Source: Sulfuritalea sp. (lineage in GTDB: Bacteria > Pseudomonadota > Gammaproteobacteria > Burkholderiales > Rhodocyclaceae). Taken from it: a DNA stretch of 64,000 bases. Position 1 is the first letter of the stretch, and each line of letters starts with the position of its first letter. Positions 1-64,000 of this stretch are shown piece by piece. Made by a program: the position numbers and the translations under genes. The notes below the pieces were generated by a model, which saw nothing but the letters and a program-made list of their open reading frames with translations, was not told the DNA's origin and searched no databases. The stretch spans positions 104,913-168,912 of the forward strand of contig NZ_JAFLDR010000003.1 in the NCBI RefSeq assembly GCF_017302275.1. Reading direction: 5' to 3'.

Positions 1-5
1 TGCCA

Positions 6-33
6 CCGGCCGCCGCGATACCGGGGCGGCCGG
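6..33 (-). terminator. GC-rich hairpin after the selenoprotein gene
   Basis: A 9-bp perfect stem (CCGGCCGCC pairing with GGCGGCCGG) with a 10-base loop lies directly downstream of the stop codon of the minus-strand thioredoxin-fold gene. A trailing T run, if present, would lie outside the window, so an intrinsic terminator is only a likely reading. Confidence 0.35.
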
Positions 34-38
34 CAATG

Positions 39-542
39 TCAGCTCTTCTGCGCCTTCCTGAAGGCGGCGAAATCACCACCCTTCAGGTAATGTTTCTCGG
101 CCACGTAACGGTCGAGCAGCAGCGCGTCGTCGACGGTCTTTAGCCCGCCGGTCAAGCGCGCAACCTCCTTGCCCGCGCCGTCGAGGAAGACCAGCACCGG
201 CCGCAGCTTGCGCGGATTGTGGCGCTTGACCATCGCGTGCAGCGGGTCCTTGTCGTCGAGTTCCAGCTCGCCGAAATCGGCATGGGCGCCGAGGAAATGC
301 TTCGAGTATTTCGCGGTGACTTCGGGCTTCTTGAGCACACTCACGGTGTAGCGACAAGCCCCTCAGTTCAAATGATCGCCGAAGTACAGCATGACGTGGC
401 GGTCGGGCTGCTGCTTCGCCGCCGCCAGCGCGGCGTGGTCATCGGCATGCAAGGGCAGCACGCCGTCGAGATGGTCCGCCGCGGCCGGCAGGCTGAAGGC
501 AGCGGCGCAAAGAAATGCGAGCAGGGCAAGCAGGCGCTTCAT
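39..542 (-). CDS. Exported thioredoxin-fold selenoprotein with a UxxC active site (TGA at 363-365 read as Sec)
   Basis: Seen: translation from the ATG at 540-542 (AGGAG 5 bases upstream) gives a signal peptide (MKRLLALLAFLCAAAFS, cleavage near residue 22), then LYFGDHLN, an in-frame TGA at 363-365, then GACRYTVSVLKKPEV and about 90 more residues in the same frame. Reading TGA as selenocysteine gives 167 residues with U60-G-A-C63, in the place of the CxxC of thioredoxins, just after the usual Y-F-G strand end. No frameshift is needed. A SECIS-like hairpin starts right after the TGA. The later GTG at 342-344 could start only a fragment lacking the first strand and half the active site, so a separate gene is unlikely. 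Known: UxxC thioredoxin-like selenoproteins exist in bacteria, and this window also holds a selenocysteine formate dehydrogenase. Inferred: a periplasmic thiol-disulfide or peroxide-type oxidoreductase. The alternative is a nonsense-mutated pseudogene. The gene lies downstream of fdhE on the same strand. Confidence 0.8.
324..362 (-). promoter_or_regulatory. Candidate bacterial SECIS element of the thioredoxin-fold gene
   Basis: Read on the minus strand from the base after TGA. An outer stem GGGCTT (361-356) pairs with AAGCCC (329-324). An inner hairpin has GC (352-351), a bulged T (350), ACAC (349-346), a five-base loop CGTGA (345-341), then GTGT (340-337) and GC (336-335). Counting the T of TGA as 1, the bulged U is 16 and the loop GU is 22-23. 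The E. coli fdhF SECIS needs a bulged U17 and loop G23-U24, so the design is the same with one base less. The neighbouring fdnG SECIS has the same layout. Confidence 0.7.
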
Positions 543-644
543 GGGTTCTCCTTGGGACGAGGTTACTGGCAGACAGTGTAGGCTGAAGTTTGGTTCCGTG
601 AAATGCCTCGGGGTTCCGTCCGCGGGTAAGCGATGAAACGAAAT

Positions 645-666
645 CACCGTGTCGCCAGCGCCGACT
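645..666 (-). repeat. Dispersed 22-bp repeat, copy 1
   Basis: One mismatch to the consensus, which begins AGTCGGCGCTGG and ends CGACACGGCG. It lies between the fdhE stop and the thioredoxin-fold gene, in minus orientation. Confidence 0.8.
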
Positions 667-674
667 CTTGCAAT

Positions 675-1601
675 TCAGCCCCCGGGCACCAGCAGCAGAT
701 TGGGCCCGCTGCGCGAATAGCCGGCTTCGTCGACCAGGATGTCGAGCGCCAGGGTGGCGAGGTCGTCGGCCACCGGATCGACGGGTGCCTTCTCGGCATA
801 CACGATCTTCAGGTAGCTCTTGCAGGCCTCGCAGGTTTCGGCGCGCACCGCGTCTGGCCCGGGCTGGCCGGTCCCGGTTTCGAGGTAACGGTAACCGATG
901 CCTTCGGTGGCGTCACAGGCGGAGCACTTGACGCGCACGAGGTTCCACTCGGTGTTGCACAAGGCGCAGTGCAGGTAGCGCAGGTTGCCGACCTCGCCGG
1001 CGCCGCGCACCACGCTGGCCACGGGCAGGAAGCCGCAACAGGGGCAGACGCCGGGCACGTCGAGCGCGACAATCTCGGCAACGCCGAGGCGGGCAGCGCC
1101 GGCTGTCCAGAGCACCTGCAGGGCGGCGCCGACATAAGGCAGCAAGGCGGCATCCGGCCCGTAGAGCTCGGTATGCAGCACGCGCTCGGCCAGGGCTTCG
1201 ATCCGCTCGGCATCGTAGGCGGCAAGCCGCGCCAGATCATCGCGCGCCATGTCCGGCGCGTCGCGGGCCACGGCGGCGACAATCAGGGAAAGGCTGTCGC
1301 GCCAGGCGGCGGAACGCGGCCAGGATTGTGCCGGCAGGGGCGGCATGCGGTGTTCGCGCGCCACGCCCATGCGTGCCGCATCCGGCAAATCCAGCGCGGG
1401 CATGGCCTGCAGGGCCAGGTGCTGGGCGCGGCTGATGGCACCGAGGAAGCGCAGCCAGTCGCCCAGGCTGTGGCCGTCGGCGAGTTGCTCGAAGCGCAGT
1501 GCGCGCTGGCTGAAAAGTGTCGCGGGGTCGGGCGCGATGACGTGGGGCGGCTCGCTGCTCGACTTGATGGGAATGATCGGGGCTTGGAAAGTGGCGCTCA
1601 T
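675..1601 (-). CDS. fdhE: Formate dehydrogenase accessory protein FdhE
   Basis: 308 residues from the ATG at 1599-1601. The C-terminal half carries four CxxC pairs (CPCC, CALC, CSAC, CEAC), the rubredoxin-like iron-binding arrangement of FdhE, within recognisable family sequence around HCALCNTEWN and CEACKSYLKI. FdhE is a cytoplasmic protein needed to make active respiratory formate dehydrogenases; it interacts with the catalytic subunit before export. It is the fourth gene of the fdnGHI operon on the minus strand, separated from fdnI by 83 bases that hold a strong hairpin, so its expression may be lower than that of the structural genes. Length matches the E. coli protein (309 residues). Confidence 0.93.
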   Translation of the reverse strand: MSATFQAPIIPIKSSSEPPHVIAPDPATLFSQRALRFEQLADGHSLGDWLRFLGAISRAQHLALQAMPALDLPDAARMGVAREHRMPPLPAQSWPRSAAWRDSLSLIVAAVARDAPDMARDDLARLAAYDAERIEALAERVLHTELYGPDAALLPYVGAALQVLWTAGAARLGVAEIVALDVPGVCPCCGFLPVASVVRGAGEVGNLRYLHCALCNTEWNLVRVKCSACDATEGIGYRYLETGTGQPGPDAVRAETCEACKSYLKIVYAEKAPVDPVADDLATLALDILVDEAGYSRSGPNLLLVPGG

Positions 1602-1636
1602 GGGGAAGAGTCTATTCGATTGGGGTCGTACAAACG

Positions 1637-1660
1637 ACCCGCGGGCCGGAGCCCGCGGGT
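1637..1660 (-). terminator. Hairpin between fdnI and fdhE
   Basis: A 10-bp perfect stem ACCCGCGGGC/GCCCGCGGGT with a four-base loop. On the minus strand it is followed by CGTTTG, not a clean T run, so it may be a partial terminator or an mRNA-stabilising structure that sets fdhE lower than fdnGHI. Confidence 0.4.
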
Positions 1661-1684
1661 TTGTTGGCGCTGCGAAATGCCGGT

Positions 1685-2308
1685 TCAGGACTTGCCGGTG
1701 ACCTGACGGTACCAGGCGCGGTGATGCTGCTTGGCCCAGGCGCGGGTGACCGTGCCATAGACCATCGCCCGCACCGTGCCGCGAACCCAGAGCGCGGCAT
1801 AGACATGGACGAAGATCATCGCGATCATGATCGCGGCGACCGCCGAATGCACCACCGCGCCCAGGCGCACCACATCCACCGGCAGGTTGAAGTAGGCGCG
1901 CCACAGGAAGACGCCGGAAACGAACAGGAGCAGCATGCACAGCGCCATGGCCCAGAACATCGCCTTCTGCCCGCCGTTGTACTTGCCCTGTTCCGGCATG
2001 TTGTGGTCGTTGCCGCTGACCATCTCGCCGGCCCGCGAGAGCCATTCCTTGTCCGCCGGCGTCATCACGTTGAGCGACTTGAAGCGGAAGAACATCACCA
2101 GGAAGGCCAGCGCCATGAGAACGCCGAGGAAGGGGTGCAGGATGCGCGCCCAGACCCCGCCGCCGAAGAGCTGCGTCAGTGGATAAAAGGCCGGATGGAA
2201 GAAGGCCAGGCCGGACAGCGCGAGCAGGATGAAGCAGATGCCGACGAGCCAGTGATTGGCCCGCTCCTGCGCGTCGTAGCGCGTGAGGTCTTTCGGATTG
2301 CGGATCAT
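1685..2308 (-). CDS. fdnI: Formate dehydrogenase cytochrome b556 subunit (gamma)
   Basis: 207 residues with four hydrophobic segments (about 20-40, 58-76, 112-132, 150-172). Histidines suited to haem b ligation are visible in H19-W (RANHW), H58 (ILHPF) and in the fourth helix (VVHSAV and MIFVHVYAAL). This is the quinone-reducing, membrane-anchoring subunit of formate dehydrogenase N/O. It takes electrons from the Fe-S subunit fdnH and reduces quinone. The start has GGAGG 8 bases upstream. A 118-base spacer with a GC-rich hairpin separates it from fdnH, unusually long for this operon. Confidence 0.93.
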   Translation of the reverse strand: MIRNPKDLTRYDAQERANHWLVGICFILLALSGLAFFHPAFYPLTQLFGGGVWARILHPFLGVLMALAFLVMFFRFKSLNVMTPADKEWLSRAGEMVSGNDHNMPEQGKYNGGQKAMFWAMALCMLLLFVSGVFLWRAYFNLPVDVVRLGAVVHSAVAAIMIAMIFVHVYAALWVRGTVRAMVYGTVTRAWAKQHHRAWYRQVTGKS

Positions 2309-2387
2309 GATGCTGCCTCCGATGGGCCGCCCCGAGGGGGCAGCGAGTCAACAAGCTGGAAGCCGCGCAGCGGCTGAACCGTCGTTA

Positions 2388-2408
2388 CCCCCTTCCGCGG
2401 GAAGGGGG
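2388..2408. repeat. C/G-rich intergenic hairpin (CCCCCTTCC/GGAAGGGGG)
   Basis: A 9-bp stem with a three-base loop in the fdnH-fdnI spacer. Near-copies of the arms recur between smg and topB (38730-38750), and a shorter C6/G6 form precedes fmt (35202-35217), so this is a dispersed intergenic element and not an operon-specific signal. Confidence 0.6.
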
Positions 2409-2426
2409 CTAGGGGGATGGTCGTTT

Positions 2427-3311
2427 TCATTTCTCCTCCTTCTCCAGTTCGTCCTCAAGCTCCTTGCTGACCTCGTTCGGACCCTTCATCACGTAGTGGA
2501 ACAGGCTGCCCAATGCCACGGCAGCCATGGCCACAGTGGCCACCGGCTTGGCGATGCCCTTCCACAACGACACCAGCGGACTGATACTGGGATTGTTGGG
2601 CAGGCCCTTGTAGAGCTCCGGCCGGTCGGCGTGGTGCAGCACGTACATGACGTGCGTGCCGCCCACCCCTGCCGGATCATAGAGCCCCGCCTTGTCGTAG
2701 CCGCGCATCTTCAGGTCGACCACTCGCTTCGCCGCGTAATCCTTCATCTGCTCCTTGGAGCCAAACTGGATCGCACCGGTCGGGCAGACCTTGGCGCAGG
2801 CCGGCGCCTGGCCGACGGCGACGCGGTCGGAACACAGCGAGCACTTGTAGGCCTTGTTGTCTTCCTGCGAGATGCGCGGGATGTTGAAGGGACAGCCGGT
2901 GATGCAATAGCCGCAGCCGATGCAGTTTTCCTGGTGGAAATCGACGATGCCGTTGGCGTACTGGATGATGGCGCCGGGGGCCGGGCAGGCCTTGAGGCAG
3001 CCCGGATCGGCGCAATGCATGCAGCCGTCCTTGCGGATCAGCCACTCCAGCTTGCCCTTTTCCTCGACTTCGGCGAAGCGCATCACGGTCCACGACTTGG
3101 CCGTCAGGTCGATCGGGTTGTCGTAGACGCCGTGGTTGACGCCGACCTCGTCGCGAATGTCGTTCCATTCCATGCAGGCCGCCTGGCAGGCCTTGCAGCC
3201 GATGCAGGTGGACACGTCGATCAGCTTGGCCACTTCCGTGGTCTGCCGGACGCCGGGTGCCGGTGTGGTCGTCGCCGAGCGGCGGGCGATATCTAGCGAT
3301 TGCAATGCCAT
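2427..3311 (-). CDS. fdnH: Formate dehydrogenase iron-sulfur subunit (beta)
   Basis: 294 residues. Four cysteine clusters fit four [4Fe-4S] centres: [11 protein letters not shown] near residue 36, [13 protein letters not shown] near 97, [11 protein letters not shown] near 128 and CSLC with CAKVC near 155-175. A single C-terminal membrane helix (about 248-272) anchors it, as in E. coli FdnH (294 residues). It carries electrons from the molybdenum or tungsten site in fdnG to the cytochrome fdnI. It begins 12 bases after the fdnG stop with GGGGGA as ribosome binding site, so the two genes are translationally close. Confidence 0.96.
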
Positions 3312-3323
3312 GTCATATCCCCC

Positions 3324-6300
3324 TTAGATCTTCTCGATGTTGACCAGGAACGCCTTGTATTCTGGCGTCTGGCAATTGGCGTCGCCGACGAACGGCGTCA
3401 GCGTGTTGGTGATGAAGCCCGGCTTGGTGACCCCCTTGAAGCCCCAGTGGATCGGAATGCCCACGGTGTGCACCTTCTTGCCGTCGACGTCGAGCGTCTT
3501 GATCCGCTTGGTGACCACGGCCACGGCCTTGATGAAGCCGCGGTTGCTGCGCACCTTGACCTTGTCGCCGGTGGCAATGCCCTTCTCCTGCGCCAGTTGC
3601 TCGCTGATCTCGACGAACTGGTCGGGTTGCAGCACGGCATTGATCATCGAGTGCTTGGTCCAGTAATGGAAGTGCTCGACGAGGCGGTAGGTAGTGGCCA
3701 CGTAGGGGAAGTCCTTCGCCTTGCCGAAGGTTTCCATGTCGCCCTTGAACACCCGTGCCGCCGGATTGCTGATGGCCTTGGGGTTGTTGGGATGGAAAGG
3801 ATTCTTGTCCAGCGGCGTCTCGAAGGGCTCGTAATGCTCGGGGAAGGGACCGTCGGCCATGGCCGGCGCGAAAAGCCGCGCCACGCCTTCCGGGGTCATG
3901 ATGAAGGGCATCACCCCCTCGTCGGGTGCCGCGTCGGGCCGCATGTCTGGCACGTCGTTGCCGCCCCAGGCCGTGCCGGTCCACTTGATCACCGTGCGCT
4001 TCGGGTCCCACGGCTTGCCGGAAAGGTCGCAACTGGCACGGTTGTAGAGGATGCGCCGGTTGGCCGGCCAGGCGAAGCCCCAGTTCAGCGATTGGCCCAG
4101 CCCGGTGGGGTCGGAGTTGTCGCGCCGCGCCGTGAGGTTGCCCGCCTGCGACCAGCAGCCGCCGTAGATCCAGTTGCCGCAGGACGTGCTGCCATCGTCC
4201 CGCAGTTGCGCGAAGCCGGCCACCTGCTCGCCGGCCTTGACGATGACCTTGGTCTTGTCCTTGGGATCGAAGACGTCGCCCAGCGCCTTGCCGGAAATCT
4301 CCATGAGGAGTTCCGCCGGCGACGGCTTGGCCGGGATGCGGTAGGGCCAGGTCAGGTTCATGATCGGCTCGGGCAGCTTGCCGCCGTCCTTGGCATACAT
4401 CGCCCTGAGCTTGAGGAACAGCGCCGCCAGGATCTCGATGTCGCCCTTCGACTCACCGGGACCGTCGGCCGCCTTCCAGTGCCACTGGATGACGCGACCG
4501 GAGCTGGTGAAGCTGGCCGTCTCTTCGGCGAAGAGGTTGGCCGGCAGGCGGAATACCTCGGTCGCGACCTTGGTCGGGTCGACCTCGTTGAACTCGCCGT
4601 GCGGCTTCCAGAACTCCGAGGTATCGGTGGCCAGCGGATCGATGACGACCAGGAACTTGAGCTTGGCCAGCGCATCGGCCACCTTCTTCTTGTTCGCCAC
4701 CGAGGCCAGCGGGTTGAAGCCCTGGCAGAAGAAGCCGTTCATCTTGCCCTGGTGCATGCGCTCGAACATCGCCAGCACGTCGTAGGCACCATCCTTCTTC
4801 GGCAGCCAGTCGTAGCCGTAGTCGTTCTTGTCGGTCGCCGCCGCCCCGTACCAGGCCTTCTGCAGGCTGGTGAACCACTTCGGGAAGTTCTGCGGGAAGT
4901 TCATCTGGTTCGGCCGCAGCGGTTTCGGCGTACGCTTTTCCAGATAGGTCTTGCGATCGACGTCGGCATCGGTCGGCGCCGACAGGTAGCCGGGCAGTAC
5001 TTCCGAATACAGGCACATGTCGGTGATGCCCTGCACGTTGGCGTGGCCGCGCAGCGCGTTGATGCCGCCGCCCGCCATGCCCATGTTGCCGAGCAGGAGC
5101 TGGATCAGGGCCATGGTGCGAATGTTCTGCGAGCCGACCGAATGCTCGGTCCAGCCCAGCGCATAACAGATCGTCATGGTCTTGTCGGGTGCCGCCGTCT
5201 CCGCGATCATTTCGCAGATCTTGAGGAAGGCGTCCTGCGGCGTGCCGGTGGTCTTGCTCACCAACTCGGGCGTGTAGCGGCTGTAGTGCTTCTTCAGCAA
5301 CTGGAAGACGCAGTTCGGGCTTTCCAGGGTCGGATCGACCATGGCGAAGCCGTCCTTGCCGATCTGGTACTTCCAGGTGTCCTTGCCATAGCTGCGCTTC
5401 TCGGCGTTGTAGCCGGAGAACAGGCCGTCCTCGAACTTGAAGCCCTCGTCGATCAGGAAGGCGGCGTTGGTGTAGTTCTTGACGTACTCGTGATGGATCT
5501 TGTCCTTCGACAGCAGGTAGTTGATGACGCCGCCGAGGAAGGCGATGTCGGAACCGGCGCGAATCGGCGCGTAGAAGTCGGAAACGGCGGCCGAGCGCGT
5601 GAAGCGCGGGTCGACCACGATCAGCCGGGCCTTGCGGTCCTTCTTCGCTTCGATGACCCACTTGAAACCGCAGGGATGCGCTTCGGCGGCATTGCCGCCC
5701 ATGACGATCACCAGGTCCGAATTCTTCAGATCGACCCAGTGATTGGTCATTGCACCACGCCCAAATGTCGGACCCAGACTGGATACCGTGGGGGCGTGTC
5801 AAATACGTGCTTGCGTGTCGAGTGCGACGACTCCGAGGTTGCGCAGGATCTTGCTGGTGAGGTAGCCGGCTTCATTGCCGGCGGCCGACGAGGCGAGGAA
5901 ACCGGTGGTGTTCCAGCGGTTGACGGTCACGCCGTCGGCATTCTTCTCGATCAGGTTGGCGTCGCGGTCCTTCTTGACGTGGGCCGCGATGCGGTTGATC
6001 GCGTCATCCCAGGAGATGCGCTTCCACTCGTTGCTGCCGGCTTCGCGCACTTCGGGAAACTTGAGCCGGTTCGGGCTCTTGACCATGTCCATCAGGCCGG
6101 CACCCTTGGGGCACAGCGTACCGCGATTCACGGGATTGTCCGGATCGCCCTCGATGTGGATGATGTCCGCTTTCGCGTTCTTGGACTTGTCGCCCGTGGT
6201 GTAGATCAGGACCCCGCAACTGACCGAGCAGTAGGGGCACATGTTGCGGGTTTCCGTGGCGTGGGCCAGCTTGTAGCTGCGCACCTCCGCCAGGGCCGAT

Positions 6301-6386
6301 GTGGGCGAGAATCCCATCAAAGCAATGGATGACCCGCTCATGCCGGCGCCGCAGATCTTGAAGAACTGCCGCCGTGAGACTTGCAT
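3324..6386 (-). CDS. fdnG: Formate dehydrogenase catalytic subunit, selenocysteine at residue 196 (TGA at 5799-5801)
   Basis: Start ATG at 6384-6386 follows AAGGAGGAG. The protein opens with a twin-arginine signal (SRRQFFK), so it is exported folded to the periplasm. Then comes an N-terminal [4Fe-4S] motif (CPYCSVSCGV) and the molybdopterin domains. The frame meets TGA after LDTQARI and continues HAPTVSSLGPTFGRGAMTNHW. This is the known Sec site of FDH-N, where E. coli also has Sec at 196. With the TGA read through, the protein has 1020 residues against 1015 in E. coli FdnG. The enzyme oxidises formate to CO2 with a bis-MGD Mo/W cofactor, and the Sec ligates the metal. It leads the operon fdnGHI-fdhE. 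Gene finders that stop at TGA will split it in two. Confidence 0.96.
5756..5798 (-). promoter_or_regulatory. SECIS element of fdnG
   Basis: Directly after the TGA, CACGCCC (5798-5792) pairs with GGGCGTG (5762-5756). Inside, CGG (5788-5786), a bulged T (5785), ATCC (5784-5781), loop AGTCT (5780-5776), GGGT (5775-5772) and CCG (5771-5769) form the apical hairpin. Counted from the T of TGA, the bulged U is 17 and the loop GU is 23-24, exactly the positions required by SelB in E. coli fdhF. Confidence 0.88.
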
Positions 6387-6516
6387 CTGACTCCTCCTTT
6401 TTTGTTTGATTTCCAGCATTGACAGCCGGACAAGTATCTGCTTCCGTACGAGCGAAAGCAATGCTTCAAACAGGATTTCTTATGCCGCATAGCAGCATCT
6501 ACGGACGCGCGGAACG

Positions 6517-6542
6517 GTCTGCGGCGGCTGGCCGCCGCAGAC
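6517..6542 (-). terminator. Hairpin downstream of dsbC
   Basis: An 11-bp perfect stem GTCTGCGGCGG/CCGCCGCAGAC with a CTGG loop, 26 bases past the dsbC stop and upstream of fdnG. No T run follows on the minus strand, so termination strength is uncertain. Confidence 0.45.
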
Positions 6543-6568
6543 TATGAAGGCAGGGAGTTCGCGGCCGC

Positions 6569-7246
6569 TCAGCCGCCGGCGGCGAAGCGCTTTTCGATCT
6601 CGGCCGCCGGTATGTAGCCACCGACACGCTCGCCGCCGGCAAAGAAGATAGCCGGCGTACCGTTGATGCGCAGCTTGCCGCCCAGTTGCGCGGACTTGTT
6701 CAGACCGGAGGTGTCGCACTTGCCCGACGCCGCGGGCGGCGCCTTGTTGGCAGTCATCCAGTCGACCCAGGCCTTGGCCTTGTCCGGCGCACACCAAATG
6801 GCCTTCGATTTTTCGTAGGAATCGTCGCCCAGCACCGGCAGCAGGAAGGTGTACACGGTCACGTCCTTCAGCGTCAGCACGTCCTTCGCCAGCTTCTTGC
6901 AATAACCGCAGTTGGGATCCTCGAAAGTGACCATTACGTTCTTGCCGTTGCCGCGAACCTGCTTGAGCGCCAGATCCAGCGGCAGCGCGTTGAACTGCCG
7001 CTCGGCAGTGATGTTCCGGCCGGTCTTCATGTCGAGCAGGTTGCCGAAGATCAGGTATGACGCCTTGTCGTCTACATAAAAGATCTGGCTATCCACGGTT
7101 ACCTCCCACAATCCCGGCATGGGGGCCTTGACCAACTTTTCGACCTTGCCCAGCTTGGCTTCGGCGGCCTTTCTCACATCGGACTCGTCGGCGATGGCGG
7201 CGAGGGACACGCAGGCCAGGGCGGCTGCAAGCAGGGACGGTTTCAT
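6569..7246 (-). CDS. dsbC: Periplasmic disulfide isomerase DsbC
   Basis: 225 residues with a Sec signal peptide (residues 1-19), a DsbC/G dimerisation domain (about 20-85) and a thioredoxin-fold domain whose active site is C113-G-Y-C116 in the context EDPNCGYCKK. A second cysteine pair (AIWCAPDK and SGKCDTSG) matches the structural disulfide of DsbC. The protein reshuffles wrong disulfides in periplasmic proteins and is kept reduced by DsbD. It is 20 bases downstream of the UbiH-type gene on the same strand, so the two are probably co-transcribed. Length is close to E. coli DsbC (236). Confidence 0.93.
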   Translation of the reverse strand: MKPSLLAAALACVSLAAIADESDVRKAAEAKLGKVEKLVKAPMPGLWEVTVDSQIFYVDDKASYLIFGNLLDMKTGRNITAERQFNALPLDLALKQVRGNGKNVMVTFEDPNCGYCKKLAKDVLTLKDVTVYTFLLPVLGDDSYEKSKAIWCAPDKAKAWVDWMTANKAPPAASGKCDTSGLNKSAQLGGKLRINGTPAIFFAGGERVGGYIPAAEIEKRFAAGG

Positions 7247-7265
7247 GAGTTCTCCAGGGAAATTA

Positions 7266-8426
7266 TCAGGATGCCAGCGCGTAGCGGACCAGCAGGTCCT
7301 TTACGACCGGCAAGCCGTTGGTGAGGTTCAATCCAAAATTGCGCAGGCGGGCCAACGGTCCGGCGGCCGGGCCGAAAAGGTCGTGCAGCGTGTCCGTCAC
7401 CGTTTGCAGGGTCACCACGTCAGACTTGCGTGCCCGCTCGTAAGCGCGCAGCAGGGACAGGTCGCCGCAATCAATGTGGGCCGGCTTTTCGCAGAGGAGA
7501 GACGACAGCGCCTGAGCATCCTGAAATCCGAGGTTGATGCCGTGCCCGGACAGCGGGTGAATGGTATGCGCGGCATCGCCGATCAGCGCCAGGCGCGAGG
7601 CCACGGCCCGTGGCGCACGCATCAGGCGTAGCGGGAAGCCCGCCTGCGCGGTGATCAGTTCCAGTGCGCCCAGTCGCCCGCCGCCGGCCCCGGCGACACG
7701 CCGGGACAACGCCTCTGGTTCCATTTCGAGCAACTCGCGGCCGAGGTATTCCGGTGCCGACCAGACCATGGAAATGCGATTGCCGGGCAGCGGCAACCAC
7801 GCCAGCACACCCTCGCTGCAGCGAAACCACTGAAACGCCGCATCGCGATGCGGCAATTCCGTGGCGAAATTGGCCACCACGCCGAGTTGATCGTACGGAT
7901 CGAAACGCGCTTCCAGGCCTGCCGCGGCACGGGTCCAGGAATCGGCGCCATCGGCAGCAACGACCAGCCGAGCGGCGATTTTTCGTCCGTCGTCGAACGT
8001 CAGATGCGCCGCGTCCGGAGTAATTGCCAGCGCCGTCGGACGCGCCGGGCAAAACAGGCTCAGGTTACCCTGGCGCTTGGCGGTTTCCCAGAGCTCGCGC
8101 AGCATCAGGGAGGATTCAATGATCCAGGCCAGTTCCGGAACGCCGCTGCCATAGGCACTGAAATCCAGCCGGCCGCCGGCATCGCCGTGTATCTCCATTG
8201 CCCGTACTGCCTCCATGCGCGCCGGGTCGAGATGGCGCCAGGCGCCTACCTCGTCGAGAAAGCGGGCATTGGCCGGACTGATGGCATAGATCCGCGAATC
8301 CCACCCGTCCGCGAAGACCGGCGCCCGACCTTCGACCAAGGCAACCGAAAGTGCCGCCCGACGCAGGGCCGCAGCAAGCGAGAGGCCGGCGAGGCCACCC
8401 CCCACGATCACAATATCGAAATCCAT
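7266..8426 (-). CDS. FAD-dependent ubiquinone-biosynthesis hydroxylase, UbiH/UbiF/Coq6 family
   Basis: 386 residues from the ATG at 8424-8426. The N-terminal dinucleotide-binding motif is IVGGGLAGLSLA; the FAD/NAD-binding middle motif is around AADGADSW; the family signature GDAAHTIHPLSGHGINLGF is present near residue 285. These flavin monooxygenases hydroxylate the ring of ubiquinone precursors at C1, C5 or C6. Which position this enzyme serves cannot be told from sequence by eye, because betaproteobacteria carry different sets (UbiH, UbiF, UbiL, UbiM). It is transcribed with dsbC downstream. Confidence 0.88.
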   Translation of the reverse strand: MDFDIVIVGGGLAGLSLAAALRRAALSVALVEGRAPVFADGWDSRIYAISPANARFLDEVGAWRHLDPARMEAVRAMEIHGDAGGRLDFSAYGSGVPELAWIIESSLMLRELWETAKRQGNLSLFCPARPTALAITPDAAHLTFDDGRKIAARLVVAADGADSWTRAAAGLEARFDPYDQLGVVANFATELPHRDAAFQWFRCSEGVLAWLPLPGNRISMVWSAPEYLGRELLEMEPEALSRRVAGAGGGRLGALELITAQAGFPLRLMRAPRAVASRLALIGDAAHTIHPLSGHGINLGFQDAQALSSLLCEKPAHIDCGDLSLLRAYERARKSDVVTLQTVTDTLHDLFGPAAGPLARLRNFGLNLTNGLPVVKDLLVRYALAS

Positions 8427-8455
8427 TGCGCAATTGTCGCCTAGCGGGCCTCGCC

Positions 8456-8485
8456 TTGACAAGGCAAGCGTGCGGCGAGGATAAT
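8456..8485 (+). promoter_or_regulatory. Sigma-70 promoter of the CAU tRNA
   Basis: A perfect -35 TTGACA (8456-8461), an 18-base spacer and -10 GATAAT (8480-8485) place a start site about 8 bases before the mature tRNA at 8501. It diverges from the UbiH-type gene. Confidence 0.8.
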
Positions 8486-8500
8486 TCCGCCCCTTTGCAC

Positions 8501-8577
8501 GGTGATGTAGCTCAGCTGGTTAGAGCGACGGATTCATAATCCGTAGGTCGAGGGTTCAAGTCCCCCCATCACCACCA
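8501..8577 (+). tRNA. tRNA with CAU anticodon, probably elongator tRNA-Met
   Basis: 77 bases with a complete cloverleaf: acceptor stem GGTGATG/CATCACC, D arm with AGCTCAGCTGGTTAGAGC, anticodon stem ACGGA/TCCGT with loop TTCATAA, T arm with GGTTCAAGTCC, and encoded CCA. The first acceptor pair is G-C, which excludes an initiator tRNA-Met with its unpaired first base. A tRNA-Ile2 whose CAU is changed to lysidine-AU is the alternative. Confidence 0.95.
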
Positions 8578-8587
8578 GTCATACCAA

Positions 8588-8620
8588 GCCCCCGCAGGTT
8601 TTCATGCCTCCGGGGGCGTT
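8588..8620 (+). terminator. Rho-independent terminator of the tRNA
   Basis: A 7-bp stem GCCCCCG (8588-8594) with CGGGGGC (8611-8617) followed by GTTTCATTT, 10 bases after the tRNA CCA. Confidence 0.65.
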
Positions 8621-8775
8621 TCATTTGGTACGCCGGCCGCATCATGCTGTCGATGGTGGGCCTGTCCGACCGCCATCGCGTCATGGCCAACACGAGCCCA
8701 ACCGTTTGCGGTACGCCAGTATTTGAAAGGTATTACTTTGGTAATATTTAACATATAAAACAATGAATTAGATGC

Positions 8776-8804
8776 TTGACACGAGCGCGACCGAGGCGAA
8801 GAAT
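8776..8804 (+). promoter_or_regulatory. Candidate promoter in the AT-rich gap after the tRNA
   Basis: The gap 8578-8913 holds the tRNA terminator, an AT-rich stretch (about 8718-8772) with an inverted repeat TATTAC-TTTG-GTAATA (8731-8746), then a perfect -35 TTGACA (8776-8781), a 17-base spacer and a weak -10 AAGAAT (8799-8804). It would drive the small gene at 8914; the inverted repeat upstream could be an operator. Confidence 0.4.
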
Positions 8805-8913
8805 AGGCCTTTGTCAGGAAGATCGCCGCTTGCGGCGGGCTATTCAGGAACGAACCGGCCTGCCCGCATAATCGACAAACAGCTGCACCGTCCACGGGTA
8901 TCGCACCATCACC

Positions 8914-9243
8914 ATGACAGCACTCACCTCAGTCAAAGCTCCGGAAGACATCGCCTACTTCGCGGCCGACTCAGCGGAACTCGACACGGTGAACGTGAAG
9001 TGCTTTTGCAGCCGGGATTACGGGAAATACATCAGTTGCTTCATCGAAACCGGGCAGCCGGCCGCGTCGAAACTCGCCAAGGCAATGGGCGGCGACGTGA
9101 TTGGTGACAAGCTGGTAAATTTCATCGTCGCGATTCCACCCGACTTCGCCTGCAAGGGACGCGACGAGAGGCAGATGGTAACCAGCGGTCGCTGCCTTTG
9201 CCGGCGCTGCTTCAGCAAGCAGGAAACCAGTTTGGCGGCGTAA
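8914..9243 (+). CDS. Small cysteine-containing protein of unknown function
   Basis: An open frame of 109 residues on the plus strand, not recognised as any family. It has six cysteines, the first two as CFC near residue 30 and three more near the C terminus as CLCRRC, which could bind a metal. No signal peptide or membrane helix is seen. The ATG lacks a good ribosome binding site. It is supported by the candidate promoter about 110 bases upstream and by the absence of a better frame on either strand. It may not be a real gene. Confidence 0.4.
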   Translation: MTALTSVKAPEDIAYFAADSAELDTVNVKCFCSRDYGKYISCFIETGQPAASKLAKAMGGDVIGDKLVNFIVAIPPDFACKGRDERQMVTSGRCLCRRCFSKQETSLAA

Positions 9244-9324
9244 CGCCCGCCGAGCAGGCATTCGACAACGGACGCCCCGGCTGCCCAGCGTCAAGCCGCC
9301 GGACAGCATTCGCCGAGCATCCAC

Positions 9325-9573
9325 TTATTTTCGGCGGCGCGACTCGACGATACCCATGCTGGGCGCCAACACCCCGGTTCCGGAAGCCAGCACCCCGCGG
9401 CGCTGTTCGCAGCGCCGCAACACGTCCCGCTGTTGTTGGTCGCTATAGGCAATCCACCAGTCGCGCTCATCCTGCGTGCGCTGACAGCCCCGACACAGTC
9501 CGCTGACCGGATCCATTTCGCAAACCTTGACGCAGGGCGAACGCACCGGCGTGGGCGTACGACTGTCGATCAT
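9325..9573 (-). CDS. DUF1289 family small Cys-rich protein
   Basis: 82 residues from the ATG at 9571-9573. The family signature is clear: SPCVKVCEMDPVSGLCRGC followed by QRT, an acidic residue and a tryptophan pair (ERDWW). DUF1289 proteins are short, with four conserved cysteines expected to bind iron-sulfur or zinc. Their role is not established. A longer upstream-extended frame is open but composed of Arg/Pro-rich antisense-like sequence, so the internal ATG before the conserved domain is preferred. The C-terminal 25 residues lack similarity to the core. Confidence 0.85.
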   Translation of the reverse strand: MIDSRTPTPVRSPCVKVCEMDPVSGLCRGCQRTQDERDWWIAYSDQQQRDVLRRCEQRRGVLASGTGVLAPSMGIVESRRRK

Positions 9574-9631
9574 CGGAATCTGTCGCGGGGCATCGCGCCA
9601 GTTCGCAAATCGCCGTGCCTCATTCCGTGCC

Positions 9632-10210
9632 TCATTTCTTCTGCGCTTTCGCCTTGCGACAACCGACCTGCCTGGCCTTGTCGTTAGCGAAGTATTCGAG
9701 TCCGGCGGCGCATGCCATCGGTTTGGCCGGGGCTGCGGCGCCCTTGCCGCCCTTGCAGGCGAAGTCCCCTGCCTTGCCGGCCTTGCCCTGCATCTTGTAG
9801 CCGTCGGGGCAGACAGCCGCCGCTGGTTTGGCATCGGTTTTTGCCGCGGCCGGATCGGCTTCGACGACGAGCTTTGCCGTTGCGGCGCCGACACAGGGGA
9901 AGTGGGTCGTGACCTTCCTGCCCTCGGCCTTGATGCTGTAACTGCCGGCCTTGGCATAGGTCTTGGCAATGGTCACGGGGAACTTGCCTTCCTTGCCGTC
10001 GATCTTTACCTGGCGCGATTCGCTACCATCGTCGAAATGCACCACCATGCCGCAGAAGGCCGGCGCCTCGCCTTCGGCCGAGATCGTGATCTTCACTTCC
10101 TGGCCCGCGCGCACCGGGTTCGGATCGACCTTGACGGCGCCGATGCCGCTTTGCTGGGCGAAGGCGAAGGTCGAGGCCATGGCCAGGACGAGACTCAACG
10201 GGGTTTTCAT
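9632..10210 (-). CDS. Exported protein with a PKD-like domain
   Basis: 192 residues. Residues 1-18 form a signal peptide ending AFA. Residues 20-117 look like an immunoglobulin-like or PKD-type beta sandwich: VKVDPNPVRAGQEVKITISA, then VVHFDDGSESRQVKI and TYAKAGSYSIKAEG, with one cysteine pair (AFCGM and FPCVG). The C-terminal third is rich in Ala, Lys and Gly with four further cysteines (CPDGYKMQG, FACKGG, MACAAG, VGCRKA), a spacing that suggests two more disulfides. Function is unknown; a periplasmic ligand-binding or envelope role is inferred from export and fold only. The start has AAGGAG upstream. Confidence 0.75.
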   Translation of the reverse strand: MKTPLSLVLAMASTFAFAQQSGIGAVKVDPNPVRAGQEVKITISAEGEAPAFCGMVVHFDDGSESRQVKIDGKEGKFPVTIAKTYAKAGSYSIKAEGRKVTTHFPCVGAATAKLVVEADPAAAKTDAKPAAAVCPDGYKMQGKAGKAGDFACKGGKGAAAPAKPMACAAGLEYFANDKARQVGCRKAKAQKK

Positions 10211-10275
10211 GGGGTGGCTCCTTGGTCTGATAATCTGCGTAATCTAACTCCTTTTTTTCAGAACAGGAAATCGGC

Positions 10276-12315
10276 ATGAAGGTACTGCGCATCCTTGGCA
10301 TCGGCGTCGGCATCCTCGTGGCGCTGCTCGCGGCGGGTGTCGGACTGCTCCATGCATTGTTCGACGGCGAGAAGGTCAAGGCCGAACTGTCGCGGGTGGT
10401 AATGGAACAGAAGCAACGCAAGCTCGACATCGCCGGGCCGGTAGTGCTCGCGGTCTGGCCCGAAGTGAGCCTCCGTCTTGGCCGCGTCAGCCTGACTGAA
10501 CCAGGCGGCAAGGAGGAGTTCGCCGCGCTGGATTCGGCGCGCGTGGCCGTGGCGGTAATGCCGCTTCTGTCGAAACAGGTTCAGGTGCGGCGCATCGAGA
10601 TCACCGGCCTCAAGGCGACGTTGGTGAAAAAGAAGGACGGTACGCTCAACATCGCCGATCTGGTCAGCGGCGACAAACCCGCTCAGAAAGTCGGCGCTGG
10701 TGCCACGGCGAGCTCACCGATGCAACTCGACATCGCGGGCATCAAGGTCGCCAATGCGCAACTGACCTGGCGCGATGAAAAGGCGGGCAGCACGACCTCA
10801 TTGTCCAACCTCGACATCGGCAGCGGCCGCATCCTGGCAGACGGCGCGAAGCAGACGCTGGCGATCGATACCCTGTCGATCGCGGCGAAAGGCAAGACCG
10901 GCGCCGATGCCTTCGAACTGAAACTGGAGGCGCCGAAACTACAGGTCGCGCCGGACAAGTCCGGCGGCGAAACACTGAGCCTTTCCGCCACGCTGGCCGG
11001 CAGTGGCCGCAACGTCGCCGCGAAGCTGCAGCTTTCGGGCGTCGAAGGCAATGCCAAGGCACTGAAGATCGGCAAGCTGGCGCTCGACCTGGACGCCAAG
11101 GCGGGCGAAACGACGGCCAGGGGCCGCCTCGAATCGCCGGTTGCAGCCGATCTCGCGGCGCAAACGCTGGCGCTGGAGAACCTCGCCGGCAAGATCGAAA
11201 TCGCCAACCCGCAGATGCCGATGAAGCAGCTTTCACTGCCCATCGCCGGCAAGTTGCGCGCCGACCTGGCAAAGCAGAACGCCCTGCTGGAACTGGGTAC
11301 GAAGTTCGACGAATCGAAGATCGCGCTGAAGCTGGACGTGGCGAAGTTCGCACCGCTGGCGCTCGGATTCGACATCGACATCGATCAGCTCAACCTCGAC
11401 AAGTACCTGCCGCCTTCCAGCGCCAAACCCGAGAAGGCGCCCAAGGAGGACAAGCTGGATTTCTCCGCGCTCAAGGGGCACGAGGTGCATGGCAGGCTCC
11501 GCATCGGCACGTTGCAGGCCTCGAAACTCAAGCTTGCAAAACTCAATGCGACGATCCGGCTCACCGGCGGCAGGCTCGACATAGCGCCGATCAGCATGAA
11601 CCTTTACGAAGGCGCGGCGAGCGGCAGCCTTTCGCTCAACGCCAACGGCAACCAGCTCGCGCTCAAGCAGAACCTCGCCGGCATCAGCATCAATCCGCTG
11701 ATGAAGGACCTCGCCGACAAGGACCTGGTCGAAGGCCGCGGCAATGTCGCGCTCGACGTCAGCAGCCGCGGCGAAAACATCGCGGCAATGAAGAAGGCGC
11801 TGGGCGGCAGCGCCTCGCTGAACCTGAAGGATGGCGCGATAAAGGGCATCAACCTGGCCCAAAGCCTGCGCGACATCAAGGGCAAACTCGGTGCAAAGCA
11901 GGATGCGACGCAACAGGCCAGGGCAGACGACAAGACGGACTTCTCCGAACTAACGGCCTCGCTCAGGATCGCCAGCGGCGTCGCGCGCAATGACGATCTT
12001 TCGATGAAGTCGCCTTTCCTGCGACTGGCGGGTGCCGGCGACATCGACATCGGCGCCGGGCAGATGAACTATGTGGCAAAGGCCAGCGTCGTCGCCAACA
12101 GTGCCGGCCAGGGCGGCAAGGACCTGGAACACCTCAAGGGAATTACCGTGCCGGTGCGCGTCAGCGGCCCCTTCGAAAGCCTGTCGTACAAGCTTGAGCT
12201 GGGAAACCTGGTCGCGGATGCGGCAAAAGCCAAGGTCGAAGAGAAGAAAGAGGAAGTCAAGGCCAAGGTGGAAGAAAAGGCCAAGGACAAACTCAAGGGC
12301 CTGTTCGGCAGGTAG
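10276..12315 (+). CDS. AsmA family envelope protein
   Basis: 679 residues. An N-terminal signal anchor (about 4-28, ILGIGVGILVALLAAGVGLL) is followed by a long periplasmic region rich in beta strands, typical of AsmA-like proteins that bridge the inner membrane and move lipids or affect outer-membrane assembly. Landmarks are the AsmA start RKLDIAGPVVLAVWPEVSL, the repeated LNI/LDI strand pattern and the C-terminal AsmA_2 part around GRGNVALDVSSRGENIAAMKKALGGSASL. The extreme C terminus is a Lys/Glu-rich helix (AKVEEKKEEVKAKVEEKAKD). A copy of the dispersed 22-bp repeat at 10689-10710 codes for KVGAGATA within the linker after the first domain. The gene stands alone, divergent from the PKD-like gene. 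Confidence 0.9.
   Translation: MKVLRILGIGVGILVALLAAGVGLLHALFDGEKVKAELSRVVMEQKQRKLDIAGPVVLAVWPEVSLRLGRVSLTEPGGKEEFAALDSARVAVAVMPLLSKQVQVRRIEITGLKATLVKKKDGTLNIADLVSGDKPAQKVGAGATASSPMQLDIAGIKVANAQLTWRDEKAGSTTSLSNLDIGSGRILADGAKQTLAIDTLSIAAKGKTGADAFELKLEAPKLQVAPDKSGGETLSLSATLAGSGRNVAAKLQLSGVEGNAKALKIGKLALDLDAKAGETTARGRLESPVAADLAAQTLALENLAGKIEIANPQMPMKQLSLPIAGKLRADLAKQNALLELGTKFDESKIALKLDVAKFAPLALGFDIDIDQLNLDKYLPPSSAKPEKAPKEDKLDFSALKGHEVHGRLRIGTLQASKLKLAKLNATIRLTGGRLDIAPISMNLYEGAASGSLSLNANGNQLALKQNLAGISINPLMKDLADKDLVEGRGNVALDVSSRGENIAAMKKALGGSASLNLKDGAIKGINLAQSLRDIKGKLGAKQDATQQARADDKTDFSELTASLRIASGVARNDDLSMKSPFLRLAGAGDIDIGAGQMNYVAKASVVANSAGQGGKDLEHLKGITVPVRVSGPFESLSYKLELGNLVADAAKAKVEEKKEEVKAKVEEKAKDKLKGLFGR
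10689..10710 (+). repeat. Dispersed 22-bp repeat, copy 2 (inside the AsmA gene)
   Basis: Two mismatches to the consensus. Read in frame as VGAGATA. Confidence 0.7.
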
Positions 12316-12444
12316 CCCCGGACTCACAGCCAGCATAGTCCGGCATCCGCCAATTGAACGAATCCACGCTCTGCCGGCCAGGTATGTGCAGCCAGTTGTG
12401 TAGCTATCGAAATCGACTGCAAACACTGGTACTCAAGGATCTTG

Positions 12445-13371
12445 ATGTTAAGAATAGGTATTGACCTCGGCGGCACCAAAATGGAAGTAATCGCCCTCGG
12501 CAGCGGTGGCGACGCCTTGCTGCGCGAGCGCACGGCGACGCCGCAGGGAAATTACCCTGCGACGATCGCCGCCGTCGCTGGACTCGTCGCGATGGCGGAA
12601 AGGAAAGTCATGTTCCTGCGCGGCTGCGCCAAGGACGGTACTCAAGCGGACGCCACCGGCGCCACGGTAGGCATCGGCATCCCGGGCGCCGAATCGCGCG
12701 CCAGCGGCCTGGTCAAGAACGCCAACTCCACCTGCCTGATCGGCAAGCCCCTCAAGCGCGACCTGGAGCTGGCGCTCGGACGCGAAGTGCGCATCGCCAA
12801 CGACGCCAACTGCTTCGCCCTCTCCGAGGCGGTCGACGGCGCCGGCGCCGGCGCGTCCGTGGTATTCGGTGTCATCCTCGGCACGGGCGTCGGCGGCGGC
12901 ATCGTCATCGACGGCAAGGTGCTGAGCGGCGCCAACGCCATCGCCGGCGAATGGGGCCACAACCCGATGCCGGGCGAGCACCACAAGGATGTCTGCTATT
13001 GCGGACGCAAGGGCTGCATCGAGCTCTACCTTTCAGGTCCAGGCCTCGCGGCCGACCATCGCCGTGTCACCGGAGTCGACGCATCCGCAATCCGGATTGT
13101 GGAGTGCGCCGCAACCGGCGACGCGCAATGCGAAGCCACCCTGCAGCGCTATGAAGCCCGCCTCGCGCGTGCGCTGGCGCAGGTCATCAACATCCTCGAC
13201 CCGGACGTGATCGTGCTCGGCGGCGGTCTCTCCAACATTGACAGGCTCTACGAAAACGTGCCGCGACTGTTGGGCGAGCACGTCTTTTCCGACCGGGTGG
13301 CAACCCGTTTGCTCAAACATCGGCACGGCGATTCCTCCGGCGTGCGCGGCGCGGCGTGGCTATGGAACTGA
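12445..13371 (+). CDS. ROK family sugar kinase
   Basis: 308 residues from the ATG at 12445, preceded by AAGGA. The phosphate-binding motif IGIDLGGTKMEVIAL opens the protein. The ROK signature is present as ILGTGVGGGIVIDGKVLSGANAI-type sequence near residue 150, with the HNPMPGE step and the zinc-binding CYCGRKGC near residue 185. C-terminal NILDPDVIVLGGGLSN completes the fold. These enzymes phosphorylate hexoses such as fructose, glucose or N-acetylhexosamines; the substrate cannot be assigned. Its stop overlaps the start of the MOSC gene, so ROK, MOSC and MFS form a tight operon. Confidence 0.9.
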   Translation: MLRIGIDLGGTKMEVIALGSGGDALLRERTATPQGNYPATIAAVAGLVAMAERKVMFLRGCAKDGTQADATGATVGIGIPGAESRASGLVKNANSTCLIGKPLKRDLELALGREVRIANDANCFALSEAVDGAGAGASVVFGVILGTGVGGGIVIDGKVLSGANAIAGEWGHNPMPGEHHKDVCYCGRKGCIELYLSGPGLAADHRRVTGVDASAIRIVECAATGDAQCEATLQRYEARLARALAQVINILDPDVIVLGGGLSNIDRLYENVPRLLGEHVFSDRVATRLLKHRHGDSSGVRGAAWLWN

Positions 13372-14039
13372 TCGCGCCCGTCATCGTCAGCGGCGTTTTT
13401 ACCGGCAAGGTCGGCTTCCTGCCGGGTGAGAGCCGTGGCAGCGCGATCACCAAGGAAACGCGGCGCGGCCCCTGCCGGATCGGGCCTGAGGGCTTGGCCG
13501 GCGACGAGCACGCCGACCCGCGCGCCCACGGTGGCGCCGAAAAGGCGGTGCATCTGTTCCCGGCCGAACACCACGAGGCCCTGGCGCGCGCCTTTCCCGA
13601 GGCGCGCCACCTGGAGCCCGGCGGGCTCGGCGAGAACCTGTCGACACGGGGCATCACCGAAGACATCACCTGCATCGGCGACATCTTCGCCCTGGGCACG
13701 GCGCGGCTGCAGATCGCGCAGCCGCGCACGCCCTGCTGGAAGATCGACGCCCGCTGCGGCGTCGAGGGTGTTGCCGCGCATGTCGCGCAACATGGCATCG
13801 CCGGCTGGTACTTTCGCGTACTGACGGCCGGCGAATGCGTTGCCGGCGACACGCTGATCCACCTTGCCAGGCCGCCGGGCGCGGTCAGCCTGGCGCGCTT
13901 CAATCGCGGCCTGCGGGCGCAGCGTCCCGCGTTGCAGGCGCTCGACCTGCTGGCGAGCGCACCGGGGCTGGCACCGGAGTGGGTGCGCAAGATCCGCGAT
14001 CGCATGGCATGGCTGCAAAACCACGGAGATGCCCCTTGA
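13362..14039 (+). CDS. MOSC domain protein (YiiM-like)
   Basis: 225 residues from the ATG at 13362, overlapping the ROK stop by 10 bases. The MOSC core is visible as GLAGDEHADPRAHGGAEKAV near residue 45, then the LEPGGLGENLSTRG step and the conserved-cysteine motif QPRTPCWKID near residue 124. MOSC domains handle sulfur bound to molybdenum cofactor or act on N-hydroxylated bases and similar compounds through the molybdenum cofactor. A C-terminal 3-alpha extension (LARFNRGLRAQRPALQALDL) is like that of YiiM. The partner MFS gene starts inside its stop codon. Confidence 0.85.
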   Translation: MELIAPVIVSGVFTGKVGFLPGESRGSAITKETRRGPCRIGPEGLAGDEHADPRAHGGAEKAVHLFPAEHHEALARAFPEARHLEPGGLGENLSTRGITEDITCIGDIFALGTARLQIAQPRTPCWKIDARCGVEGVAAHVAQHGIAGWYFRVLTAGECVAGDTLIHLARPPGAVSLARFNRGLRAQRPALQALDLLASAPGLAPEWVRKIRDRMAWLQNHGDAP

Positions 14040-15235
14040 ACCTCTGGCTGCGCGTTTTCCTGCCCTTCGCCACCGGCTATTACTTTTCCTATTTCCTGCG
14101 CAACGTCAATGCCGTGATCGCGCCGGAACTGACGCGCGAACTCGGCGTCTCCGCCGCCGACCTGGGCCTGCTCACCAGCGCCTACCTGCTGGCCTTCGGC
14201 GCCGTGCAACTGCCACTGGGCCTGGCGCTGGACCGCTACGGCGCGCGGCGCGTCGAAGCCGCGCTGCTGCTGGTCGCCGCGGCAGGCTGCGGCCTGTTCG
14301 CGGTCGGTGCCTCGCTGACGCAGCTGGCCGTGGCGCGGGCGCTGATCGGGCTGGGCGTTTCGGCCTGCCTGATGGCCTCGTTCAAGGCCTTCGGCCAGTG
14401 GTTCGGCACCGAGCGCCAGGCCTCGCTCAATGCTGCGATCATGGCCGCCGGCGGCCTCGGCGCACTGACCGCCTCGACGCCACTGGCCTGGGCAATTCCA
14501 CAATATGGCTGGCGCGCCGTGTTCGCCGCGCTGGCGGTGGCCGGCCTGCTGGTGGCCGTCGCGATCTTCAGCACACCGGAGAAGCCGGCTGGCGCCAAAC
14601 CGGAACCATTGCGCAGCCAGGTCGCCGGCCTGGTCCAGGTACTTACCAGTCGCGCCTTCTGGCGCTACGCGCCGCAATCGACCCTGATCATTGGCGGCTT
14701 CCTCGCCCTGCAGGGACTCTGGGCGGTGCCCTGGCTGATGAACTTCTCCGGCTTGCCGCGCGACGCCGCCGCCCACCACCTGCTGCTGATGGGCGGCGGC
14801 ATGCTGGCCGGCTTTCTCTGCATCGCCTTCGGCGTCGCGCCGCTGACGAAGCGCGGCATCGGGCCGGGCCGGCTGCTGACGGTGGGCATGGGACTGGGCC
14901 TGTTCGCCACGCTGCTGATCGTGCTCGGCATCGGCCCGAGCGAACCTGCCTGGCTGATCCTCGGCCTGGTCTTCTCCGTCGGCAACCTGGCCTATGCGCT
15001 GCTCCAGGCCGGCTTCAGTCCTGGCCTCGCCGGCCGCGTTAACACCGCGCTGAACCTGATGGTCTTCGTCGGCGCCTTCGGCATCCAATGGGGCTTCGGC
15101 GCCATGGTCGACGCCCTGCAGGCCGCCGGCCACGCGCCGCAAGCCGCCTACCAGTTCACCTTCGGCGGACTGCTCGCGCTGCAGTTCGCAAGCTGGCTCT
15201 GGTTTCTCGCTGGAAGTCGAGGGCAATTGAAATAG
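14036..15235 (+). CDS. MFS transporter
   Basis: 399 residues from a TTG at 14036 (GGAG 7 bases upstream), overlapping the MOSC stop by four bases. About twelve hydrophobic segments are seen. The MFS loop 2-3 motif appears as GLALDRYGARRVE near residue 65, and the matching central position is weaker. The first helix reads FATGYYFSYFLRNVNAVIAPEL, a start shared by MFS members of the nitrate/anion and sugar-phosphate type, but the substrate is not identifiable. A cytoplasmic loop near residue 185 (STPEKPAGAKPEPLRSQ) separates the halves. Coupling to ROK and MOSC genes suggests a joint uptake-and-use pathway, which is inference. Confidence 0.85.
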   Translation: MNLWLRVFLPFATGYYFSYFLRNVNAVIAPELTRELGVSAADLGLLTSAYLLAFGAVQLPLGLALDRYGARRVEAALLLVAAAGCGLFAVGASLTQLAVARALIGLGVSACLMASFKAFGQWFGTERQASLNAAIMAAGGLGALTASTPLAWAIPQYGWRAVFAALAVAGLLVAVAIFSTPEKPAGAKPEPLRSQVAGLVQVLTSRAFWRYAPQSTLIIGGFLALQGLWAVPWLMNFSGLPRDAAAHHLLLMGGGMLAGFLCIAFGVAPLTKRGIGPGRLLTVGMGLGLFATLLIVLGIGPSEPAWLILGLVFSVGNLAYALLQAGFSPGLAGRVNTALNLMVFVGAFGIQWGFGAMVDALQAAGHAPQAAYQFTFGGLLALQFASWLWFLAGSRGQLK

Positions 15236-15391
15236 AGAAGGCCGATTTTCATTCAAGTCACGGCACTGCGTCTAAGCCAGACATAGCCAAACTTAAGCGA
15301 GTCTGAACTTCCGTTTGGTTGCATCCCCACCTGCTTATGATCCACAATTCGCATTGCTCCTGTCGCCTTTTCAGAAGGAATCCCGATCTTC

Positions 15392-16075
15392 ATGCATGAC
15401 AATCCCGCCTACACGGCAAGCGAAGCAGCTCGAATTCTTGGGCTGCCAGTAGCAACGCTCAAGGCTTGGAGCTTTGGGCAGGTAAATCGCACACCCGCTG
15501 GCGAGCTTCGTAAATTTCACGCGGTCATTCGTCCGGCCGATGCCAAGCGCCGTCTGCTTTCGTTCGCGAACCTGTGTGAATTGCACGTCCTGTCGGCAAT
15601 TCGGCGCCAGCACAAGGTGTCCCTGCCCAAGGTCCGCGCCAGCGTAGAGTACGTGCGGGAGAAACTTGGTTCCGACCGCCCTCTGCTTGACCGCGATTTC
15701 AAGACGAACGGTGTCGACTTGTTTGTTCGGCACGCATCGAAATTGTTGAACGTGACGAAGCAGGGCCAGGAGGCACTGCGAGGTGATTTTGAACTAGCCT
15801 TGGCGCGTATCGAACGCGACGGTCGGGGCGCCCCCATTCGCTTGTTCCCATTCAGCCGCAGTTCCCAGACCGAAAGGAACCAGCCAAGAACGGTGGTGAT
15901 TGATCCGCACCTTGCATTTGGTCGTCCCGTGATTTCCCAGATAGCGGTTCCTACCGCGATCATCATCGACAGATTCCGTGCCGGCGACTCCATGGCCGAG
16001 ATGGCTGGCGACTATGGCGTCCGCGAAGAGGATATCGAAGAAGCGCTCCGCTTCGAGCAACGGCTTGCAGCCTAA
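15392..16075 (+). CDS. DUF433 antitoxin-like protein with HTH
   Basis: 227 residues. The N terminus is a MerR-type helix-turn-helix (YTASEAARILGLPVATLKAW). The C terminus is a DUF433 domain (VVIDPHLAFGRPVISQIAVP, then FRAGDSMAEMAGDYGV and an acidic end). DUF433 proteins are usually the antitoxin partner of a PIN-like (DUF5615) toxin, and exactly such a gene follows with its start inside this one. Base composition is more AT-rich than in the flanking genes. A promoter with -10 TATGAT at 15336-15341 is possible, with a poor -35. The pair probably autoregulates. Confidence 0.85.
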   Translation: MHDNPAYTASEAARILGLPVATLKAWSFGQVNRTPAGELRKFHAVIRPADAKRRLLSFANLCELHVLSAIRRQHKVSLPKVRASVEYVREKLGSDRPLLDRDFKTNGVDLFVRHASKLLNVTKQGQEALRGDFELALARIERDGRGAPIRLFPFSRSSQTERNQPRTVVIDPHLAFGRPVISQIAVPTAIIIDRFRAGDSMAEMAGDYGVREEDIEEALRFEQRLAA

Positions 16076-16463
16076 TCCGGCTACGCCGAGGCTTTTTATC
16101 GACCGCTGTGCCTGGAGCCGTCGACTTGGCGATGCACTGAAGCAGGCAAATATTCCATTTGTAGCCCACCACGACAAATTTGCGCCCGCCTGCCCCGATA
16201 CGGAATGGCTGGCGGTCGCCGGCCGCGAGGGCTGGATAGTACTGACCAGAGATCAAGCCATACGGCGCAAGGCGAATGAATTGCAGGCGTTTCGCGATGC
16301 CAAGCTGATCGTATTTGCACTCGCTTCCGGCAACGCCACCGCCGAAGATACGGCCAAGCTGGTGATCCAACTCTACCCCAGGATTCTGAGCAAGGCGGCA
16401 GCGACGACACCGCCCGCAATGTTCTCGGTCACTCTTGCGGGCGGCATCAACCCGGTACGGTAG
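16065..16463 (+). CDS. PIN-like (DUF5615) toxin candidate
   Basis: 132 residues from a TTG at 16065 that overlaps the DUF433 stop by 11 bases. The sequence RLFIDRCAWSRRLGDALKQA matches the DUF5615 opening, where an Asp in the first strand is part of the active site. A second acidic site is in CPDTEWLAVAGREGW and LTRDQAIRRK. PIN-like domains are Mg-dependent RNases in toxin-antitoxin systems. The C terminus is longer than in minimal members. The overlap with the DUF433 gene supports translational coupling, the common VapBC-like layout. The start codon is an inference, since the upstream part of the frame encodes the DUF433 end in another frame. Confidence 0.75.
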   Translation: MQPNPATPRLFIDRCAWSRRLGDALKQANIPFVAHHDKFAPACPDTEWLAVAGREGWIVLTRDQAIRRKANELQAFRDAKLIVFALASGNATAEDTAKLVIQLYPRILSKAAATTPPAMFSVTLAGGINPVR

Positions 16464-16471
16464 AACCTTTT

Positions 16472-16493
16472 CGCCGTATCGCCAGCGCCGACT
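16472..16493 (-). repeat. Dispersed 22-bp repeat, copy 3
   Basis: One mismatch to the consensus, minus orientation, 8 bases past the stop of the PIN-like gene. Confidence 0.8.
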
Positions 16494-16539
16494 TTTCGTT
16501 GCGGCGCGCAGCGGCAAGATCGGTTGGCCCGAAAGTCAT

Positions 16540-16817
16540 TCAGGCACGGCGAAGACCGAGCACTTCAGGGCTATGGTCGAGGATTCGATCATCGCCGATG
16601 GTATAGAAGGATGCGAGGGCTTGCGGTGAAATCGTCACTTCGAGGTCGTCGTGGCGCAGCACGAAGTCCGTGAATTCCCCCCCCCGTCGCGACAGATGCG
16701 AAAGAAGGTGTTGCCATCAATATCCCTGTGCAGGCAGCCAGCCACGCCAGCGGCAGACTCTTCCTCGGCGACGGAGTTGCCGTACCGATAACGCGACTGA
16801 ACGGTCTTGGAATTCAA
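16540..16817 (-). pseudogene. Small gene interrupted at a 9-base G tract (possible phase-variable gene)
   Basis: Downstream of the MmeI-like gene, with AGGGAGAG before a TTG at 16815-16817, a frame runs about 45 codons (NSKTVQSRYRYGNSVAEEES, then GCLHRDIDGNTFFRICRDGG). It meets nine consecutive C on the plus strand at 16677-16685 (nine G in the mRNA). The next residues in that frame are nonsense and stop soon. Shifting frame at the tract restores a coherent tail: EFTDFVLRHDDLEVTISP, a stretch with ASFYTIGDDRILDHSPEVLG, then stop TGA at 16540-16542. Ten or seven G would give one 92- or 91-residue protein. The family is not recognised. It may be a frameshifted relic, a sequencing error in a homopolymer, or a contingency tract switching a restriction-linked protein. 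Confidence 0.6.
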
Positions 16818-16851
16818 ATCGCTCTCCCTGGGTGCTGCGGTAATCCTGCGG

Positions 16852-19761
16852 TTATTGAGTGTCGGCATCCCCGAGGCTGGTGAGTCGCTGATACAGCGCG
16901 AACAGGAACGCAACGCGCTCGCGGTCACCGCCCCACTTTCCCTTGAAACCCAGTCCCTTTGCATCGGCGGAGTAGGCAGCATCGACGGCACGGTCGAGAG
17001 CCTGATGGGCCTTCACCAGCGCCGGGGGCATCAGGTCGGGATCGTAGAGCGTTGCCAGCGTCGTCGCTGCATCACGCTTGAATTCGGCCGCGCGGGCATC
17101 GAGCACGGCTTGCGCGGCGGCTTCGAGATCGGTGGATTGTTTTTCCGTTGCCGCGGTGGGCCAAGAGAAGTTGTTATAGACGATCTGGGCGGAGTACTGG
17201 TAGTCGCTCTTCATCCGACCACAAACCGCTCGCATCCACGCCATGTGCATTGTCGAAGACAAAACACCGAAATGCCAAAGCGTGGCATCAGGCATGACGA
17301 GAGCACTGCCGCTGGCAACCACACCCGGCGACAGAATGCCGAGCGGCATGTACGTGCGGCGTTCCGACGACACCTTGGGGATCAGCAGGTATGACCGGGT
17401 GGGTTGTCGAATTTCGCCAAAGAGTGAGGGTGTCGCCGCCAGATTGCGTGTCGCCGGACGTCCGCTACCCAAGCGGAATTCGCGCACCCGCTTCACTCGC
17501 TCGGCGATGAAACGAATCGCGCCAATATCCGTGGCCGGTGCATCCGCAAGCCAAAGGCAATACCGGCGCATGTCGTTAAGGAACTCATCCCCGCCCATCA
17601 GCGGACGAACGTAGCGTTCTGCCTGAGGTGCCTCCGCAAGCAGTTCGTTCCGTTCGTCGGGCGACAGAATCAAATGGCCGTCGTCAATGGCCATGCTGCC
17701 GTAGTTGATGCCTCGAACGGCCGAAACCGGCGAAGTGCGCTTGCTGATGACGATTTCCGTCGCGTCCACGAGATAGGGGTTAATGCACGTCACTTTGACT
17801 TCGTGCGGCGGGCCGTCCACGGTGTCGTATTCGAAAAGTCGGCGCTGGCGGGACGGCGAAGTACCGAAGCCGACAATCACGCAATGCACCGCGGCCTTGC
17901 CCGGCGCCTCGTTCATCCACTGGAATGTGCGATGCGCGAACTGAATGTGCAGCCCCTGATTCAGCAGCCAGCCCCAGAGCACGCCGACCTGTTCGCCCTG
18001 GGTGATGCTGTTGGTCGAGACGAAGGCGCAGCGCACTGCCCGGCGCGACTTGACCTCGACCTCGGCGGCATCGAGAAACATGTCGTGCATGACCTTTTCG
18101 CCTTTGCCGAAACGCACGTCCTTGAACTTCTTCTTTCCCGGAGCGGCGCGTTCGATGATCTGGCTAAACGGGTTGATGTCGGCCGTGAGATAGCGCGCTG
18201 CCTTGACATACCAGCCGGCGACGAAGTCCAGCACGCCTGCGCCGTGAATACCTGTCGTAACCCCTTCCAAGTCAGCCTTCTGTTCCAGCGTTCGCTCTTT
18301 CTTTCCCACGAAGGGCGGATTGCCGAGGATGTAATTGAGCCGCGTCGGCGGCACGAAGCTGGCCCAATCGAGTTGCAAGGCATTGCCGTGGCGGATGTGC
18401 GCGCTCTTCACCAGCGGAATGCGCAGAATGGGTTCGCCGAAGACTTCGCTGGCCTCGATGTTCATCTGGTGGTCGGTGAGCCACATGGCGACCTGGGCGA
18501 CCTGCGCCGGAAATTCCTCGATTTCGATGCCGTAGAACTGGTCGACGTCGACCGTGATGGCCTGGAAGACGTTGCCCCAGCGCTGGCCCAGCTTTTCGGC
18601 GGCGCGCAGCACTTCGATTTCGAGGCGGCGCAGTTCGCGGTAGCTGATGACGAGAAAATTGCCGCAGCCGCAGGCGGGGTCAAGAAACGCGAGTCGCGAA
18701 AGCTTTTTTTGGAATTCGAACAACTGATTCTTGTTGGTCTTGACCCGTTCAAACTCGATCCACAGTTCATCGAGAAACAGCGGACCGATCAATTTGAGGA
18801 TGTTGGCTTCGGAGGTGTAGTGCGCGCCGAGCTGGCGGCGGCGATCGCGCGCGTCGAGTTCGATCACGGCCTGGAACATGGCGCCGAAAATGGCCGGCGA
18901 GATCGCGCCCCAGTTCATTGAGCAGAGATCGGTGAGCAGGCCACGCATTTCCCGATTGAAGACGGGCGGATCGAGGCGCTCTTCGAACAGGCGACCGTTC
19001 ACATAGGGGAATGCGGTGAAGATATCGGGCAGGGATTTCTGGCGCTTCTCGTATGGCGTGTTGAGCACGACGAACAGGCGGTGCAGTTCGTCGCCGAGGT
19101 CGGAACCATCCTCGGCAGTGTGGTTTTCGATCAGATCCTGCAGCGCGTCCTTGGGCTGGAAGATGCCCGTGTCGTCAGCGAACAGGCAAAACAGCAGGCG
19201 CACCAGAAAGACTTCGAGTACGTGCCCCTCGTAACCGTCGCGCTTGAGCAGGTCGTGCAGATCGCCCATCTTCTGCACCGCTTCGACGTTGATCGGGTCC
19301 TGCTCGCGAACCTTTTGGCGGCGATAGCCGGCGATGAAACCGAAGAGGTGGATCTTGCGCGGGAATTCCTTGAGCGTCAGTTCATGGCGGGTGTGGTCTT
19401 CCAAGTCGTAAAGCACGAAGCGCGCAAAATCGGACACCACGACATAGCGCGGCAATTCCTTGTCGTTCAGTCCTTCAAAGTAGTCCGCCGCCTGCTGAAA
19501 GGCGGCATCGAGGTCGGCGCCCGCGCTCTTGTGTTCGGCCAGAAGCAAGCCCGGCCAGAATACGTCGATGCGCCCCAAGCCGGCATGCTTAAGGCGCGAA
19601 ACCGTTTTTTCATAGACGGCCACGCGGCGACGCTGCACTCCAAACACGGCGAAGAACTCGTTCCAAAAGGTTTGCGCCTCGGCCCGTTCGGAGGTGGCGT
19701 CCGCCCAATCCTTGGCGAAACGTTGTGCGTTGGCGCGTATGTCGGACCAGAGCAGCGGCAT
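16852..19761 (-). CDS. MmeI-like type II restriction-methylation enzyme (single polypeptide)
   Basis: 969 residues, near the MmeI length of 919. The N-terminal nuclease has D66 and E76-H-K78, the D-x9-ExK pattern of the MmeI endonuclease. After an alpha-helical spacer (about 165-300) comes a gamma-class N6-adenine methyltransferase: SAM motif DPACGCGNF at 361-369 and catalytic NPPF at 481-484. A target-recognition region follows (about 620-830) and a C-terminal helical domain. Such enzymes methylate one strand of their site and cut about 20 bases away; one protein does both. The recognition site depends on the TRD and cannot be read here. The gene is minus strand, opposite to priA's neighbours in base composition, and may have been acquired with the adjacent toxin-antitoxin pair. 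Confidence 0.88.
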   Translation of the reverse strand: MPLLWSDIRANAQRFAKDWADATSERAEAQTFWNEFFAVFGVQRRRVAVYEKTVSRLKHAGLGRIDVFWPGLLLAEHKSAGADLDAAFQQAADYFEGLNDKELPRYVVVSDFARFVLYDLEDHTRHELTLKEFPRKIHLFGFIAGYRRQKVREQDPINVEAVQKMGDLHDLLKRDGYEGHVLEVFLVRLLFCLFADDTGIFQPKDALQDLIENHTAEDGSDLGDELHRLFVVLNTPYEKRQKSLPDIFTAFPYVNGRLFEERLDPPVFNREMRGLLTDLCSMNWGAISPAIFGAMFQAVIELDARDRRRQLGAHYTSEANILKLIGPLFLDELWIEFERVKTNKNQLFEFQKKLSRLAFLDPACGCGNFLVISYRELRRLEIEVLRAAEKLGQRWGNVFQAITVDVDQFYGIEIEEFPAQVAQVAMWLTDHQMNIEASEVFGEPILRIPLVKSAHIRHGNALQLDWASFVPPTRLNYILGNPPFVGKKERTLEQKADLEGVTTGIHGAGVLDFVAGWYVKAARYLTADINPFSQIIERAAPGKKKFKDVRFGKGEKVMHDMFLDAAEVEVKSRRAVRCAFVSTNSITQGEQVGVLWGWLLNQGLHIQFAHRTFQWMNEAPGKAAVHCVIVGFGTSPSRQRRLFEYDTVDGPPHEVKVTCINPYLVDATEIVISKRTSPVSAVRGINYGSMAIDDGHLILSPDERNELLAEAPQAERYVRPLMGGDEFLNDMRRYCLWLADAPATDIGAIRFIAERVKRVREFRLGSGRPATRNLAATPSLFGEIRQPTRSYLLIPKVSSERRTYMPLGILSPGVVASGSALVMPDATLWHFGVLSSTMHMAWMRAVCGRMKSDYQYSAQIVYNNFSWPTAATEKQSTDLEAAAQAVLDARAAEFKRDAATTLATLYDPDLMPPALVKAHQALDRAVDAAYSADAKGLGFKGKWGGDRERVAFLFALYQRLTSLGDADTQ

Positions 19762-19804
19762 GATGGGGCGGCGTGGCTATGAAGGTCGCATCATAGCCGA
19801 GAGT

Positions 19805-21829
19805 TCAGAACTCCAGCGGGTCGACATCCAGGTGCCAGCGCAGGCCGGCAGGCATCTTCAGGGCGTAGAGCTTTTCCATCCAGGCGGCGAGGAAGGCCTG
19901 CAGCGCCGGGCGGCTCGTCGATTCGACCAGCAGTTGCCCGCGTTCCAGCGTCATCAGGCGCTGCATGCGCATCGGTACCGGATCGTAGAGCGTGATTCCG
20001 TTGGCGAACCCGGCGGCAGCGTCGCGCGCGGCGGCAAGAAAGGCCAGCGCCTGTTCCATGGCACGCGCCTCTGCGCGCAGCATGGCCTGGAAGCTGAAGG
20101 GCGGAAAGCCGGCGATGCGGCGCTCCTCGAGCTGGTTGCGGGCGAAACGGTCGTAGTCGTGGTCGATCAGTGCCTGGTACAGCGGATGATCGGGATACTC
20201 GGTCTGGATCAGCACTTCGCCGGGCAACGCGGCGCGCCCGCTGCGGCCGCCGACCTGCATCATCTGCGCAAACAGCCGTTCCGGCGCGCGGAAGTCGGCA
20301 GCAAACAGGGCGGCATCGGCGCCGACTGCGCCGACCAGGGTGAGCATCGGGAAATCATGGCCCTTGGCCAGCATCTGGGTGCCGACCAGGATGTCGGCGC
20401 CACCGGCATGTATGGTCGCCAGCAGCGCCTGCCATTTCTTCGGCGTGCTCGCCGAGTCGCGGTCGATGCGCAGCACGCGGGCCTCCGGAAAGCGCTCGGC
20501 GAGCATGGCTTCGAGGCGCTGCGTGCCGCGCCCGAAGGCCATCAGGTCGACGTTGCCGCAATCGGGGCAGGCGCGCGGCACGCGCGCCTCGAAGCCGCAG
20601 TGGTGGCAGCGCAGCCGCTGGTCGGCCAGATGCAGCACGAGGTTTGCCGCGCAGCGCTGGCAGCGCGAGACCCAGCCGCAGGGCGGGCAGGCCATCACCG
20701 GCGCATAGCCGCGCCGGTTGAGGAAGACCAGGCTTTGCTCGCCGCGCTCAAGACGCTTTTGCAGGCCGCCGAGCAGCGCGGCGGAAAGACCTTCCTGCAA
20801 CTTCTCGCGCCGGGTATCGACGATGCGCACCAGCGGCATCGATTCGGCCACGGCGCGCTCGGGCAATTCCAGCATGACATAGCGCCCCGTGCCGGCATGA
20901 TGGAAGGTTTCCAGCGACGGGGTCGCCGAACCGAGGACCATGGGGATGTCCAGTTGGTGGGCGCGCCAGATCGCGACATCGCGCGCCGAATAGCGCAGGC
21001 CTTCCTGCTGCTTGAACGAGGCATCGTGTTCCTCGTCGACCACGATCAGGCGCAGGCGTGGCATCGGCATGAAAATCGAAAGCCGGGTACCGAGCACGAT
21101 GTCGGCCCGCCCGCCGAGCGCATCGAGAAAGCCGCGCGCGCGCGCCGCATCGGCCATGCCGCTGTTGGCGCAGACTACGTGCGCGGTCGGAAAACGCGCG
21201 GCGACGCGGCCTTCGAGTTGCGGCGTCAGCGCGATCTCGGGCACCAGCATCAGGGCCTGGCCACCACGCCGCAGTACCGCGTCGATGGCGCGCAGGTACA
21301 CCTCTGTCTTGCCGCTGCCGGTGACGCCGTGGAGCAGGAAGCAGGTGAACCCGCGGGCTCCGACAATCGCCTCGACGGCCGCCGCCTGCGCGGCCAGCAG
21401 TGGCGGAAGCGCAACTGCGGAAGTTATGTCCCTGGCGCCTGCGCCTGGGACGGTATCCCTTGAGGGCGGCGCCGGCGCCACGGCAGCGACCTTTGGCATG
21501 CGCGGCAGTTTGCCGCGTCGCAACATGGGAGGCAGCGCAAATGAGGTGACTTCACCGAGCGGCGTCTGGTAGTAGCGCGCGCAGAATTCGCAAAGTTCTC
21601 GCCAGTCAGCCGGCAGCGCAGGCATGTCGCGCAGGATGGCGATCACCGTCTTCAGTTTTGCATCGGGCTGTTCGCTCGCCTGCGTCAGCGAAATGATGAC
21701 CCCGATACGCGAAGCCGTGCCGAATGGGACCGTGACCCGCCGCCCGATATCACTTTCGTCAGAGTCCGGCGCAAGGTAGTCGAACAGCTTTGGCAGGGGC
21801 AGATCGAGGGCGACTCGAACGATGTTCAT
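19805..21829 (-). CDS. priA: Primosomal protein N' (replication restart helicase)
   Basis: 674 residues. The N-terminal PriA DNA-binding region begins VRVALDLPLPKLFDYLAP. Helicase motifs are clear: Walker A GVTGSGKTEVY, DEEH in VVDEEHDASFKQ, motif III GSATPS, and the zinc cluster CPPCGWVSRCQRC followed by CHHCGF and CPDCGN. C-terminal motifs V/VI read GTQMLAKGHDFP and QVGGRSGRA. PriA reloads replisomes at stalled forks. The usual length is 700-730 residues, so this one is slightly short. A DnaA-box cluster lies just upstream of its start, an uncommon promoter context. Confidence 0.97.
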   Translation of the reverse strand: MNIVRVALDLPLPKLFDYLAPDSDESDIGRRVTVPFGTASRIGVIISLTQASEQPDAKLKTVIAILRDMPALPADWRELCEFCARYYQTPLGEVTSFALPPMLRRGKLPRMPKVAAVAPAPPSRDTVPGAGARDITSAVALPPLLAAQAAAVEAIVGARGFTCFLLHGVTGSGKTEVYLRAIDAVLRRGGQALMLVPEIALTPQLEGRVAARFPTAHVVCANSGMADAARARGFLDALGGRADIVLGTRLSIFMPMPRLRLIVVDEEHDASFKQQEGLRYSARDVAIWRAHQLDIPMVLGSATPSLETFHHAGTGRYVMLELPERAVAESMPLVRIVDTRREKLQEGLSAALLGGLQKRLERGEQSLVFLNRRGYAPVMACPPCGWVSRCQRCAANLVLHLADQRLRCHHCGFEARVPRACPDCGNVDLMAFGRGTQRLEAMLAERFPEARVLRIDRDSASTPKKWQALLATIHAGGADILVGTQMLAKGHDFPMLTLVGAVGADAALFAADFRAPERLFAQMMQVGGRSGRAALPGEVLIQTEYPDHPLYQALIDHDYDRFARNQLEERRIAGFPPFSFQAMLRAEARAMEQALAFLAAARDAAAGFANGITLYDPVPMRMQRLMTLERGQLLVESTSRPALQAFLAAWMEKLYALKMPAGLRWHLDVDPLEF

Positions 21830-21911
21830 GCCGGTTCAGTTGCTTGCCCGTCAATGCTCGACAAAGCATCGAAACTCGCCTTCAACACCTTGCTGCAAAA
21901 GGCAAAAGTCC

Positions 21912-22110
21912 TTACCCACAAAATCTGTGGATAACTTTGTGAATAAGGGTCGCACGGAAGCCCTAAGTAGCCGTGCGGCAAGGCGATTGTCACCTCTGTG
22001 CAATATTTGAACAATTTTATATCGTTCAAAAACAACAGGTTGAACATAAGCACTGGAATGTCCCCGGAATTCTGCGGCAACTACGGGGCATTGCGGATTT
22101 CTGTGAATAA
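21912..22110. promoter_or_regulatory. DnaA-box cluster in the priA-hemE gap
   Basis: The 384-base gap 21830-22213 holds a perfect DnaA box (TGTGGATAA, complement of TTATCCACA, at 21926-21934), two TGTGAATAA boxes (21938-21946 and 22102-22110) and a one-mismatch TTACCCACA (21912-21920). Three boxes are within 35 bases. Between them, about 21995-22050, is the most AT-rich stretch of the gap. DnaA control of priA, a DnaA titration site, or part of an origin are all possible. Confidence 0.65.
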
Positions 22111-22213
22111 GTCAATGCCTGAAGCACTTTTGTACCCACTTCGGCAAGCCTTGTCCGGTGGCCCTTTTCGCGGGGTCAGGCGGCCAAAACCGCGCCGCCC
22201 TTGGCTTCCCAAA

Positions 22214-23320
22214 TCAGCCCCGCGCGGAACCGCGCCGGCTGTGACTGTGCACGGTGTCAACCAGAATCTTCACGCTGTCGGGCGGCGTGAATTGTGAAAT
22301 TCCGTGGCCGAGGTTGAAGACATGCCCACCCGCTTTTCGGGCATCGGCCGGGTCCGCGGCATAGCTGTCGAGAACGCGCCTAGCCTCGGCGGCCACCTTG
22401 TCCGGCGCGGCGAACAATGCCATGGGATCGAGGTTGCCTTGCAGCGCAACACGGTTGCCGACCCGGCGCCGCGCTTCGCCCAGGTCGCTGGTCCAGTCGA
22501 GGCCGACGGCATCGCAGCCGATGTCGGCGATGGCCTCGATCCACTGCCCGCCGCCCTTGGTAAACACGATGCAGGGCACGCGCTCGCCGTCATGGCTGCG
22601 CTTGAGGCCGGCGACGATGCGCCGCATGTAGTCGAGGGAAAACACCCTGTAGGCCGCGTGCGAAAGTGCCCCGCCCCAGGAATCGAAAATCATCACGGCC
22701 TGCGCGCCCGATTCGATCTGGGCATTGAGGTAGTCCGTCACCGCCCGTGCAGTCACTGCCAGGATGTGGTGCATCAGGTCCGGCCGATCATAGAGCATGC
22801 TCTTCACCGCACGGTAATCGGTGGCCGCGCCGGAGCCGCCCTCGACCATGTAGCAGGCCAGGGTCCAGGGGCTGCCGGAGAATCCGATCAGGGGCACGGA
22901 ACCGTGCAAGGCGCGGCGGATCTCCGCCACGGCGTCCATCACGTAGCGCAAATGTACGTTGGGATCGGGCGCGGTCAGGTCGCGGATCGCCCATTCCTCG
23001 CGCAGCGGCCTCTCGAACTTCGGCCCTTCGCCCTCGGCGAAGTAGAGGCCGAGGCCCATCGCATCGGGCACGGTGAGGATGTCGGAAAACAGGATCGCCG
23101 CGTCAAGCTCGAAACGCGCCAGCGGCTGCAAGGTGACTTCGCAGGCCAGTTGCGGGTTCTTGCACAATTGCAGGAAGCTGCCGGCACGACGCCGCGTTTC
23201 GTTATATTCGGGTAGGTAGCGCCCGGCCTGGCGCATCAGCCAGACCGGCGTGTATTCGACGGGCTCGCGCAGCAACGCACGCAGAAAAGTGTCGTTCTTG
23301 GGGCGGGCGTTGGGCGACAT
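22214..23320 (-). CDS. hemE: Uroporphyrinogen decarboxylase
   Basis: 368 residues from the ATG at 23318-23320. Signatures are [14 protein letters not shown] near residue 25, the second substrate-binding stretch [13 protein letters not shown], and DSWGGALSH. The enzyme removes four acetate carboxyls from uroporphyrinogen III to make coproporphyrinogen III in haem synthesis. E. coli HemE has 354 residues; the extra length is a short basic C-terminal tail ([10 protein letters not shown]). It is flanked by trkH on one side and the DnaA-box region on the other. Confidence 0.97.
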
Positions 23321-23357
23321 GGCGACTATCCGGCAGGGCGAAAGCCGAATTATCGCA

Positions 23358-24812
23358 CTAGCGACGCCAGAAGGCCGGCGCCAGCACCACCAGCAGGGTG
23401 AAGATCTCCAGCCGGCCGAGCAGCATGGCAAAGCTGCAGACCCAGGTCTGGAAGTCGGTCAGTACCTCGAAGGTCGTCGTGGGCCCGACCTGGTTCAGGC
23501 CCGGGCCGGTGTTGTTCACCGTGGCCACCACGGCGGTGAACGCGGTCAGGATGTCGAGCCCCGACAAGGTCATCAGCAGGGTCAGCGAAACGAGGATGCA
23601 CATGTAGGCGAAGCCGAAGGCCAGCACTGCGGTGAGGATGTCCTGCGGCACCGCTCCGCCACCGACGCGCACCGGCCACACGGCTCTTGGATGCATCGCG
23701 CGTAGCAGTTCGCGATACACCTGCTTGTAAAGGATGATGGCGCGCATCATCTTGATGCCGCCGCCGGTGGAACCGGCGCTGGTGGCAAAGCTGCACAGGA
23801 ACAGCATCCACAGCGGGGCAAAAATCGGCCAGGTGTTGTAGTCGACACTGGCGAAACCCGTGGTAGTGGCGATCGACACCACGTTGAACAACGCATGGCG
23901 CAGCGCCGTGGAAAATTCGGGGTAGACACCCTGCCAGTGCAGATAGACGGCGATCCCCAGCACGCTGGCCAGCGTCACGCCGAGAAAGTAGCGCGCCTCC
24001 GGATCGTTGGCATAGGGCAGCAGGCTGCGGCCGCGCGCGGCAAGGAATAGTGTCGCGAAATTCATGCCGGCGATCAGCATGAAGACCACCGTGATGCCCT
24101 CGATCAGCGGCGAATTCCAGTGGCCGAAGCTGGCGTCATGACTGGAAAAGCCACCGAGGCCCATGGTGGTGAAGGAGTGCATCACGGCGTCGAACCAGCT
24201 CATGCCGGCCCAGCGGAAGGCCAGGATGCAAAGCAGGGTCACGACGCCATACACCACCCACAGGCCCTTGGCAGTCTCCGCCATGCGCGGCGTCAGGTTG
24301 GAGTCCTTCATCGGCCCCGGCGTCTCTGCCTTGAACATCTGCCGGCCGCCGATGCCGAGCAGCGGCAGTACCGCCACGGCGAGCACGATCAGGCCCATGC
24401 CGCCCAGCCAGACCAGCATGCCGCGCCAGAGGTTGATCGAGGGCGGCAGCGTGTCCAGCCCAGAGATCACCGTCGCCCCGGTGGTGGTCAGTCCGGACAT
24501 GGCCTCGAAGTAGGCGTCGGTGAAGGTCAAGTGCAGTTGCAGGATCAAGGGCAGGCAGGCGAACACCGGCAGCAGGGTCCAGATCACCACCACCAGCAGG
24601 AAGCCGTCGCGCACCTTGAGGTCTTCCTTGTGCCGGCGCGCCGACCACCACAGTCCGATGCCGACGGCGAAGCTCAGCAGCGCCGCCTCGTCGTAGGCAG
24701 TCTCGGCGCCGTCTTGCACGAAATGCGAGAACAGCAGGGGAACCAGCATGGTCAGCGAGAAGCAGGCCAGCAGCACGCCGAAGACGCGGATTACCGGGTA
24801 GTACGGAGACAT
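23358..24812 (-). CDS. trkH: Potassium uptake membrane protein TrkH (copy 1)
   Basis: 484 residues with about ten hydrophobic segments. Four pore-loop regions with the Trk/Ktr selectivity glycines are visible, including [10 protein letters not shown] near residue 110, [14 protein letters not shown] near 218, [14 protein letters not shown] near 315 and [14 protein letters not shown] near 432. It imports K+ (with H+) and is gated by TrkA. It lies 4 bases downstream of a second trkH of the same length, and the two proteins are close paralogues. Both end [10 protein letters not shown](A/T)PAFWRR. A tandem pair beside one trkA is not the usual arrangement. Confidence 0.94.
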
Positions 24813-24816
24813 CGCC

Positions 24817-26271
24817 TCAGCGCCGCCAGAAGGCCGGCGTCAGCACCACCAGCAGGGTGAATATCTCCAGCCGGCCTAACAGCATGGCGAAGCTGCAGAC
24901 CCAGGTCTGGAAATCGCTCAGCACGCCGAAGTTGGATGTCGGACCGACCAGGTTAAGCCCCGGACCGGTGTTGTTGATGGTCGCCACCACGGCCGAGAAT
25001 CCGGTCAGGATGTCCAGCCCGCTGGCGGACATCAGCAGCGTCAGGCTGACGATGCTGACCATGTAGATGAAGCCGAAGGCCATCACCGCGGCGATGATCT
25101 GCGGCGTCACCGGTGCGCCGGCGATGCGCGCCGGATAAACCGCGCGCGGGTGCATGGCCAGCACCAGCTCGCGGTAGACCTGCTTGTAGAGGATCATCGC
25201 GCGGATCATCTTGATGCCGCCGCCGGTGGAGCCGGAACAGGCCGCGAAACTGCCGAGGAACAGCATCCAGAGCTGGGCGAACATCGGCCACTGGCCGTAG
25301 TCCGTGGTCGCCAGGCCGAGCGAGGTGGACAGCGAGACGACGTGGAAGGCCACGTAGCGCAGCGCCGTCATGAGGTCGGCAAAGACGTCGAGGTAGATCA
25401 GATAGGCGCTCAGCGCCAGGGTACTGAGCGCCAGCACGCCGAGGAAATAGGGGAGCTCGGGGTCGCGCCGGTAGGGCGCGAAGCTGTGGCCGGCGAAGGC
25501 CATGTAGTGGGTGGCGTAGTTGATGCCGGAGATCAGCGCGAAGCTGATCGCCACCATCTCGATCTCCAGGCTCTCGTAGTGGGCAAGGCTGGCGTCGCGG
25601 GTCGAGAAGCCGCCCAGGCCCATGGTGCTGAAGGCGTGCATCAGCGCATCCCAGCCCCCCATGCCGGCATGCCAATAGGCCAGAGTACAGAGCACGGTGA
25701 ACAGGAAATACACCTTCCACAGACCCTTGGCGGTTTCGGCGATGCGCGGCGTCAGGCCGGATTCCTTCATCGGCCCCGGCGTCTCCGCCTTGAACATCTG
25801 CCGGCCGCCGATGCCCAGCAGAGGCAGGATGGCGACCGCCAGCACCACCACGCCCATGCCGCCGATCCAATGCATGAAGGTGCGCCAGAAATTGATCGAC
25901 AGCGGCATATGATCGAGCCCGGTGAGCACCGTCGCCCCGGTGGCGGTGAGCCCCGACATGGCCTCGAAGTAGGCATCGGTGAAAGAGATGTTCAGTTGCA
26001 GTATCAGCGGCAGCGCCGCGAACACCGGCAGCAGGGTCCAGATCACCACCACCAGCAGGAAGCCGTCGCGCACCTTGAGTTCGCGCTTCTCGCGGCGCGC
26101 GGTGAAATACAGCCCCGCACCCGTCGCCAGCGTCAGCAGGAAGGCCTCGTCGAAGGCGGAATGCGCGCCGTCGCCGAGGTACCACGACAAGCCCATGGGC
26201 ACCGCCAGGCACAGCGCGAAACCCATCAGCAGGGCGCCGAAGACGCGAACCAGGGGATAGAAGCGGTTCAT
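24817..26271 (-). CDS. trkH: Potassium uptake membrane protein TrkH (copy 2)
   Basis: 484 residues, the upstream member of a tandem trkH pair. Pore motifs are SGLTATGATV near residue 110, MGLGGFSTRDASLA near 218, STSLGLATTDYGQW near 315 and [14 protein letters not shown] near 432. The third loop differs from copy 1: where copy 1 keeps TTTGFAS with the phenylalanine-alanine step, this one reads TSLGLAT. Pore-loop changes like this can alter ion selectivity or affinity. It starts 18 bases after the trkA stop, so trkA-trkH-trkH should be one operon. Confidence 0.94.
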   Translation of the reverse strand: MNRFYPLVRVFGALLMGFALCLAVPMGLSWYLGDGAHSAFDEAFLLTLATGAGLYFTARREKRELKVRDGFLLVVVIWTLLPVFAALPLILQLNISFTDAYFEAMSGLTATGATVLTGLDHMPLSINFWRTFMHWIGGMGVVVLAVAILPLLGIGGRQMFKAETPGPMKESGLTPRIAETAKGLWKVYFLFTVLCTLAYWHAGMGGWDALMHAFSTMGLGGFSTRDASLAHYESLEIEMVAISFALISGINYATHYMAFAGHSFAPYRRDPELPYFLGVLALSTLALSAYLIYLDVFADLMTALRYVAFHVVSLSTSLGLATTDYGQWPMFAQLWMLFLGSFAACSGSTGGGIKMIRAMILYKQVYRELVLAMHPRAVYPARIAGAPVTPQIIAAVMAFGFIYMVSIVSLTLLMSASGLDILTGFSAVVATINNTGPGLNLVGPTSNFGVLSDFQTWVCSFAMLLGRLEIFTLLVVLTPAFWRR

Positions 26272-26288
26272 CTCCGGTCAGGCGCGAC

Positions 26289-27719
26289 TCAGAGGAACTG
26301 GAAGCCAACCTGGAACAGCTTTTCGACCTGCGGCACTTCCCGCTTGCGCACGCAGAAGACGACGACGTGGTCGTTCTCCTCGATCACCGTGTCGTGGTGG
26401 GGAATGATCACCCTGGCGCGCTTCTCGTCGATCAGGAATCCCTCCTTCTGCACCACGGCGAGTTCGCCGGTATCGCGCACGATGGCGGCGATGTGCGCGC
26501 CCTTGATCACCGGCAGCTCATCGATGCGGCGTCCGACCACCTTGCTGCTGTGGCGATCCCCGTGCACCACCAGCTCCAGGGCTTCGGCGGCGCCGCGGCG
26601 CAGGCTGTGCACCCGCGCCACGTCACCGCGCCGGCAGTAGGTCAGTAGCGAACCGATCGAGATCTGGGCCGGCGACAGGCCGATGTCGATCGGGCCGCCC
26701 TGCACCATGTCGGCGTAGGCGCGGCGATTGATCAGCGCCAGAACCCGCTTGCAGCCCAGCCGCTTGGCCAGCGAGGCGGCCATGATGTTGTCTTCGTCGT
26801 CGTTGGTCAGGGCGAGGAACATGTCCATCTCGTCGATGTTCTCCTGCGCCAGGACGTTCTCGTCGGTGGCCTCGCCCTGCAGCACGAGGCTGCGTTGCAG
26901 CTTCGTCGCCACGTGCTCGGCACGGCCCGGATTGCGCTCGATCACCTTGACTTCGTGTGCGCCTTCCAGCGCCAATGCGACGCGGGCGCCGATGTTGCCG
27001 CCGCCGGCGATCATGACGCGGCGGACCGGTTTCAGCATGCGCCGCAGCTCGCCCATGACGGCGCGGATGTGCTCCCTCGCCGCCAGGACGAAAACCTCGT
27101 CACCGGCCTCGATGGTGGTGTTGCCCTCGGGATCCACCGACTGGTGCTCGCGGAAGATCGCGGCGATGCGGGCATCGATCGCGGATGGCAGATGCTCGCG
27201 CATGGCCTTGATCGGCTTGCCGACCAGCAGGCCACCTTCGTAGGCGCGCACACAGACCAGGGTCACGCGGCCGTCGGCGAACTCCAGCACCTGCAGCGCC
27301 TCGGGGAAATCGATCAGGCGCGCGATGTAGTCGGTGATCTCCTGTTCCGGACAGATCGCGTGGGTGACGCCGAAATGCTCGTCGTCGAGCAGGCTCTTGT
27401 CATCCAGGTAGTCGGCCGAGCGCAGCCGCGCGATGCGGGTGGTGACGTTGAACACGCTGCGCGCGATCTTGCAGGCCACCAGGTTGGTGGCATCCGACTG
27501 GGTCACCGCCACCAGCATGTCGGCATCATCGATGCCGGCGCTCTTCAGCACCGAGGGCAGCGCGCCGTTGCCGACCAGGGTACGCACGTCGAGGCGGTCG
27601 GCCAAGTCTCCCAGCGCCTCGCGGCTCTGGTCCACGATGGTGATGTCGTTGGCTTCCGAGGAGAGCGCCTCGGCCACCGATGCGCCGACCTGGCCGGCGC
27701 CGAGGATGATGATTCTCAT
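26289..27719 (-). CDS. trkA: Trk system potassium-channel gating protein TrkA
   Basis: 476 residues from the ATG at 27717-27719. Two RCK units, each a Rossmann domain plus a RCK_C domain. The first NAD site is IIILGAGQVGASVAEALS at residue 2, with the acidic end D32-Q in ITIVDQSREAL. The second is VMIAGGGNIGARVALALE near residue 240. TrkA binds the cytoplasmic side of TrkH and opens it in response to nucleotides. E. coli TrkA has 458 residues. It heads the trkA-trkH-trkH operon, downstream of ntrX across a hairpin-rich gap. Confidence 0.95.
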   Translation of the reverse strand: MRIIILGAGQVGASVAEALSSEANDITIVDQSREALGDLADRLDVRTLVGNGALPSVLKSAGIDDADMLVAVTQSDATNLVACKIARSVFNVTTRIARLRSADYLDDKSLLDDEHFGVTHAICPEQEITDYIARLIDFPEALQVLEFADGRVTLVCVRAYEGGLLVGKPIKAMREHLPSAIDARIAAIFREHQSVDPEGNTTIEAGDEVFVLAAREHIRAVMGELRRMLKPVRRVMIAGGGNIGARVALALEGAHEVKVIERNPGRAEHVATKLQRSLVLQGEATDENVLAQENIDEMDMFLALTNDDEDNIMAASLAKRLGCKRVLALINRRAYADMVQGGPIDIGLSPAQISIGSLLTYCRRGDVARVHSLRRGAAEALELVVHGDRHSSKVVGRRIDELPVIKGAHIAAIVRDTGELAVVQKEGFLIDEKRARVIIPHHDTVIEENDHVVVFCVRKREVPQVEKLFQVGFQFL

Positions 27720-27819
27720 GGCTAAGTCGTAATCCTGGGCAACGATGCTGCACTGCTGATGATGAAACGAAGTAAAGGCGAATTGAACGCCCGCCCCTCC
27801 CATTCGCTACACGATCCAC

Positions 27820-27900
27820 GGCGGGCTTTGCACAGCCCGCCGGCTGCGGCGGCGCAGCGCATGCGCTGCGCAACCCCGCCTCGCCCCCTCGCGGGGAGGC
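27820..27900. repeat. Three hairpins in the ntrX-trkA gap
   Basis: GGCGGGCT/AGCCCGCC (27820-27841, six-base loop), a perfect 20-base palindrome GCGCAGCGCATGCGCTGCGC (27852-27871) and GCCTC-GCCCC/GGGG-AGGC (27878-27900). The gap 27720-27958 has no gene. They may end ntrYX transcripts or represent intergenic repeat elements; the last resembles the C/G-rich hairpins elsewhere in the window. Confidence 0.5.
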
Positions 27901-27958
27901 TACTAATGTGCTCGCTGCGCTCGAACGTCACCGGTGCCTCCGATCAGGTATTTTCAAG

Positions 27959-29194
27959 TTATCTGAGCCCCAGGTCTTTCAGCTTGCGATACAGGTGCGT
28001 ACGCTCCAGGCCGGTCTTTTCCGCCAGACGCGTCATGTTGCCGCCATCCTTGGCGAGGTGGTGCTCGAAGTACATGCGTTCGAAGGCTTCGCGCGCCTCG
28101 CGCAAGGGCAGGTCGATGACTTCCGGCGCAAGCCCGACAGGGCCCACGTCGGGCTCGCCGGCGGGCGCCAACAACTGCAGCGTTTCCTCTTCGCCGATTT
28201 CCTCGCCCAGGCTGGCCAGCGCCAGCGACTTGACCGCCGCCTTGAGCTCGCCGTAACCGCCGTCCCAGGCGTGCTGCCGCAGCGCGTTGAGCGCCGCGCT
28301 TGAAAACCGCCGCAGCGGAATCTCGTCGCTCTCCATCAACTGTGTCAGCAGATGGGCGGCGATATCGGGTACTTCATCCTTCAGTTCGCCCAGGCTGGGC
28401 ACACCCAGCCCGGTCTCGAACAGCCGCTGCAAACCACCTTCGTCCCAGCCCAGTGCCAGCAGTTCGGAGCTGCTATGGGTAGTGGCGGCGACCAGTCGCA
28501 AGCTGTAGCGGTCCAGGCGCTCGGCGGCAAACAGGAGGTTCTTTTGCTGCAGGCGCGTCAGGCGCGCCAGTTCCTCGCACCACAGCACGCCGCCGCTGGC
28601 ACGCTGCAGCATTTCGACGCTGAGTGGATTGGAGTCGTGCGCCAGGTCGATCCAGGGCTTGCCGGCAACCTGCGCGGTGCGCGCCACCAGTTCGACGATA
28701 CTGCCCGGCGCCGCGCGCAGCATCAGCAGCGGGCTGCGTGCGAGCACTTGATCCAGCCGGCGTTTGAGGTCGCGCAGCGGGCCGGGACGGGCGAAGGCGC
28801 CCAGCGAGAGGCCGCCGCCACCGTGCCGGGCGCCGCGCTCGAGCGCCTTCTTCACGGCGGCCAGCAGCTTCTGCATGCCGATAGGCTTTTCCAGGAAATC
28901 CAGCGCCCCGATCCGCGTCGCTTCCACCGCGGTTTCGATGGTGGCGTGGCCGGACATCATCACCACCGGCATGTTGAGCTGTCCGTTGCCGCCCCACTCC
29001 TTCAGCAGCGTGATGCCATCGGTATCCGGCATCCAGATGTCGAGCAGGACCATGTCGGGGCGCCCGGCTTCGCGCGCGGTGCGGGCTTCGGCCGCATTCT
29101 CCGCGAGCTGGACATCGTGGCCCTCGTCGCTCAGGATCTCCGACAGCAGCTCGCGGATCCCGACTTCATCATCTACCACCAGAATTTTCGACAT
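27959..29194 (-). CDS. ntrX: NtrX-type response regulator with degenerate AAA+ domain
   Basis: 411 residues from the ATG at 29192-29194. Receiver domain 1-120 with phospho-acceptor D52 (LLDIWMPDTDG) and K102 region (FLEKPIG). A C-terminal Fis-type helix-turn-helix ends the protein (GGNMTRLAEKTGLERTHLYRKLKDLG). The middle 140-320 lies where sigma-54 activators have their AAA+ ATPase, but the Walker A G-x-x-G-x-G-K and the GAFTGA sigma-54 loop are both absent; only remnants such as GGVLWCEEL are seen. It therefore should not activate sigma-54 promoters and may act as a DNA-binding regulator. It pairs with the kinase ntrY just upstream, 95 bases away. Confidence 0.88.
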   Translation of the reverse strand: MSKILVVDDEVGIRELLSEILSDEGHDVQLAENAAEARTAREAGRPDMVLLDIWMPDTDGITLLKEWGGNGQLNMPVVMMSGHATIETAVEATRIGALDFLEKPIGMQKLLAAVKKALERGARHGGGGLSLGAFARPGPLRDLKRRLDQVLARSPLLMLRAAPGSIVELVARTAQVAGKPWIDLAHDSNPLSVEMLQRASGGVLWCEELARLTRLQQKNLLFAAERLDRYSLRLVAATTHSSSELLALGWDEGGLQRLFETGLGVPSLGELKDEVPDIAAHLLTQLMESDEIPLRRFSSAALNALRQHAWDGGYGELKAAVKSLALASLGEEIGEEETLQLLAPAGEPDVGPVGLAPEVIDLPLREAREAFERMYFEHHLAKDGGNMTRLAEKTGLERTHLYRKLKDLGLR

Positions 29195-29289
29195 CTTTCC
29201 CGACTCCCCTGCCCCCTCAAAGGACATCAACCAGTGCGGCGTGATTCGCCGCCGTGCCGTCCTGCATCTGCCTTGCGAACCAGGATTCC

Positions 29290-31401
29290 CTATCCCTGGT
29301 TCGCCAGCGGCAACCATATGCTTACTTCTCCGCCCTGCTCGTTGGCCAGGCGTATCTCGCCACCATGGTCGTCCACGATCTTCTTGACGATCGCCAGACC
29401 CAGCCCGGTCCCCTTCGACTTGGTCGTGACATAGGGCTCGAAGGCGCGCGACAGGATCTGCGGCGGAAACCCGGGCCCGTTGTCCCTGACGGTGAGCCGG
29501 ATTCGTCCGGCATCCCGCGCCGTCGCGATGGTGATCCGCCCCGCGTCCACATCGACCAGCGCATCCTGCGCGTTGGTCAGCACATTATGCAGTACCTGTC
29601 GCAACTGGTTGGCATCGGCCATGACGGGCGGCAACGGCCCGGGAGTCGGCGCCGGCTCCACGGCGATCGAAGCGCGCGAGTTCTCATAGAGGCCCAGCAC
29701 CTCGTTCAGCAAGGCCCGCAGCTCGACCGGGGCGAGCTGCGGCAGCGGTGTCCGCGCATAGTCGCGGAAGTCATTGACCATGTTCTTCATCGCCTCGACC
29801 TGGCTGACGATGGTCTGCGTGGCACGATCGAGCAGTTCCCGCGAGGCGCCCGTGAGCTGATCGGCCAGCTTGATCTGCAGGCGTTCCGCGGACAGCTGTA
29901 TCGGCGTCAGCGGGTTCTTGATCTCGTGGGCCAGGCGCTGCGCGACCTCGCCCCAGGCGGCCGAACGCTGCGCCGCAATCAGCCTGGTGATGTCGTCGAA
30001 AACCACCACGTAACCGCCTCCGCCGGTCGCCGGCAAGGCCGTGCCACGCACCAGCAGCGCCTGCGGCATGCTGTCCGGGCGCGCCAGTTCGAGCTGCTCC
30101 TGCCACTCGTCGCCACGGCGCGCGAAGCCTTCCAGGATCGCACCGGCCAGCGTTTCGTGGCGCGGCCAGTCCTGCAAGCGAATCTGCTCGAAGCCCGCCA
30201 GGTCGTGGCCGAGGATGGCCTGCGCGCCGCGGTTGGCCGCGCGCAGGCGAAAGCGCAGGTCGAAGGCCAGCACGCCCGCCGACAGGTTGGCCAGCACCGA
30301 TTCCAGATAGGCTTGCGCCGCCTCGGTTTCGGCGCGATGGTGGTCAGCCTGGGCGCGCGCCTCGCTCAACTGGTGGGTCATGCTGTTGAAGGAATGGGTC
30401 AGCACGCCGAGTTCGTCGGATGCCTCCACCGTGGCACGCGGCGCAAAGTCGCCGGCTGCTACCGCCTGGGTGCCTTCGGCGAGAATCAGCAGCGGCCGTG
30501 CCAGTCGTTCGGCGAGGAAAAAAGCCAGCGCGATCGCGGCAAACAGCGCGAGCAGCAAGGACAGGGTCAGGGTCAGGGTGTAAATGCGCTTGAGGCCGGC
30601 GCGGCCCAACTGCAGTTCCTGGTAATCGCGATGGGCCGCTTCGACGCTCTCCGCGCTCTTGATGATCGAGGACGGCACCATCAGCGTCAATTGCAGGATC
30701 CTCGGATCGGCGGTGAAGCCGCTTTCGGCAACCGGGACCAGTGCCCGCACCAGCAGGCCGCCGCCGTCGGCGTCACCGGTCAGCGCCATGCCGCGCCCGC
30801 TGCGCGCCTGGCGCAACTGGCCTGGCGCCGGTAGCGATGGCAACAGGCTGCCCATGTCGGCCGAACTGCTGGCCAGCACTTGGCCGGATAGCGTGAGCAG
30901 GGTCGCGCTCTGCGCCCCCGCCTGTTCGCGCAAGCGATTCAGCCGGCTCGGGCTGACCAGCACCGCTTCGCCGAGTTCGAGGGCCACGTCGCGCGCCTTT
31001 GCCAGCAGGTCGGCCTGCAGCGTATCGAGTACGCTGCGGCCTAGGTTGAGGCCGCCTTCGAGCGCGGCGTCGACCCGCACGTCGAACCAGGAATCGATGC
31101 TTTTCACGGCGAACTGCATCGAGACGCCGTACACCAGCGCGCCCGGCAGCACCGCCATCAGCGAGAGCATCAGCAGCAGGCGCGACTTGAGGCGCGAGCC
31201 GAACACGCCGGCGCGAAAATCGCGCCGCAGCCGCCGCAACTGGAGCCCGACCAGGACCACCAGGGCCACGGCGGCAACGCCGTTGATCGCCAACAGCCAT
31301 GGGTAGTGCTCGGCGAACAGTGCGGTATTGGCCGACGCCGACGCCAGCAGGAACAGCAGGATCGCGCCCAGCGCGGCGATGACCGCCAGGGCGACCTTCA
31401 C
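29290..31401 (-). CDS. ntrY: NtrY-type membrane sensor histidine kinase
   Basis: 703 residues. N-terminal hydrophobic segments (about 2-24, 37-57, 75-96 and 275-300) frame a periplasmic region; a HAMP follows (ERLARPLLILAEGTQAVA), then a PAS domain (about 360-470), a HisKA with phospho-acceptor His near 489 in RLAHEIKNPLTPIQLSAERL, and HATPase_c with DNGPGFPPQI and [12 protein letters not shown]. This NtrY layout is shared with nitrogen and redox regulators. It is co-directional with ntrX and its upstream start overlaps the DUF4390 gene by four bases, which fixes the operon rsmB-DUF4390-ntrY-ntrX. Confidence 0.93.
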   Translation of the reverse strand: MKVALAVIAALGAILLFLLASASANTALFAEHYPWLLAINGVAAVALVVLVGLQLRRLRRDFRAGVFGSRLKSRLLLMLSLMAVLPGALVYGVSMQFAVKSIDSWFDVRVDAALEGGLNLGRSVLDTLQADLLAKARDVALELGEAVLVSPSRLNRLREQAGAQSATLLTLSGQVLASSSADMGSLLPSLPAPGQLRQARSGRGMALTGDADGGGLLVRALVPVAESGFTADPRILQLTLMVPSSIIKSAESVEAAHRDYQELQLGRAGLKRIYTLTLTLSLLLALFAAIALAFFLAERLARPLLILAEGTQAVAAGDFAPRATVEASDELGVLTHSFNSMTHQLSEARAQADHHRAETEAAQAYLESVLANLSAGVLAFDLRFRLRAANRGAQAILGHDLAGFEQIRLQDWPRHETLAGAILEGFARRGDEWQEQLELARPDSMPQALLVRGTALPATGGGGYVVVFDDITRLIAAQRSAAWGEVAQRLAHEIKNPLTPIQLSAERLQIKLADQLTGASRELLDRATQTIVSQVEAMKNMVNDFRDYARTPLPQLAPVELRALLNEVLGLYENSRASIAVEPAPTPGPLPPVMADANQLRQVLHNVLTNAQDALVDVDAGRITIATARDAGRIRLTVRDNGPGFPPQILSRAFEPYVTTKSKGTGLGLAIVKKIVDDHGGEIRLANEQGGEVSIWLPLANQG

Positions 31402-31982
31402 TGCACCGCCGCCGGAACGACGAACTGCCAGCGCAGCACTTTGGCTTCCACCTGCAGTTCGCGGTCGGTAATGGCATCGACCTGGAAGGGCTTGGGCAAC
31501 TGGCTGCGGTCAAGCGCCAGGCGCACCGCCGCCTCGTACGATTCGCCGGCCTTGATCTGGTCCCGGTCGACCACCGGCAGCGCGGCAATTCGGCCGACCA
31601 CGCGCATCGCCTCGGCCAGGCTGCCGAAATTCTGATGCAGGTTGCCGGTGGTCAGGCGGTACTGGCGCGTCAGGCCGCTGTAGGCCAGGCGATAGGTCAG
31701 GCTGCGCGTCGCGATGTGCTCATTGACCCAATACTTGCGGCTGCGCTCGAGCACGAATTCGAGGTTGAAATACAGCGGCACGCCGCGCGCCACGGCATCC
31801 TCCAGGCGGTTGCCAAGCTCGATCGCGAACTCGGCGGACAGCGTGTAGGCGTCATCGCCGGGGGTCAGCGCCGCGCGTTTCGGCTCAATGCTGCCGGCAT
31901 GGACGGCAAAGGCCGCCAGCAGCAGCAGTGCAAGCAAACCGGCTTCAAGCCTTTTGCAGCAGCGCGTAATAAAAGCCGTCAT
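31398..31982 (-). CDS. DUF4390 exported protein
   Basis: 194 residues from the ATG at 31980-31982, overlapping the rsmB end by 38 bases in another frame. A signal sequence or anchor (about 12-30, LEAGLLALLLLAAFAVHAG) precedes a single DUF4390 domain: SAEFAIELGNRLEDAVARGVPLYFNLEF and SLTYRLAYSGLTRQYRL are recognisable. These proteins are encoded before ntrY in many betaproteobacteria. Their role is not known; a periplasmic partner of the NtrY sensor is a reasonable guess from constant linkage. Its stop overlaps the ntrY start. Confidence 0.87.
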   Translation of the reverse strand: MTAFITRCCKRLEAGLLALLLLAAFAVHAGSIEPKRAALTPGDDAYTLSAEFAIELGNRLEDAVARGVPLYFNLEFVLERSRKYWVNEHIATRSLTYRLAYSGLTRQYRLTTGNLHQNFGSLAEAMRVVGRIAALPVVDRDQIKAGESYEAAVRLALDRSQLPKPFQVDAITDRELQVEAKVLRWQFVVPAAVQ

Positions 31983-33213
31983 GTTCGGCGTCGGGCAGTA
32001 GTTGCAGTTGTGCGTCGCGGGTTGCCGGCGGCTGCCGGGCATCGGCGTGGCGGGCGAGGAAGGATTCGACTTGCCGGGCATTCTCCTCGTGGAACACGGA
32101 GCAGGTTGCATAGACCATTTTGCCACCAGGGGCGAGAGTTCGCCACAGGGCATCGATGATCTCGCGTTGCGTCGCGGCGAAAGAAGCAATGTCGGCTTCG
32201 CGCCGCAGCCATTTTGCATCAGGATGGCGACGCACCACGCCGGAGGCGGAGCACGGCACGTCGGCAAGGATGCGGTCGAAGGCGCGGCCGTCCCACCAGG
32301 TGTCGGGGGAGCGGGCATCGGCCACCCTGACTTCCGCCGTCAGGCCGAGCCGCGCCAGGTTTTCTGCAATGCGCGCCACGCGCGCGGTATCCGCGTCGAG
32401 CGCGGTCAGCCGGACGTCCTCGATCTCCAGCAGATGAGCCGCCTTGCCCCCGGGTGCGGCGCAGGCGTCGAGCACGCGCATCCCGTCGCGCGCGTCGAGC
32501 AGGGCCGCGGCGGCCTGCGCGCCGTGGTCCTGCACCGAACACAATCCCGCGGCAAAGCCCGGGATGCGCTCCACCGGGACCGGTTTCTCGACCAGGATCG
32601 CGCAGTCGTCCAGCACGCGCGCCGCGATGCCGGCGACGGCGAGTTGATTGGAAAAGTCGGCGCTGGTGGCACGGCGCCGATTGACGCGCAGGCACAGCGG
32701 CGGATGGCTGTTGCCGGCGGCGAGGATGCTTTCCCAGCGCGCCGGATGGTCTTGTTGCAGGCGCGCGATCCACCATGCCGGATGTCGCCAGCGCGCCACC
32801 GGATCGGCCTCCGCCTGCGCCAGCAGGTCGGCGCGCCGGCGCAGGAAATTGCGCAGCACGCCATTGACCAGGCCCTTGTACCGGCCCCGCGCAATGCGCG
32901 TCGCAGCCGTCACGGCCTGGTCCACCGTGGTGTGGCCGTCATCCGGCCGCGCTTCTAGGCGCGCCAGAGCCACCAGCAGCAGGCCGCGCGCCGACGCGTC
33001 CTTGAGCGGGCGCTGGAGCAGTCGGCCGAGCAGGTAGTCGCCACGCCCGAAGGCACGCAGGGTCGTATAGGCCAGGTCCATGGTGGCGGCGCGAACCGGC
33101 CCCACAAGGCCGGCGCGCGCCAGCCCGGTATCGAAGTTGCGTCCGGCAATCACCGCGGCGACCAGGCCGGCGGCAGCGTGCAGGGTCTCGGCGAGCGGGG
33201 GCAGAAGTTGCAT
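31945..33213 (-). CDS. rsmB: 16S rRNA (cytosine-967-C5)-methyltransferase
   Basis: 422 residues. An N-terminal NusB-like domain (about 1-135, with VNGVLRNFLRR) precedes a Rossmann methyltransferase. SAM motif VLDACAAPGGKAAHLLE is near residue 240. The two RsmB cysteines are in DVPCSASGVVRRHPD (motif IV) and ATCSVFHEEN (motif VI). It methylates C967 of 16S rRNA. At 32655-32676 the gene contains a two-mismatch copy of the dispersed 22-bp repeat, read on the opposite strand as RRRATSADF, which sits at the family's usual RVN-R position, so the match there may be partly constrained. Confidence 0.96.
   Translation of the reverse strand: MQLLPPLAETLHAAAGLVAAVIAGRNFDTGLARAGLVGPVRAATMDLAYTTLRAFGRGDYLLGRLLQRPLKDASARGLLLVALARLEARPDDGHTTVDQAVTAATRIARGRYKGLVNGVLRNFLRRRADLLAQAEADPVARWRHPAWWIARLQQDHPARWESILAAGNSHPPLCLRVNRRRATSADFSNQLAVAGIAARVLDDCAILVEKPVPVERIPGFAAGLCSVQDHGAQAAAALLDARDGMRVLDACAAPGGKAAHLLEIEDVRLTALDADTARVARIAENLARLGLTAEVRVADARSPDTWWDGRAFDRILADVPCSASGVVRRHPDAKWLRREADIASFAATQREIIDALWRTLAPGGKMVYATCSVFHEENARQVESFLARHADARQPPATRDAQLQLLPDAEHDGFYYALLQKA
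32655..32676 (+). repeat. Dispersed 22-bp repeat, copy 4 (inside rsmB)
   Basis: Two mismatches to the consensus. Least certain copy, since it coincides with conserved rsmB coding sequence. Confidence 0.55.
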
Positions 33214-33287
33214 CGGCGGAGTGTATCCCAGCGCAATTCATGCCCCGCGCTGGATTGCGGCGAGGCCGCAGATCGGCTCGCGCAAAA

Positions 33288-33315
33288 CACGACAGGGGCC
33301 GCAGCCCCTGTCGTG
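33288..33315 (-). terminator. Rho-independent terminator of the PEP-CTERM gene
   Basis: A 12-bp perfect stem CACGACAGGGGC/GCCCCTGTCGTG with a four-base loop, then TTTT on the minus strand. It sits 20 bases past the PEP-CTERM stop and isolates that gene from rsmB. Confidence 0.85.
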
Positions 33316-33334
33316 GTAGTGCCTTGGTGCGGGA

Positions 33335-34006
33335 TCAGGCCGCGGCGTGCTGCTGCCTCCGGCGCCTTGCGGCAAAACCCAGCAGGCCCAGCCCGGCGAG
33401 CATCATGGCGTAGGTTTCGGGTTCGGGGACCGGCGCGATGTTCCCGCCGATGGAGAAGTTCACGTTATCGATGCCGACGTTGTAGGCCGTGCTGTACCAG
33501 TCGATCCAGACACCGTTGGCCGAGGAGACCGAAGGTGCAAAGGAATTGTGGGTCGTCGCGCCGATGCCGATCGCGCCATCGTAGCTGAACAGGTTCGGAC
33601 CGCCACCCATGGCGGTGACGCGGATGTGGGTGTTGCGCGTCGCGTCGGGCCACGCACCGAAATCCATGCTGTTGAGCGTCACCGCCTGCCCGTTGAGCGA
33701 CTTGATTTCGATGCGGCCGTGCGACTGCCCGTCGCCGTCGCCGCCATTAGCAAAGGCCACGTCGACCAGGTCGTTGTAGTCGGTACTCCACCAAAGCAGG
33801 GAATTGCCGGGATGCAGTACGTCGATGTAGCTGACGTCGACGATGCCGGCGACGTCGCCATAGGACTGCTGTATCTGCTGCCAGTCGACGCAACTGTTTG
33901 CCGCGCAGGTCGCCGCGCCGGCGAAGGTCAGGGTGTAGTCGGCCGCTTGAGCGGTACCGGCCAGCGCCAGGCAGAGCGCCACGGCCATCGATGTCTTCTT
34001 CATCAT
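33335..34006 (-). CDS. PEP-CTERM sorted exported protein
   Basis: 223 residues. Signal peptide 1-21 (MKKTSMAVALCLALAGTAQA). The C terminus carries the exosortase signal: PVPEPETYAMMLAG, a hydrophobic helix and a basic end (AARRRRQQ). Exosortases cut at PEP and attach or release the protein at the cell surface, often in exopolysaccharide-forming bacteria. The mature body is beta-rich, with one cysteine pair (ATCAANSC) and no family recognised. It stands alone with its own terminator; no exosortase gene is within the window. Confidence 0.88.
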   Translation of the reverse strand: MMKKTSMAVALCLALAGTAQAADYTLTFAGAATCAANSCVDWQQIQQSYGDVAGIVDVSYIDVLHPGNSLLWWSTDYNDLVDVAFANGGDGDGQSHGRIEIKSLNGQAVTLNSMDFGAWPDATRNTHIRVTAMGGGPNLFSYDGAIGIGATTHNSFAPSVSSANGVWIDWYSTAYNVGIDNVNFSIGGNIAPVPEPETYAMMLAGLGLLGFAARRRRQQHAAA

Positions 34007-34163
34007 GATTGATCTCCCGCAATGCTCGCTGCGACGGGCCGGATCGCAACGCGCGACCTGCCAGACCCGGCGCTGCCGACTCTAGGAAAATGCAGCGCGC
34101 TTCGCAATAGTCCGAACGGATCAATCGCCGTTGCGCGCCGATTGCGGCAAGGATGTCCTGGCA

Positions 34164-34185
34164 AGTCGGCGCCGGCGACACGGCG
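34164..34185 (+). repeat. Dispersed 22-bp repeat, copy 5
   Basis: One mismatch to the consensus, intergenic, 68 bases from copy 6 in the same orientation. The gap 34007-34220 otherwise shows no gene. Confidence 0.8.
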
Positions 34186-34220
34186 GCAGGACGGAACTCG
34201 TGGCCGGGCGTCGAAGCCGC

Positions 34221-35138
34221 TCAGTCGGGTCGCAGTCGGCTGCCGCTAAGAAAGTCGGCGCTGGCGACACGGCGGCCGCCAGGTTTTTGCAGCTCGGTGA
34301 GGCGCAAGGCACCCTCGCCGCAGGCCACTACAATGCCTTCGGCATCGGCGGCGAGCACCTGCCCGGGGCGCCCGCCACCGGCGACGGCGTCGGCGCGCCA
34401 GGCCTTGACCGGTTCGCCGGCCAGGCTCACCACCGCCCCCGGAAAGGGATTGAAGGCGCGTACCTTGCGCGCCAGGACCGCTGCCGGCTGGCTCCAGTCG
34501 AGCTGCGCCTCGGCCTTGGCTATCTTTGCCGCATAGGTGACGCCATCCGCCGGTTGCACCACGGGGGCGAGTTGGTCGAAGCGCGCCAATGCCTCGACCA
34601 CGAGTTCGCCTCCCAGTGCGGCGAGGCGATCGTGCAGGCTGCCGGTGGTGTCTTGCGGCTCGATGTCGAGGGCGCGCGCCAGCAGCATCGGCCCGGTGTC
34701 GAGTCCGGCTTCCATGCGCATGATGGTGATGCCGGTATGGGCATCGCCTGCCTCGATGGCGCGATGGATGGGCGCGGCGCCACGCCAGCGCGGCAGCAGC
34801 GACGCATGGATGTTGATGCAGCCGCGGCGCGGCAAGCCGAGCACGGCCTGCGGCAGGATCAGCCCATAGGCGGCGACCACCATCAGTTCGGCGCTGCGTT
34901 CGACGCAGGCGGCGCGTATCGGTTCGTGTGCCGCCGGATCCTTCAGGCGCTCGGGCTGGAACACGGGAATGCCGTGCGCCAGCGCCACCTTCTTGACCGC
35001 CGAGGCCTGCAGCACCATGCCGCGCCCGGCGGGGCGATCAGGCTGGGTCAGCACCAGCGCCACCTCGTGCCCGGCGGCCAGCAGCGCTTGCAGTGCCGTC
35101 GCGGCAAACTCTGGCGTGCCGGCGAAGATGATTTTCAT
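34221..35138 (-). CDS. fmt: Methionyl-tRNA formyltransferase
   Basis: 305 residues. Family signatures: [18 protein letters not shown] at the start, the catalytic-site motif [21 protein letters not shown] with His, and a [22 protein letters not shown] stretch near 140. It formylates initiator Met-tRNA before translation. The C terminus reads [15 protein letters not shown], and that part is a perfect copy of the dispersed 22-bp repeat (34253-34274) on the opposite strand. def follows upstream, divided by 150 bases that hold C/G-rich hairpins. Confidence 0.97.
34253..34274 (+). repeat. Dispersed 22-bp repeat, copy 6 (end of fmt)
   Basis: The copy that matches the derived consensus exactly. On the fmt strand it codes RRVASADF eight codons before the stop. 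Confidence 0.85.
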
Positions 35139-35201
35139 TTACCGTGAAACTCCTTGTACGGAGCTCCTTGTGATGAACGCGCGCAGCGCGCCGATTGATA
35201 A

Positions 35202-35217
35202 CCCCCCGCGAGGGGGG
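35202..35217. repeat. C/G-rich intergenic hairpin (C6-GCGA-G6)
   Basis: Between fmt and def, followed by a further G-rich run. Similar in composition to those at 2388 and 38730. Confidence 0.5.
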
Positions 35218-35288
35218 AAGGGGGGCGGGAGACCAATTCGCCTTTCGCGTGTTTCAATTTCTGCAGGTGGCGCTCGGTGCCGTAAGCG

Positions 35289-35792
35289 TCAAAATGTCTC
35301 GCGCGCCTGCTTTACCAGCTTGCTCTTGATGCGCTCGCGTTTGAGGCGGGAGAGGTATTCGACGAAGACCTTGCCTTCCAGGTGGTCCATTTCGTGCTGG
35401 ATGCAGACGGCGAGCAGGTCGTTCGCGTCGAGTTCGAAGGGCTGGCCGTCCAGTCCGAGCGCGCGCACGCGGACTTGGCTCGCACGTTTCACGGTTTCGT
35501 AGATGCCGGGCACGGAGAGGCAGCCTTCCTCGCCTTCGCATTCGCCGGATTTTTCCAGCAGCGAGGGATTGATCAGGGTCAGCAGCTGCGACTTGTCTTC
35601 CGACACGTCGATCACGATCAGGCGCAGGTGCCGATCCACCTGCGTCGCGGCCAGGCCGATGCCCGGCGCGGCGTACATGGTCTCGGCCATGTCGGCGGCC
35701 AGTTGGCGGACGGAGTCATCGACTTGCGCAACCGGGGCGGCTTTCGTGTGCAGGCGGGGATCCGGGTAACGCAAAATCGGCAATAGGGCCAT
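35289..35792 (-). CDS. def: Peptide deformylase
   Basis: 167 residues. The three family motifs are complete: GIGLAATQ near residue 45, EEGCLSVPG near 88 (metal Cys) and QHEMDHLEG near 131 (two metal His and catalytic Glu). It removes the formyl group from new proteins, the step after fmt, and is encoded upstream of it on the same strand. It diverges from the LysM gene across a 107-base gap that should hold both promoters. Confidence 0.97.
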
Positions 35793-35899
35793 GAAACCGC
35801 TCTTGAAAGAATTGATGCAGGGGTAATTGTCGGGCAGAATCGGGTCGATACTCGGGTGGGTCGCCCATCCGCACAGACACTCGGCCAGGAGACCAAGCC

Positions 35900-36916
35900 A
35901 TGCGTCGCATTATATCTGCGCTGCTCATCAGCATTTCAAGCACCCTGGCCCTCGCCCAGGGTGCCCAGCCCCTGCAACTGGCCGATGGCGCGCCCGACCG
36001 GCACGTGGTGGTCGCCGGCGACACGCTGTGGAGCATCGCCGCCAAATTTCTCAAGGATCCCTATCGCTGGGGGGAACTGTGGAAGCTCAACGCCACGGAA
36101 ATCAAGAACCCGCAACGCATCTTTCCGGGCCAGGTCCTGGCGCTCGACCGCAGCGGCACCCAACCCCGGCTCAAGCTGGTGACGGTGAAGGAGCCGCGGC
36201 GCGAGTATGTCGAGCCGCTCAGGAAGGGCATTCCGTCGATTCCGCCGCAGGACATCGAACCCTTCCTCAGCGAACCGCGCGTGCTCGAACCCGGCGGACT
36301 CGCCAGCGCCCCGCGCGTCGTCGCGTTGCAGGGCGACCGAGTCATCGCCGGCTCCGGCGACACCATCTACACCACCGAAGTCACTGCCCAGCACAAGACC
36401 TGGCAACTGTTCCGCCAGGGCAAGCCGCTGCTCGACCCCGAAAGCGGGGAAACGCTGGGCCACGAAGCCGTCTATCTGGGCACCGCGCGCATGATCAAGG
36501 GCGGCGTGCCATCGAGCTTCCTGGTGACCTCCTCGGTCCAGGAAATCGTCCGGGACGACCGCCTGCTGGCCGCGCCGCGCCAGGACGTGGTCGACTACGT
36601 GCCGCGCGCACCGACCAAGCTGATCCGGGCCAAGATCCTCGGCATGTATTCCGGCGTCAGCTTCGGTGGGCCGCAATCGGTGGTGACGCTGAATCGCGGC
36701 AGGGCCGACGGCCTCGAACCTGGCCATGTGCTCGCCGCCGACGTCGCCGGCAAGGCGGTGGTGAACCGCTATCAGGGCGACCGCAGCGATTACCAGTTGC
36801 CCGATGCGCGCAACGGCCTGCTGTTCGTGTTCCGCGTGTTCGACCGTGTGTCCTACGCGCTGATCATGCATGCGACGCAGCCCATGTCGGTCGGCGATAC
36901 CGTGCGCACGCCCTGA
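35900..36916 (+). CDS. LysM domain exported protein
   Basis: 338 residues with AGGAG before the ATG. Signal peptide 1-19. One LysM domain at about 35-83 ([26 protein letters not shown], ending in PGQVL) should bind peptidoglycan. The rest (90-338) is a conserved region typical of the LysM protein encoded next to dprA in betaproteobacteria. Its function is unknown; a cell-wall role is inferred. A strong hairpin with TTCTT follows the stop before dprA. Confidence 0.9.
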
Positions 36917-36924
36917 CAAACAGC

Positions 36925-36952
36925 GTGGGCGCGCCCGCCGCGCCCACTTCTT
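36925..36952 (+). terminator. Terminator of the LysM gene
   Basis: A 9-bp stem GTGGGCGCG/CGCGCCCAC with a five-base loop followed by TTCTTG, 9 bases past the stop. Confidence 0.6.
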
Positions 36953-36967
36953 GCCCCTGAGAGCCGC

Positions 36968-38065
36968 ATGGCGGAAGATCGCCGAGAACTCGCCGCCTGG
37001 CTGCGCCTGACACTGACGCCGGGCATCGGCGGCGAAGCCAGGCGCAACCTGCTGAAATCCTTCGGCCTGCCATCGGCCATTTACGATGCCGGTCCGCGCC
37101 CGCTGGCGGCAGTGATCGATCCGGGCCTCGTCGAACACCTGCTGGCCCATGACTGCGGCGCCGCCATCGAGGCGGCACTGGCCTGGGCGGAACAAGCCGG
37201 CAACCGCCTGCTGACGCTGGCCGACGCGGACTATCCACAAAGCCTGCTGAGCGCGGACGACCCGCCGCTGCTGCTCTACGTCAAGGGGGACCCGGCAAGG
37301 CTGCGCCAGCCGATGCTGGCCATGGTCGGCAGCCGCAATGCGACGGCCCAGGGCCTGCGCGACGCGGAAGCTTTCGCCCGGACGCTGGGCGAAGCCGGGC
37401 TGACCATCGTCAGCGGCTTGGCGTTGGGCATCGATGCCGCCGCCCATCGCGGCGCGCTGGAATCCCCGGCGGGCACGGTGGCGGTGATCGGCACCGGAGC
37501 CGACCGGCTTTACCCGGCAAGCAACGAAGCGCTGGCGCGGCGTATCGCCGAGCAGGGAGTGGTGCTTGGCGAGTTCCCGCTGGGCACCCCGGCGCTGGCC
37601 ACCAACTTTCCGCGCCGCAACCGGATCATCGCCGGCCTCAGCCTGGGCTGCCTGGTGGTCGAGGCAGCGCCGAGGAGCGGCTCGCTGATCACGGCCCGGC
37701 TGGCTGCGGATAGCGGGCGCGAGGTTTTCGCGATTCCCGGCTCGATCCACTCACCGCTGTCGCGCGGCTGCCACCAGTTGATCCGCCAGGGGGCCAAGCT
37801 GGTCGAATCGGCACAGGACGTACTCGAGGAATTGCGTTGGCAGCCGGCCCCCGGCACGACGGCCCGCGGCAAGCCGAAAACAAGGACGGGGGACGTCGTG
37901 GAGGAGCAAGTACTCGCTGCGATGGGCGACGCACCCTGTGCGCTGGATGCCCTGGCGACCCGCTGCGGCTTGACGCCTGCCGCCCTTCTTGCCATGCTGC
38001 TGCCCATGGAACTTGAAGGGCGCATCGCGCAGCTGCCCGGCGGCCTCTACCAGAAACTCCACTAG
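36968..38065 (+). CDS. dprA: DNA processing protein DprA (Smf)
   Basis: 365 residues. An N-terminal helical domain, then the Rossmann-like core with AMVGSRNAT, GLTIVSGLALGIDAAAHRGAL and the KFPLG-type stretch NFPRRNRIIAGLS, and a C-terminal winged-helix-like region (about 305-365). DprA loads RecA on single-stranded DNA taken up during natural transformation. Its presence means uptake-linked recombination is at least encoded in part, which matters for reading the dispersed 22-bp repeat. smg follows after 73 bases. Confidence 0.95.
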   Translation: MAEDRRELAAWLRLTLTPGIGGEARRNLLKSFGLPSAIYDAGPRPLAAVIDPGLVEHLLAHDCGAAIEAALAWAEQAGNRLLTLADADYPQSLLSADDPPLLLYVKGDPARLRQPMLAMVGSRNATAQGLRDAEAFARTLGEAGLTIVSGLALGIDAAAHRGALESPAGTVAVIGTGADRLYPASNEALARRIAEQGVVLGEFPLGTPALATNFPRRNRIIAGLSLGCLVVEAAPRSGSLITARLAADSGREVFAIPGSIHSPLSRGCHQLIRQGAKLVESAQDVLEELRWQPAPGTTARGKPKTRTGDVVEEQVLAAMGDAPCALDALATRCGLTPAALLAMLLPMELEGRIAQLPGGLYQKLH

Positions 38066-38138
38066 AATCGTGACAGCTACCCTCCTCCGCAACGCGCCTC
38101 CAGCCTGACGTTTTACGTTCCACTCACCAACTCGACCA

Positions 38139-38627
38139 ATGATCGACATCCTGGTTTACCTGTTCGAGAACTACCTGCCCGACGCCTGCCCGGAACCTGA
38201 GGTACTGGCCAGGAAACTGTCGGCGGCCGGTTTCGGTTCCGACGATATCTCTGCCGCCCTGGCCTGGCTGGATGGCCTTGCCGGTCCGGAGGGGGGACGT
38301 TGCAGCCCGCCCGCGCTGGCCGGATCGATCAGGATCTACGGCGAGGAAGAACTGGATCGGCTGTCGACCGCCTGTCGCGGATTCATCTCCTTCCTGGAAC
38401 AGAACGGTGCAATCGACGCCTCCCTGCGCGAAGCCATCATCGAGCGTGCACTGGCCCTGCCTGATGACGAGATTACCCTGGACCGGCTCAAGGTCATCGT
38501 ACTCGCCGTGGTCTGGCGCTATCGCCACGAAGTCGATGCATTGATCCTCGAGGAACTGCTGGCCGAGGACGACGACGATGCCGATCAAGGGGCGGACGAG
38601 GACGTCACCCGCATTCTGCTCAACTGA
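38139..38627 (+). CDS. smg: Smg/DUF494 family protein
   Basis: 162 residues. The sequence opens MIDILVYLFENYLPD and contains the family's ALAWLDGLAG and acidic C terminus (EDDDDADQGADED). DUF494 (Smg) genes sit between dprA and a topoisomerase gene in many beta- and gammaproteobacteria, as here. The molecular role is unsettled. topB starts about 140 bases downstream after a C/G-rich hairpin. Confidence 0.92.
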   Translation: MIDILVYLFENYLPDACPEPEVLARKLSAAGFGSDDISAALAWLDGLAGPEGGRCSPPALAGSIRIYGEEELDRLSTACRGFISFLEQNGAIDASLREAIIERALALPDDEITLDRLKVIVLAVVWRYRHEVDALILEELLAEDDDDADQGADEDVTRILLN

Positions 38628-38729
38628 TTCCCGGCTTGCTTAATTGGGCGGGGCGCGCTTATGATGCGCCGCTCCCGAACGCCCACTTTGGCCCAATTGT
38701 TCCATTTCGAGCACCGCGAGCCCCCGTCA

Positions 38730-38750
38730 CCCCCTTTCCCGGAAAGGGGG
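38730..38750. repeat. C/G-rich intergenic hairpin (CCCCCTTT/AAAGGGGG)
   Basis: An 8-bp stem with a five-base loop between smg and topB, near-identical in arms to the fdnH-fdnI spacer hairpin. Confidence 0.55.
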
Positions 38751-38770
38751 CCGGGGGGAAAGCCAACACT

Positions 38771-41428
38771 ATGAAACAGCTCATCATTGCCGAGAAACCT
38801 TCTGTCGCCCAGGACATCGCCAAGGCACTGGGGGGCTTCGCCAAGACCGGCGACTACTTCGAAAGTGACGATTACGTCCTGTCCTCCGCCATCGGCCACC
38901 TTCTGGAATTGGCGGTACCCGAGGAATACGACGTCAAGCGCGGCAAGTGGAGCTTTGCCCATCTACCGGTGATTCCACCGCGTTTCGCGCTGAATCCGAT
39001 TGAAAAAACGCAGGAAAGACTGCGTTTGCTGACGCGCCTGGCCAAGCGCAAGGATGTCACCGGCCTGGTCAATGCCTGCGACGCCGGACGCGAGGGCGAG
39101 CTGATTTTCCGCTATGTCGCGCAACACGCGCTCGGCGCCAAGCAGAAACCCGTGCGCCGCCTCTGGCTCCAGTCGATGACCAGCACCGCGATCCGCGACG
39201 GCTTCGCGCATTTGCGCACCGACCAGGAAATGCTGCCGCTGGCCGATGCCGCGCGCTGCCGCTCGGAGGCCGACTGGCTGATCGGGATCAACGGCACGCG
39301 TGCCATGACCGCCTTCAACTCGAAGGAAGGCGGCTTCTACAAGACGCCGGTGGGCCGCGTGCAGACGCCGACCCTGGCCATCATGGTCGAACGCGAAAGC
39401 CGTATCCGGGCCTTTGTGTCACGCGATTACTGGGAAGTCGAAGGCGAATTCCAGTGCCTCGCCGGCACCTACCGCGGTCGCTGGTTCGACGAGAAATTCA
39501 AGAAGGCCGACGATGAACACGCCCGCGCCGAGCGCATCTGGGACAAGGCCCGGGCCGACGCCCTGCGCAAGAAATGCCTGGGCCAGCACGGTACGGTCGA
39601 AGAGGAAAGCAAACCCAAGACCGAAGCCTGCCCGATGCTCTACGACCTCACCTCGCTGCAGCGCGAGGCCAACGGCCGCTTTGGCTTTTCGGCAAAAAAC
39701 ACGCTGGGCATCGCCCAGGCACTGTACGAACGGCACAAGGTCCTGACCTACCCGCGGACCGACAGCCGCCACCTGCCCGAGGATTACATCGGCACTGTCA
39801 AGGAAACCCTGGCGGCGATGGCCGGAACGCCCTACGCGACCTTCGCCGGCGCCGTCCTCAAGAACGGCTGGGTGCATCCCAACAAGCGCATTTTCAACAA
39901 TGCCAAAGTGAGCGACCACTTCGCCATCATCCCCACCGGTGCGGCGCCCAAGAGCCTCTCCGAGCCGGAACAGAAGATCTACGACCTGGTCACCAAACGC
40001 TTTCTCGCCATCTTCTATCCGTCCGCCGAATACAACATCACCACCCGCATCACGCGCGTCGAAAAGGAAGCCTTCAAGACCGAGGGCAAGGTTCTCGTCA
40101 CGCCGGGTTGGCTGGCCGTATATGGCAAGGAGTCGCAGGAAACCCGTGAGGACGCCGGCGAGAACCCGACCCTGCCGCCACTGGAAAAGAACGAGCGCAT
40201 CTGGGCCAAGGATGTCGAAGTCAAGGCCAAGGCCACCCAGCCGCCGCCGCGCTTCACGGAAGCCACGCTGCTCACCGCCATGGAAGGCGCCGGCAAGCTG
40301 ATCGAGGACGAGGAACTGCGCGAAGCCATGTCCGAGCGCGGCCTTGGCACCCCCGCCACGCGTGCGGCGACGATCGAAGGCCTGCTGGCCGAGGAATACC
40401 TGCATCGCAACGGCCGCGAATTGCAGCCGACGGCCAAGGCGTTCTCGCTGCTGTTCGCGCTGGAGCAACTCAAGGTTGACGAAATCCGCTCGCCGGAACT
40501 GACCGGCGAATGGGAATTCAAGCTCAAGGAAATGGAACAGGGCCGCCTTGGCCGCGACGAGTTCATGAACCATATCGTGGACAAGACACGCGAGATGGTC
40601 GAGCGCATCAAGACCGGCGAATTCGCCGACCCCGACTTCGGCACCCTGAAGACACCCTGCCCACGCTGCGGCGCCAAGATCCACGAAGGCTACAAGCACT
40701 TCACCTGTGAACAGTGCGACTACAAATTGTGGAAGGTGGTTGCCAGTCGCCAATGGGAGTCCGCGGAAATCGACGAACTCCTGAAGAACCGCCAGGTCGG
40801 GCCCTTGCAGGGCTTCCGCAGCAAAATGGGGCGCCCGTTCGCCGCCATGATCCGGCTAAAGGACGACCACATGCCGGAATTCGACTTCGGCCAGTCGGAT
40901 GCCGACGCCGACGGCGAGGAAGTGGATTTCTCGACCCAGGAAAGCTTGGGCGCCTGCCCGAAATGCGGCGCCCGCGTCTTCGAACACGGCATGGCCTATG
41001 TCTGCGAAAAGGCCGTGGGTGTCGCCAAGGCCTGCGATTTCCGCTCCGGCAAGATCATCCTGCAGCAGGAAGTGGCGCGCAGCGACATGCAGAAGCTGCT
41101 GGCCACCGGACGCACCGACCTGCTCAAGGGTTTCATCTCGAACAAGACACGGCGCAAGTTCTCCGCCTTCCTGGTACGTGATCCGAAGACCGGCAAGGTC
41201 GGCTTCGAATTCGAACCGCGGGCGCCGAAGGCTGCGGCCAAGGTCGCCACCAAGACCGAGCCGGCGGCGAACGAACCCGTGCTGAAAAAGGCCGCCGCGA
41301 AGAAGCCGGTGGCCAAGAAGACCGCAAGCAAGACAGTCGGCGCTGGAGACACGGCGAAAAAAGCGGCGCCGAAGAAAACGGCGGCGAAAAAACCGGCAGC
41401 TAAGAATCCCGTCGCCAGGAAAACCTGA
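38771..41428 (+). CDS. topB: DNA topoisomerase III
   Basis: 885 residues from the ATG at 38771. Toprim domain with FIAEKPS-type start (LIIAEKPSVAQDIAKALGG) and the acidic motif NACDAGREGELIF. Catalytic Y327 is in LTYPRTDSRHLP. Two C-terminal zinc fingers are visible: CPRCGAKIHEG with CEQCDY, and CPKCGARVFEH with a second pair. It relaxes and decatenates DNA as a type IA enzyme. The last 55 residues are a Lys/Ala repeat tail like a histone H1 tail, interrupted by VGAGDTA, which is a copy of the dispersed 22-bp repeat (41335-41356). E. coli TopB is 653 residues; the extra length is the zinc fingers and tail. Confidence 0.95.
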   Translation: MKQLIIAEKPSVAQDIAKALGGFAKTGDYFESDDYVLSSAIGHLLELAVPEEYDVKRGKWSFAHLPVIPPRFALNPIEKTQERLRLLTRLAKRKDVTGLVNACDAGREGELIFRYVAQHALGAKQKPVRRLWLQSMTSTAIRDGFAHLRTDQEMLPLADAARCRSEADWLIGINGTRAMTAFNSKEGGFYKTPVGRVQTPTLAIMVERESRIRAFVSRDYWEVEGEFQCLAGTYRGRWFDEKFKKADDEHARAERIWDKARADALRKKCLGQHGTVEEESKPKTEACPMLYDLTSLQREANGRFGFSAKNTLGIAQALYERHKVLTYPRTDSRHLPEDYIGTVKETLAAMAGTPYATFAGAVLKNGWVHPNKRIFNNAKVSDHFAIIPTGAAPKSLSEPEQKIYDLVTKRFLAIFYPSAEYNITTRITRVEKEAFKTEGKVLVTPGWLAVYGKESQETREDAGENPTLPPLEKNERIWAKDVEVKAKATQPPPRFTEATLLTAMEGAGKLIEDEELREAMSERGLGTPATRAATIEGLLAEEYLHRNGRELQPTAKAFSLLFALEQLKVDEIRSPELTGEWEFKLKEMEQGRLGRDEFMNHIVDKTREMVERIKTGEFADPDFGTLKTPCPRCGAKIHEGYKHFTCEQCDYKLWKVVASRQWESAEIDELLKNRQVGPLQGFRSKMGRPFAAMIRLKDDHMPEFDFGQSDADADGEEVDFSTQESLGACPKCGARVFEHGMAYVCEKAVGVAKACDFRSGKIILQQEVARSDMQKLLATGRTDLLKGFISNKTRRKFSAFLVRDPKTGKVGFEFEPRAPKAAAKVATKTEPAANEPVLKKAAAKKPVAKKTASKTVGAGDTAKKAAPKKTAAKKPAAKNPVARKT
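41335..41356 (+). repeat. Dispersed 22-bp repeat, copy 7 (in the topB tail)
   Basis: One mismatch to the consensus. Read in frame as TVGAGDTA inside an otherwise Lys/Ala-rich tail. Confidence 0.85.
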
Positions 41429-42006
41429 TGCAGGAGCCGGCGACGCTCACCCGCGCCGTCCTCGACTTCTGGTTCCAGCCAGCCGGGGGCTATCGGCCGG
41501 AATGGTTCCGCAAGGATGAAGCCTTCGACGCGGCGATCCGCGAAGGCTTCGCCGCCGACGTCGAAGCGGCCCTGACCGGCACCTTGCCCGCCGCGGCATC
41601 CATTGAAGATCAACTGGCGCGCATCATCCTGCTCGACCAATTCACGCGCAACATGTTTCGCGGCACGGCACGCGCCTTTGCCGGCGACGCGCAGGCCCTG
41701 AAGCTGGCGACGGAACTGGTGGCCAGCGGCCGCGACAAGAACCTCGATCCCTGGCATCGCTGGTTCGTCTACCTGCCCTTCGAGCACAGCGAATCGCTCA
41801 TCGAGCAGGAACGCTCGGTGGCGCTGTACACGGCGCTGGCGCGGGAAACGCAGGCGCCGGCTTTCGATTCCGCGCTGGACTACGCCGGGAAGCATCGCGT
41901 CATCATCGCCCGCTTCGGCCGCTTCCCCCATCGCAACGCCATTCTTGGCCGCGAATCCTCGGCCGAGGAAATCGAATTCCTGAAACAGCCCGGCTCCGCT
42001 TTCTGA
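41428..42006 (+). CDS. DUF924 family protein
   Basis: 192 residues, start ATG overlapping the topB stop by one base (TGATG). The family pattern is clear: VLDFWFQP near residue 11, LARIILLDQFTRNMFRGTARAF near 65, and HRWFVYLPFEHSES near 110. DUF924 proteins are all-alpha, TPR-like and of unknown function. Overlap with topB indicates coupled translation and one transcript. Confidence 0.92.
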   Translation: MQEPATLTRAVLDFWFQPAGGYRPEWFRKDEAFDAAIREGFAADVEAALTGTLPAAASIEDQLARIILLDQFTRNMFRGTARAFAGDAQALKLATELVASGRDKNLDPWHRWFVYLPFEHSESLIEQERSVALYTALARETQAPAFDSALDYAGKHRVIIARFGRFPHRNAILGRESSAEEIEFLKQPGSAF

Positions 42007-42060
42007 TTCGGGTGCCAGACGCAGCCCGGCTGCGACAACGGATTCCCCCTGCTGGCAGCT

Positions 42061-42077
42061 CTACGTAGTTTCCGCGG
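42061..42077 (+). promoter_or_regulatory. Candidate regulator site CTACGTAG plus TTCCGCGG
   Basis: CTACGTAGTTTCCGCGG lies about 200 bases before the first chemoreceptor gene. The same palindrome with a matching flank (CTACGTAGATACCGCAG) lies at 53087-53103 beside the FixJ-type regulator gene. The gap 42007-42278 shows nothing else clear. Confidence 0.4.
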
Positions 42078-42278
42078 ATTTCTGCGCGATCCACGGATCG
42101 ATTTTCAGGCGCTATATCTTTTAGCATAGTTACGACCGCCTGGGAATTGCGCGCGGATCGCCGGGATATTCGATACCGGCCCGGTCACCCCTCCGTTTCC
42201 CCGTGCAAGACCCCCGGTTACGCGGCGCAACCGCGCTGTTCTGCGCCGCGTTCATAAACTCAAACAAGAAGGCACATC

Positions 42279-43928
42279 ATGTTCAACAATCTGAAACTCG
42301 GCACCAAGCTTGTCCTGGCATTTGGTCTCGTACTGATCCTGCTGATCGTGACGTCGGCGACGGGTTCGTTGCGGTTGATGGATTTGAGCAACAACACCGA
42401 GAACATAGCGAAGAACCTCTGGCCCAAAGTCGTGCTGCTGCAAGACGGGCTGGCCGGCGTCAATGAGATCGGCATCGCCGCGCGGGATGTTGCCCTGGCC
42501 ACCAGCCCGGATGCGCAGAACACGGCCAAGGCGCGAATTTTCGAAGGGCGCGCCGCCATCGCCAAAGCCTGGGACGCCCTCGGGCCGAAATTGGTTCAGC
42601 CCAGGGGCAAGGAAATGATGCAGGCGATTCTTCAGGTGCGGGAACGCTACGTCGCCGCCCAGAACCAGCTGATCAAGCTGGCCGAGGAAGGCAAAAAAGC
42701 CGAGGCCGTGGCCTTTCTGGACAACGAATTTCGCCCCGCCGCGACCGAGTATCGCAAACGCGTCAATGCCCTGATCAAGTACCAGGGTGATCAGCTCGAC
42801 GGTCTCGGCGCGGAGTCCGCAAAAACCGCGGAGAACGGCCTGGCAACGAACATTGCCCTTGGGATCATCGCCGCTCTGTTGGCGGTGGCCGCAGGCTGGC
42901 TCATTACCCACAGTGTCCTGCGGCAACTTGGCGGTGAGCCCGGTTACGTGAATGACGTTGTCCGGGCGGTAGCGGAGGGATATCTCACGGTCCCGGTGAA
43001 TCTCAGGTCCGGCGACGCAACGAGCCTGCTCGCCGGGATTCACAAGATGATCGGCACGCTTTCACATATCGTCGGCGAGGTCAAAGGCGCGTCCGACAGC
43101 CTGAACAATGCCGCCGGTCAAGTTTCCGCCACCGCGCAATCCCTCTCGCAGTCGAGTTCCGAGCAAGCCGCCAGCGTCGAAGAGACCACCGCCAGCATCG
43201 AGCAAATGACCGCCAGCATCACCCAGAACACCGAGAACGCCAAGGTCACCGACAACATGGCCACCAAGAGCTCGTCCGAGGCCGAACAGGGCGGCACGGC
43301 GGTCAAGGACACGGTCGAAGCCATGAAGTCCATCGCCGGCAAGATCGGCATCATCGACGACATCGCCTACCAGACCAACCTGCTGGCGCTCAATGCCGCC
43401 ATCGAAGCCGCCCGCGCGGGCGAGCACGGCAAGGGCTTTGCCGTGGTCGCCGCCGAAGTCAGGAAGCTGGCGGAGCGCAGCCAGGTCGCCGCCCAGGAGA
43501 TCGGGCAACTGGCCGGCTCCAGCGTCAAGCTGGCCGAGCAGGCCGGGAAACTCCTCGACGAAATGGTGCCCAGCATCCGCAAGACCTCCGACCTCGTCCA
43601 GGAGATTGCCGCCGCGAGCCAGGAGCAAAGCCAGGGCGTGGGCCAGATCAACGGCGCCATGGGGCAACTGAACAAGGCCACGCAGCAGAACGCCTCCTCC
43701 TCCGAGGAGCTCGCCGCCACGGCCGAGGAGATGGGCGGCCAGGCCGCGCAACTCCAGGAGCTGATGGAGTTCTTCAAGATCGAGCAGGGCAGCTCAAGAG
43801 TCGGCGCTGGCGGCACGGCGACCAGGCGCGCTCGCGGCCAGGCGCCGGCCGCTTCCGCGCGCGCGGTGAAGGCGAAGGCCGCGGCGATGGCCGAACCCGT
43901 CGCCAGTGGTGATTTCGAGCGCTTCTGA
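42279..43928 (+). CDS. Methyl-accepting chemotaxis protein with four-helix-bundle sensor
   Basis: 549 residues. Two membrane helices (about 11-31 and 188-208) enclose a periplasmic 4HB_MCP domain; a HAMP-like region leads to the coiled-coil signalling domain with the conserved hairpin tip region around [34 protein letters not shown]. The C terminus ends GDFERF, close to the xWxxF/xFxxF tether that binds CheR and CheB in other receptors. A dispersed-repeat copy (43799-43820, VGAGGTA) sits between the coiled coil and the tail. The signalling domain is nearly identical at DNA level with the next receptor. cheW follows. Confidence 0.93.
43212..43627 (+). repeat. Near-identical receptor signalling segment, copy A
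   Basis: Matches 45834-46249 base by base over about 416 positions, with only about ten differences seen by eye, while the sensor halves of the two genes are unrelated. Confidence 0.85.
43799..43820 (+). repeat. Dispersed 22-bp repeat, copy 8 (in the receptor tail)
   Basis: One mismatch to the consensus. Read in frame as VGAGGTA. Confidence 0.8.
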
Positions 43929-43957
43929 GGCCAAGCCCCGACCAAGGAGATCGACAC

Positions 43958-44524
43958 ATGGGACAACTCGCACAACAATCGCCCGCCACGCGCGGCAAGC
44001 CGCCTCTGGTGGCGGCCGCGCTCGGCGGCGTCGACATCCGGCAGTACCTGACCTTCCAGCTCTCCGGCGAGATGTACGCCGTGGGCATCCTCAACGTCAA
44101 GGAGATCATCGAGTACGGCAGCCTCACCGAGATTCCGATGATGCCGGCCTTCATCCGCGGCGTGATCAACCTGCGCGGCGCGGTGGTGCCGGTGATCGAC
44201 CTCGCGGCGCGCTTCGGCGGCAGCCAGAGCGAGCAGTCGCGCCGCACCTGCATCGTCATCATCGAGCTGGTGACCGATGACGAACGCCACGACATCGGCA
44301 TCGTGGTCGATGCCGTGTCCGAAGTCCTCGAAGTGTCCGACGTCGACATCGAGCCGCCACCGGCCTTCGGCGCCAAGATCCGCGCCGACTTCATCGCCGG
44401 CATGGGCAAGATCGGCGGCAAGTTCGTGATCATCCTCGATATACGGAAGGTGCTCTCGGTCGATGAGATCGCGACCCTGGCCACGGTTTCCGACCACACC
44501 GCGAAAGTCGGCGCGGACGTTTGA
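43958..44524 (+). CDS. cheW: Chemotaxis coupling protein CheW
   Basis: 188 residues, AAGGAG before the ATG. One CheW domain: [21 protein letters not shown] near residue 28, [18 protein letters not shown] near 70 and the [13 protein letters not shown] stretch near 107. It links receptors to CheA. It lies between two receptor genes. Length is normal for the family with a short N-terminal lead ([16 protein letters not shown]). Confidence 0.95.
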
Positions 44525-44552
44525 CACGTCAGAAGAATTGAGGGAGAAGACC

Positions 44553-46499
44553 ATGAAGCTCACATCGATACGCGTCCGCCTGCTGTTGCTGTTCGCCACC
44601 CTGGCGCTGGGTCTGGTCTGGTATCTGTTCGCCAACGTTCGCGGCGAACTGCTGAAGATCGGCGAAGGCAATCGCATCGCGGCAGTGGGCGACGTGGCCG
44701 TGGCCGCCAGCGCCCTGGTGCATGAACTGCAAAAGGAACGCGGCCTGTCGGCCGGCTTCATCGGTTCCAAGGGCGAGAAATTCAAGGAGGCGTTGCTCAA
44801 GCAGCGCGCGGATTCGGACGCGCGACGGAAAGTCATGCTGGACAACTTTGCCGCCCGCGCCGATGACTTGCCGCCTGTCTTTGTCGAGAGCATGCGCAAG
44901 GCCAACGATGCGATCGCCGCCCTCGAAGGCAAGCGCGGCGAGATCAGTGCCTTGAAACTGGCCGGCCCCGACTCGTTTGGCTTCTATTCCGCGTCCATCG
45001 AGAACTACCTGGTGGCCGTCGGCTCGATCGCACCCAGCCTGGGCGAGGCCGGGATGATGCGCAAGTTCTCGGCGTATGTGATGTTCCTTGGCGCCAAGGA
45101 ACAGGCGGGACGGGAACGCGCCACGGTAAATGGAATATTCGCCGCCAAGGAGGCGATCAAGGTTCCGGTATTCCAGCGCCTGCAGGGCCTGATCACGGCA
45201 CAGGATTTGTATCTGGCGCAGTTTCGCGGCCTCGCCGATCCGGCGTCGACCAAGGCGCTGGCCGATCTGCTGGCCGCCAAGCCGGCGCAGGAGACCTTGC
45301 GCATGCGCGGCATCGCCATCGAGCAGGCTTTCCTGGGCAATTTCGAGGTGGAACCGGCGACCTGGTTTGCCGCCATCACCGCCAAGATCGATGCCATGAA
45401 GCTCATCGAAGATCAGTTGGCCGCCGACATTGCCGGCAACGCCACGCAACTGATAGGCAATGCGCGTCGCGGACTGGGAATCGCCGTGGCCACGACGCTG
45501 ATCCTGATCGCGCTCTGCGCCGGCTTCGTCCTGCTGCTGACCCGCATGCTGCGCGACGTGCATGAGCTTTCGGAAGCAGTTCGCCACCTCGCCGAAGGCG
45601 ATCTGCGCGTGAAGGTACGGGTCGACCGCAAGGACGAAATCGGCGAGCTCCAGGATTCGATCGCCCGCACGGTCGAAAGGCTGGACGGGACGATCGACGA
45701 GGTCCGGCTTGCCGCGGACTCGCTGAACAGCGCTGCGGATCAGGTTTCCGCGACCGCCCAGGCGCTCTCACAATCGTCCTCCGAGGAGGCCGCCTCGGTC
45801 GAAGAGACCACCGCCAGTATCGAACAGATGACGGCCAGCATCACCCAGAACACCGAGAACGCCAAGGTCACCGACAACATGGCCACCAAGTGCTCGTCGG
45901 TAGCCGAACAGGGCGGCAAGGCGGTCAAGGACACGGTCGAAGCCATGAAGTCCATCGCCGGCAAGATCGGCATCATCGACGACATCGCCTACCAGACCAA
46001 CCTGCTGGCGCTCAACGCCGCGATCGAAGCCGCCCGCGCGGGCGAGCACGGCAAGGGCTTTGCCGTGGTCGCCGCGGAAGTCAGGAAGCTGGCGGAGCGC
46101 AGCCAGGTCGCCGCCCAGGAGATCGGGCAACTGGCCGGCTCCAGCGTCAAGCTGGCCGAACAGGCCGGGAAACTCCTCGACGAAATGGTGCCCAGCATCC
46201 GCAAGACCTCCGACCTCGTCCAGGAGATTGCCGCCGCGAGCCAGGAGCAGAGTGCCGGCGTGGGCCAGATCAACGGCGCCATGGGCCAGTTGAACAAGGC
46301 CACGCAGCAGAACGCCAGTGCCTCTGAAGAGCTGGCCGCCACCGCCGAGGAAATGGGCGGTCAGGCCGCGCAACTGCAGGAGCTGATGGAGTTTTTCAAG
46401 ACCGAACACGGCAACGCCTCCGACCACGAACCGAATGCAGCCCGGAGCAGGCTCGGCGCAGGTGCTGGCGGACCGTACAACCCGTCCGGTCGCGCATAG
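44553..46499 (+). CDS. Methyl-accepting chemotaxis protein with NIT sensor domain
   Basis: 648 residues from the ATG at 44553. One membrane helix at 8-26, then a long periplasmic all-alpha region typical of the nitrate/nitrite-sensing (NIT) domain, marked by [20 protein letters not shown] near 60 and the YFAKE-type [17 protein letters not shown] stretch. A second helix (about 307-329), HAMP ([21 protein letters not shown]) and the signalling coiled coil follow. NIT domains have been linked to nitrate and nitrite sensing, but the ligand here is not shown. The signalling segment is almost the same as in the first receptor. No tether pentapeptide ends this protein. Confidence 0.93.
45834..46249 (+). 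repeat. Near-identical receptor signalling segment, copy B
   Basis: Second copy of the segment at 43212-43627, in the NIT receptor gene. Confidence 0.85.
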
Positions 46500-46519
46500 T
46501 CGGGAAGGTATTGGCAGCC

Positions 46520-47661
46520 ATGAACACACCCGGTGAGATTCTTTTCAGCGAACCCTCGCTTTCCGCCGATGCGGTGAAGGGTTCGCTGGTGCTGATCGTC
46601 GACGACGTGCCGGCCAACCTGAGCGTGCTCGGCGACCTGCTGCACGATGCGGGCTACCAGGTCAAGGCCGCCACCTCGGGCCGTGCCGCGCTGCGCTACG
46701 CGGCACAGGAGCCGCGCCCGGCGCTGATCGTGCTCGACGTGATGATGCCGGAGATGGATGGCTACCAGGTCCTCGCCGCGCTGCGGCAGGATCCGCGGAC
46801 GCGCGACATCCCGGTGATGTTCCTCACCGCCCTGGACAACGCGCGCGACGAGGAACGCGGCTTCCAGCACGGTGCCGCCGACTACATCACCAAGCCGATC
46901 AAGCCGGACGTGGTGCTCGCCAGGGTGCGCAGCCAGTTGCTGGCGCGCCTGGCCGGCAACTGGCTGCGCGACCAGAACGCGGCGCTGGAAGCCGAGGTCG
47001 CGCGACGCATGGAAGAAAACGAGTTGATCCAGGCCGTCAGCATCCGCGCCCTCGCCCACCTCGCGGAGACCCGCGACCCGGAGACCGGGAACCACATCCT
47101 GCGCACCCAGGGCTACGTGCGTCTGCTGGCGACCCGCCTGCAGACGCATCCCCGCTTCCGCGCCACGCTCGATGACGACTACATCAAGATGCTCGCGGCC
47201 TCGGCGCCGCTGCACGACATCGGCAAGGTCGGCATTCCCGATTCCATCCTGCAAAAACCGGGCAAGCTGACGGCCGAGGAATGGGAGATCATGAAGACCC
47301 ATTCCAAACTCGGCAGCGACGCCATCGAACAGGCCGAGCGCGACATGGACAGGCCGGTGGAGTTCCTTGGGCTGGCCAAGGAAGTCGCGCACTGGCACCA
47401 CGAACGCTGGGACGGCCGCGGCTATCCCGACGGACTGCAGGAAGATGCGATTCCGCTTTCGGCGCGGCTGATGACCATGGCCGACGTGTTCGATGCACTG
47501 ATTTCCCGGCGCTGCTACAAGGACGCGATGCCGCTCACGCAGGTGGTCGAGATCATCAGCTCGGAACGCGGGCGCCAGTTCGATCCGGACATCGCCGACG
47601 TGTTCCTTGCCGGTTTCGACGAATTCGCGGCAATCGCGGCACAGCACAGCGACGCGGCGAC

Positions 47662-47665
<4 letters not shown>
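46520..47665 (+). CDS. Response regulator with HD-GYP cyclic-di-GMP phosphodiesterase domain
   Basis: 381 residues from the ATG at 46520 (a TTG 9 bases earlier, closer to GGGAAGG, is an alternative start). Receiver domain about 20-140 with phospho-Asp in [13 protein letters not shown] and Lys in [13 protein letters not shown] follows: [37 protein letters not shown] with the HD pair, and [14 protein letters not shown], the complete HHExxDGxGYP signature. It should break down c-di-GMP when phosphorylated. Its stop overlaps the start of the large hybrid kinase, its likely phospho-donor. Confidence 0.94.
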
Positions 47666-52356
<4,691 letters not shown>

Positions 52357-52383
52357 GGCGCGACGTCCACCCGGCCAGGCATG

Positions 52384-53019
52384 CTAGCTTTTGCCGGGCA
52401 TGAATTCCATGGTCAGGCGCACCAGTTCGGCGATCGATCCGGCCTGAAGTTTCTGCATGATCAAATGCCGGTAGGTTTCGGCGGTGCGCTGGCTGATGCC
52501 CAGTTCGTGGGCGATGGTCTTGGTCAATTTGCCCTCGAATACGCCCTCGAGGACTTCCCTTTCGCGCGGTGTCAAGAGCGCCATACGTTCGCCGATTTCG
52601 CGGCTGCGCGCCTGGATCTCGGCACGCGCGCGATCGATGCGCAAGCCGTCCTGGATGCGATCGAGCAGGCGTTGCGTGGAAAACGGCTTCTGGAAGAAGT
52701 CCAGCGCACCGCCGCGCATCGCACGCACCACCGAAGCCACCTCGGCATAACTCGATATGAATATGATCGGCAGATCGATGCCCTGGTGCCGCAGTTCGTC
52801 CTGCAGTTCCAACCCGCTCATGCCGGGCATGCGTACGTCGGTAACGATGCAACCGGCAAGCGAGGACAGATCCTGCTTGAGGAAACTCGGCGCGTCGTTG
52901 AAGACCGCATAGGGCAAGCCCACCGATTCGACGAGGTCCACCAGGAGAAAGGTGATTACCTGGTCGTCGTCGATCAGATAGACATTCGGCTGGGGGCGGT
53001 CGGGTTTCTTGGTTGACAT
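52384..53019 (-). CDS. FixJ-type two-component response regulator
   Basis: 211 residues. Receiver domain 10-130 with the acidic pocket D17-D18-D19 and phospho-Asp D61 (IVTDVRMPGMSG), Lys in FFQKPFS. A LuxR/FixJ helix-turn-helix at about 145-190 (LTPREREVLEGVFEGKLTKT, then ISQRTAETYRHLIMQKL). The FixJ family activates genes in response to a partner kinase; the convergent large hybrid kinase is the obvious candidate. The gene faces the chemotaxis genes across a 262-base gap that contains a CTACGTAG site. Confidence 0.93.
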   Translation of the reverse strand: MSTKKPDRPQPNVYLIDDDQVITFLLVDLVESVGLPYAVFNDAPSFLKQDLSSLAGCIVTDVRMPGMSGLELQDELRHQGIDLPIIFISSYAEVASVVRAMRGGALDFFQKPFSTQRLLDRIQDGLRIDRARAEIQARSREIGERMALLTPREREVLEGVFEGKLTKTIAHELGISQRTAETYRHLIMQKLQAGSIAELVRLTMEFMPGKS

Positions 53020-53086
53020 CGAGAAGCAGAACCTCTATCGCATTTCGGCGGGCCGGAATCCTCGTACATCGCGCGATGGTTCGCGC

Positions 53087-53103
53087 CTACGTAGATACCG
53101 CAG
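53087..53103. promoter_or_regulatory. Candidate regulator site CTACGTAG plus ATACCGCAG
   Basis: In the divergent gap between the FixJ-type regulator and cheR (53020-53281), 68 bases before the regulator's start. It matches the site upstream of the first chemoreceptor in 13 of 17 or more positions, which suggests a shared regulator, perhaps this FixJ-type protein itself. Confidence 0.4.
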
Positions 53104-53281
53104 TTTGCAGCGTAATTTCCGGATGCACAAGAAGCGGCCTCTTTGAGAACATAGGCAAAAGGAATCGGGCTCGAAAAACTATTTAAGCGCTTGTTGACGC
53201 CGCATTTTAGCTGCGTTTCGGGCAATCGTGGGTAGCCAAACCGCCAATAAATCAGTCATCTCTTGCTTGCGTAAACATTTT

Positions 53282-54103
53282 ATGGCTGCATTCGACAATC
53301 CGGAAATCAGTACCGCCGAGTTCGCCCAGTTCCAGAAGCTGATCTACCGCATCGCGGGCATCAGCCTGGCCGACTCGAAAAAGGTGTTGCTGGCCGGGCG
53401 CCTCGGACGGCGCTTGCGACACCTTAACCTGCCGAGCTTCGGTGACTATTTCCACCTCGTTTCCAGCGGCAACGAAGCGGACGAGTTGCAGACCATGGTC
53501 GACCTGCTGACCACCAACGAGACCTATTTCTTCCGCGAAGAGGCGCATTTCGACTTTCTCACCAAGACGATCGTGGCCAACCATCCTTCTGGCAGCCCTT
53601 TCAACGTCTGGAGCGCCGCTTCGTCCACCGGCGAGGAGATCTACACCATTTCCTTCGTGCTGGCCGATACGCTGGGCATCGACGCCCAATGGAGCGTTAC
53701 CGGTTCCGACATCTCGACCGCCGTCCTGAGCACCGCGGAGCGCGGCCTGTACTGGCTCGACCGAACCCGCGGCCTGCCCCAGAACTACCTGCGCAAGTAC
53801 TGCCTGAAGGGCGTGCGCAGCCAGGAGGGAGGCTTCATGATCGCCCCCGAAATCAAGCGCCATACGCGATTCATGCAGGTCAACCTGAACCGCACGCTGC
53901 CCGCGCTGGGCAAGTTCCACGTCATCTTCCTGCGCAACGTGATGATCTATTTCGATGCCGAGACCAAGCGCCAGGTGGTTGCACGACTGGTCGAGCAGTT
54001 GCATCCCGGCGGCTATTTCATCGTCGGCCATTCGGAAAGCCTCAACGGACTGACCGACACGCTACGCTCGGTCAAACCCACCATTTACCAGTTGCCGACC
54101 TGA
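53282..54103 (+). CDS. cheR: Chemotaxis receptor methyltransferase CheR
   Basis: 273 residues from the ATG at 53282. N-terminal helical domain, then the SAM-binding core: VWSAASSTGEEIYTISFVLAD near residue 117, GSDISTAVLSTAERGLY near 150, and FLRNVMIYFDAETKRQVV near 222, all as in CheR. It methylates Glu residues of receptors. cheB starts three bases after its stop. It lies in the cluster with a receptor ending DFERF, which may be its tether. Confidence 0.96.
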   Translation: MAAFDNPEISTAEFAQFQKLIYRIAGISLADSKKVLLAGRLGRRLRHLNLPSFGDYFHLVSSGNEADELQTMVDLLTTNETYFFREEAHFDFLTKTIVANHPSGSPFNVWSAASSTGEEIYTISFVLADTLGIDAQWSVTGSDISTAVLSTAERGLYWLDRTRGLPQNYLRKYCLKGVRSQEGGFMIAPEIKRHTRFMQVNLNRTLPALGKFHVIFLRNVMIYFDAETKRQVVARLVEQLHPGGYFIVGHSESLNGLTDTLRSVKPTIYQLPT

Positions 54104-54106
54104 GCC

Positions 54107-55186
54107 ATGGCAAACAGGATCAAGGTAATGATCGTCGATGACTCGGCCGTGGTGCGCCAGGTGAACCGCGAGACGCTGGAGCGCGAAGCGGATATAGAGG
54201 TCATAGGTGCCGCCTCCGACCCGCTCTATGCGCTGGACAAGATGAAGGCGCAATGGCCCGATGTGCTCGTGATCGACATCGAGATGCCGCGCATGGACGG
54301 CCTGACCTTCCTCAAGAAGATCATGAGCGAGCATCCGACGCCGACCATCGTCTGTTCGTCGCTGGCGGAAAAGGGCGCCAGCGCGACCATGGACGCACTG
54401 GCCGCAGGTGCGCTGGCGATCATCACCAAGCCCAAGCTGGGGGTCAAGCAGTTCCTCCAGGACGCCGGCAACGACCTGGTCTCGGCCGTGCGCGCCGCGG
54501 CACGAGCCAACATGGGCCATCTCACGCGCGGCGCCGGGCGCGCGCTGGCGCCACCACCCAAGCTGACCGCCGACGCCGTACTCGCCGCCCAGGCCGCCAG
54601 CACGCGCGCCATGGCGGAAACCACGGACCGCGTCGTCGCCATCGGCACCTCGACCGGCGGCACCCAGGCCCTGGAGGCGGTGCTGACGAAACTGCCCAAC
54701 GTGGGCAGCGGCATCGTCATCGTCCAGCACATGCCGGAAAAATTCACCGCCATGTTTGCCGACCGCCTCAACAACCTGTGCAAGCTGGAAGTGCGCGAAG
54801 CACAAAACGGCGACCGCATCATGCCCGGCCGTGCCCTGATCGCGCCCGGCGGCCGCCACATGATGCTGAGGCGCAGCGGCGCCCAGTACTATGTCGAAGT
54901 CGCCGACGGCCCCCTGGTGAATCGGCACAAGCCATCGGTCGATGTCCTGTTCCGCTCCGTGGCGCAAATCGCCGGACGCAATGCACTGGGGGTAATCATG
55001 ACCGGCATGGGCGACGATGGCGCGCGTGGCATGAAGGAAATGCACGACGCCGGGGCGCTCACGATAGCCGAGGACGAATCGACCTGCATCGTGTTCGGCA
55101 TGCCGAAAGAAGCCATCCGCATGGGCGGCGTGGATCGCGTCGTGCCGCTCGATGCCATCCCGGCCGAGATCATCTCCTACGGCTGA
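54107..55186 (+). CDS. cheB: Receptor methylesterase/glutaminase CheB
   Basis: 359 residues. Receiver 5-125 with phospho-Asp in [14 protein letters not shown]. The C-terminal esterase (about 170-355) has the catalytic Ser in [12 protein letters not shown], His in [17 protein letters not shown], and Asp in [14 protein letters not shown]. It demethylates receptors when phosphorylated by CheA. cheD follows on the same strand 22 bases later. Confidence 0.97.
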
Positions 55187-55208
55187 ACCATTCCAGGAAT
55201 CCCGCGCC

Positions 55209-55799
55209 ATGCCACCCGTCGAACACGACCCGAAAGACCTCGAGCGCCGCGCCCGCAACATCAACCCGGGCGGTTGGGCGGTCGAAACGGAACGCCCGAT
55301 CACGACCCTGCTCGGCTCCTGCGTCGCGGTCTGCCTCTACGACCCCAAGCTGCGCCTCGCCGGCATGAACCATTTCCTGCTGCCCAGCCGCACCAAGTCC
55401 GCCGGCGACGACACCGACGTGATCCTGGCAGGCGACTATTCGATGGAAGTGCTGCTCAACACGATGCTGAGCAAGGGTGCCGCCAAGCAGCGCATCATCG
55501 CCAAGGCCTTCGGCGGCGGCACCATCGTGACGTCGATCCTCATGGCGATCGGACAGCGCAATGCCGAGTTTGCCCAGGAGTGGCTGGAACGCGAGGGCAT
55601 CCCCTTGGCAGCAAAGGATTTCGGCGGCGCCTGGTCGCGCAAGGTCCTGTTCACGCCGGACGGCGGCGACGCCTTCTGTCGCAGGCTGCCTATCAGCCAG
55701 CCCGGCCTGCAGGACGTGGTCAAGGCCGAGCGTGACTACGAGCAATCGCTGGCCCGCCCGGCGCGGCCGACGGCCGAAAAGAAGATCGAACTGTTCTGA
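55209..55799 (+). CDS. cheD: Chemoreceptor glutamine deamidase CheD
   Basis: 196 residues from the ATG at 55209. The core matches CheD: ITTLLGSCVAVCLYDPKLRLAG with the catalytic Cys, then the His in GMNHFLLP, and AKAFGGGTIV. It deamidates Gln residues of receptors and can also act with CheC-type phosphatases, none of which is in view. The C-terminal tail (RPARPTAEKKIELF) is poorly conserved. Confidence 0.95.
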   Translation: MPPVEHDPKDLERRARNINPGGWAVETERPITTLLGSCVAVCLYDPKLRLAGMNHFLLPSRTKSAGDDTDVILAGDYSMEVLLNTMLSKGAAKQRIIAKAFGGGTIVTSILMAIGQRNAEFAQEWLEREGIPLAAKDFGGAWSRKVLFTPDGGDAFCRRLPISQPGLQDVVKAERDYEQSLARPARPTAEKKIELF

Positions 55800-55867
55800 C
55801 GGCGGCCATGACCCTACCTACGCAACCACCAACATCCGGCGCTGCCGGCTCCGGGGAAGGAACTCCG

Positions 55868-56713
55868 ATGGACGTGCAAGCGATCCTGGAAAGCGTCGCC
55901 GCGAGCGCTGGCAGCGACGAACTGGTATTTCCGACCACCACGGATATGGCGCTGAAGGTGCAGCGGGTGCTCGACGATCCGGACTGCTCCATCGACCAGC
56001 TGGCAAAACTGGTGCAGGCCGACCCCCTGCTGGCGGCACGCGTCGTCGCGGTCGCCAATTCGGCGACCTACAACCGTTCGGGACGCGCGATCGCCGACGT
56101 GCGCAACGCCGTTTCCCGGCTCGGCTTCAACACGCTGCGGGTACTTGCGGCAGCAGTGGTCGTGCGACAGATGGAAGGCATGGCTCGCACGCCGGGCCAC
56201 CGCGAACTGGCGGTGCACCTGTGGCATCACACGGCGCACGTCGCCGCCCTGGCCCAGGTGATCGCGCGTCGCTTCACCCATGTCGACCCGGACACCACCT
56301 TCTTTGCCGGGATCATCCACGAGGTCGGCGCCTTCTACCTGATCTCGCGTGCCGTGAAGTATCCGGGTCTGCTCGAAGCGGAGCACGGCGCCCTGCTGGC
56401 CTGGGAGGAAGGTGGCGCGGCGCTGGTCGGACGCGCGGTGCTCAAGCGCCTGGGCGCGCCGGCACCGGTAATGGAAGCGATCGAAGGCATGTGGCAGGGC
56501 TACCTCGCCATGCCGCCACAATCACTGGCTGACACCCTGCTGCTGGCGGACTGCCTGGCACCGCTGGAGTCGCCCCTGTCCCAACTCGCCGGCAAGGGCC
56601 GCGAAGGCACCGAGGCGCGAATCGACATTGCACTGGACGACAAGACCCTGAGCAGCATGCTCGAAGAATCGGCAGCCGAGGTTGATTCGCTGATTGGCGC
56701 GCTGCAAAGCTGA
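55868..56713 (+). CDS. HDOD domain protein
   Basis: 281 residues from the ATG at 55868, which has GGAAGGA at a good distance. An in-frame ATG at 55808 would add a poorly conserved 20-residue lead and has no clear ribosome binding site. The HDOD core is seen in VQADPLLAARVVAVANSATYN and IADVRNAVSRLGFNTLRVLA. The HD residue pair is weak, as usual in HDOD. Such proteins modulate c-di-GMP and motility pathways in several proteobacteria. It sits between cheD and the double CheV-like gene, so a role in this signalling system is likely but not shown. Confidence 0.88.
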   Translation: MDVQAILESVAASAGSDELVFPTTTDMALKVQRVLDDPDCSIDQLAKLVQADPLLAARVVAVANSATYNRSGRAIADVRNAVSRLGFNTLRVLAAAVVVRQMEGMARTPGHRELAVHLWHHTAHVAALAQVIARRFTHVDPDTTFFAGIIHEVGAFYLISRAVKYPGLLEAEHGALLAWEEGGAALVGRAVLKRLGAPAPVMEAIEGMWQGYLAMPPQSLADTLLLADCLAPLESPLSQLAGKGREGTEARIDIALDDKTLSSMLEESAAEVDSLIGALQS

Positions 56714-56748
56714 GCCATGGCGCAACAGGGAATAGCGAAAGGCAAGAC

Positions 56749-58692
56749 ATGTCCGAACTGCTGAAAGATATTGATGCCCGCACCCGTCTGGCGGGTACCA
56801 ACAAGCTCGAGATCCTTCTGTTCTCGCTCGGCGAGGATCCGCGCAACGGGCGTCGCGAGACCTTCGGTATCAATGTCTTCAAGGTGCGTGAAGTGATGGG
56901 CACGCCACCCATCACGGTGGTGCCGGAAATGGCCACCGCCGTGAAAGGCATGGTCAGCCTGCGTGGCGCCCTGGTGCCGGTGATCGATCTCTCCGACTAT
57001 GTCGGCATCGCGACCGAGGCACCGCGCCAGATCATGATCGTCACCGAATACAACCACCACACCCAGGGCTTCCTGGTCGACTCGGTGGATACCATCCTGC
57101 GCCTGGACTGGTCGCAGATGCGCGTGCCGCCGGACATGCTCACCGGCCAGATGGGCGGCCTGGTGACGGCGGTCACCGAACTGGCCGACGGTCGCCTGGT
57201 GATGCTGCTCGACGTCGAGCGGATACTGGCGGAAACGGTCAAGCCCGACGAAACGCAGTTCGCCAATATCTCCGCGCTGGACCGCACGGATCTCACGGTG
57301 CTTTTCGCCGACGATTCCTCGGTGGCGCGCGGACAGATACAGCGCACCCTGGAGACGATGGGCGTAAACGCCATCAGTGCGGTAAACGGACGTGCGGCGT
57401 GGGACGAGCTGCGTCGCATCGCCGACCAGGCGGAGCGCGCGCGCCGGCCGGTGAAGGACTACCTCCAGTTGATCCTGACCGACGTCGAGATGCCGGAGAT
57501 GGACGGCTACCTGCTGACACGCAATATCAAGGCCGATCCGCGCTTCATCGGCATCCCGGTGCTGATGCATTCGTCGCTGTCATCCGCGTCCAACCAGCAG
57601 CTTGGCCACTCCGTAGGCGTCGACGAGTACATTCCGAAATTCGAACCGCATCGCCTGTCCGAAACCCTGACGCGCCTGCTGGTGGGCACGCATCAGGAAT
57701 CCGCCGACGCGGAATCGGCCGACACACCGACGCGATCCCTGCAGGCCTTGCGTGGAGCAGGCGGGATGCTCGACAGCGTCGATGCGCGAACCCGCCTGGC
57801 AGGCTCCAATCGAATGGAGATCCTGCTGTTTTCCCTCGGCACCAATGAACTGTTCGGCATCAACGTGTTCAAGGTGCGCGAGGTCAGCGACACGCCGGAC
57901 ATCACTCGCACGCCGAACATGCCCTTCGGCGTCGAAGGACTTATCAGCCTGCGCGGCAGCGTGATCCCGGTGTTGTCCCTGGCCGGCGCCATGAAGCTGG
58001 AGGATGCGCCACCCGGTCGCGGCGGATCGATGCTGGTCACCGAGTACAACAAGCGCAACCTGGGCTTCCTGGTCCATGACGTGGACCGCATCATCCGCGT
58101 GGACTGGGAAAGGGTGCGAGCCTCGGAGGCCAGCGGCGCCGGCGCCGGGGGCTACATCCTCGCCATCACGGAACTGGACGACGGACGCCTGGTCTCGATT
58201 CTCGACGTCGAACAGATCATGGCCGACACGTTCGGCGAAGCCCTGGTCGGCCAGATCGACCCGATGGTCGACGGCCACGAGATCAACGTCTTCTTCGTGG
58301 ACGATTCACTGGTGGCACGCAAGAAGATCGCGGAGGTCCTCGACAAGCTCGCGGTGCATCACAAGTACGCGCAGAACGGAATGGAAGCCTGGACCCGGCT
58401 TTCCGGCATGGCATCGCATGCTCAACAGGTGGGATGCAGCGTACGCGAAGAACTGGACCTGATCCTGGTCGACGCCGAAATGCCCGAAATGGACGGCTAT
58501 GTTCTGACCCGCAACATCAAGTCCGACAAACGCTTTGACGGGATTCCCGTGGTGATGCACTCTTCGCTTTCGTCCCAGGCCAACCACGCCATGGGCAGGA
58601 GCGTGGGCGTGGATGCCTACGTGGCGAAATTCGATGGCGAAGCGCTGGCGCAGACGCTGCGTTCGCAATTGCTCAGGCATGCAACGAACTGA
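56749..58692 (+). CDS. Double CheV-like protein (CheW-receiver-CheW-receiver)
   Basis: 647 residues. Order: CheW domain about 12-165, receiver about 180-312 (phospho-Asp in LILTDVEMPEMDG), CheW about 340-480, receiver about 510-640 (phospho-Asp in LILVDAEMPEMDG). Each half starts with almost the same words: DARTRLAGTNKLEILLFSLG and DARTRLAGSNRMEILLFSLG. Each half is a complete CheV; two full CheVs are joined in one chain by a linker at about 313-340 (GTHQESADAESADTPTRS). CheV normally has one CheW and one receiver and tunes CheA coupling. Each receiver keeps its Asp. A fused dimer could bridge two receptor-CheA units or provide two phospho-sinks. Confidence 0.93.
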   Translation: MSELLKDIDARTRLAGTNKLEILLFSLGEDPRNGRRETFGINVFKVREVMGTPPITVVPEMATAVKGMVSLRGALVPVIDLSDYVGIATEAPRQIMIVTEYNHHTQGFLVDSVDTILRLDWSQMRVPPDMLTGQMGGLVTAVTELADGRLVMLLDVERILAETVKPDETQFANISALDRTDLTVLFADDSSVARGQIQRTLETMGVNAISAVNGRAAWDELRRIADQAERARRPVKDYLQLILTDVEMPEMDGYLLTRNIKADPRFIGIPVLMHSSLSSASNQQLGHSVGVDEYIPKFEPHRLSETLTRLLVGTHQESADAESADTPTRSLQALRGAGGMLDSVDARTRLAGSNRMEILLFSLGTNELFGINVFKVREVSDTPDITRTPNMPFGVEGLISLRGSVIPVLSLAGAMKLEDAPPGRGGSMLVTEYNKRNLGFLVHDVDRIIRVDWERVRASEASGAGAGGYILAITELDDGRLVSILDVEQIMADTFGEALVGQIDPMVDGHEINVFFVDDSLVARKKIAEVLDKLAVHHKYAQNGMEAWTRLSGMASHAQQVGCSVREELDLILVDAEMPEMDGYVLTRNIKSDKRFDGIPVVMHSSLSSQANHAMGRSVGVDAYVAKFDGEALAQTLRSQLLRHATN

Positions 58693-58707
58693 AATAGAGG
58701 CAAAAAA

Positions 58708-59109
58708 ATGGCAATTGACCCAAGCAAGCTCAAATTCCTGGTCGTCGACGACTTCTCGACCATGCGCCGCATCGTGCGCAACCTGCTCAAGGAACTCGGC
58801 TACGCCAACACAGACGAGGCGGAGGACGGCGCAGTTGCCTTGCAGCGGCTCAAGGCCGGCGGCATCGACTTCATCGTCACCGACTGGAACATGCCGAACA
58901 TGGACGGGCTGGCCCTGCTCCAGGCCGTGCGCGCCGATCCGACCCTGAAGCACCTGCCGGTGCTGATGATCACTGCCGAAGCCAAGCGCGAAAACATCAT
59001 TCAGGCGGCGCAGGCCGGGGCCTCCGGTTACATCGTCAAGCCTTTCACGGCGGCGACCCTGAGTGAGAAGCTCACCAAGATATTCGAGAAGCTGGGATGG
59101 AATGCCTGA
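58708..59109 (+). CDS. cheY: Chemotaxis response regulator CheY
   Basis: 133 residues, a single receiver. Acidic pair D14-D15, phospho-acceptor D59 ([13 protein letters not shown]), Thr/Ser in [11 protein letters not shown] and K111 (GYIVKPF). It lacks any output domain and should bind the flagellar switch. It lies between the double CheV-like gene and cheZ, and its C terminus (FEKLGWNA) matches CheY of beta- and gammaproteobacteria. Confidence 0.97.
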
Positions 59110-59141
59110 CGGCATTCGCAACGCAACCGGGAAACCGTACC

Positions 59142-60011
59142 ATGGCAAATCCACTCGCACACGACGACAGCAGCGATTCCGCCGACCTGCAGGCACTGTT
59201 CGACAGCATCGCGGCCGATGCCGCACCGGTGCCGGAACCGGTGCCGCCGCGACCGCCGGCGCCGACGGCAATACAATCCGATGGCGGCGACTCGGACGAT
59301 CTTCAGGCGCTGTTCGATAGCGTGAGCCAGGCTCAGGCGCCCGCTGCCGCCGTGCCGCCAGCGACCGAGGGCAGTCCCTGTGGGGCGCCGGCTTTTGAGG
59401 GCGCTGCGCCGGATGTCGTGTTCAATGGCATAGGCCAGCTCGCGCGCCAGTTGCATGACAGCCTGCGTGGCCTGGGCATGGACCAGTTGCTGGAAGATTC
59501 AGCCCGCCAGATTCCCGATGCGCGCGAGCGCCTTTCCTACATCGCGCAGATGACCGAACAGGCCGCCTCGCGCGTGCTCAACGCCACCGACATCGCGCGG
59601 CCGCTACAGGACGAATTGCTGGCGCGCTCGCAGGCGCTGGGCGAGCGTTGGGAGCGAATGTTCGCCAACCAGCTGTCGGTCGATGAATTCAAGGCACTGG
59701 CTGCAGACAGCCGCGGCTACTTTGCGCTGGCGCCGGAGAAACTCAGGCTGACCAACGAGCAACTGATGGAAATCATGATGGCGCAGGACTTTCAGGATCT
59801 GACCGGCCAGGTGATCAAGAAGGTCGTCGAAATGGTGCAGGGACTGGAGAATCAGTTGCTCGGCCTCCTGCTCCAGGCAATACCGCCAGAACGCAAGGCC
59901 GAAGCGCCGGAAGGCCTGCTCAACGGTCCGGTGATACGTGCCGAGGGACGCATCGACGTCGTCAGCAACCAGGCGCAGGTTGACGACCTGCTGGAAAGCC
60001 TGGGATTCTGA
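59142..60011 (+). CDS. cheZ: CheY-P phosphatase CheZ
   Basis: 289 residues from the ATG at 59142. The conserved CheZ core is at about 105-255: LHDSLRGLGMDQLLEDSARQ, then LMEIMMAQDFQDLTGQVIKKV with the catalytic Gln after Asp. The C-terminal end QAQVDDLLESLGF is the CheY-binding peptide. Unusual is the N-terminal 70 residues, which contain two copies of an alike motif, SADLQALFDS (14-22) and SDDLQALFDS (51-60), separated by a Pro/Ala-rich linker. They resemble the C-terminal CheY-binding segment in pattern, so this CheZ may hold CheY at three sites. It adjoins cheA downstream. Confidence 0.95.
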   Translation: MANPLAHDDSSDSADLQALFDSIAADAAPVPEPVPPRPPAPTAIQSDGGDSDDLQALFDSVSQAQAPAAAVPPATEGSPCGAPAFEGAAPDVVFNGIGQLARQLHDSLRGLGMDQLLEDSARQIPDARERLSYIAQMTEQAASRVLNATDIARPLQDELLARSQALGERWERMFANQLSVDEFKALAADSRGYFALAPEKLRLTNEQLMEIMMAQDFQDLTGQVIKKVVEMVQGLENQLLGLLLQAIPPERKAEAPEGLLNGPVIRAEGRIDVVSNQAQVDDLLESLGF

Positions 60012-60037
60012 ACCTGCGCTTTCACTAGGAGCCCGTC

Positions 60038-61957
60038 ATGAGCAATTTCGAAGGAATGGAAGACCTGCTGCAGGATTTCCTGGTCGAGGCGGGCGAACTG
60101 CTGGCTGGCGTGGACAACAAGCTGATCGACCTCGAGCAGAACCCGTGCGACCATGCCCTGCTCAATGAAATATTTCGCGGCTTCCACACCATCAAGGGCG
60201 GCGCTGGCTTTCTCAACGCGACGGAACTGGTGACGCTGTGCCACCTGACCGAAAACCTCTTCGATCGCCTGCGCAAGAACGAACTGCAGGTGACCGGCGA
60301 AACCATGGACGTGATCCTTGCCGCGACAGCCTCGGTGCGCGGCATGTTCGACATGCTCGAACGCGGGCTGCAACCTAGTCCGGCCGACCCGGCGCTGCTG
60401 GACGACCTGAAGGCGGCTCTGGCCGGCCAGGCACCGGCGGCCTCGGGCACACCGGGGCAAGCCGCACCGCCTGAAATTGCAAGCGCCGTCGCATCGCCGA
60501 TCATCGCCGGCGATGGCGGACCGGACTGGAACACCCTCTTCGCCGCCATCGCGACGCCACAGGCGGCGGCACCGGCAGCGGCCGCCGCCCCCGCTGCAAG
60601 GCCTGAATCCACTGGCGTTGCGGAAAAGACCCCGGACGCCATCGTCAATGCCGCCATCGGCCGCCGGGCCGGCGACAAGCCGGGTGCTATCGCGCCGGCA
60701 GGCCGGCGCGATAGCGAAAAAGCCCGGGACACGTCGATCCGGGTGGATACGGTCCGGCTCGACCAGGTGCTGAACCTCTCCGGCGAGATCGGCCTCACCA
60801 AGAATCGCCTCAACGCGCTGCGCACCGACATCATCAGCGGCCGCACGGATACCGAAACCCTGCATGCCCTGGATCAGGCGATCAGCCAGCTCGACCTGCT
60901 GGTCTCGGACATGCAGAACGCGGTGATGAAAACCCGCATGCAACCGGTCGGCCGCCTGTTCCAGAAGTATCCGCGCATCGCCCGCGACCTGGCCCGCAGC
61001 CTTGGCAAGGACGTGGAACTGCTGCTGATCGGAGAAGAAACCGAGATCGACAAGACGATGATCGACGACCTCGGCGATCCGATCATCCACCTGATCCGCA
61101 ATGCGGTCGATCACGGCATCGAATCGCCCGAGGAACGTCGTGCCGGCGGCAAGCCGGCAAAGTCCCATGTGCGCCTGGAAGCCCGACAGGAAGGCGACCA
61201 CATCGTGATCCTGATCGCCGATGACGGGCGCGGCATGAACCCCGAGCGCCTGCGGGCCAAGGCGGTCGAAAAGGGTCTGATCACCATCGACGAAGCCAAT
61301 GCGATGGACGAGCGGCAGAGCTTCGAACTTATCCTGCTCCCTGGATTCTCGACCAAGGACGTCGCCTCCGACGTATCCGGCCGCGGCGTCGGCATGGACG
61401 TGGTCAAGACCAACATCCAGCGCATGAAGGGCAGCATCGCCATCAAATCCAGCGCCGGGCGGGGCTCGACCTTCGTCATTTCGTTGCCGCTGACGCTGGC
61501 GATCCTGCCCGTTCTGCTGGTGCAACTCGGCGACCAGCCCTTCGCGGTGCCGCTGTCGCTGGTGCGCGAGATCATGCCCATCCAGCCCGCCGCCATCCAG
61601 GAAGTCGGTGGTCGGGCAACCATGGTGGTGCGCGGCGAAGTACTGCCGATGTATCCGCTGGCTCACCTGCTGGGGTGGCCGGCCGAGCGTCCGCCGGGCT
61701 TCGGGGTGCTGATGCAGACTTCGGAGCATTCCTCCTTCATCGTCGCCATCGACGGATTCATGGGTCGCGAGGATGCCGTGATCAAATCGCTCGACGACTT
61801 CCGGCCCAAGGGCGTCTCCGGCGTCACGACGCTGTCCAACGGCAAGATCGTGCTGATCCTCGACATGAAGGAGTTGTTCGCCATGTGCGGCCATATGCGT
61901 GGCGTGCCACGTTCCGCTTTCTTTCCCGTCGAGGAAAGGGTCGCCGCCGCCGGATGA
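60038..61957 (+). CDS. cheA: Chemotaxis histidine kinase CheA
   Basis: 639 residues. HPt domain 1-110 with H50 in RGFHTIKGGAGFL. A 115-residue Ala/Pro-rich linker follows (about 118-232) in the place of a CheY-binding P2 domain, which is not recognisable. Then dimerisation domain (VDTVRLDQVLNLSGEIGLTKNRL), HATPase with RNAVDHGIESPEER and GRGVGMDVVKTNI, and a C-terminal CheW-like domain (about 500-635). It phosphorylates CheY and CheB. It closes the cluster downstream of cheY and cheZ. Confidence 0.97.
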   Translation: MSNFEGMEDLLQDFLVEAGELLAGVDNKLIDLEQNPCDHALLNEIFRGFHTIKGGAGFLNATELVTLCHLTENLFDRLRKNELQVTGETMDVILAATASVRGMFDMLERGLQPSPADPALLDDLKAALAGQAPAASGTPGQAAPPEIASAVASPIIAGDGGPDWNTLFAAIATPQAAAPAAAAAPAARPESTGVAEKTPDAIVNAAIGRRAGDKPGAIAPAGRRDSEKARDTSIRVDTVRLDQVLNLSGEIGLTKNRLNALRTDIISGRTDTETLHALDQAISQLDLLVSDMQNAVMKTRMQPVGRLFQKYPRIARDLARSLGKDVELLLIGEETEIDKTMIDDLGDPIIHLIRNAVDHGIESPEERRAGGKPAKSHVRLEARQEGDHIVILIADDGRGMNPERLRAKAVEKGLITIDEANAMDERQSFELILLPGFSTKDVASDVSGRGVGMDVVKTNIQRMKGSIAIKSSAGRGSTFVISLPLTLAILPVLLVQLGDQPFAVPLSLVREIMPIQPAAIQEVGGRATMVVRGEVLPMYPLAHLLGWPAERPPGFGVLMQTSEHSSFIVAIDGFMGREDAVIKSLDDFRPKGVSGVTTLSNGKIVLILDMKELFAMCGHMRGVPRSAFFPVEERVAAAG

Positions 61958-61990
61958 GTCTGCGGCAACGATACTGACGGCCGCCCCGGC

Positions 61991-63355
61991 ATGATGGCGA
62001 CTGACGGCGACGCTGCAACGCGACTGGCCGAACGCTGGTTCACGCGCCTGGCCAAGGCGCCGCCCGGCACCATGCCCTTCGAGGAAAGCCTGCCGGCGGA
62101 ACCCGTGGCGACGCTCGCCGCGTTTGTCGCAATCGCCCTGGCCCGTGGCCGCAGCCTGCTGATCCTGGTGGCGGACGACGAAGCCTTGCCGGAACTGTCC
62201 AATGCGCTTGCGCTCGCCATCCGTCCACTTTGCCTGGTCCTCCCCGCCGCCGACTTCGCCGCCACGATCGCGCTGCGCGCCACCCTATCCCTGATGAAAA
62301 GTCGGCTCTGGCGGGACGGCGAGGAAAGCCGGACGGCCGCCTGGAACCACCAGCGCCAGCGCCTTGCCGCCTGCCCCGGACTCTGGCAGCGCGCACAATC
62401 CTGGTCGGCGCCGGACGGCAACGTTCCGCCCGAGTTCGCCGCCCTGTTCCCGGTGCATGTTCATCCGCTCGCCGCGCGAACGATGCTTGCGCCGCGCCAG
62501 GTCGACATCACGCTGCTTTACCGCTGCGATGCCACGCCCGATCTGGTCGCCTCGACCGGCTGCCTGCTGCAGATCGGATTGCATGCCGGGCCAGCCCGGC
62601 CCACCGCCCTCGCGCCCGATGACGAAATCCCGCGCCTGTTGCACGAACGCGCCCAACTGACGCAGGACATCGCCGACCTCGAACTGGAACTGGCCAGCGT
62701 CGAAGCCGAACTGGACGAATTCACCCGCGATTACTATGCGCGGGTCGGACGCCTCCTCGCCGAACAGGACGCGTTGCAAGCGAGCCTGGCGCGCCGCGCG
62801 GCCGAGCGCCAACCCGAGGATGCGGGCATGCGGACAACGGCCGAGGAGCGCGAACGGCACGCAGAGCAATCCGCAAGCGAGTCGAAGCGCTTCAATCGGG
62901 CCCAGGCGCGCGAAGCGCCCGCCGTCCCGCGCAGTGAGGCGACCAAGCGGCTGTACCGCCGCATCGCGCAGCAAATCCACCCCGACCGGGCCGACGACGA
63001 AGCCGACCGCGCCTGGCGCACGCAACTCATGATCGAAGCGAACCACGCCTACCGCGACGGCGACGAGCAAGGCTTGCAGTACCTTGCCGCCAAATGGAAG
63101 GCGAGCCGCGCCTCGGCGCCGGGCGCGAACGAGACGGCATCGGTCCCAAGCACGCCCCGGCTCCAGGTGGAACGCCTGCGTGCGCGCCTGGCAACCATCG
63201 AATCCGAGCTGCATCGCCTGTTCGGTTCGCGCTTGTATGAGCTGTTCGTCGCGACGCGACATGCCAGCCGCCAGGGACGGAACCTGCTTGACGAAATGGC
63301 CCGGCAGCTCGAGGCATCGATCACCGGCCTGCGGCGGGAACTCGCCGGAAGCTGA
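61991..63355 (+). CDS. J-domain-like protein of unknown function
   Basis: 454 residues. An N-terminal region (about 1-230) has no recognised fold. A coiled coil follows (about 220-310, ELELASVEAELDEFTRDYY). A J-domain-like stretch near 315-370 has the HPD tripeptide at 330-332 (RRIAQQIHPDRADDEADR, then EANHAYRDGDEQGLQYL), with the usual helix II and III positions. A second coiled coil ends the protein. DnaJ-like proteins recruit DnaK to clients; a client or a chemotaxis link is not shown. It starts 34 bases after cheA, likely in the same transcript. Confidence 0.75.
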   Translation: MMATDGDAATRLAERWFTRLAKAPPGTMPFEESLPAEPVATLAAFVAIALARGRSLLILVADDEALPELSNALALAIRPLCLVLPAADFAATIALRATLSLMKSRLWRDGEESRTAAWNHQRQRLAACPGLWQRAQSWSAPDGNVPPEFAALFPVHVHPLAARTMLAPRQVDITLLYRCDATPDLVASTGCLLQIGLHAGPARPTALAPDDEIPRLLHERAQLTQDIADLELELASVEAELDEFTRDYYARVGRLLAEQDALQASLARRAAERQPEDAGMRTTAEERERHAEQSASESKRFNRAQAREAPAVPRSEATKRLYRRIAQQIHPDRADDEADRAWRTQLMIEANHAYRDGDEQGLQYLAAKWKASRASAPGANETASVPSTPRLQVERLRARLATIESELHRLFGSRLYELFVATRHASRQGRNLLDEMARQLEASITGLRRELAGS

Positions 63356-63374
63356 ATCGCCGCCGAACCCACCC

Positions 63375-64000
63375 TCAGGCCGGATGCAGGCCGGCGGCGA
63401 CTTCGTCGAGGACCCGTCGTGCCCCGGCGTGCCCGTGGTCGGCGGCGGCACGCAGCCAGCGGCGCGCCAGACGCCGCCCCGTCCTGCCTTCACGCAGGTA
63501 GGCCATGCCCAGTTCGTGGCAGGCGTCGACTTCGCCTTGCTGTGCGGCACGCCGCAACCAGCGCAGCGCCGCGCGCAAGTCGTGCTCCACGCCCTCTCCG
63601 TGCAACAGGCAGTAGCCGCAGCTGTACATGGCGTAGGCATCCCGGTGCTCGATGGCGGCACGCTGGTACCAGCGGAAGGCTTCGGCCGGATCGCGCGGTA
63701 CCCCCTGGCCGAAATAAAGCAGGTCGCCAACAATGACCTTCGCATCGGGCAACGCGGCGGCACGCCGCAACCAGGCGAGCGCCTCGGCCGGGTCGATCGC
63801 GGTTCCGGTGCCGTGGCGCAGGCATTCCCCGAGCATGAATGCCGCGCGCCGGTGGCCACTGGTCGCCGCCCGGCGCAGGCAGGCCACGGCCAGCTTCAGC
63901 CCAGGATCGCCAGCGTCGTCCGCCGCGCGCAACAAAGCCATGGCCCGACCGAACCAAAACCTTTCCAGTTCGCCTCGCGCCTGCTGCCAGCCGGCGCCCT
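63375..64000 (-). CDS. Sel1-repeat (SLR) protein, 5' end outside the window
   Basis: At least 208 residues; the frame is open to the window edge past the ATG at 63939-63941, and the extra codons (GELERFWFGRAMALLRAAD) fit the repeat pattern, so the true start is likely upstream of the window. About five Sel1-like repeats are visible, each with an AxxWLRRAA or WYQRAA step (AEALAWLRRAA, AEAFRWYQRAA, RAALRWLRRAA, RRLARRWLRAAAD). These alpha-solenoid repeats bind partner proteins; function is unknown. It converges on the J-domain gene with a 20-base gap. Confidence 0.8.
   Translation of the reverse strand, partial: GAGWQQARGELERFWFGRAMALLRAADDAGDPGLKLAVACLRRAATSGHRRAAFMLGECLRHGTGTAIDPAEALAWLRRAAALPDAKVIVGDLLYFGQGVPRDPAEAFRWYQRAAIEHRDAYAMYSCGYCLLHGEGVEHDLRAALRWLRRAAQQGEVDACHELGMAYLREGRTGRRLARRWLRAAADHGHAGARRVLDEVAAGLHPA

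Follow-up and report, generated by a model that had tools for sequence, protein, structure and literature searches.

A probable exported UxxC thioredoxin-fold selenoprotein encoded near fdhE and the sel genes in Sulfuritalea and its relatives

Proteins of the DsbG-like, DsbA-like and thiol:disulfide interchange types are usually exported. UxxC selenoproteins of all three types are listed in Table 1 of a 2026 selenoprotein inventory (PMC13188914), which contradicts the view, taken in a preliminary description of the locus studied here, that a periplasmic location is uncommon among UxxC proteins. As excerpted, the same inventory counts 119 selenoprotein families or subfamilies, many of them UxxC proteins of thioredoxin fold, and hence the kind of protein that we describe is already known; the entry that comes closest to it is the PF13098 'thiol:disulfide interchange protein' (PMC13188914). 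For the lineage concerned, the available portion of a 2006 paper gives fdhA beside selA-selB-selC as the only selenoprotein of the Alpha- and Betaproteobacteria and Pseudomonadales, and assigns 10 betaproteobacterial selenoproteins to a single family (PMC1794560). Sulfuritalea is placed by the NCBI taxonomy in the Betaproteobacteria, Nitrosomonadales, Sterolibacteriaceae.

Here we analysed a 64,000-nucleotide stretch of Sulfuritalea DNA (the window) and found at positions 39-542 a gene whose product is, with a probability of roughly 0.87, a selenoprotein of thioredoxin fold and thiol:disulfide-reductase type that is probably exported. That this is a real selenoprotein gene, taken as a claim by itself, we regard as close to certain. 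Together with its homologues it appears to form a new family of UxxC thioredoxin-fold selenoproteins, told apart from the PF13098 UxxC selenoproteins (representative WP_011366075.1) by the way in which these are described. A literature search combining selenoprotein or selenocysteine with Sulfuritalea or Rhodocyclaceae returned no paper; a prior mention in supplements or in papers beyond those covered is possible. Searching with Sterolibacteri- gave one soil study, in which the title and the beginning of the abstract do not name the protein, and no title or abstract beginning found for Burkholderiales or Betaproteobacteria names it; a term search of PMC12013277 gave no match.

An in-frame TGA shared by all close homologues

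The gene, its parts and its neighbours are listed in Table 1. We confirmed on the minus strand what the preliminary description had seen, namely a frame with one in-frame TGA at the place of the first cysteine of a CxxC motif that runs on to a normal end. Since the standard code splits the gene into two short frames, both present in the mechanical list of open reading frames, ordinary annotation can miss it, as had been supposed. The N-terminus is hydrophobic in 11 of the 11 rows of alignment A1; in the AlphaFold2 model it forms a helix (residues 2-15), followed by residues of low confidence (17-22, pLDDT <50).

Table 1. Positions in the window of the selenoprotein gene, its parts and adjoining genes
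Feature	Position	Strand	Remarks
3' end of convergent TM_HPP membrane protein gene	1..61	plus	Pfam scan; overlaps selenoprotein gene end at 39-61
UxxC thioredoxin-fold selenoprotein gene (predicted)	39..542	minus	167 residues; start ATG 542-540; stop TGA 41-39
SECIS-like stem-loop	324..362, core 335-352	minus	loop start 17 nt past TGA
In-frame TGA, predicted Sec60 of U60-G-A-C63	363..365	minus	TGA in 26/26 clade-1 sequences
Signal peptide region (putative, Sec-type), ~residues 1-23	474..542	minus	judged by eye
Ribosome-binding sequence AAGGAG	548..553	minus	read from sequence
fdhE, formate dehydrogenase accessory protein	675..1601	minus	Pfam FdhE_N, FdhE_central, FdhE_C; directly upstream
fdnI-like cytochrome b subunit of formate dehydrogenase	1685..2308	minus	named from sequence
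fdnH-like iron-sulfur subunit of formate dehydrogenase	2427..3311	minus	named from sequence
fdnG, Sec formate dehydrogenase large subunit	3324..6386	minus	Sec196 at TGA 5799-5801

Upon searching 395 genomes of the family with a profile, we obtained 25 with a close homologue, all of which carry TGA and none a cysteine codon at residue 60; one further match (G080) was distant and without a stop. A single-sequence query of 199 family genomes gave 8 genomes, the own genome included, at identities of at least 64% and with one TGA each. These close homologues form clade 1, for which we compiled 26 sequences: those of the 25 genomes and L033, a named MAG locus outside them. The other two of the three named MAG loci (L034 = L135 and L035 = L131) repeat genomes already counted, and an extra TAG in one of them (G1120, L035 = L131) is the normal gene end. 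In the codon alignment of the 26 sequences, TGA occupies a single column, in which every sequence has it, and occurs nowhere else, despite pairwise identities as low as 57%. The motif reads FGDHxN-U-GAC-RYTV, with variation between U and C (GA, SA, GT, PF), and the uncorrected pN/pS was 0.39 both before the TGA (mature part) and after it. The viral contigs searched held no relative of the protein.

A second UxxC clade, at 27-32% identity and likewise with TGA-x-x-Cys, was found in another family of the same order. It comprises four full-length copies (G454, G1190, G1193, G1174) and one from G1196 that a second TGA truncates (loci L150-L154; motifs UAGC, USQC, USLC, USAC and USGC). Among 74 genomes of the clade-2 family, four Sec copies (G1190, G1193, G1174, G1196) stand beside seven distant, stop-free matches. 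Wider searches gave 26 matches in 399 genomes of the order (E <=1e-12), with TGA in the own genome and G454 only, 39 in 369 genomes of the class and 3 in 398 genomes of the phylum (E <=1e-15), in both cases with TGA in the own genome only. Across the genomes drawn, we saw the Sec form in two families, both belonging to the same order.

The preliminary description had expected homologues to show cysteine or Sec at residue 60. This was borne out in both directions, with TGA in 25 of 25 close homologues and with the two motif positions both cysteine in all 80 tree rows of distant relatives without TGA; in the genomes searched no orthologue with Cys60 was found, the Cys form being that of distant relatives only. 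Our tree contained 30 Sec sequences and 80 Cys rows (of 83 Cys loci asked), the truncated L154 being left out. The Sec sequences, together with the long-branched Cys relative L069, grouped apart from the 79 others, and 76% of 200 bootstrap trees recovered the Sec sequences as a single group, a value with which one origin and two origins are both compatible. L069 itself (from G570, motif YFG-MSEF-CPPC) may be a Cys form or the nearest outgroup of the Sec clade.

The stem-loop and the selenocysteine machinery

As given in the excerpted text of PMC13188914, the rules for bSECIS elements are a loop of 3-9 nt with G in the first two loop positions, a stem of 4-16 bp, a distance of 16-37 nt from the UGA and an MFE of at most -7.5. 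The element that follows the TGA of our gene has a 5-nt loop, CGUGA (341-345), and a bulged U (350) below a 4-bp stem, the core reading GC, bulged U, ACAC, loop, GUGU, GC. Loop, stem and distance fit the published rules, and a pairing that conforms to them is possible at the same place in 26/26 clade-1 sequences, 24 of which have exactly the CGUGA loop, so the hairpin of suitable spacing in the preliminary description stands. We scanned 134 codon offsets from -150 to about +249 relative to the TGA, taking the best element at each, which tests the ability to pair. At a random offset, about 60% of the sequences held a rule-conforming element; as such elements are common by chance, only their shared place is telling, and this stem-loop was the only one of its type common to all 26, the next best offset reaching 73%.

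Folding and silent-site statistics were examined at the same place. In clade 1, the 45 bases from the TGA have energies of -9.8 to -24.7. Their single-sequence minimum-energy fold contains the core in 17 of the 26 sequences; another 7 show it in a shifted register, and the remaining two, L004 and L136, fold differently. Some sequences have a broken lower stem. The alignment has 41 columns in which the residue is invariant and its codon degenerate; in six of them the codon is invariant as well, and five of these six lie at codons +4 to +9 (Fisher p = 0.0018). The mean synonymous difference was 0.17 at codons +1 to +14 (12 columns) compared to 0.34 elsewhere (89 columns; p = 0.006). Relative to codon-shuffled controls, the folding energy had a mean z of -1.44 (31 sequences), with z >0 in 3/26 clade-1 sequences. 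Covariation in the stem was no greater than expected from shuffling, 79 of 500 shuffles reaching its level, a result that speaks neither for nor against pairing because the upper stem never varies. The Rfam SECIS models did not match the element even at E up to 10. A different stem-loop is found in clade 2, CUCUCC-GGC(or GGG)-GGAGAG in all five sequences, with the loop 33 nt after the UGA and within the published loop and spacing rules. In the window's fdnG, the Rfam model SECIS_3 matches at 5746-5804 (77.5 bits) and spans the TGA, in agreement with the earlier statement that this gene uses TGA and a SECIS.

The sel genes, suspected to lie just left of the window, were found there. With the window starting at contig position 104913, the gene for tRNA-Sec lies at 100627-100718 and that for SelB at 100764-102668, while SelA, identified by eye from its open reading frame and its place, lies between SelB and the window; SelD is encoded on another contig of the same genome. 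SelB exceeded the cut-off in 25/25 clade-1 and 5/5 clade-2 genomes, and tRNA-Sec scored 64.6 to 72 bits in all eight clade-1 genomes searched, compared to at most 47.7 bits, among the matches listed, in genomes without a strong tRNA-Sec. Five genomes of the same genus are without the gene, and four of them are also without SelB (G181, G1021, G1068, G1145), the last three being only 80-87% complete.

Some further observations concern the sel genes themselves. In G976, the fifth of these same-genus genomes, SelB is present (two SelB genes over the cut-off) but the selenoprotein was not found. SelD carries one in-frame TGA in 3 of 13 genomes searched (G454:C129:8959-9888, G126:C11:88563-89492, G114:C137:5445-6371), the best SelD of the other ten, the own genome's included, being without; this suggests that the lineage has another selenoprotein. 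Three genomes (G000:C8:38415-39338, G151:C1:53944-54867, G008:C16:32208-33128) have a second SelD-like domain within an open frame that is 758-989 residues long and that, we presume, could encode a dehydrogenase-SelD fusion.

Gene neighbourhood of the selenoprotein

Upstream of the gene lies the formate dehydrogenase locus of Table 1, in which we take two genes to be fdnI-like and fdnH-like; the N-terminus of FdnG is, by eye, twin-arginine-like. On the other side, beyond the TM_HPP gene and outside the window, follow selA, selB and the gene for tRNA-Sec. A gene just upstream of fdnG (6569-7246) encodes, as judged by eye, a thioredoxin-fold protein that resembles DsbC, has the motif CGYC and begins like a signal peptide.

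We compared this arrangement across 11 longer loci. In 10 of them, the selenoprotein gene precedes selA and selB and shares their strand, the exception being G008, in which the gene and selB are on different contigs. The place downstream of fdhE that the preliminary description had pointed out was found in 8 of the 11, with fdhE on the same strand, and in 7 a convergent HPP-type gene separates the selenoprotein gene from selA. Three of the longer loci (L058, L061, L063) gave no match to fdn or fdhE; two of these, from G001 and G126 (L058 and L063), have selA-selB but no fdn or fdhE match in the 18 kb covered. Among 26 short loci, which reach about 1.5 kb or less on each side except for L033, selA follows downstream on the same strand in 19, while 11 have fdhE upstream. 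As the gene of G114 (L062) is also upstream of selA on the same strand, 20 of 26 lie beside selA. In clade 2, the stretches covered held no fdn or sel match. Three genomes (G029, G124, G046) have SelB and the order fdn-fdhE-selA-selB without the selenoprotein gene.

The intervals from fdhE to the selenoprotein gene and from selA to selB hold different genes in different loci (Redoxin-family, transglutaminase-like, LysE), and Redoxin-family genes occur at the locus in L034 and L062. This variability weakens any functional inference from the neighbourhood. Between selA and selB, several relatives carry transglutaminase-like and Redoxin-family genes, recognized with Pfam in L057 (10481-11611) and L034 (6435-6977) and by eye in L060 and L064.

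Predicted fold, possible role and relation to known proteins

The AlphaFold2 model, built from an 11-row alignment, is thioredoxin-like (mean pLDDT 79.5; strand 49-54, helix 61-70) and would put the UxxC where the first active-site helix begins, the position of CxxC in relatives. Leading Foldseek matches in the PDB were a Helicobacter thioredoxin-fold protein (4fyb), a Xylella disulfide isomerase, DsbH and the DsbD C-terminal domain; the 19 matches at E <=0.001, which include one designed protein and one human AGR2, have TM-scores by query of 0.44-0.60 and identities of 14-26%. A 13-member profile matched the DsbH structure 2ju5 with E = 2.1e-5. Against Pfam PF13098 (Thioredoxin_2), the window protein scored 20.2 of 27 bits, below the gathering cut-off. 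NCBIfam release 20.0 (June 2026) gave no model at its curated cut-off and, for the window protein, none up to E = 1; the 13 members matched its models weakly, best seleno_TsoB with E = 0.0062 in four. Of the two activities named in the preliminary description, thiol oxidoreductase is supported, as the neighbours in sequence and fold are thiol:disulfide proteins (DsbH, the DsbD C-terminal domain and a DsbC-named Helicobacter protein), while peroxidase finds little support, Redoxin and AhpC-TSA each giving one weak match in the 13 members.

Were the TGA a true stop, the locus would hold a decayed gene or two short proteins, and the two frames of the open reading frame list, together with the decay that does occur in the G1196 copy, agree with such a reading. 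We nevertheless give it hardly any credence, as the same TGA persists in 26/26 sequences of such divergence with equal pN/pS on its two sides, and the predicted thioredoxin fold extends across the two halves. The conserved codon and the equal constraint lead us to reject the pseudogene, two-protein and sequencing-error readings; an error, which the preliminary description had asked about, is very unlikely because many separate genomes have this TGA in common. An ordinary amino acid, Cys or Trp, inserted at the TGA by a suppressor tRNA or by leaky readthrough would suit the cysteine of the distant relatives, but this too is very improbable given that none of the 26 + 5 copies has a Cys codon, that SelB is encoded in all 30 genomes carrying the gene, that most copies adjoin selA, and that the silent sites in the stem-loop are frozen. 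Judging from this conservation, UGA codon 60 would be decoded as Sec by SelA, SelB and tRNA-Sec, helped by the downstream stem-loop.

As to its role, the Foldseek neighbours and the DsbH profile match point to a thiol:disulfide reductase that is exported and uses a selenolate as nucleophile, most likely a periplasmic oxidoreductase of reductase type resembling DsbH or the DsbD C-terminal domain. The Sec60 selenolate would attack a disulfide or an oxidised (seleno)thiol, Cys63 would resolve the mixed selenylsulfide, and a membrane electron donor would re-reduce the protein. Less firmly than this reductase role, the fdhE-selA placement in most longer loci suggests service to the Sec formate dehydrogenase of the same locus. 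In its specific form, a dedicated periplasmic 'selenothioredoxin' that keeps FdnG reduced or aids its maturation, carried in an fdn-fdhE-selA-selB-selC transfer unit, we hold this to be improbable. The selenoprotein may instead act in general periplasmic redox control, its proximity to formate dehydrogenase merely reflecting a mobile sel cluster, to which we assign a chance a little short of even: the fdhE-selA placement argues against it, while the lack of a nearby fdn or fdhE match in G008, G001, G126 and clade 2, the fdn-sel loci without the gene and the other redox genes (Redoxin-family) at the locus in relatives argue for it. Membership in the listed PF13098 'thiol:disulfide interchange protein' selenoproteins (representative WP_011366075.1) would agree with the UxxC motif common to both (PMC13188914 Table 1) and with the PF13098 matches of 10/13 members at E <=0.1, which are weak (best 1.1e-7); among three Sec members scanned singly, two pass the cut-off (L149 with 27.6 and L153 with 30.8 bits) and L150 has no match. 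The sub-threshold score of the window protein speaks against such membership, as do the three carriers named in the excerpt of PMC1794560, which are Geobacter and Syntrophus species, and we consider it rather unlikely.

The reading that we favour, a UxxC selenoprotein of thiol:disulfide-reductase type, would add to the prokaryotic selenoproteome a family not named by the curated models used, and to the betaproteobacterial sel cluster a second selenoprotein cargo gene in many of these genomes. It also raises the question of whether one selenoprotein services a selenoenzyme in the periplasm, which would be the more exciting outcome if true.

Compared with known systems, the PF13098 'thiol:disulfide interchange protein' selenoproteins have in common with our protein a Thioredoxin_2-like domain (weak here), the UxxC and a basis in computational prediction only; their Geobacter and Syntrophus carriers (PMC1794560, as excerpted) differ from the Sulfuritalea group, in which the gene often lies beside fdhE and selA. 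Bacterial Sec-thioredoxin (PF00085) also combines UxxC with the thioredoxin fold, but PF00085 matched only 3/13 members (best E = 0.0045), and the 39-542 protein is probably exported. The best sequence relative with a structure, and also a fold match, is the disulfide reductase DsbH (NF043050, 2ju5), to whose model the 39-542 protein scores 11.6 of 190 bits (E = 0.21), far below the cut-off; DsbH has CxxC, in contrast to the UxxC and SECIS-like element seen here. Finally, the DsbD C-terminal domain (2fwg, 1vrs, 6dnu) matches in fold with 20-25% identity in the aligned part, but whereas that domain is part of a membrane electron transporter, the 39-542 gene would encode a free, small Sec protein.
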